In this document: piece after piece, positions 1-33,593 of the stretch
Layout: each line of letters begins with the position of its first letter
Position numbering within the stretch: position 1 is the stretch's first letter
DNA from: Burkholderiaceae bacterium
Lineage (GTDB): Bacteria; Pseudomonadota; Gammaproteobacteria; Burkholderiales; Burkholderiaceae_D
Reading direction: 5' to 3'
NCBI GenBank assembly: GCA_018882935.1
Contig: VERA01000023.1
Location: 1-33,593 of the forward strand
DNA: 33,593 nucleotides
Made by a program: the position numbers and the translations under genes
Notes under the pieces: model-generated
What the model was told of the DNA's origin: nothing
Databases searched by the model: none
Seen by the model: the letters and a program-made list of their open reading frames with translations, nothing else

Positions 1-116
1 CCCGTGACCCTGGAAATTCCAAACTCGCGGCACAGATCGGAAATGCTCTCTCCATCCAGATATCGGGCAACAAACTTAAGCTTCTCATCCATCTTCGTAC
101 TTTCGCTCCACGGCAT
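1..116 (-). CDS. IS481-family transposase, N-terminal part (cut by window edge)
   Basis: The minus-strand reading begins at ATG 116-114 and runs off the left edge. Its 38 visible residues start MPWSESTKMDEKLKFVARYL and continue into a helix-turn-helix stretch with SISDLCREFGISR. This is the familiar start of IS481-type transposases: a DNA-binding HTH domain followed by a DDE integrase core, which lies outside the window. A GGAGGG-type ribosome site (ggtccctcc on the plus strand) sits just upstream. Family assignment is by recognition of the N-terminus only. Whether the element is intact cannot be judged here. Confidence 0.8.
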   Translation of the reverse strand, partial: MPWSESTKMDEKLKFVARYLDGESISDLCREFGISRVT

Positions 117-142
117 AGTCGGTCCCTCCTATGCCCGGAAAC

Positions 143-184
143 TGTAAAGTATGTGTCCGGAATAACTTGTAAACTATGTGTCGG
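143..184. repeat. Tandem 17-18 bp repeat at the IS481-type element end
   Basis: TGTAAAGTATGTGTCCGG (143-160) and TGTAAACTATGTGTCGG (168-184) are near-identical direct repeats 25 bp apart, between the transposase start and the first host-like gene. Their place suggests they belong to the terminal region of the element, probably transposase-binding sites. The exact end of the element cannot be fixed without its other end. Confidence 0.6.
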
Positions 185-283
185 CAAGCACATTCCAGAA
201 AGCCTCAGCACGCGTATGCTGGGGCTTTTTGCGTTTCGAACGGTGCTAGACTGGATTGGTTTACAGCCGTAATGGAGGAAACC

Positions 284-532
284 ATGCTGCAGCTGAGACC
301 AAATTGCGAGTGTTGCAATAAAGATCTTCCGCCCGACGCCACTGATGCCTGCATCTGCTCATTCGAATGCACTTTTTGTGTATCGTGCGCAGATACAAAA
401 CTTAAGGGTCATTGTCCCAATTGTGGCGGCGAGCTGGTAGCTCGTCCCCGCAGACCAGCAGAAAAGCTCGCAAGGTATCCTGCCAGCACTGATCGCGTGT
501 TCAAACCAGAAGGCTGCGTGAAAGCGGCTTGA
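284..532 (+). CDS. DUF1272 family small cysteine-rich protein
   Basis: This 82-residue protein is dense in cysteine: C8, C10, C11, C23, C25, C29, C32, C35, C44 and C47. The central motif FECTFCVSCA followed by CPNCGGEL resembles a zinc ribbon or RING-like fold, as expected of the DUF1272 family (function unknown, probably zinc binding). An in-frame upstream start at 176 would overlap the IS end. I chose ATG 284 because GGAGG at 274-278 is well spaced and because the conserved domain starts MLQLRPNCE. There is no operon partner. The neighbours are an IS end and a convergent AraC-type gene, so context says nothing about role. Confidence 0.82.
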   Translation: MLQLRPNCECCNKDLPPDATDACICSFECTFCVSCADTKLKGHCPNCGGELVARPRRPAEKLARYPASTDRVFKPEGCVKAA

Positions 533-588
533 GAATTACTAATTACGACTGTCCAGCAACTGGACGGTAGAGTTTTCCAATTTGCCGC

Positions 589-1335
589 TCAAACCTTGTC
601 CTCGGAAAGATCTATGGTCACACCGAGGGACAAAACATCGCTGGGCGAGATCCCAAACATTGTCTTAAATGCAGTACTCAAATGGGCGGAACTTGAGAAT
701 CCAGCCGCATGTGCAGCGTCCGTGAGAGTGGCTCCTCCAGCAATACCTCTCATCACCAATGCCATTCGCCGCCAAAGTCTATAACGACGAAATGGGAGCC
801 CAACTCCAGCATTAAACCTCGCGCGAAACCGGGAGGGAGATAAAGATGCCAAGGCGGCAGCATCTTGAATGCTCCCAAACATATGCGGACTGCGTTCTAT
901 CTCAAACAAAACTCTTGAAATACGCGAGTCTTTTGGAGTCTTTGGCAGCAGATCAAATGCGTCAAAAGCAGCATTTACCCCAATCCTTTCAGAGATTCTA
1001 AGGAGCCGCTCCCGTCCCTCTAGTAAAGATTGCTTGCTCAAAGACGGGCTGTGATCTTTAATAGGGTCAAGATACAAAAATACCATTAACCCTGCGCTCT
1101 TCAGGTGGTGCAGTGACTGCGACGGTATGACTGATACCGTACTTGACTTCCAAACTGACCATTGCTTTCTATGCGTCCAAAACCGTAGTTCAAAGGGATC
1201 TGCAAGAGCTACAGCAATTGTTGTGGCGACATTCATATGTGGCGCAAGGTCTAAACCGGGGCCGACATAAATTGCCCGACCAGGGGCTATACAGATACGA
1301 GGGGCAGCAGGCGTTTTTTGAAAGCTGGATTCCAT
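589..1335 (-). CDS. AraC-family transcriptional regulator
   Basis: This 248-residue protein has the two-helix-turn-helix AraC DNA-binding domain in its C-terminal third. The first HTH lies around AALASLSPSRFRARFNAGVG. The second is followed by the hallmark TLTDAAHAAGFSSSAHLSTA and FKTMFGISPSDV. The N-terminal ~140 residues contain a short cupin-like sensor region (ICIAPGRAIYVGPG) with no clear ligand clue. It is transcribed away from a truncated membrane-protein gene starting at 1385. In AraC systems the divergent neighbour is often the target, but here that neighbour is broken. The start is ATG 1335. No strong ribosome site is visible. Confidence 0.85.
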   Translation of the reverse strand: MESSFQKTPAAPRICIAPGRAIYVGPGLDLAPHMNVATTIAVALADPFELRFWTHRKQWSVWKSSTVSVIPSQSLHHLKSAGLMVFLYLDPIKDHSPSLSKQSLLEGRERLLRISERIGVNAAFDAFDLLPKTPKDSRISRVLFEIERSPHMFGSIQDAAALASLSPSRFRARFNAGVGLPFRRYRLWRRMALVMRGIAGGATLTDAAHAAGFSSSAHLSTAFKTMFGISPSDVLSLGVTIDLSEDKV

Positions 1336-1384
1336 AAAAGGGCGCAGAGTTCCGTGATTTATTAGCTTTTATTTGCTTTTGCCG

Positions 1385-1576
1385 ATGATAAATCTTCCGG
1401 TTTACATAGTTCTAGCAGGCTTCACGGTTATAGGTATAGGAGCGATACTGCTGCCCATGCGGGTAACTGCACAGTTTGAAATTCCAAGCTTAACAGCATC
1501 AGGAAAAAACGAGGTTCGTGCAGTTTTAATTTCCATTTCTTTGAAATCTAGCTTGAGATTGCTTTCGCACATTTAA
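1385..1576 (+). pseudogene. Truncated DUF4345-like membrane protein
   Basis: The first ~46 residues (MINLPVYIVLAGFTVIGIG, then MRVTAQFEIPSL and SGKNEVRAV) resemble the N-terminus of DUF4345-type four-helix membrane proteins: one transmembrane helix followed by a polar loop. After EVRAV the sequence changes to an unrelated tail (LISISLKSS...) and stops at 63 residues, where the family normally runs to about 120-130 residues with three more helices. I read this as a deletion or frameshift remnant. It lies divergently from the AraC gene, a common layout for a regulator and its target. Family recognition is by eye. Confidence 0.5.
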
Positions 1577-1622
1577 TCTCAGCCCCAAAACCATACTAAT
1601 TTATACTGATATTGAGAAATCT

Positions 1623-2009
1623 ATGAAATATTTTCCGACTGCAGCATTATTGATTGCGGGTGTTATTCACCTTATGCCAATATCAGGTGCGGCAGGAGTG
1701 CCGACTTTGGCTAGACTGTACGGCATCGAAATAAGTGATCCCAATATTGCTATCTTGCTTCAACATAGGGCACTTTTATTTGGAGTTTTGGGCGCAATAA
1801 TGCTTTTTGCAATACCAATAGAATCCCTAAGAATTACTGCATTATTTGCAGGACTAGTCAGTGCCACAAGCTTTATTGGTATTGCAGTTTGGAGCGGGGA
1901 ATATAACCATGCAATACAACGAGTGGTTATTGCGGATGTTATTGCTTCGGCATTGCTAGCTGTTGCACTTATCGTGACATTCTGGTTCCGCAAACAAGCA
2001 CCTACTTGA
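1623..2009 (+). CDS. Small four-helix integral membrane protein
   Basis: The 128-residue product has four hydrophobic segments, at about residues 4-22, 43-66, 71-89 and 103-122. Short polar loops include ARLYGIEISDPN and a conserved-looking QHRALLFGVLG at the start of helix 2. It resembles a widespread family of small bacterial membrane proteins (IHL motif in helix 1, HRA(L/V)LFG in helix 2) whose database names are unreliable. Some members carry the label phosphopantetheine adenylyltransferase, but no nucleotidyltransferase motif is present here. The function is unknown. The gene is AT-richer than the photosynthesis genes and stands alone after the truncated membrane-protein gene. Confidence 0.7.
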   Translation: MKYFPTAALLIAGVIHLMPISGAAGVPTLARLYGIEISDPNIAILLQHRALLFGVLGAIMLFAIPIESLRITALFAGLVSATSFIGIAVWSGEYNHAIQRVVIADVIASALLAVALIVTFWFRKQAPT

Positions 2010-2220
2010 GAATTGCGATCTTGTTGCAACCAGCCAGAAATACAATTACCTGCATCGCTATTCAAATTTTCGCTTTGAAGATTTTTAGCGACTAAAGTGA
2101 TTTCATAAAATCGAAGAAATCGGGGTTTTTATGGTGGGATCTTAAGATTTTCTAAAAAATTTGTTTATCATTACCCCGCATGGCGACGCATTTTTTACTA
2201 CCACTCAATAAATCGTAATT

Positions 2221-2823
2221 ATGGATTACGCCGAACCAGTTTCTCTCGTTGGCAAATATGCCTCTTTAGTACCACTTTCTTCCTCGCACCATGACGGGTT
2301 AAGTGAGGCTGTACAAGATGGGGAGCTTTGGAACCTCTGGTATACGAGCATCCCAACTCCCGATGGAATCAAAAAAGAAATAAATAGGCGGTTAGATTTA
2401 CAACGGTTAGGTATTATGAATCCATTTTGTGTTTTGGATTCGAATCAAAAACCAATTGGAATGACGAGCTTCATGAATATTGACCAGCAAAACTTTAGGC
2501 TTGAAATTGGGTCGACATGGTATCGTCATTCCGCGCAAAAAACTGCAATCAACACGGAATGTAAATTAATGCTATTGAGGCATGCTTTTGGGAAACTTAA
2601 ATGCATTGCTGTAGAGTTCCGTACGCATTTTTTTAATCTTGAAAGCCGGCGTGCTATCGAAAGGATAGGTGCGAAGCTAGACGGTATATTGAGGCATCAT
2701 CAGATTAATTATCATCCAAACGCCAAAGAAAGTTTAAGAGATACTTGCGTGTATAGCATTGTTGCCAGTGAGTTTCCAGCAGTTGAGGTTCACTTGATCC
2801 ACTTATTGAGAAGGAGTGGGTAA
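2221..2823 (+). CDS. GNAT-family N-acetyltransferase (RimJ/RimL-like)
   Basis: This 200-residue protein reads as a RimJ/RimL-type GNAT enzyme, which transfers an acetyl group from acetyl-CoA to an amine. Visible features: an N-terminal LVGKYASLVPLSSSHHDGL strand-helix; the central strand motif FCVLDSNQKPIGMTSFMNID; LEIGSTWYRHSAQKTAINTE, in the position of the acetyl-CoA loop; and the late strand-helix FRTHFFNLESRRAIERIGAKLDG, typical of the RimL group. The substrate cannot be inferred. No ribosome site is obvious before ATG 2221, and the AT-rich upstream 200 bases hold no other gene. The low GC and isolated position suggest acquired DNA. Confidence 0.78.
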   Translation: MDYAEPVSLVGKYASLVPLSSSHHDGLSEAVQDGELWNLWYTSIPTPDGIKKEINRRLDLQRLGIMNPFCVLDSNQKPIGMTSFMNIDQQNFRLEIGSTWYRHSAQKTAINTECKLMLLRHAFGKLKCIAVEFRTHFFNLESRRAIERIGAKLDGILRHHQINYHPNAKESLRDTCVYSIVASEFPAVEVHLIHLLRRSG

Positions 2824-2919
2824 TTGATTCAATCTGCCAGTACTTGTATTAAGTGTTGATGATATGAATCATAGAAAATATTGAGTAAGAAGTTGGGCAG
2901 ATTTACACTCGACTTTTGA

Positions 2920-3212
2920 ATGTTGTCTAGGTTGTCATTTTTTGTTGACGGTCGCAACGATATGCGTCGAGCATTGGATAACTCACGAGCGCCAAAGACC
3001 TACCGTGACTACATCTTTGCGATCAACAAGTATCTAATTCCGTTTTTCGGCAAGATGGCTGTTGCCAGCATACGAGACGAGACTATTGAAGACTTCTCTG
3101 CTGCTGCCGCTGAGATAGGAGTTTGTGTGACGGCTTCGCCAGGGCGTTCCTGAGCGTGCCAGAAGGTACGGTGCCGATTGGACAGCTGATTCACGGCAAG
3201 CTATCGCACTGA
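2920..3212 (+). pseudogene. Broken tyrosine-type site-specific integrase
   Basis: The first frame (2920-3153) encodes RAPKTYRDYIFAINKYL then [20 protein letters not shown], which looks like the N-terminal SAM-like core-binding domain of a tyrosine recombinase. The catalytic domain is absent. From 3153 to 3212, in a shifted frame, the sequence reads [19 protein letters not shown] and stops, which could be the C-terminal tail of the same protein. I infer an internal deletion of most of the gene. It ends about 30 bases before a tRNA-Phe 3'-half sequence, the usual placing of an integrase beside its attachment site. The N-terminal call is moderate; the tail is weak. Confidence 0.6.
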
Positions 3213-3243
3213 ATTTGCAATAGTTATCACGGTGATAACAGCG

Positions 3244-3288
3244 TTGAAAATCCTTGTGTCGGTGGCTCCATTTCGCCCCGGGCCACCA
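3244..3288 (+). repeat. tRNA-Phe 3'-half fragment (att-like copy 1)
   Basis: Starting with the anticodon loop TTGAAAA (GAA anticodon at 3246-3248), the sequence follows a bacterial tRNA-Phe through the variable region and T arm to the CCA end (ccgggccacca, ending 3288). The T loop is altered, with CTCCATT in place of TTCGATT. No 5' half is present upstream, so this is not a working tRNA gene. It is best read as an attachment-site copy left by an element that integrates into tRNA-Phe, in line with the integrase remnant next to it. Confidence 0.75.
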
Positions 3289-3296
3289 AGATGGAC

Positions 3297-3320
3297 AAAA
3301 ACCACCTTCGGGTGGTTTTT
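3297..3320 (+). terminator. Rho-independent terminator after the tRNA-Phe fragment
   Basis: AAAAACCACC (3297-3306) and GGTGGTTTTT (3311-3320) form a perfect 10-bp stem around a TTCG tetraloop, and the right arm ends in a T run. It lies 8 bases after the CCA end of the tRNA fragment, as in an intact tRNA gene. This suggests the fragment carried its native downstream flank. Confidence 0.8.
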
Positions 3321-3329
3321 ATTTGTCCC

Positions 3330-3378
3330 TTGTTAGCTTGCACCGCAATCCGTATACTTGTACAGTTTGTTGAACAAG
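3330..3378 (+). promoter_or_regulatory. Promoter and palindromic operator of TA pair 1
   Basis: TTGTTA (3330-3335) and TATACT (3353-3358) are separated by 17 bases and form a good sigma-70 promoter. An imperfect inverted repeat (CTTGTACAG ... TTGAACAAG, 3357-3378, 7 of 9 pairs) overlaps the -10 end and contains TGTACA. That core is reported for YefM operators in E. coli. This fits repression of the pair by its own antitoxin. Confidence 0.6.
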
Positions 3379-3394
3379 TGTGTCCGGAGGCCCT

Positions 3395-3652
3395 ATGCGA
3401 GTGATCAACTTTTCTGATGCAAGAAACCAACTCAAGCAAGTTATCGATCAAGTCGTCGATGACGCTGACTTTACTGTGATCGCCAGACGCGATGCTCAGG
3501 ATGCTGTGGTGATGTCTCTCGACACATTCAACAGTTTGATGGAAACACTCCATCTGATGAAAAGCCCTGCCAACGCGAAACACCTAGAGAAATCCATCGC
3601 CCAATACCGAAAAGGGCAGGCCAAAACCAAAAGGCTAGTCGATGCGGAGTAA
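3395..3652 (+). CDS. yefM: YefM/Phd-family antitoxin
   Basis: This 85-residue antitoxin belongs to the Phd/YefM fold. It opens MRVINFSDARNQLKQVIDQV, then VIARRDAQDAVVMSLDTFNS, the conserved DNA-binding and dimer part. The C-terminal stretch (HLEKSIAQYRKG ... RLVDAE) is the toxin-neutralising tail. ATG 3395 is preferred over an earlier in-frame start at 3380 because GGAGG lies at 3386-3390. The gene overlaps the downstream toxin by 11 bases, the usual coupled arrangement. Expected role: bind YoeB, block its active site and repress the operon. Confidence 0.9.
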   Translation: MRVINFSDARNQLKQVIDQVVDDADFTVIARRDAQDAVVMSLDTFNSLMETLHLMKSPANAKHLEKSIAQYRKGQAKTKRLVDAE

Positions 3653-3905
3653 GCTGGTCTGGACCAACGCAGCGTGGGAAGACTATGTTTACTGGCAAAG
3701 CCAGGATAAAAAAACACTCAAGCGCATTAACCTGCTTGTAAAAGAGGTGATGCGCGATCCCGAAGTCGGCATTGGCAAACCCGAGCCTTTACGAGAAAAC
3801 TTGTCAGGATTTTGGTCCAGGCGTATCGATGACACACATCGCCTAGTCTATGCGATTGAAAAAGACCAGATTGTCGTCATCGCTTGTCGATATCACTACG
3901 AATAA
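3642..3905 (+). CDS. yoeB: YoeB ribosome-dependent mRNA interferase toxin
   Basis: The 87-residue protein matches YoeB closely: WEDYVYWQSQDKK near residue 12, the block KPEPLRENLSGFWSRRI, THRLVYAIE, and the C-terminus CRYHYE. By position the catalytic residues known from E. coli YoeB (E46, R65, H83, Y84) correspond to E48, R67, H85 and Y86, all present. It should cleave mRNA in the ribosomal A site when free of YefM. It starts inside the antitoxin gene (overlap 3642-3652). Twelve bases after its stop a second tRNA-Phe 3'-half copy begins. The toxin looks intact. Confidence 0.93.
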   Translation: MRSKLVWTNAAWEDYVYWQSQDKKTLKRINLLVKEVMRDPEVGIGKPEPLRENLSGFWSRRIDDTHRLVYAIEKDQIVVIACRYHYE

Positions 3906-3917
3906 AGTCGAACATCG

Positions 3918-3961
3918 GATCTGACATCCTCGACCAGGTTCGATTCCGCCCCAGGCCATCA
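3918..3961 (+). repeat. tRNA-Phe 3'-half-like copy 2
   Basis: The sequence gatctgacatcctcg followed by ggttcgattccgcccc and aggccatca aligns with the anticodon-arm-to-CCA half of tRNA-Phe, with a short deletion in the variable region. It is followed by AAG, as copy 1 is. Its T-loop part (GGTTCGATTCCGCCCC) is better kept than copy 1. Together the two copies bracket TA pair 1 (3395-3905) as direct repeats. Confidence 0.65.
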
Positions 3962-4046
3962 AGTAAGCAAAGCCCTTGCTCGAGAAAAACAGGAAGAAAA
4001 TTACTAACACCGACGTTCCATTCTAATTTCTCACCACGAGCCTGCC

Positions 4047-4451
4047 ATGAAAATCACCGTCTCCACAATCGTTTCCGCTCCTTTAGCAGAGGTATGGCAT
4101 GCCTACACCACGCCAGATGACATCAAAGTCTGGAATGCCGCTTCTTCCGATTGGCATACAACGTCCGCCGAGGTTGACCTTAGAGTGGGCGGTAAATTCT
4201 GTTCAAGAATGGAAGCTAAAGATGGGTCGTTTGGTTTTGACTTTACCGGCGAATATACGAACATCATTCCTCAGCGGCTTCTTGAGTACTCGTTCGGAGA
4301 ACGGCATGCCTCCGTCGAATTTACTGAAGTCTCGGAGGGTATTTTGGTCAAAGTGACTTTTGATCCTGAAACTACTCATACTGAGGAGCAGCAGCGCGAT
4401 GGATGGCAAGCGATCTTGGATAACTTTGCCAAGCATGTCGGCGAACAGTAG
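4047..4451 (+). CDS. SRPBCC (AHSA1-like) domain protein
   Basis: This single-domain protein of 134 residues starts MKITVSTIVSAPLAEVWHAY, then TTPDDIKVWNAASSDWHTT, and has LRVGGKFCSRMEAKDGSFGF and the closing helix QRDGWQAILDNFAKHV. That is the helix-grip fold of the AHSA1 branch of the SRPBCC superfamily, whose members bind hydrophobic ligands. Length and strand order fit the family. Nothing in the sequence identifies a ligand. It sits between the two TA pairs, like an independent cassette, with no operon partner and no strong ribosome site. Confidence 0.85.
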   Translation: MKITVSTIVSAPLAEVWHAYTTPDDIKVWNAASSDWHTTSAEVDLRVGGKFCSRMEAKDGSFGFDFTGEYTNIIPQRLLEYSFGERHASVEFTEVSEGILVKVTFDPETTHTEEQQRDGWQAILDNFAKHVGEQ

Positions 4452-4480
4452 GGATAGTTTTTTCGATGTTGATTGCCAGA

Positions 4481-4600
4481 TCAGATTGAAGATTCCACGC
4501 CTGCTTTTCGAATAAAAGACACGCCGGAAATACCCTCAAAGTGTGCATCCTGTGTCCAGAGCTTTGCATGATGCATGCGAGCAAAAAAATAGGATGCCAT
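4481..4600 (-). pseudogene. vapC-like PIN toxin, C-terminal remnant
   Basis: The minus-strand frame encodes MASYFFARMHHAKLWTQDAH then FEGISGVSFIRKAG and a stop. The string (A)KLWTQDxHFEGIxGV is typical of the last third of VapC-type PIN toxins and carries the late acidic residue of the active site. The first two thirds, including the N-terminal DTN motif, are missing, and no antitoxin gene remains next to it. It is a dead fragment, recognised by eye, and shows that a VapBC pair once lay here. Confidence 0.55.
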
Positions 4601-4646
4601 CCGCCAACGACAGCTTCAAAAAAATTCATTACGGTTTGAAAATGAA

Positions 4647-4675
4647 TTGACAAAACGTACGTTTTTACGTACTTT
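4647..4675 (+). promoter_or_regulatory. Promoter and repeated operator of TA pair 2
   Basis: TTGACA (4647-4652) and TACTTT (4670-4675) are 17 bases apart. Two ACGTAC copies (4655-4660 and 4667-4672), 12 bases apart, with an overlapping GTACGT (4657-4662), fill the spacer and reach into the -10 box. Such self-complementary repeats in the spacer fit an autoregulatory antitoxin operator. Confidence 0.6.
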
Positions 4676-4694
4676 TGCGGAAAGGAGCCCAATC

Positions 4695-4937
4695 ATGACC
4701 ACATTGACCGCGAGTGAAGCCCGTGCCAGCCTTTACCGTTTGATTGATCAGGCGGCAGAGTCACACAAGCCCGTGCTGATATCAGGCAAACGAGCCAATG
4801 CCGTTTTAGTTTCCGAAGAAGATTGGAGCGCCATTCAGGAAACGCTTTATCTTTTATCAGTGCCCGGCATGCGCGAGTCAATTAAAGATTCTATGGCCGA
4901 GCCCCTTGCCAAAAGTAAAAGGACCTTAAAGTGGTGA
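4695..4937 (+). CDS. YefM/Phd-family antitoxin (pair 2)
   Basis: This 80-residue Phd/YefM-type antitoxin begins MTTLTASEARASLYRLIDQA, then HKPVLISGKRANAVLVSEED and WSAIQETLYLLSVPGM. ATG 4695 is favoured because AAAGGAG sits at 4681-4687; an in-frame upstream start would lie inside the promoter. The C-terminal tail (IKDSMAEPLAKSKRTLKW) should wrap the toxin. It overlaps the toxin start by seven bases. It differs clearly in sequence from the antitoxin at 3395, so the pairs are relatives and not recent copies. Confidence 0.9.
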   Translation: MTTLTASEARASLYRLIDQAAESHKPVLISGKRANAVLVSEEDWSAIQETLYLLSVPGMRESIKDSMAEPLAKSKRTLKW

Positions 4938-5197
4938 CTTGGAATCTAGCTTATTCCAAGTACGCCCTGAAAGATGCCAAGAAACTCTCAGCTGCAGGAT
5001 TGAAAGATAAAGCGCAAGTATTGCTTGATCTTTTAGAACGGGATCCGTTTCAAAATCCGCCTCCCTATGAAAAACTGGTTGGCGATTTAAACGGCGCTTA
5101 TTCGCGCAGAATTAACATTCAGCATCGCCTTGTTTATGAAGTTTTTCCTAAAGAGAAGACAGTTCGTATCCTAAGAATGTGGACTCATTACGAATAA
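4931..5197 (+). CDS. Txe/YoeB-family addiction-module toxin
   Basis: The protein of 87-88 residues begins (M)VTWNLAYSKYALKDAKKL and contains NPPPYEKLVGDLNGAYSRRI, then NIQHRLVYEV and the C-terminus RMWTHYE. This is the Txe branch of YoeB-like mRNA interferases. The equivalent catalytic set is present (E of PYEKL, R of QHRLVY, H and Y of THYE). GTG 4931 is 7 bases after AAAAGGA; GTG 4934 would give a four-base GTGA overlap with the antitoxin stop, so either start is possible. A third tRNA-Phe-like copy follows about 30 bases after the stop. Confidence 0.9.
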   Translation: MVTWNLAYSKYALKDAKKLSAAGLKDKAQVLLDLLERDPFQNPPPYEKLVGDLNGAYSRRINIQHRLVYEVFPKEKTVRILRMWTHYE

Positions 5198-5226
5198 AGC
5201 AAAGCTTCTGCGGTACCCAGATATAG

Positions 5227-5266
5227 GATGAGATATCCTCAGGCCGCTTCAATTCCGACCCGTCAA
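5227..5266 (+). repeat. tRNA-Phe 3'-half-like copy 3 (most degenerate)
   Basis: gatgagatatcctc followed by cttcaattccgaccc resembles the anticodon arm and T arm of copies 1 and 2. The acceptor end is lost. It lies after the toxin stop of pair 2, the same relative place that copy 2 has after pair 1, and directly before a decayed yefM tail. Confidence 0.5.
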
Positions 5267-5267
5267 A

Positions 5268-5370
5268 CACTTGGCAAAATCTGTCCGTCAGTTTCGTAAA
5301 GGTCATACAAAAACTGATGAACTAATCGATGCGAGGTAGGCCGGTCTAGACCAGCGATGCCACAGCGTCA
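5268..5370 (+). pseudogene. Remnant of a third yefM-yoeB pair
   Basis: From 5268 to 5339 the plus strand reads HLAKSVRQFRKGHTKTDELI then DAR and a stop. It aligns with the last 23 residues of the antitoxin encoded at 3395-3652 (HLEKSIAQYRKGQAKTKRLV then DAE). As in the intact pair, a toxin start overlaps the antitoxin end: ATG 5329 gives MRGRPV, a stop, then TSDATA, parallel to MRSKLVWTNAAW of YoeB. The reading then breaks off at the crtC stop (5368). This is a decayed, 5'-deleted copy of TA pair 1, fused at its left to tRNA-Phe copy 3. Confidence 0.75.
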
Positions 5371-6432
5371 CCTTAACCGCGGCATCCGAAACGGCAGCAT
5401 TTTCTGAACGATGGGCGACACTAGCCTAGGCACGTTGAGTGTTTCATGCACGCTAATCACACGCTGCCCGAACAAGCCACTCGCGAGTACCGCCCGCTGA
5501 TAAAACGGCGTGTCTTCCAACTGCTCGATGACATTTACGGGTACTCCCTCATCCGAGCGCTGGCGACGGTCGATACGCCACGCAGTTTTGGGTAGTACTT
5601 GTCGTGGTGGCGGCTCAAATGGCTCGACCCGTCCATCCGGAAAAAATCGCTGCGCGATGATGCGATCTGCGCCCTGCTTTGGCTGCACGTCATAAATCAC
5701 CGCAGTAGAACCATCCGGCAGCGTAGCGCGCGACCAATCCCACTCGTGAAACGGCCCCTCAATCGGTTCGTCACCCTCATTTGAGTCGAGGTAGCCATGC
5801 CCCTTCCAACGCAATGCAGGATGCGTGAACTCAGCCTCAACGCGCGCGCATGCTGCAATCGGGCCCCAGCGATGCAGACCATCATGATCCAATGCTGTGC
5901 CGAACACTGACAGAGCTTCCGGATACACTCGAACCTTGCCACGCACTGGCCATGGTATGGGCATGCCGATCTCGCGAATAGTGATCTCAAGCGCGTTACC
6001 ATCCCAATGCAGGTCGCTCGGCCCCACCCTGAAACTATGCGCATCACGCTGCATGCTGTGTTGGCTGCGCTCGGTCATGGTCCAGCGTTGCTTGGCGCCG
6101 TACAGCGCGACGTTGATAGAGACGTGGTTTTCCGGGTTACCCTCGCCGCGCTTGAACGCGCTGCGGTAATAGGGCGAGAAAACACTACCAACGAAAGCGA
6201 TAATGGTTAAGCCGTAGTTGCCGCAGTCGGAGAGCGCGTCGACGTACCACCAGAGATACGCACCCGGCGCGAGTGGCTGGTCGAATCGAGGTGATCCATC
6301 AGCGTGGCGGCCGCCAGTAGCCCGGACATCGCTGCCATCGGCACCCCCGGCCCTGGATGCACGCTGCCACCCGCCAGATACAAGCCCGGTACCTTGCTCA
6401 CCGCGCCGTGGCGCGCGAATGCCGACATCCAC
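5368..6432 (-). CDS. crtC: Carotenoid 1,2-hydratase
   Basis: CrtC adds water to the terminal 1,2 double bond of neurosporene or lycopene-type carotenoids, making 1-hydroxy products for CrtD and CrtF. Recognised by DQPLAPGAYLWWYVDALSD, GLTIIAFVGSVFSPYY, HVSINVALYGAKQRWTMTER, YLDSNEGDEPIEGPF and WDWSRATL. Conserved sequence begins near 6285 and gives about 305 residues, in the normal range. The start is unresolved. Between 6285 and 6432 this frame has no ATG, GTG or TTG; GTG 6432-6430 is the nearest and would overlap crtD by 226 bases. A non-standard start, a frameshift or an N-terminal extension must apply. It is the last gene of the crtE-crtC superoperon. Confidence 0.85.
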   Translation of the reverse strand: MDVGIRAPRRGEQGTGLVSGGWQRASRAGGADGSDVRATGGRHADGSPRFDQPLAPGAYLWWYVDALSDCGNYGLTIIAFVGSVFSPYYRSAFKRGEGNPENHVSINVALYGAKQRWTMTERSQHSMQRDAHSFRVGPSDLHWDGNALEITIREIGMPIPWPVRGKVRVYPEALSVFGTALDHDGLHRWGPIAACARVEAEFTHPALRWKGHGYLDSNEGDEPIEGPFHEWDWSRATLPDGSTAVIYDVQPKQGADRIIAQRFFPDGRVEPFEPPPRQVLPKTAWRIDRRQRSDEGVPVNVIEQLEDTPFYQRAVLASGLFGQRVISVHETLNVPRLVSPIVQKMLPFRMPRLR

Positions 6433-7775
6433 CCGTGGGTCGCCATGCCGTACAGTGCTCCCGCGCTGGCCGGAAAGATCCGCTCGAAATCCGCTGGTGT
6501 GGTGCGCACCGTGTTCTGCGCCGTGCGATGAATGTTCAGCCCGTAGCGGGCCAACAGAGAAAAGGAATGGGTTTCGCATGCGTCGATCTCCGACTCGGTG
6601 AGATTACGCCGCGCGATCGCGGGCGCATTGACCAGTACCAGCAGCCTGTCACGTTCTATTGGTTGATCTGTCAGGCCTCGATCCTGCGCGCAGACATAGA
6701 CTGTGGGTGTCGCAGGTAACTTGCCACGATCAAAAATATCGCTGAATTCTTTTTTGTAATCCGGCTGAAAAAACACGTTGTGGCGGTCAAGTTCAAAGCC
6801 ATCCGTTTCGGCATGAACGCTCCAGGTCAGCGCTGATAACGAACGCTTCGATCCCGGTGTCGGTGGCGCAGCGCGCTTACCTGTCTCACCCAGCAAACCC
6901 TGCCCTAACGCAGAGATGTCGCCGTTGAACACGACGCTGTCGGTAGCGATCTGCTCACCATTCTCCAGATGTACATGACTCACCCGACCGCCCTGCATGC
7001 CGATTTCAGCCACGCGGCAGCCGTAGCGTGCATGAACACCCAGCCGCTCACCCAAACGCGCGAGTGACTTCGCCAGCGCATGCATACCGCCCTGTACTGA
7101 CCACACGCCATCCAACTCAACTTGCGTTACCAGCATCAAGGTGGCCGGTGCGCGCCAAGGCGACGAACCACAGTAGGTAGCGTAGCGTGCAAACAATTGT
7201 CTCAGGCGTTCATCATGAAAATGCTCGCGCAGCGCATCCCATAAATTACTCATCGGCCCGAGTGAGGCTAGTACCGCCAAGCCACGCAAACCGAGATCAC
7301 CCATCATGCTACGCAGCGTTGGCGATTGCGAGCGTATGAATGGGCCTTCCAAAGCGTCATAGACCTGCCGCGCCTGCTGACAAAACTGCATGAAGCGCAT
7401 TCCCTCACTTGGCCCCGCTAGTCGTGCAATGGCATCTCGCGATTGCGCGGGGTCGGCAAATAAATCCATACGCTGATTCGCATCCCACGCGTGGCGGGCG
7501 AGCACGGGCAATGAAGTCAGCTGTAATTCATCTTCCAGCGAGGCGCCTACCGAGCCATAGACTTGCTCGAATACCCAACGCATGGTGAATACCGTGGGGC
7601 CGCTATCAATCGCGCCACCATCCACCATCAGCTGTCGCATCTTGCCACCGGGTTGCCCGGCTGCTTCGAGCAATGTCACTTGCAGGCCGCGTCGCGCTAG
7701 CTGCAAGGCAGATACCAATCCAGCGACTCCTGCGCCGATTACCACCACACGGTGCGCGCTAGGCGGGCTAGCCAT
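6207..7775 (-). CDS. crtD: Hydroxyneurosporene/methoxyneurosporene desaturase
   Basis: CrtD introduces the C3,4 double bond into 1-hydroxy or methoxy carotenoids. The 522-residue protein is a phytoene-desaturase-type flavoprotein. It opens with the Rossmann FAD motif VVVIGAGVAGLVSALQLARR, followed by LLEAAGQPGGKMRQ, and closes with the C-terminal FAD-binding segment GLYLAGGSVHPGPGVPMAAM. The early motif IDSGPTVFTMRWVFE is typical of CrtD. It lies between crtA and crtC, as in spheroidene producers. The end overlaps the crtC reading frame. ATG 7775 is used; the 65 bases before it hold only a 26-codon frame. Confidence 0.93.
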   Translation of the reverse strand: MASPPSAHRVVVIGAGVAGLVSALQLARRGLQVTLLEAAGQPGGKMRQLMVDGGAIDSGPTVFTMRWVFEQVYGSVGASLEDELQLTSLPVLARHAWDANQRMDLFADPAQSRDAIARLAGPSEGMRFMQFCQQARQVYDALEGPFIRSQSPTLRSMMGDLGLRGLAVLASLGPMSNLWDALREHFHDERLRQLFARYATYCGSSPWRAPATLMLVTQVELDGVWSVQGGMHALAKSLARLGERLGVHARYGCRVAEIGMQGGRVSHVHLENGEQIATDSVVFNGDISALGQGLLGETGKRAAPPTPGSKRSLSALTWSVHAETDGFELDRHNVFFQPDYKKEFSDIFDRGKLPATPTVYVCAQDRGLTDQPIERDRLLVLVNAPAIARRNLTESEIDACETHSFSLLARYGLNIHRTAQNTVRTTPADFERIFPASAGALYGMATHGWMSAFARHGAVSKVPGLYLAGGSVHPGPGVPMAAMSGLLAAATLMDHLDSTSHSRRVRISGGTSTRSPTAATTA

Positions 7776-7840
7776 GGCAGTACCAAACGTCGACAGCGCC
7801 GACCGAGGCGATTATCTGTTCGAAATTTTCATGCAGCAGA

Positions 7841-8638
7841 TCAGCCATAGCTGCGCCCGTTCCAGGTACCGCGCATCGAGAGAGGAGCGAAGCGTACAAA
7901 CATTGATTCGGAAAAAAAACTGTGCCGCCATGCAGCGCGTATCGCTTGCTCGTGCGCACCGGTACGTGCGTAGGCATCCATCGAGGCCGCGTTATCCCAC
8001 AGGCTGAATGTCGCTTGTCGAAGTAGCGGCGCCTCACCTAAACCAATCGCCAGCTCGCAACCTTCGGCATCTACCAGCCCCGCTTGCGCCGCCGGTGCAT
8101 AGCGCCAGAATGCGGCAGCGGCGCTGGGTCGTATCGATGCGCGTGTCAGCGCTGCCAGCGGCGCGTCTGGTTCAATCGCAGGCCCGCCTTGCAGCGATAC
8201 ACCATCCCACGCACCGCGAGCATTAGCCGGCTGCAAAATCAGGCTGAGGCACTCATCGCTTCGCATGCGATAGCGATTCACTAGCGCTGCATCTGCTTCA
8301 AACGCCTGCGCCTGCTCAAGCTCATCGAACAAACAGAACACGCCTTGGTAGGAAGCACTCGGTGCGAGGCCAAAGCCGCCGCCGCGTCCACTACCAAGTG
8401 TTTTTATGAATTTCAAACCCGGCGCTTGGTCGGGAAACCAGCGCGAGAATGCCAGCCTGCTCCAGCTCCAGGGCCAGTGGGCAGGTCTTACTCTGGCGAG
8501 GATAAGCAGTGCGGTGCCCGAGATTGCGCCGTTGTTGCTAACGCTGATCGGCTCACGATGAGCTGAAGTACTGGAATTCAGTCCGGCAATCGGGGGGCCC
8601 AGCTTGCGCTGGGATGCCTCTGTGATTGGCTGCCCCAT
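7841..8638 (-). CDS. crtA: Spheroidene monooxygenase
   Basis: CrtA oxygenates spheroidene at C2 to spheroidenone, an oxygen-dependent step that shifts pigment colour in aerobic cells. Recognised by LLILARVRPAHWPWSWSRLA, FIKTLGSGRGGGFGLAPS, QGVFCLFDELEQAQAF, FWRYAPAAQAGL, LRQATFSLWDN and RHSFFSESMFVRFAPL. Conserved sequence starts about 44 residues in. The first ~35 residues have low family likeness and are encoded beside REP-like hairpins, but no other start codon exists before the conserved part, so ATG 8638 is kept. The presence of CrtA, with CrtC, CrtD and CrtF, predicts spheroidene and spheroidenone. Confidence 0.9.
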   Translation of the reverse strand: MGQPITEASQRKLGPPIAGLNSSTSAHREPISVSNNGAISGTALLILARVRPAHWPWSWSRLAFSRWFPDQAPGLKFIKTLGSGRGGGFGLAPSASYQGVFCLFDELEQAQAFEADAALVNRYRMRSDECLSLILQPANARGAWDGVSLQGGPAIEPDAPLAALTRASIRPSAAAAFWRYAPAAQAGLVDAEGCELAIGLGEAPLLRQATFSLWDNAASMDAYARTGAHEQAIRAAWRHSFFSESMFVRFAPLSMRGTWNGRSYG

Positions 8639-8679
8639 GCCTTATTTCCTCGGGGATTCATCCCGGCGCAGGCCGGGAT
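8599..8679. repeat. REP-like pair of perfect hairpins between pufC and crtA
   Basis: ATCCCGGC-gcag-GCCGGGAT (8660-8679) is a perfect 8-bp hairpin, and CCCAGC-ttgc-GCTGGG (8599-8614) a perfect 6-bp one. On the minus strand the first, with its flank, translates to WIPACAGM, the usual signature of dispersed proteobacterial REP-type repeats. They lie between the pufC stop and crtA; the second is inside the first codons of crtA. They may trim or stabilise the puf mRNA end. Confidence 0.65.
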
Positions 8680-8698
8680 CCATCGTTCAAATACCCAA

Positions 8699-9718
8699 TT
8701 ACTTTTTGTCGGCAGCAACCGAAGCCAGTTCTGGATAATCCTTAAGCATCGGGAAGCCATACAAAGGTTTGTAGGCGCCCTGGTGACAGGTCGCGCAACT
8801 CACCTTCGCGACATCACCACCCGGACCTTTACGCTCGACCGGGAATACCTCAGTCAGCGGCACCATGTACTCATTATTCACATCACGCGCCATACGAATA
8901 CCGTGATAGGCAGTCACACGCTGTGGCGGGCTGCTCTCCCAGCTCTGGAAAGAACGCGTGTTGTGGCAGTAGGTACAGTTCACACCAAGCGAAGTCGACA
9001 TATGCGTCATCAAGCTATAGGTCCACTCAGCCTGCTTGATCGAGTGCCGGTTACCCGATGGCAGTGGCGTTGGGCCATTGACGCGAATCGGCTTGTCTTC
9101 CAGCAGAAACGGTGTCAGCGCATCGGTTGGTAGCGATGACATATTCGCCAGCGGTGCAGGTGTGTTCTGCCCTGCCAGATCACCGATGAAGTCGGCGCGC
9201 TTGTCTTGCTCGAGCGGTGTGAACCACACATTAGTGGGTACCGGATTACCGCGGTGACAGGTGTAGCAGGTGACACCGGTTTCAGCGACGTGATTTTTCC
9301 AGTTACCGTTGATGTGGCGTGTCATCTCGATCATCTTGCGTGCAACGATCTTGGTGTACTTGCTGTCCTCGGCAAAATTTTGCACGTTATGGCAGTAAGC
9401 ACAGCCCTCTTTCGGCGATACCCAGGCGGTGATTTGCGTCATCAAGCCGATGAACTGCCCTGCTGACAAATCACCGAGTACTTGCACGTTCTGGTATGAG
9501 GCTTTTGCACGCGGACCATCGGGTGACGCGGGTGGTGGCGCGGGTGGCACGGTGTTGAGCGCGTCTTGAGTATCGAGATGACGCGGGTTATAGACCTGCA
9601 CCATGCCGGTACCGCGGAAGCCGTGCTGCACACTATCCATTGGCGGTCGCTCGCAACCCGCGAGCAGCGCGCAGCTCAATGCGAGCAGCGCGGTGATTGT
9701 CGGGATTCGGAAGGTCAT
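8699..9718 (-). CDS. pufC: Reaction-centre tetraheme cytochrome c subunit
   Basis: PufC sits on the periplasmic face of the reaction centre and re-reduces the oxidised special pair. The 339-residue protein has a lipoprotein signal (LSCALLAGC, lipid Cys22) and four CxxCH heme sites: CAYCH at 106-110, CYTCH at 151-155, CTYCH at 248-252 and CATCH at 308-312. Candidate methionine ligands precede each site, for example ARKMIEM and SLMTHM. It starts in a four-base ATGA overlap with the pufM stop, so the two are translationally coupled. Length and heme spacing are normal for the family. Confidence 0.97.
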
Positions 9719-10692
9719 GGCTTGGCTCCCTGCAAAGTAGCGGGGTCAACAATATCGCCCCAGACATGCGGATACGGTGGCGCAAAGCCATGCTTGATGG
9801 CCCACAGATACCAGTTGTCGACGGCGGTGCCGGTGAGCAGGATGCCGATACCGCCCGTCAGCGGACACAGCACGGCGAACCACCAGGCCCAGCGGTGAAT
9901 CGATTCCATGGTGGCGTTGAAGCCCATGGTCCAGCGCCAGAACAAAGCAGCACGCTCAGTCGCGGTACCGCGATCAATAATTTGCTCGATCTCGCGCTCA
10001 CCGCCGTAGCGACCCACTGCGAGAATAGTGGCACCGTGCATCGCAAACAGCAGCGCAGAGCCATACAAGAACGCAATCGACAACGCGTGGAAAGGGTTAT
10101 AGAACAGGTTGCCGTAGCGTAGTGAGAATGCCGCCGTCCAATCAAGGTGCGGGAAGATACCGAACGGCACCGCTTCGCCCCAGCTACCCATCAGCACCGG
10201 GCGGAACAAACCCAGCACCAGGAACAACCAGATCGCCGCCGCAAATGCCCATGCGATATGCGTACCGAGTTGCAACGCACGTGCACGGCGATACACATTC
10301 GCCCACCACAGCAGAATCGAAATCGTCAGGAACAGGCCGGCGATCTGCCACCAACCACCCTGATTCAAAGGTGCAAATCTCAAACCATTGCCTGGTGCAG
10401 GTGGATCAAGCGAGAGCCAGAATAATTGGCGAATGAATTGCACCGGGTCCCAATTCACCGAGGCCAGCATGTTCATGCCGATGATGGTGAATGCAAACAA
10501 ACCGAACATCAGCGACATCGTGCCGAGTACACCGATATAGATCGGTCCGATTTGCGCGTTACCGAGTCGGCCTGCCAGGTGCAGCAAGAAAGGTGTGCCG
10601 GTTCGTGATAACGCCGGTTTGTGCTGCGCTATACCATCGTGCAGTGGTCCGGTGACCTGCACTGCCGTAAAGAGATTTTGATATTCAGCCAT
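9715..10692 (-). CDS. pufM: Photosynthetic reaction-centre M subunit
   Basis: The M subunit, with L, binds the bacteriochlorophyll, bacteriopheophytin and quinone cofactors. The protein (325 residues) has five transmembrane helices. Recognised by [40 protein letters not shown], the special-pair region [29 protein letters not shown], and the quinone-side [19 protein letters not shown]. The histidines expected for special pair and iron (FHALS, MHGAT, SIHRW) are present. Ten bases separate it from pufL, with AAGGAG before ATG 10692. It overlaps pufC by four bases. Confidence 0.98.
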
Positions 10693-10702
10693 CGTGTGCT
10701 CC

Positions 10703-11530
10703 TTAGCGGTTCCAGATCGGCATATTCAGCCACCAGTTCCACCACTCCGGCCAGCCACGACTCCAGAATGGTCCCGACAACACAATGCACAGTGCAGAGA
10801 ACAGTACCGCTGCCAGTGCGAGGAATAAACCAAGACGGTGAATACCCAAGGTGCCAACCGAGTAACCGACCAGATCGCGGAAGTAGGTATCTTCGTGCTC
10901 AGGTGTCTTGACGGTCTGGCCTTTAGCCGGATTAGTCGATGAGAGCACCAAGCCACCATGCATGGACAGCGCCAATGCCGTGGTGAAGAAGAAGGTAATG
11001 GCGATCATGTGCGCCGGGTTGTAGTGGAAGTGCAGATACTGGTAACCGACGTTCGAGACCCAGTCGAGATGACTGAAAATCCCGTAGGGGAAACCATGGC
11101 CCCAGGCACCCATCAGAATCGGGCGCACCACATTCAGTGTCACGTAAGCCAAGATGGCAATCGAAAATGCAAACGGTACGTGGTATCCCATACCCAGCTT
11201 GCGACAGATTTCAACCTCTCGCGCGGCCCATGAGCCAAACGCACCGATCGCGCATACGGTGATCAACTGCCACAGCCCGCCCTCAAGCAGCGGCGCCATG
11301 CGCAAGCCGTAAGAGAGATCAGGCGGCGCGATATTGATCTGCCACACATTCCAGGTCGGCCCTTGCGACGCGCCCCACAGAATCAGCGCAGTGCCGAGGA
11401 ATGAAAAGAAGATGGTAGTCACGCCGAAGAACCCGACGTAGAAGGGACCGATCCAGAAATCGAATAGGTCCCCTCCCACCAGGGTACCCCCACGAACCCG
11501 GTATTTTTTCTCGAAACTCAACATGGCCAT
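10703..11530 (-). CDS. pufL: Photosynthetic reaction-centre L subunit
   Basis: The L subunit forms the heterodimer core with M. It starts [20 protein letters not shown], then [20 protein letters not shown], the classical PufL N-terminus, and carries [49 protein letters not shown] and the iron-histidine segment [14 protein letters not shown]. The protein has 275 residues, the normal size. ATG 11530 is chosen over an upstream in-frame codon at 11548 because GGAGGG lies about eight bases before it and the family begins there. It follows stem-loops in the pufA-pufL gap. Confidence 0.98.
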
Positions 11531-11589
11531 GATCGAGCCCTCCAACAAGGATGCACAAAGTCATCCCGCATTAATCTTGGGAGGACAGA

Positions 11590-11630
11590 CATGTGAACGC
11601 GTCACATGCCCGCCCACCACCACAAGGTGG
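11590..11630. promoter_or_regulatory. Stem-loops between pufA and pufL
   Basis: Two perfect inverted repeats follow pufA: CCACC-acaa-GGTGG (11617-11630) just after the stop, then CATGTGA-acgcg-TCACATG (11590-11608). In Rhodobacter, hairpins at this place protect the pufBA part of the mRNA from 3' decay and raise LH1 over the reaction centre. The same role is inferred here from position. Confidence 0.7.
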
Positions 11631-11635
11631 ATTTT

Positions 11636-11809
11636 TTACTTCGGCATGGATGCGTTCTGGGCAGTCGATGGGCTTTTCGCACCATCCAGCCAGTTGAACT
11701 TGTTCGTCGATAACAGGATGAGATGAATCATCGCTGCTAGTCCGAACAAGAAAACCCCCTGAATCACCATTGCACGCAGCGGGTCGTACAGGCGCCATAT
11801 TCTCCACAT
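11636..11809 (-). CDS. pufA: LH1 alpha polypeptide
   Basis: This 57-residue single-helix antenna polypeptide begins [20 protein letters not shown], then [20 protein letters not shown]. His29 is the bacteriochlorophyll ligand. The N-terminal WxxWxLxDP(x)RA and the C-terminal STxxFNWL are hallmarks of LH1 alpha. The tail ([17 protein letters not shown]) is short and polar. The ribosome site GGAG overlaps the stop of the preceding 73-codon gene, so pufA translation is probably coupled to it rather than directly to pufB. Confidence 0.96.
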
Positions 11810-11820
11810 GGTCCTATCTC

Positions 11821-12042
11821 CTAAAGTGTGTGTGACATGAACGAATACACCGCAGCCTGCACACCCCCGAACAGGGACTTGCAGCTCTCCGCACCAGGTA
11901 GCCAGCTACGCCATGGCATACCAGTCAGCGAGCCGACTAGTGCAATCGCGAGCACGACCATGAATCCCAGCGTAAAAACCATCCTGAAGGTGACGCTTTC
12001 CACCGTTCTTTCTCGTTCCTGGTTCAGTTGCATGTTGGCCAT
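11821..12042 (-). CDS. Single-helix protein encoded between pufB and pufA (PufQ-like or beta-like)
   Basis: The protein has 73 residues: a polar N-terminus ([16 protein letters not shown]), one transmembrane helix (residues 17-40, [20 protein letters not shown]), then PWRSWLPG and an amphipathic tail [15 protein letters not shown]. Aligned without gaps to the neighbouring PufB from Phe19 of ORF73 and Phe18 of PufB, it shares F, G, two Ala and the WRxW end, but both histidine positions are replaced (Arg, Ser). The helix also resembles PufQ as I recall it (F...F.L...V....ALVG), though pufQ normally precedes pufB. AAAGGAA lies before ATG 12042, and its stop overlaps the pufA ribosome site, so it is very likely translated. 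Function unknown; LH1 assembly or a ring-associated subunit is inferred. Confidence 0.75.
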
Positions 12043-12073
12043 AGTGTTTCCTTTCGTTAGCGGCTAGCCGAGA

Positions 12074-12220
12074 TCAAGTGATCCAGGGACGCCATGCCCA
12101 CACCAGCGCATGTGCGATCACGGCAACTGCCGTGAATCCCACCAAGCCCTGCATGTAATACGCATGGAATTCCTGAGCCTCTTCATCGGACATTCCGGAA
12201 ATACTCTTCCTTTCAGCCAT
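12074..12220 (-). CDS. pufB: LH1 beta polypeptide
   Basis: This 48-residue beta polypeptide of the core antenna reads [20 protein letters not shown], then [20 protein letters not shown] and WAWRPWIT. The canonical EFH (His19) and the bacteriochlorophyll ligand His37, 18 residues later, are present, and it ends with the WxWRPW motif. AAGGAG sits 8 bases before ATG 12220. It is the first puf gene, 111 bases after bchZ. It is followed, unusually, by the 73-codon gene and not directly by pufA. Confidence 0.97.
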
Positions 12221-12238
12221 GAGAACGCTCCTTACAAA

Positions 12239-12301
12239 TGGCCTTGCGGCCAGTGGTGCGCAAAGCCCCGCAACCTTGGGCAGCCGTGGCGAACTGCCAC
12301 G
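12239..12301. promoter_or_regulatory. Stem-loops in the bchZ-pufB gap
   Basis: CGTGGC-gaact-GCCACG (12285-12301) and TGGCC-ttgc-GGCCA (12239-12252) are perfect inverted repeats between the bchZ stop and the pufB ribosome site. They have no T run, so they are more likely processing or 5'-stabilising structures for puf mRNA than terminators. No convincing promoter is seen in this 111-base gap. Confidence 0.5.
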
Positions 12302-12331
12302 ACATCCTGCCAGTCACTCGCGCTGAGGGCA

Positions 12332-13798
12332 TCAAGCTGCCTCTCCTATACGCAATGACTCTCTTGCTCTTGAAACGCGCTCAACACTGACACTCGCCTC
12401 ACCGGCACGGCGAGCATCACGTTCAGCGCGATCACGTATTTGCTTGGCTGCCGAGATCTGAACCAACACAGGTTCAGCAGCGACCAGTTCATTCAACAGC
12501 TCGCGCGCCGCGTCATCCCATGCGGCTTGTGCGCGTACCGGTGTCGGATCCACTTTGTCCATATCGCTGCCCAGCGGCAGTATGTTGAACAAGGCATCGA
12601 ATAAGCAGTTACAGAATTCTTGGAGCAGATAAGTGGCGCCGGCATAACCCATGAAAGGGGTACCGGTATGGCGCCGGATAATCGCACCGGGGAATGAGGC
12701 AGTAACGAAACTCGGCTTCATCGGCGACGATGCACCAGCCTCAGCCAGGTACATACGCTCGTTGTAGCTGCCGTACAGCACCAGCGGCGGTTTCTCACGT
12801 ACCAGTTTTCTAATCGTTTCGTTATCGGTTTTTTCGCCCGGCTTGCGCGCTACCGCAAAGTTACATGGCAGGCCCATCTCTTCTTCGAAGAAGTGGCGTA
12901 AACCACGCGCATACGTTTCGTTGGCAACTACCGCGAAATTAGCTGTACCAAAAAAGTCTTGTGTGACCGAGCGCCACAAATCCCAAATCGGTTTGATCGT
13001 GGTGTGCTTCTCGCGCTCAATGAAAGGCTCGGGGTCGAGGTGCAGTAACTCACCGAGTGTGCGCAGGAATTTTGTCGTACTGTGTAAACCGATAGGTGCT
13101 TGCAGATACGGACGCTCTAATGCCTCGCATAACAAGCGGCCAAACTCGCGGTACATGCAAATATTCACATCCGCATCAGCCAAATTCTGCACATCAGCCA
13201 AGTGGCTGCCGAGCGGGAACACCATGTTCACTTCAGCGCCAATACCCTCTACCAGCCGACGAATCTCGGCCAGATCGCTCGGCATGTTGAAGGTGCCGTA
13301 GCAAGGACCGATGATATTGACGCGTGGCTTCTCACCCGGCTCGCGCTGATCGAACGGTTTGCGCTCTGGTACATGACGCAGACCATATTCATGCCACAGC
13401 CACAGCATGGCGCGGTTGGCGCACTGCCACTGATCTTCGTCGATGGTGCGTGGCAAGAAGCGCAAGATGCTGGTGCCTTCAGGGGTCACACCACCACCAA
13501 TCATTTCAGCGATAGAACCGGTGACCACAACCGCAGGCAGATCCGGATCGAGCACGCCGTGTGCACGCTTCATCGAGCCTTCGGTACCTTCACGACCCAG
13601 TTGCTCTTCCGCCAAACCCGTCACCACAATCGGTAGCTCATGCGGGGGCAGCGCATCGGTGTAATGCAACACAGAAGTGACTGGCAGATTCTCGCAACCC
13701 ACAGGCCCGTCGATGATGACTTGCAGCCCCTTAATCGCGGTGAATACATACACCGCGCCCCAATAGCCGCCTGCGCGATCATGGTCAATGATGTTCAT
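12332..13798 (-). CDS. bchZ: Chlorophyllide a reductase subunit Z
   Basis: BchZ forms with BchY the catalytic heterotetramer that reduces ring B of chlorophyllide a, taking electrons from BchX. The 488-residue protein is nitrogenase MoFe-like. It opens [20 protein letters not shown] and has the cluster-ligand cysteine Cys35 in [12 protein letters not shown]. Further landmarks are [38 protein letters not shown] and [19 protein letters not shown]. The start overlaps the bchY stop by four bases. It is followed by the puf operon. Confidence 0.97.
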
Positions 13799-15321
13799 AT
13801 CATCGCCTCCGCTTTACGCTTCTTGGCCGCTTTTTCAATACGACGCCGCGTTTCTGCACGAAACTCCGGGCGTGCTACGGGCTTGTCTTCCCACACGCCC
13901 GCACGGTCGCCTTCACCTGTGTCGCCAAAGAATTCTTTCATCGCATCCATGCGCGTGCGATTCTTGATCGCTGCGTTGATCACGGTGGCAAGTGAACCTG
14001 CGCCAGCCACACCCATCAGTGGGCGCGCAGAAATCAGATTCGTGAAATACAGCGACGGCAACGACATCTGCTTGGCGGCTTGCACCACGGGTGTGGTGCC
14101 AATCGCCAGATCAGGTTTGTATTCATTAACGGCAGCAATATCTTGCTCGAGCGAGGCGCGGTACTGCACCTGTACGCCCTTGGCTTCCAGCCAGGCACGA
14201 TCAACTTCGCTGGCAGCCGTTTGCGGGCAGGCGGTGCCGACGTAGCGCAGATCAGCACCACTCTCTACCAACAAGCGACCCACCAACAACTCGGAACCTT
14301 CGTAGCCTGAGAGCGTGATACGGCCCTCGATACGGGTCGCCGAGAGCGCACCTTTGATCGCAGGTAGAAAGCGGTTTTTTGCAGCATCGATCATGCGCTG
14401 CTCAACGTTGCACGCATCACCAATGGCTTGTAACCATGCCTCGGTACCGTCATGACCGACCGGTGCAGAGCCCACCGAGCCACGCCCGGCAGCTTCAAAC
14501 TCACGCAGACTAGCGGTATAGAAAGGATGGATCGCTGCAACCGCTGCGCAATCGAGCGCTGCATACAGCTCACGCCACTCGCGCGTTGGTACGGTTGGTC
14601 CTGCGGCCAGCCCCAGCATGTCTAGCATGCCGCCGATGATCATCGGATCGGCGGGGAACATCTCACCCAACAGCGTAACTGTCGGCTTGTCGCTGATGCC
14701 GGAACGCGGAGCGGCCACAGGTCCCGCTACGATCTCGCCGCGTGCGTATTTCAGCATCGCAGCGGACAGTACATCTTTTGCTTCAGCATGCGTAGGCACA
14801 CCAAAGCCAGGCACATCAATACCGATCACGCGAACGCCGTTGATTTCTTTTGGCAGAATTTGCAGCGGCACACCAGAGGCAGTCGGCACGCACAGATTGA
14901 TCACGACAATCGCGTCATATGAATCCGGATTCGCCTGCTCATGAACAGCGTCGCGAATATCTTCAAATAGCTTGCCGGTAACGAGTGTCTCTGAGTTGAA
15001 GGGCACATAACCCACGCTGCGGCGCGCACCATAGAAATGCGAGGTGAAGGTCAAGCCATACACGCAGCAGGCCGAGCCCGACAAAATCGTCGCGGTGCGA
15101 CGCATACGCAAACCAACACGCAAAGAACCGAACGCAGGACACATGCTCTGCGGCTGATCATGCGGGCCTTTCGGGTAATCCGCCGCGTAGCGATCAAGCA
15201 CGCCCGCTTTACCGGCCGCGCGTGCAGCAGCCTCCAGCTGCTCTTTACCCGCGTGGCAACCCACACCATCGGCCTCGAGTGCCGCCGGGTTGTTAACGAT
15301 CGGGATAACGCGCTGATCCAT
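13795..15321 (-). CDS. bchY: Chlorophyllide a reductase subunit Y
   Basis: BchY is the partner of BchZ. The 508-residue protein carries cysteines expected to ligate the shared 4Fe-4S cluster: [34 protein letters not shown], and [16 protein letters not shown]. Other recognised blocks are [19 protein letters not shown] and [20 protein letters not shown]. The start is ATG 15321, four bases after the bchX stop. It overlaps bchZ by four bases, so X, Y and Z are produced together. Confidence 0.97.
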
Positions 15322-15325
15322 GGGC

Positions 15326-16342
15326 TTAGACCTCGTCGTAGATAACTTCGAGTGAGGGCTTGATGACTTCCTCTCTACCCATCATGTCGGCTACGGTGGC
15401 TGGTTGCAGCACCACATCGCGGCCGACCGCATCGGCTGCAAACAAGCCAAGCAGTTCTTCTTGCGTTAATGGTTTGGGTCGCACGGGTGGCGCGTCGGCG
15501 ACGTTTTGTGCGAGCGTGGCAAACAGACTGCCCCATGGGCTTTCCGGACGGCCGACGATTTCATAGCTCGCGCTCTTTCTGCGAATGTCTTCGTTTGCCG
15601 GAATTGCTGACAACACAGGAATCCCCGCGCGGGTGGCGAATGCTTGTGCCTCGCCCGTACCGTCATCTTTGTTGATCACCATGCCGGCAACACCCACATT
15701 GCCGCCGAGCTTGCGGAAGTATTCAACTGCTGAGCAGACATTGTTGGCGACATAGAGGGATTGCAGGTCATTACTGCCGACCACAATCACCTTCTGGCAC
15801 ATATCGCGTGCAATCGGCAAACCAAAGCCGCCGCACACCACGTCACCCAGAAAATCTAGTAGCACGTAGTCGAAGCCCCAATCATGGAAGCCGAGTTTTT
15901 CGAGTAATTCAAAACCGTGGATGATGCCGCGTCCGCCGCAGCCACGACCCACCTCTGGCCCGCCTAACTCCATCGCGTACACACCATCCCGCTTGAAGCA
16001 GACATCACCAATCGCTACAGGCTCGCCAGCAAGTTTTTTCTTGGAGGAGGTTTCGATAATGGTTGGGCATGCACGGCCGCCAAACAGCAGCGAGGTCGTG
16101 TCACTCTTAGGATCACAACCGATCAGCAATACCTTCTTGCCTTGTTGCGCCATCATGTAAGAGAGGTTGGAGAGCGTGAAGCTCTTGCCGATGCCGCCCT
16201 TGCCGTAGATCGCGATGATCTGCGTCTCTTTTTTAACTTCGCCGGTATGCACCGGATTCGGCTCCACCGCTGCTTCTGCGCGCAGACGCTCTTTCTGCAT
16301 GAAGTGCACGGGTGCTGCCTGTTGCTCTTTATGCTGGCTCAT
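15326..16342 (-). CDS. bchX: Chlorophyllide a reductase iron protein
   Basis: BchX is the NifH-like ATPase that delivers electrons to BchYZ. The 338-residue protein has the P-loop [20 protein letters not shown], the switch region GCDPKSDTTSLLFGG, and the two cluster cysteines in GRGCGGRGIIHGFELLEKLG and [20 protein letters not shown]. These are the 4Fe-4S ligands bridging the dimer. The long N-terminal arm (~40 residues before the P-loop) is normal for BchX. It overlaps bchC by four bases (ATGA). Confidence 0.97.
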   Translation of the reverse strand: MSQHKEQQAAPVHFMQKERLRAEAAVEPNPVHTGEVKKETQIIAIYGKGGIGKSFTLSNLSYMMAQQGKKVLLIGCDPKSDTTSLLFGGRACPTIIETSSKKKLAGEPVAIGDVCFKRDGVYAMELGGPEVGRGCGGRGIIHGFELLEKLGFHDWGFDYVLLDFLGDVVCGGFGLPIARDMCQKVIVVGSNDLQSLYVANNVCSAVEYFRKLGGNVGVAGMVINKDDGTGEAQAFATRAGIPVLSAIPANEDIRRKSASYEIVGRPESPWGSLFATLAQNVADAPPVRPKPLTQEELLGLFAADAVGRDVVLQPATVADMMGREEVIKPSLEVIYDEV

Positions 16343-17283
16343 TGGCTTTGTCTCCAGTCGAGAATCATCTTCAGACAGCTTGGGTCATTGAACGCGGTGC
16401 GGTAGGCCTCTTCCGCTTGCGCCGGATTGCTACGGTGAGTGATCAAGCCTTCCAGCGACAAGCGGCGCGATTCCACTAAATCACGCACAGCAATTAGCTC
16501 AGCCGGCTTCCACTGCGCCGCTACGCGAATACGTACTTCACGCATGAACGCGGGCGGGAAAGAAAAACTCATCGGCTCATCGTAAAAACCAGCCAGAACA
16601 ATCTCGGCATTCGGCGCAGCGCGCGCAATGAGTTGATCGAGTATCAGCGGGTCTCCGCTGACATCGCAGATGCAGCGGTAGTTAGAGCGCGTATCTTCAT
16701 CCGGATCAACCACGCTGTACCCGATAGCGCCCTCGCGGCGCGCAGGATTGGTCTCCCACACCACCGGTTTGGCACCGCTCTCGACCGCAATGCGCGCCAT
16801 CATTCGACCCAGGACACCATGACCCACAATCAATTCAGGTTGGGCCGAGGTGGGTGCCGAGAAAGCGTGATAGGCCGTGGCGGCCAGCGCCAGCAAAGTA
16901 CCGCGCTCACCCAGTGACTCTGAAATTCTTAGCGCGCGAAGCGCCGGTATCACCACACGCGATGCCGCGCCACCAAAAAGACCGCGTACTTCGCCGTAGC
17001 AAGCCGCGCCAGGCACGAACACCATCTCACCGATCTCGTAGTTGGTGCTGCGGCCTGCCTGCACCACGCGACCCACCGACTCATAGCCCGGTACCAGCGG
17101 GTAGCCCATGCCCGGAAAAATCGGCATACGGCCTGAGTACAGCAACTTCTCGGTACCGGTTGAAATGCCCGACCAGCAAGTCTCTACAACCAGGTCGTTA
17201 TCAGTGGGCGCAACCAGCGGAACCTCGCGCAATTGCAGCTGCATCGGCCTTTCAACCACAACCGCTACCGCGTGTTCGCTCAT
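16339..17283 (-). CDS. bchC: Bacteriochlorophyllide a dehydrogenase (C3 hydroxyethyl oxidation)
   Basis: BchC oxidises the 3-(1-hydroxyethyl) group of the bacteriochlorin to acetyl using NAD. The 314-residue protein is a medium-chain dehydrogenase. Landmarks are the GroES-like start VAVVVERPMQLQLREVPLV, WSGISTGTEKLLYSGRMP, GYPLVPGYESVGRVVQAG, the nucleotide-binding turn LIVGHGVLGRMMARIAVESG, and the late QAEEAYRTAF. ATG 17283 has GGGGA six bases upstream and is preferred over the codon at 17307. It opens the bchCXYZ-puf unit, behind a promoter with a PpsR-like site, yet follows crtF in the same direction. Confidence 0.95.
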   Translation of the reverse strand: MSEHAVAVVVERPMQLQLREVPLVAPTDNDLVVETCWSGISTGTEKLLYSGRMPIFPGMGYPLVPGYESVGRVVQAGRSTNYEIGEMVFVPGAACYGEVRGLFGGAASRVVIPALRALRISESLGERGTLLALAATAYHAFSAPTSAQPELIVGHGVLGRMMARIAVESGAKPVVWETNPARREGAIGYSVVDPDEDTRSNYRCICDVSGDPLILDQLIARAAPNAEIVLAGFYDEPMSFSFPPAFMREVRIRVAAQWKPAELIAVRDLVESRRLSLEGLITHRSNPAQAEEAYRTAFNDPSCLKMILDWRQSQ

Positions 17284-17368
17284 CAATGTCCCCTGGTTTA
17301 ACTTCATTCGGCGGCTCGCTGAGTCACACCCTCGGGACTAGCCCGCGACCCACTCCGCCTTGATGACG

Positions 17369-17410
17369 TATTCTTTCCGTTACATTGCGTGGTGTCAACT
17401 TTTATTTACG
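17369..17410 (-). promoter_or_regulatory. bchC promoter with PpsR/CrtJ-like site
   Basis: On the minus strand TTGACA (17398-17393) and AGAATA (17374-17369) are 18 bases apart. The -35 box is one half of TGTCAA-N6-TTTACG (17393-17410), a near match to the TGT-N12-ACA repressor consensus with one end base changed. Repressor bound there would cover the -35. The rest of the crtF-bchC gap (17284-17458) shows nothing else. Confidence 0.6.
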
Positions 17411-17458
17411 CTTTGTCAGCCGCAACATTGGCCGTATGTGAAGACTGCTGCCGAATTG

Positions 17459-18607
17459 CTAACGGGTAGCAACCAACATCCGAACCTGTAGCGGGATACG
17501 GGTCGACACCGGACGAATCGCAGTGAACCCGGCCTCGGTCAGCAACGCGCTTAACTGCCCGGCAGTCCGCGCGCGGCCGCGCCCCATCGCCAGCAGATAA
17601 AAGCCAAAATAAGCATCACCCATGGCCTCGGCGCCCGGGGTGCCGGCCATCGGCTCGGCCAGCAGCAACGTGCCGCCGGGTGGCAGCGCCTGATAGATAG
17701 AGCGAAGAATAGTCAGTGCGCGCTGCTCGTCGTGGTCGTGAATCACTCTGACCAGCGTGACAATGTCGAACCCTGTTGGAAGCGGGTCAGACAAGAAATT
17801 GCCGCCCACCGCCTTCGCACGCTGGGCTAAACCAGCAGTGGCAAAGCGCGCTTTGGCGCGCTCAGCAACTGCGGGCAAATCAAACAAGGTCAGCTGCAGA
17901 TGCGGCGCTCGTGCCCCAACGCTGCACAGGAACCGACCCTCACCGCCCCCGACATCCAGCAAGCGGTGATGACGATCGAACGAATAGGCATCGAGAATTT
18001 CAGCCGCCACCAGCGGTTGCGAGGCCGCCATTAGCGCCGAGTAATTACCGACATGGTCAGCTGCAAGCTCGCCAGCGCGCGCCGGCGCGTCATCGGCGGT
18101 GTAAGGGTAAAAGCCAGAGAGCGCGGGCGCAGGGCCCTGCCCGCGCAGCAAAGCGACCGGGTCTGCCAGATCGGCATACAAGGTGTCGTGATGGCGAATC
18201 ATCGCCAGCACCCCTTCGTTGTCCACCAGCGGCGCGCCCAATACACCCAGGCCATAGCGCGGCTGTGCGCGCTCATCCGTACCACGCGACTCGATTAATC
18301 TGAGCGAGATAGCGGCGGCCAGCAGTCGGTCGGTTGCTTCATTCGTCATCTGGCAGTGCATCGCCAGTTGCGACAGCGTCATCGGACCGTGCGAGAGCTT
18401 ACGAAACAAATCCAGCTTGACGCAGGCCGATAGCACCTGCGAGTAAACAAAACCCGCCACCAGATCAAACACCTCGCGCGAGCGCTTGCGCGCAAACGGG
18501 CGAGTCAGCGGGAATGATGAGGCTGCGCGATGAAACGCCGCGCTGGCATACAGGCGGTCGCGCAGCGCGAGAAGCCGATCGGTGAAAGAAACTGTGGCTG
18601 CCGCCAT
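17459..18607 (-). CDS. crtF: Hydroxyneurosporene O-methyltransferase
   Basis: CrtF methylates the 1-hydroxyl group added by CrtC, using S-adenosylmethionine. The 382-residue protein has an N-terminal winged-helix dimerisation part (VFDLVAGFVYSQVLSACVKL, LFRKLSHGPMTLSQLA) and the SAM-binding motif HRLLDVGGGEGRFLCSVGAR. These are followed by FDLPAVAERA, VTLVRVIHDHDEQRALTILR and the late LLLAEPMAGTPGAEAMGDAY. It begins at ATG 18607, directly against the crtE stop (18608-18610), so the two are one transcript. Confidence 0.95.
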   Translation of the reverse strand: MAAATVSFTDRLLALRDRLYASAAFHRAASSFPLTRPFARKRSREVFDLVAGFVYSQVLSACVKLDLFRKLSHGPMTLSQLAMHCQMTNEATDRLLAAAISLRLIESRGTDERAQPRYGLGVLGAPLVDNEGVLAMIRHHDTLYADLADPVALLRGQGPAPALSGFYPYTADDAPARAGELAADHVGNYSALMAASQPLVAAEILDAYSFDRHHRLLDVGGGEGRFLCSVGARAPHLQLTLFDLPAVAERAKARFATAGLAQRAKAVGGNFLSDPLPTGFDIVTLVRVIHDHDEQRALTILRSIYQALPPGGTLLLAEPMAGTPGAEAMGDAYFGFYLLAMGRGRARTAGQLSALLTEAGFTAIRPVSTRIPLQVRMLVATR

Positions 18608-19501
18608 TTAGGCAACGACGCGCGTCACACTGGGTGCGAACTTGCGCACCAGGTCATTCGGCACCAGCCGTTTGGCTTCCATGCGCAACAGCGTGCGCAG
18701 TTGCGCCGAACCGCGGCAAGCCGGTATCGAGGCACTGGCGTGCGCAATTAGCTGGTCGAACAATTGCACCGCGCCCGTCAGCCCCAATTCGCCTGCAGAA
18801 CTGGGACGACCATGCGTCACATCCTGACCCGAGGGCTTGCCCAGCATCTCGGCATCGCAGGCGACATCGCGAATATCATCCGCCACCTGATATGCCTCGC
18901 CGAGTAACTCGCCAAGCGCCCGCCATGGTGCGGCGTCGGCACCAGCCGCCTGGGCGCCAGCCGCAGTTGCAGCGACGAACAGCGCTCCGGTCTTGGCCCG
19001 TTGGTAATCGCTCAACGACACGCGTGGCTCGCATTCCCACGCTTGGCCGGCGATGATGCCGGACGGTGCGCCTACGGCCACGGACAGTGTTGAAATCATT
19101 GGGATCAGCCGCAGCGGCTGTGTCGCGCCGGCATGCGCCAGCGACTGGAACGCCGCCACAATCAACGCATCCCCCGCCAGCACTGCCAGTCGCTCACCGT
19201 GCGCTGCAAATACCGAGGGTCTGCCGCGCCGCGTCAGCGCATTGTCGAAACAAGGAAGATCATCATGCACCAGCGAGGCGCAGTGCATGAGCTCGATAGC
19301 CGCGCCGCCCGCAGCCGGTAGGCCAAGGTCGTCAGCGCCGCAAGCCTGCGCGACTGCGAGTGTGAGATGGGGGCGGATCCGGGCACCGCCGGGAAATACT
19401 GCGTCACGCATGGCAGCCGCCAGCAGCGGCGGACCCTCCGGCCCCTGCTGAAGCGCGAGCGCGGCCTCTAGCGCCGCCTCAATCCGTTCGGTGTTCTCCA
19501 T
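18608..19501 (-). CDS. crtE: Geranylgeranyl diphosphate synthase
   Basis: CrtE condenses isoprenyl units to GGPP, the precursor for carotenoids and the bacteriochlorophyll tail. The 297-residue protein is an all-helical prenyl synthase. The first aspartate-rich motif HDDLPCFDN is at residues 79-87, preceded by ELMHCASLV. The second is QVADDIRDVACDAEMLGKPS, with GQDVTHGRPS after it. ATG 19501 (MENTERIEAA) has GGAGA upstream and is preferred over the codon at 19570, which lies in the promoter. It is the first gene of the long crt-bch-puf unit. Confidence 0.95.
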   Translation of the reverse strand: MENTERIEAALEAALALQQGPEGPPLLAAAMRDAVFPGGARIRPHLTLAVAQACGADDLGLPAAGGAAIELMHCASLVHDDLPCFDNALTRRGRPSVFAAHGERLAVLAGDALIVAAFQSLAHAGATQPLRLIPMISTLSVAVGAPSGIIAGQAWECEPRVSLSDYQRAKTGALFVAATAAGAQAAGADAAPWRALGELLGEAYQVADDIRDVACDAEMLGKPSGQDVTHGRPSSAGELGLTGAVQLFDQLIAHASASIPACRGSAQLRTLLRMEAKRLVPNDLVRKFAPSVTRVVA

Positions 19502-19541
19502 GGCGTCTCCGTATCGACCGGCCGGTTCCGGCCATGGATGT

Positions 19542-19582
19542 AAGGTATTTGCGTCACTGCAATATGTCAAGTTTTATTGACA
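19542..19582 (-). promoter_or_regulatory. crtE promoter with perfect TGT-N12-ACA palindrome
   Basis: TGTCAAGTTTTATTGACA (19565-19582) has perfect six-base arms, TGTCAA and TTGACA, the consensus for the PpsR/CrtJ repressor of photosynthesis genes. Read on the minus strand, one arm is a TTGACA -35 box (19570-19565). TACCTT (19547-19542) follows after 17 bases. Binding of the repressor would block the promoter. Confidence 0.8.
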
Positions 19583-19628
19583 CCCAAGCGACGAGAACAG
19601 TCTGAATGTGCGGCGATTGCCTTGGATT

Positions 19629-20513
19629 TCAGCCGGTGCGGATGCTGTTGATTACATCAACCAACAGGTCCACGCACTGGCTTGGACTTTCTTCGTGCGC
19701 CAAGTGGCCAAGCATCGGCCACAGCACCCGCTGCGCTTGCGGTAGCCGCTTGGCAACCACCGCCGCCTGCTGAGGCGGCACCGTAAGATCATTTTCAGCT
19801 GCGACTAACCACACCGGTATTGATAAATTGGGCAGATCGCGTTCCAGCGCATCCAAATCCCAATGCGCCATCATCGCGAGTGCAGCGCGCACATGAGCCG
19901 GGCTTTGCATCAAGCGCTGGTACAGCCGCATACCGGTGGCGTCAATCACTGAACCTGTGCTGCGCATCAGACGCTGAATAACGACCGGATCATTCGCTTG
20001 CCAGGCAAAAAATTTCGCGGTCAGTGAACCCGTTGCCATCAGGCGCGCCAGCGGCGAAAAAATCGCGCCCGCCATGCCGCCGAAACCAATGAACGCGCCG
20101 TTCAAACTGACCAGTGCTGCGGGTCGCACACTCCCATCAAGCACCATACGTGCAGCGACCGCTGCGCCGGCAGAATGACCAACGATCAGATCAGGCGATA
20201 ACTGCATCTGCTTCATCAGAGCCGCTACCCGCTGCGCCATGCCACTAAGTGACTGCCCCGAGGGCGGCATCGGCATCTCGCTAAATGCATGACCGGGAAG
20301 GTCTATCGCAATGACTCTGCAATGCTGAGAGAGAAGCGGCGCGACATCACGCCATGAGTGGGTGGCCGAGGCTGTACCGTGCAGCAGCAGTATTACCGGT
20401 GCATCGCGCCGAGCAGTAGGAAATTCCTGAACATGCCACAACAGCCCTGCGGCACTGATGAACCGACTGCTTACGCGATTGGGCCAGTCGAGCCCGTCGA
20501 CCTGCCAGTCCAA
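19629..20513 (-). CDS. bchO: Mg-chelatase-associated alpha/beta hydrolase BchO
   Basis: BchO is found with the chelatase subunits; its reaction is not settled. The ~294-residue protein is an alpha/beta hydrolase. It opens LDWQVDGLDWPNRVSSRFIS, the family start, and shows the oxyanion HGTASATHSW, IDLPGHAFSEMP, the nucleophile elbow LIVGHSAGAAVAARMV, and the C-terminal catalytic His in LGHLAHEESP. The only start near the family N-terminus is TTG 20513, five bases after the bchD stop. ATG 20666 would lie deep inside bchD, and its extra N-terminal sequence is arginine-rich, unlike the family. It is the last gene of bchI-bchD-bchO. Confidence 0.88.
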   Translation of the reverse strand: MDWQVDGLDWPNRVSSRFISAAGLLWHVQEFPTARRDAPVILLLHGTASATHSWRDVAPLLSQHCRVIAIDLPGHAFSEMPMPPSGQSLSGMAQRVAALMKQMQLSPDLIVGHSAGAAVAARMVLDGSVRPAALVSLNGAFIGFGGMAGAIFSPLARLMATGSLTAKFFAWQANDPVVIQRLMRSTGSVIDATGMRLYQRLMQSPAHVRAALAMMAHWDLDALERDLPNLSIPVWLVAAENDLTVPPQQAAVVAKRLPQAQRVLWPMLGHLAHEESPSQCVDLLVDVINSIRTG

Positions 20514-20517
20514 ACGA

Positions 20518-22308
20518 TCACCCAAAGGCGCGCGGCTCTGTGCCCGTTGCCAGCCGCACAGTCTGCGCCAGCTGCGCCGAGCCCGCATGCGGCAAAGGCA
20601 GATAACGCGCACGCATCGCACGCGCCAGTGTTGCCGCTTCCTGCTGCGGCTTGGGTGAAGTATCAATCAGCAGCACCGGCACTTGCACCTGCGCTAGTTG
20701 CTGCGCTGTTTGCATGGCTTCTTGTTGCGCGCGTTCGCGGCCACCGCTACCGTCGAGTGCCACATTAGCGCGACCATCAGTCAGCAATACCACCAGGGGT
20801 GACTGGCCGCGCCGTGCGAGTGAGTCGACCAGTGATGCGGTGACTTCCAAAGCGCTGGCTAACGGCGTACCACCACCGCCCGGCAATCCCGAGAGTCTTC
20901 GCCTTGCAGCAGTAAGCGAGCGCGTTGGTGGTAACAACAACTCGGCCGAGCGACCACGAAACGCCACCAGTGCCACCTGATCACGTCGTACATAACATTC
21001 GGCGAGCAGCATCTCGATCGCGCCTTTTACCTCAGACAATCGATGCATGGCGGATGAACCCGATGCATCGACTACGAATACGGTTACGCTGGCGCTGCGC
21101 TGACGAATTCGCGTGACATGAAAATCTTCCGCACGCACCAGTACCCTCGCCTTTGCGACTGCCTCGCCACTTAACGCTCGCCTCAGTCGCTGCCACGGTG
21201 CCGCAGCACGAAGGGTATCTACCAAGTGCAGTCGTCGTCCGCGTAAATTATTTGCTCGGCGCGAGCCTACCGGTCGACCATGTGCACCGGCATTGCTATG
21301 CGCGCCTGATTTACCACCCATGCGCGCCGGCTTGATGCCCGAGATGAGTGCTGCAAGCAAGTTTGGTGGTATCGCTGCCTGTGCAGCATCGAGCACACGA
21401 TCTTCCATCGCCTGCTGCTGCGATAGTGGGCTCTGCGTTTCAGGCTGATCGGGTGTCTGCGACGATTCAGCAGATTCGGCTGAGCCGTCATCTTCGTCAT
21501 TGTCATCCTGCGGCAACCGGGTGGCGCGTGGTGCCAACACCAATGCAGCAGCCAGCTGCGCATCATCATCATTACAGCATTCGTTATCATCAAATGCGGC
21601 ACTGGCCCGCGCGGCGGATAATGCAAATGAGCACGCGCGCAGGGAGCTGACGCCAAGCGCCATCGCAGCAGAGCACAAAGCATCAATCATTGCCTCTGGT
21701 AGCTCTATCGCTTCCAAACGCTCGCGCGCCGCGTTTATTTCTTCTGCCGAAGCCATCGTGTTGTCAATAAAGCGTGGCGAGATCGCGCGCAGATCAATAT
21801 CGAAGGCCATTCGATCACACAAGGCCTCTGGCAAGCCATCATCTTCGGGCGTCGCTTCATCTAGCGCCACCACACCAAACTGGGTACTGGTTTGCTGTCG
21901 GATGCCATCGCGTTCGACCACCACTTGCGCGTTATCCATCGATTGAGTGATGCGCGCCGCGGTCGCACGTGAAACTCGCTCCGCCATACTCAGCACGAGT
22001 ACACCACCATCGACACTGGCAAGCAAACCGGATTGCGATATCGGACGACCGGCGGACAAGGTTGCGGGCAGATCAAGCCCGCCGAGTAAACGTTCGTCTG
22101 TCACTGATTGCGGTACACGAACCCAAGCACGCTCACCCATCAGTGCTTTAAGCATCGCCAACCAGGCATCGCGCACGGGACCAGCATGTGCGCGCACGCG
22201 TACACCGCCCAAACCAGCCGGATCAATCGCGAATAAAACAGCGACCCGCACCGCGAGTTCCCACGCCCTACCCGACGGGTCCGGCTCGCGGTCCAGGGGT
22301 GCCAGCAT
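20518..22308 (-). CDS. bchD: Magnesium chelatase subunit D
   Basis: BchD couples the BchI ATPase ring to BchH during Mg insertion into protoporphyrin IX. The 596-residue protein has an N-terminal AAA-like domain (LAMLKALMGERAWVRVPQSV, DERLLGGLDLPATL) without a working Walker A. A linker rich in Asp, Glu, Pro and Gln follows (DDNDEDDGSAESAESS), and then a C-terminal von Willebrand A domain with the MIDAS motif VVDASGSSAMHRLSEVKGA and VVLLTDGRANVALDG. Its ATG shares one base with the bchI stop (TGATG). Confidence 0.96.
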   Translation of the reverse strand: MLAPLDREPDPSGRAWELAVRVAVLFAIDPAGLGGVRVRAHAGPVRDAWLAMLKALMGERAWVRVPQSVTDERLLGGLDLPATLSAGRPISQSGLLASVDGGVLVLSMAERVSRATAARITQSMDNAQVVVERDGIRQQTSTQFGVVALDEATPEDDGLPEALCDRMAFDIDLRAISPRFIDNTMASAEEINAARERLEAIELPEAMIDALCSAAMALGVSSLRACSFALSAARASAAFDDNECCNDDDAQLAAALVLAPRATRLPQDDNDEDDGSAESAESSQTPDQPETQSPLSQQQAMEDRVLDAAQAAIPPNLLAALISGIKPARMGGKSGAHSNAGAHGRPVGSRRANNLRGRRLHLVDTLRAAAPWQRLRRALSGEAVAKARVLVRAEDFHVTRIRQRSASVTVFVVDASGSSAMHRLSEVKGAIEMLLAECYVRRDQVALVAFRGRSAELLLPPTRSLTAARRRLSGLPGGGGTPLASALEVTASLVDSLARRGQSPLVVLLTDGRANVALDGSGGRERAQQEAMQTAQQLAQVQVPVLLIDTSPKPQQEAATLARAMRARYLPLPHAGSAQLAQTVRLATGTEPRAFG

Positions 22309-23336
22309 CAGGCAGTCTGCGTGAACACTTCATCCACCGCACGATGAACGCGCGTGCCGCTGCCAGATTCATCGAGCGGATTACGGCGTAATCGATGACG
22401 CAAGGCAGGTGCCGCCATGCGACGCAGGTGCGCGTCACCGACTTCAAGATCACCCTCAAAAGCGGCAAGCGCACGCGCTGCGCGTACCAGCGCTAATTCA
22501 CCACGCAGACCATCAGTACCGAGGTTCATGCACAGCTGCGCTGCGCGGGTCAATGCTTCATCGGGTACTTCAACCTGCGGTAAGCGCTTGCGCGCGGCGA
22601 CGATGCGACGGCGAATTTTTTCATCTTCCTTTTGCCATGCGTCGACAAAAGATTGTGGTGAGCGTTCAAAGGCGTCACGCCGCTTGACGATTTCAATGCG
22701 CAACTTGAGATCGGTCGGTGTACTGACATCAACCGCTAAACCGAAGCGGTCAAGCAATTGCGGTCTCAGCTCGCCCTCTTCCGGATTACCACTCCCTACC
22801 AACACGAAGCGTGCCGGGTGACGAATCGATAGCCCTTCGCGCTCGACCAGGTTTTCACCGGAAGCTGCGACATCAATCAGTAAATCAACCAGATGATCTT
22901 CCAATAGGTTGACCTCATCGATATACAAGAAGCCACGATTCGCGCGTGCCAACAATCCGGGTTCAAAGGCTTTAACACCTTGCGACAAAGCGCGCTCCAG
23001 ATCGAGTGCGCCCACCACGCGGTCTTCAGTCGCACCGAGCGGCAGGTCGACTACCGGTACTGGCTTCAGTAATGACTTCGGTACGCCGGCGGCTTTCTTC
23101 GGCGCGCAGCTTTCGCAGGAGGGTGTGCCTGCTGCGGGATCACAGCCATAGACACACTGTTCGACCGCGCGCATTTTTGGGAGCAGTGCCGCCAAGGCGC
23201 GCACTGCGGTGGATTTACCCGTACCGCGATCGCCAAGGACCAGTACGCCGCCGATGCCGGGGTCGACAGCTGCGGTCAACATCGCCGCTTTCATTTCGTC
23301 TTGCCCGACGATTGCAGAAAATGGAAAGACTGCCAT
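22308..23336 (-). CDS. bchI: Magnesium chelatase subunit I (AAA+ ATPase)
   Basis: BchI is the AAA+ motor of Mg-chelatase. The 342-residue protein opens [20 protein letters not shown]. Walker A is [10 protein letters not shown] (residues 34-43), followed by [20 protein letters not shown], Walker [17 protein letters not shown], and the sensor [20 protein letters not shown] with [10 protein letters not shown] cysteine-rich insertion ([18 protein letters not shown]) lies near residues 60-77, as in other purple bacteria. ATG 23336 has AAGGAG eight bases before it and is preferred over GTG 23345. Confidence 0.96.
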
Positions 23337-23385
23337 GGTGATCACTCCTTATGACTAACTCATCATAATTTTTATTGTTTTTATC

Positions 23386-23652
23386 TCATCGAATCCAGCG
23401 TCGACGTAGGTCGATTAAATGCGTCAAACCTGATGCAAGTAATAACAGCATCACGGTGTACCAAGGCAACCCTAGCACCGCGCTGCGAACTGACAGCATC
23501 AGGCAAAGCCCCGGTAAAAACATCCAACTCAGCGACGATGGCGGTAATCCTTGTTTTTTGCGCCGCCACAGCAGCGTCAGCACTGCCCACTCGACTAGCG
23601 TCGCCACGATCACGAAGTCAATCAGGAGAGTGCCGGAAAACTCTGCCTGCAT
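23386..23652 (-). CDS. Small membrane protein upstream of bchI
   Basis: The 88-residue product has two to three hydrophobic segments: residues 7-27 (GTLLIDFVIVATLVEWAVLT), 43-57 (FLPGLCLMLSVRSA), and 62-78 (WYTVMLLLLASGLTHLI). It ends in the basic DLRRRWIR. ATG 23652 follows a GAGGAAGG ribosome site; a TTG at 23667 also exists. It is the first gene of the bchI-bchD-bchO unit, behind a PpsR-type operator, and I recall similar short membrane ORFs near bchI in other clusters. A role in chelatase or membrane attachment is only inferred from place. No enzyme motif is seen. Confidence 0.75.
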   Translation of the reverse strand: MQAEFSGTLLIDFVIVATLVEWAVLTLLWRRKKQGLPPSSLSWMFLPGLCLMLSVRSAVLGLPWYTVMLLLLASGLTHLIDLRRRWIR

Positions 23653-23718
23653 ACACGCCTTCCTCAAGCAATTTCACAGCCACGCCCCTACGTGGCTGGC
23701 GCAGCTATGCCATTAAAC

Positions 23719-23754
23719 TGTAATTTACACCCTTAATGTCAAGTTAGATAGACA
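23719..23754 (-). promoter_or_regulatory. Regulatory region of the bchI unit with TGT-N12-ACA site
   Basis: TGTCAAGTTAGATAGACA (23737-23754) is a full TGT-N12-ACA site of the PpsR/CrtJ type. On the minus strand its TGTCAA arm provides TTGACA as a -35 box. A second palindrome, TGTAATTTACA (23719-23729), lies 7 bases downstream in the direction of transcription, in the promoter spacer or -10 zone. No -10 box is clear-cut. Confidence 0.7.
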
Positions 23755-23839
23755 TTTTTCGGTGCGCGTTAGGCGGGTAGTGGTAGCCAGTTCTAACCAT
23801 TGGATTATCAAAAAAGAATGCTTGCTTGAGATTGAGGTC

Positions 23840-23868
23840 GGTATTACCATCGAGTCATTGGTAAAACC
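23840..23868 (+). promoter_or_regulatory. Palindromic operator before vapBC
   Basis: GGTATTACCA and TGGTAAAACC (23840-23849 and 23859-23868) pair at 9 of 10 positions around a nine-base spacer, 11 bases before the vapB start. The position fits an operator bound by the VapB-VapC complex. Confidence 0.6.
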
Positions 23869-23879
23869 TCGGAGGCACT

Positions 23880-24131
23880 ATGTCGACCACGCTCACCGTA
23901 AAGGGACAAGTCACGATTCCAAAGCAGATCCGAGATGCCTTGGGCCTGAGGCCTGGCATGCCGGTGGACTTTGCCGTTAATCGCGAAGGCCAGGTTGTGA
24001 TCCAGAACGCCGAAGCGGCTGCCCGAACCCAGCCCGACAGGTTCGAAGCAGCTCGCGGAAAGGCGGACATCAAGTGGCGCACCCAAGAGCTGATGGCGCT
24101 ATTGCGCGATGACACGGGACACGATACCTAA
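23880..24131 (+). CDS. vapB: VapB-type antitoxin (AbrB/MazE fold)
   Basis: This 83-residue protein starts MSTTLTVKGQVTIPKQIRDA, then LGLRPGMPVDFAVNREGQVV, the swapped-hairpin AbrB DNA-binding domain. The C-terminal half (FEAARGKADIKWRTQELMAL) is the toxin-binding arm. GGAGG at 23871-23875 precedes ATG 23880. The stop TAA shares its last A with the toxin ATG. It lies on the plus strand between two photosynthesis transcription units that run on the minus strand, so it is an insertion into the cluster. Expected to neutralise VapC and repress the pair. Confidence 0.92.
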   Translation: MSTTLTVKGQVTIPKQIRDALGLRPGMPVDFAVNREGQVVIQNAEAAARTQPDRFEAARGKADIKWRTQELMALLRDDTGHDT

Positions 24132-24529
24132 TGCTGGTCGACACAAACATTCTTGTCGATGTCTTGGAAAACGATCCAGAGTGGGCAGCCTGGTCCGTTG
24201 CGCAACTACGGGCGCAGTCTAAGGTCCACAGGCTCGTCATCAACCCCATCATTTATTCCGAGCTATCGCTGACTTTCTCCTCTGTTGAGGATCTCGATGA
24301 GGTGCTTGATGGCCTGAAGCTTCCCGTGCTGGAGATGCCCAGACCAGCCTTGTTTTTGGCTGGTAAAGCATTTGTGCAGTACCGCCGAAGCGGCGGCGCG
24401 AAAAACAATGTACTTGGGGATTTTTTTATCGGGGCGCATGCTGCTGTTAGCGACTTACCGCTGCTAACCCGAGATACTCGTCGTTACAAGAATTACTTTC
24501 CGACTGTGAAGCTAGTAGCACCTGTGTGA
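24131..24529 (+). CDS. vapC: VapC-type PIN-domain ribonuclease toxin
   Basis: This 132-residue PIN-domain RNase has the acidic residues in place: D4 in MLVDTNILVDVLE, E44 in INPIIYSELSL, D97 in NNVLGDFFIGAHAA, and D115 in LPLLTRDTRRYKNYFP. These coordinate Mg for RNA cleavage. Known VapC enzymes cut tRNA or rRNA; the target here cannot be read. The gene is coupled to vapB by a one-base TAATG overlap and converges on puhE, 57 bases away. Both genes look intact. Confidence 0.94.
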   Translation: MLVDTNILVDVLENDPEWAAWSVAQLRAQSKVHRLVINPIIYSELSLTFSSVEDLDEVLDGLKLPVLEMPRPALFLAGKAFVQYRRSGGAKNNVLGDFFIGAHAAVSDLPLLTRDTRRYKNYFPTVKLVAPV

Positions 24530-24586
24530 TACCGACTTAAGTCGTCTGTGGCATTGGGCGATATCGGATTTGCTGTTGTATTGCAC

Positions 24587-25348
24587 TTACGCCCGAACGC
24601 GCATTCCCCACTTCCACAACCAACCCGTCGGTATCGGCATCACCATGAACAGATGCTCGAGCACCGCCAGCGTCAGCAGCACCGCTACCAGACTCAGACT
24701 GGTGGCAGCAAACCCGGCCGCTGGCTGAACCGCGACCTCCATCCACAAAGGCGCAGCGACTGCACAGGAAGCGATGAGAGAAACAGGCATCAGCCAGTTG
24801 AATGCACGACGCGAAAAATAGCTTTGCAAGTAAGCGAGGTGCGCCGGCAAAAAATTTTCCGACAAATTACGCACACCCAGAAACAGATTCAACTTGGCTG
24901 AGAGACGCATGGTCCAGAGCACCAAATAGGTCCACCATCCAGTTTGATTTGGCTGGTTCCAACTCGCTGCAAGCACCAGCAGCGCCAGAACGATCAATGC
25001 AAGCTCGTGATGCAAGATGGTCTCCGCAGCATGACGAGCGCGTTGCCAGCCTCGGCTATCGGCCGGGCATTCGCTGCGACGCGCACCCGTCACATAACCG
25101 AGCAAGAAAGCAATCTCTTGCCAGGCCCAGACCAATACCGCGCACGTAAATGCGCAATAGGCCGAGCCCACCGAAGTGTGCGCGGCAGAGATGTGCAGAC
25201 CAACGATCGCAAAGCCCAGCACCATGGTTGCCCCGAGCATGATCGGCGCAAAATGTCGGCGCGATAAGCGTCCTAACCACAAAATCGATCCGGTAGAAAA
25301 CCACCAGACGAATAAAGTGAATACGACAGGTAACAAATACTGGGACAT
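24587..25348 (-). CDS. puhE: Photosynthetic complex assembly protein PuhE
   Basis: PuhE is a polytopic membrane protein (DUF3623 family) needed for normal reaction-centre and bacteriochlorophyll levels. The 253-residue protein has about seven hydrophobic segments. Family blocks include WWFSTGSILWLGRLSRRHF, AYCAFTCAVLVWAWQEIAFL, ETILHHELALIVLALLVLAA, WTYLVLWTMRLSAKLNLFLG, VRNLSENFLPAHLAYLQSYF and HLFMVMPIPTGWLWKWG. It lies 19 bases after acsF and is the last gene of the bchNBHLM-acsF unit. No clear terminator is seen in the short gap to vapC. Confidence 0.92.
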   Translation of the reverse strand: MSQYLLPVVFTLFVWWFSTGSILWLGRLSRRHFAPIMLGATMVLGFAIVGLHISAAHTSVGSAYCAFTCAVLVWAWQEIAFLLGYVTGARRSECPADSRGWQRARHAAETILHHELALIVLALLVLAASWNQPNQTGWWTYLVLWTMRLSAKLNLFLGVRNLSENFLPAHLAYLQSYFSRRAFNWLMPVSLIASCAVAAPLWMEVAVQPAAGFAATSLSLVAVLLTLAVLEHLFMVMPIPTGWLWKWGMRVRA

Positions 25349-25367
25349 AGCCTCGACTTACCCTCGC

Positions 25368-26447
25368 CTACCAGCTCGGTTGCATGCGGGTTTCGGACGG
25401 CAGCTCGTTCGAGATCACGGGAATGAAAAACATCCGCGCAAAGACTGCGACGCCGGCAACGCTCCACCACGCGCGCTTCACTAAGCCAAACAAGCCACCG
25501 GATGCTTTTGCCTCATCGACGCGTTGCGAGCAATAAAACAAGCGATCGAGATTGGCGTGGAACGCCGGATGATCGAGATCGAGCATGATCGGGAATACCT
25601 GCTTGGTAATCTCATTAGTGATGCGAAATACTTCAAAGTCGTATTCGGTCGCATCCAGTCCCATCTGCTGCTTCAACTCCGGACGCGTATGGTCACGCAC
25701 ATACATGGTGGCGTAGACCGCCAGCAGGAAAAAGCGTATCCACAAGACATTGTGACCTCGCAGCAACTCGGGATTCGCGCGCATGATCAGCGCGAACGAT
25801 TCACCATGGCGAAACTCGTCATTACACCAGCGCTGGAACCATCTGAAGATCGGATGAAAGCGCCGCTCCGGGTAACGCTCGAACTGACGGAAAATACGGA
25901 TATAACGGGCGTAGCCAATTTTTTCAGACAGATAAGTCGCGTAAAAAATATATTTCGGTTTGAAATAAGTGTATTTTTTGGTCCGCTTCAAATTACCCAG
26001 GTCGATACCCAGACCATAATCTTTCAGCGACGAATTCAGAAACCCCGCATGACGCGACTCATCACGCGCCATGTATTCCATCAGCTTCTTGATATCCGGA
26101 TTCGAGACATTCTTTTTTATTTCGTTGTACAGCACGCAGCCAGAGAACTCGGAGGTTAAGGAGCTGACCAGAAAATCCAGAAATTCCTGCTGTAGTTCCT
26201 CCGGTAACTTCGCAAACAGTTCTCGCGCTTCATCGGCGAACGTCGCATCACGCTGGAAATGATCGTGGTTGTTATCGCCTTCATACTCGGCCATCATCAC
26301 GTCCCATTCGGCGCGTACCGGCTCGACATTGATGGCATCCATCGCCGCAAAATCAGTCGTATAAAAACGCGGCGAAAAAATCGTGTCGGTGACTGCCTTG
26401 CGGGCAGCATCCTCAACCGACTTTATTTCGTGGTTGGTGTTGTGCAC
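25368..26447 (-). CDS. acsF: Mg-protoporphyrin IX monomethyl ester oxidative cyclase
   Basis: AcsF forms the isocyclic ring E with oxygen, so the host can make bacteriochlorophyll under air. The 359-residue protein is a membrane-associated diiron enzyme. Landmarks are [20 protein letters not shown], the first Glu-His pair in [14 protein letters not shown], and the second in [18 protein letters not shown], with [20 protein letters not shown] between. The start is GTG 26447 (MHNTNHE) with AAGGAG eight bases before it. The preceding 50-codon gene runs 25 bases into acsF. The anaerobic cyclase bchE is not in the window. Confidence 0.97.
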
Positions 26448-26575
26448 AATGGCTCTCCTTGCAAAGGAACAGATTCATCAATTTTTTCATCGACCGGCGC
26501 ACGCAATAAATAGATGTGTAGCAGCACATAGCCGGCCCAGAACATCACCAACATGGCCTCGATCAGGTCAGTCAT
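26423..26575 (-). CDS. 50-residue single-helix protein between bchM and acsF
   Basis: The minus-strand frame reads [20 protein letters not shown], then [18 protein letters not shown] and [12 protein letters not shown]. It predicts one transmembrane helix (residues 4-24) and a polar tail. Its ATG overlaps the bchM stop by four bases (ATGA), and its end overlaps acsF by 25 bases, so it is embedded in a translationally coupled chain and is probably expressed. I do not recognise the family. It occupies the place where lhaA-puhABC lie in many purple bacteria. It could be a small subunit or anchor for AcsF or BchM. Confidence 0.65.
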
Positions 26576-27270
26576 GGGTGTAGCTCCATCGCTTGTGAGG
26601 TGTAGAAACCGCTGGAAATTTTTTCAGTGCGGCCGACGCGCCACTGCGCAAGATGCGCATGATCAGCAATTGCATCGCGCAATGCTGCCTCCGACACGGG
26701 CGCAATAAAAGGTGCGCGATCCGAGCGCGGAAAGATACGACCGATGCGTATCATCGCCGCCAGCAAGGCATTACTCGGTGCGAAAGTGAACACCACTGAG
26801 CCATGGGTGCGCTGCGCCAGTCGCGCAAGCCCTGCCACCATGTCGAGGCGCTGGTAGTGAATCACCGAATCCATCGCGATCACGTGATCGAACTCGCCCA
26901 ATGAATCGGCCAACATGTCACCCGAGACGAACTGAATGCGGTGCGAGTGCGGATCGCTACTCGAGCGCTCACGCGCCAAATCCACCAGCGTGGGCGATAA
27001 ATCAATCGCCACCACTTCAGCACCACGCTTGGCTAACTCGCATGCCATCGCACCGGTGCCGCAGCCCGCATCCAGTACCCGCCGGCCCTGTAAATCCTCA
27101 GGTAGCCAAGAGAGCAGGGTCTGGCGCATGCGATCGCGGCCGGCACGTACAGTGGCGCGTATGCCGGATACCGGCGCCTCCGAGGTGAGCTTGGCCCACT
27201 GATCAGCGGCGGTGCGGTCGAAGTATTCTTCGAGCTTGGCGCGGGTTTGTTGGTAGCTGGCTTGTTCCAT
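26572..27270 (-). CDS. bchM: Mg-protoporphyrin IX O-methyltransferase
   Basis: BchM methylates the ring-C propionate of Mg-protoporphyrin IX, making the AcsF substrate. The 232-residue protein begins MEQASYQQTRAKLEEYFDRT and carries the SAM motif RRVLDAGCGTGAMACELAKR followed by VVAIDLSPTLVDLARE, then FDHVIAMDSVIHYQRLDMVA and VFTFAPSNALLAAM. ATG 27270 is chosen; a TTG at 27303 would overlap bchL and lacks family likeness. It lies 10 bases after bchL and is coupled to the 50-codon gene. Confidence 0.95.
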   Translation of the reverse strand: MEQASYQQTRAKLEEYFDRTAADQWAKLTSEAPVSGIRATVRAGRDRMRQTLLSWLPEDLQGRRVLDAGCGTGAMACELAKRGAEVVAIDLSPTLVDLARERSSSDPHSHRIQFVSGDMLADSLGEFDHVIAMDSVIHYQRLDMVAGLARLAQRTHGSVVFTFAPSNALLAAMIRIGRIFPRSDRAPFIAPVSEAALRDAIADHAHLAQWRVGRTEKISSGFYTSQAMELHP

Positions 27271-27280
27271 AGCTATCTCA

Positions 27281-31917
<4,637 letters not shown>

Positions 31918-31924
31918 CGCAGTA

Positions 31925-33593
<1,669 letters not shown>

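Follow-up and report, generated by a model that had tools for sequence, protein, structure and literature searches.

PufX, protein-W and LH1 gamma are small pigment-free helices of the RC-LH1 complex, and a Pfam scan and searches of the PDB gave no sequence match between any of them and the small gene described here. A gene of this kind is already in print as ORF2 of Rubrivivax gelatinosus and as ORF74 of Roseateles depolymerans. According to a 2025 paper citing Nagashima et al. 1994, Rubrivivax ORF2 lies upstream of pufA in the puf operon and its function is unknown; the protein is reported to lack the alpha His29, shows 10.1-14.5% identity to PufA2 in an alignment with PufA/PufA2, and is judged not to be the source of pufA2, and the available section on it draws no relation to LH1 beta (PMC12817894). 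Rubrivivax also has ORF1 upstream of pufB (PMC12817894). In Roseateles, ORF74 (RD2015_RS05155) lies between pufB and pufA by the locus tags, and pufA, pufB and ORF74 share a major 1-kb transcript; no other loci were affected as strongly as these three in a 2023 paper, whose available passages state no function or homology for ORF74 (PMC10037100). We tentatively equate the Rubrivivax gene with ours by its position in the betaproteobacterial puf operon, and liken ORF74 (74 residues, judging by its name) to it by position and co-transcription.

PufQ (PF05398) resembles the gene product, both being small proteins of the puf operon that have a single helix and a C-terminus that is conserved. As far as the available text of PMC5725709 goes, its helix and C-terminus are conserved and its N-terminus and linker divergent, the C-terminus is predicted to be cytoplasmic, deletion of pufQ in Rhodobacter sphaeroides leaves 6% of the bacteriochlorophyll, and a pull-down recovered PufQ together with ferrochelatase. 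The NOR5/OM60 and Sphingomonadales clades lack pufQ (PMC3176799, available text). Searches of the open-licence PMC literature yielded no role for ORF2 or ORF74, and the available parts of PMC5374385, PMC12654162, PMC9640540 and PMC3176799 contain nothing on an ORF2-type gene. Nor did these searches bring up the proposed identity of the protein as a histidine-less beta, its spread, its complementarity with long-tailed betas or its link to ORFs at the position of PufQ.

The gene between pufB and pufA

The window, that is, the whole stretch of 33,593 nucleotides that was analysed, carries on its minus strand the genes bchC, bchX, bchY, bchZ, pufB, ORF2, pufA, pufL, pufM and pufC, in this order. 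The features relevant here are the following:

12332..13798, minus strand: bchZ (TIGR02014, 766 bits)
12074..12220, minus strand: pufB, short LH1 beta of 48 aa with 2 residues after WRPW (NF040862, E 1.5e-22)
12048..12054, minus strand: ribosome site AAAGGAA of ORF2 (sequence inspection)
11821..12042, minus strand: ORF2/ORF74-type gene, putative pigment-less LH1-beta homologue; ATG start, 73 aa, TAG stop included
11824..11913, minus strand: ORF2 codons 44-73, interface motif and C-terminal tail, the best-conserved part (dN/dS, alignment)
11810..11823, minus strand: TAG stop of ORF2 overlapping the pufA ribosome site (TAGGAG)
11636..11809, minus strand: pufA, LH1 alpha (NF040861, E 9.1e-18)
11549..11645, minus strand: pufA-pufL spacer with a strong hairpin (GGGCGGGCAUGUGA..UCACAUGUCUGUCC; folding against shuffles)
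8699..11548, minus strand: pufL, pufM and pufC, reaction centre and cytochrome (TIGR01157, TIGR01115, NF040706)

An earlier sequence-only reading had drawn attention to an extra gene of 73 codons between pufB and pufA, and the ORF is placed as it claimed. Its own AAAGGAA site, which reads GAAAGGAAACACTATG, and the overlap of its TAG stop with the AGGAG of pufA (CTTTAGGAGATAGGACCATG), 11 nt from stop to pufA start, are likewise as described there. The gap-free alignment with PufB proposed in that reading is correct and pairs F19 with F18, R20 with H19, S38 with H37 and WRSW with WRPW; thus the window protein lacks both beta histidines and has the alanine at -4, counted from the magnesium-binding histidine, and Trp-Arg-x-Trp. 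The extra C-terminal tail is present as well, its length being about 25 residues past the end of PufB and not the about 30 that had been given. The bchZ-pufB gap of the window measures 111 nt and contains no ORF at the PufQ position.

The spacer hairpin has a folding energy of -42.2 kcal/mol (z -4.3) that was matched by none of 200 shuffles, and folding of the regions around the start and the stop of ORF2 gave no strong hairpin. The spacer hairpin may shield or stabilise the pufB-ORF2-pufA transcript and could lengthen its life. Since ORF74 of Roseateles rides on the major pufB-pufA transcript, the product of the window gene would, by analogy, be made in LH1-like amounts.

Occurrence in Burkholderiales and outside the order

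Among 399 sampled genomes of the order, pufM was above the cut-off in 48, of which two (G166 and G320), whose region ends at a contig edge, were left out, giving 46 genomes with the region in view. In 38 of these, ORF2 is present between a short PufB and PufA. Five have no ORF2, and there PufB itself has an ORF2-like tail together with both histidines. The remaining three, all of one genus (g65), lack ORF2 and pair a short PufB with a small membrane ORF in the bchZ-pufB gap, the PufQ position. The tail thus sits on ORF2 (38) or on beta (5) in 43 of the 46 operons of the order, it being noted that these genome counts are not independent by descent. The earlier statement that pufB and pufA normally adjoin each other therefore fails in this order. 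The lengths of the betas follow the same division: 1-3 residues come after WRPW in all 52 carriers with a whole PufB, and 27-28 in the five long betas of the order. A membrane ORF before pufB, GTG and TTG starts included, is found in none of the 48 ORF2 loci for which the region upstream of pufB is in view; a gene like ORF1 of Rubrivivax was seen in none of these carriers.

The ORF2 search matched 47 genomes, two of which (G208, G239) were matched through PufB, one (G363, a 386-aa frame) probably by chance and a further five (G049, G273, G303, G199, G185) through a long PufB, which leaves 39 with ORF2, including one (G294) without pufM in view. Counted regardless of pufM, homologues occur in 17 of 21 same-genus genomes, that of the window included, and the first search found them also in three other families of the order. 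A titled genome collection gave 13 contigs with ORF2 (73-95% identity), of which 10 bear the name Oxalobacteraceae or Burkholderiaceae in their titles; the 13 overlap the same-genus and family genomes and were not added to the counts. A 14th match (L036), of 14 residues, was taken as chance, and so were weak matches that looked like second ORF2 copies in L002, G020 and G015. A plasmid collection searched with ORF2 gave no match. Conservation in relatives, which the sequence-only reading had proposed as a check, was found, with homologues keeping the same gene order in many genomes; because of this, and of a pooled dN/dS of 0.14 (see below), the ORF of the window is more than a chance frame.

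Some single loci deserve mention. The long-tailed PufB without ORF2 is found at L085, L086, L088, L089 and L090, and genus g35 has both arrangements. Divergent PufA (MWRYWRIVDPRKAIILTG...) and PufB (NPSGLTD.ECQEFH...) occur at L083, L084 and L087, in genomes that retain ORF2. In G012, a same-genus MAG that is 71% complete, the ORF2 homologue (L019, 1495-1716, G012:C45) lies away from pufB and pufA, about 360 nt downstream of acsF, whose frame is without its C-terminal end, and adjoins crtB.

Outside the order, 20 puf loci were considered, 5 within the class and 15 from the rest of the phylum (gamma- and alphaproteobacteria by inference), the 15 being inspected for profile matches only; six further pufM genomes, all with PufQ, were left out. 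ORF2 is missing from the pufB-pufA gap in all 20. An ORF other than PufQ occupies the PufQ position in ten, PufQ itself is present in two, and in eight neither was found. The complementary pattern of the tail is confined to the order, because nine of these ten operons combine the PufQ-position ORF with a long-tailed beta.

Relation to the LH1 beta subunit

A phmmer search of all PDB chains with ORF2 (E<=10) returned nine distinct sequences, all light-harvesting, with a best E-value of 1.1e-6; six are labelled beta and three are beta-like by alignment. With a 20-sequence ORF2 profile the same best chain was found at E 2e-12, and the other matches were antenna chains except for one chance GPCR match (E 0.94). 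In profile-profile comparisons with hhalign, ORF2 matched the long-tailed LH1 betas with a probability of 99.6% (E 1e-23) over 75 columns that include the tail, and the short betas with 96%; reversed-profile controls reached at most 2.2% for every pair with ORF2 and up to 6.5% for pairs without it. The score for homology to LH1 beta was 115.8, versus 22.9 for the best of 60 column-permuted controls. Kinship to PufA was rejected, the hhalign probability of 1.4% being at the level of reversed controls. Judging from these comparisons, ORF2 is a single-helix homologue of the LH1 beta subunit, and the suggestion that it is a non-pigment beta-like subunit gains support as regards both the homology and the missing histidines.

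The curated families do not capture this relationship: neither the Pfam LHC model (PF00556) nor the NCBIfam pufB model (NF040862) matched ORF2 at E<=10, and scans of Pfam, NCBIfam and PHROGs gave nothing near any cut-off. In the phmmer and profile searches of the PDB no chain matched ORF2 better than ordinary betas do, and for this reason structures cannot place it. The long-tailed betas named above give the best profile match: their helix, Trp-Arg-x-Trp and C-terminal tail can be aligned with ORF2 over the 75 columns, and they differ from it in having both histidines. This kind of beta is probably the one represented by chain B of 8z81; in the open-licence PMC literature the sole listing for the codes 8z81, 9m8m, 8zjw and 8z82 is unrelated.

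The loss of the pigment ligand is general. In an alignment of 54 ORF2 proteins, obtained after removal of four duplicate loci (L045, L047, L048 and L092) and including L019, which is not in a puf operon, with 66 betas, of which that of L092 is a duplicate locus, the position of the magnesium-binding histidine is occupied in ORF2 by Gln (29), Thr (12), Ser (11), Gly (1) or Leu (1) and never by histidine (0 of 54), versus histidine in 66 of 66 betas. The outer histidine position has histidine in 2 of 54 ORF2. The surroundings of the site are retained, with Ala at -4, Trp at +6, Arg at +7 and Trp at +9 each present in 53 of 54 ORF2 (in the betas, Ala -4 in 65, Trp +6 in 66 and Trp +9 in 66 of 66), and Pro at +8 is missing from all 54. 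As the histidine is replaced throughout, ORF2 is most likely unable to bind bacteriochlorophyll in the customary manner.

Among the same-genus sequences (14 of the 17 found) the pooled dN/dS of 0.14 breaks down into 0.29 for residues 1-17, 0.17 for the helix (18-43) and 0.021 for residues 44-73, in a set whose synonymous sites are near saturation (dS 1.1). The C-terminal tail is thus the most constrained part of ORF2 and is under very strong selection. The residues that are invariant in a 20-sequence set (A1) are W44, R45, W47, P49, G50, E52, A64, V65, Y66 and S70. An AF2 model of middling confidence (mean pLDDT 70.7) has a long helix (2-40) and a tail helix (57-72), the amphipathicity of the latter not being significant (shuffle p 0.08). 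Foldseek on this model returned two matches at E about 9, which are meaningless for a single helix, and the net charge around the helix (-0.4 before, +0.6 after) is uninformative on topology.

Possible roles and the relation to PufQ

The reading that we favour, tentatively and as one that comes close to being probable, is that ORF2 serves the LH1 ring as a beta-like partner that carries no pigment and works through its tail; its place in the ring is one that we infer. An ancestral tail-bearing beta would have been duplicated, after which one copy would have kept the pigment and lost the tail, and the other would have kept the tail and lost the pigment. The ORF2 protein would be made along with beta and alpha, would insert next to them as a beta-like helix without pigment, within the ring or attached to it, and would hold its tail on the periplasmic side, where the tail would stabilise either the ring itself or the contact between ring and reaction centre; a pigment-free seam may be left in the ring by it. 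The strongest argument for such a role is that the tail, in 43 of 46 operons, belongs to ORF2 or else to beta, itself a subunit of the ring. Several observations speak against it: the complementary pattern stops at the order and its cases share descent, the AU tests described below keep the PufQ-position ORFs as well as the betas as candidate nearest kin, the amphipathicity of the tail is not significant, no chain of ORF2 was found in the PDB, the curated beta models miss it, the AF2 confidence is middling, a profile of PufQ-position ORFs, which are not necessarily ring subunits, also finds it, and the homologue in G012 lies away from pufB and pufA, near acsF. If the favoured reading holds, betaproteobacterial RC-LH1 structures may contain an extra helix.

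It is also quite possible, although we consider it doubtful, that ORF2 does a job like that of PufQ, namely that of a membrane factor outside the finished complex that steers the supply of porphyrin or bacteriochlorophyll and aids antenna assembly. ORF2 would then have replaced, or descend from, a gene at the PufQ position and now be located between pufB and pufA. The sequence-only reading had considered a relocated PufQ-type factor, and in its simple form this did not stand: PF05398 gave no match to ORF2 at E<=10 and was above the cut-off in none of 37 genomes (the own one and relatives), so that direct membership in PufQ was rejected. In 398 genomes of the phylum PF05398 was above the cut-off in 13, the 10 strong ones being in one family. 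The direct hhalign comparison of ORF2 with PufQ is weak (30.8%, over 32 columns of the helix only), PufQ lies elsewhere in the operon (between bchZ and pufB), and Trp-Arg-x-Trp is absent from the nine PufQ sequences used. What survives of the idea is a distant profile similarity by way of the PufQ-position ORFs. A profile of 11 of these without any ORF2 (A2) ranked ORF2 first in all 10 carrier genomes that were searched (E 2e-11 to 5e-4), the only other match below E 0.05 being PufB, in two of them; these were whole genomes chosen from the 39 carriers, and in five of them 150 of 154-210 first-look candidates were scored. Further in favour of a PufQ-like job are the lack of a membrane ORF upstream of pufB in the 48 ORF2 loci and its presence in the three g65 genomes without ORF2, as well as the pattern of conserved helix and C-terminus and divergent N-terminus and linker, which PufQ shares (PMC5725709, available text).

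The PufQ-position ORFs themselves match PufQ with 77% over 71 columns, a value that drops to 42% without L094, which was assigned to the set by position and by eye and scores only 13.6 bits in the leave-one-out comparison, and to 23% without L111 (leave-one-out range 23-85%); the score of 30.0 exceeds the 24.3 of the best of 60 permuted controls. Their match to ORF2 is 98.1-98.2% and to the long betas 98.2%, so that ORF2 is closer to the long-tailed beta (99.6%) than to them, which counts against a PufQ-like job. In a tree of selected sequences from 72 columns, PufQ groups with the PufQ-position ORFs (support 96 unrooted, 87 midpoint-rooted), in line with a PufQ-like job, and ORF2, L091 excepted, makes up a second group (94) whose neighbours are two of the order's long betas, a placement (71) that counts against such a job without being decisive; AU tests on the same columns retained all tried placements of ORF2, with betas or with PufQ-position ORFs as kin. 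Topology also speaks against a PufQ-like job, since the C-terminus of PufQ is predicted to be cytoplasmic (PMC5725709, available text) and the tail of ORF2 would lie outside, judging by its homology to beta. A search of the PDB with one PufQ sequence (from L104) found no chain.

In the manner of PufX or protein-W, one or a few copies of ORF2 might replace a beta and open the ring as a quinone gate. A beta-homologous helix without a pigment ligand is what a gap-maker could plausibly look like, and in the window pufM is followed by pufC and not by a PufX-like gene, PufX being encoded after pufM where it is present (PMC9640540, available text). We consider this unlikely, as Pfam gave no PufX match and no PufX, W, U or Y chain was among the PDB matches; in addition, the location of the Roseateles gene on the abundant pufB-pufA transcript (PMC10037100, available text) suggests many copies rather than one. 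Far less probable still is that ORF2 is a decaying copy of beta, or a leader that merely couples the translation of pufB to that of pufA. Its stop does lie 11-22 nt before the pufA start in the 52 carrier loci, as coupling would have it, but selection disfavours both versions (dN/dS 0.14 overall and 0.02 in the tail), and residues are retained across many families and a homologue is kept away from puf in G012.

Whichever role applies, 38 of the order's 46 genomes with pufM and the region in view have a conserved gene in the middle of the antenna operon, and an "ORF of unknown function" becomes a testable part, be it a third polypeptide of the ring, a seam for quinones or a factor that acts in assembly. 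The possible relation to PufQ offers, moreover, a possible origin for that protein. The PufQ-position ORFs (L111, L113, L115, L117-L120, L094, L095, L097 and L073-L075), all located between bchZ and pufB, have a single, mostly LH1-beta-like helix and a conserved C-terminus, and the three that were scanned with Pfam gave no PufQ match; by their sequences they seem to bridge LH1 beta and PufQ. ORF2, these ORFs and PufQ could accordingly be one family of pigment-less betas that turned into accessory parts of LH1 building, a reading that we regard as possible and hold with considerable reserve. It is weakened by the direct comparison of long betas with PufQ, which at 2.3% is at the level of permuted controls, and because this comparison fails, the family link of ORF2 to PufQ, plausible and not proven, relies on the intermediate ORFs. 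If this one-family reading were true, purple bacteria would have re-used a broken antenna protein as the builder or the seam of the antenna. One of the PufQ-position ORFs, that of L095, has a histidine at the magnesium position (VFAHFMPKKWRGW) and is perhaps an intermediate form.
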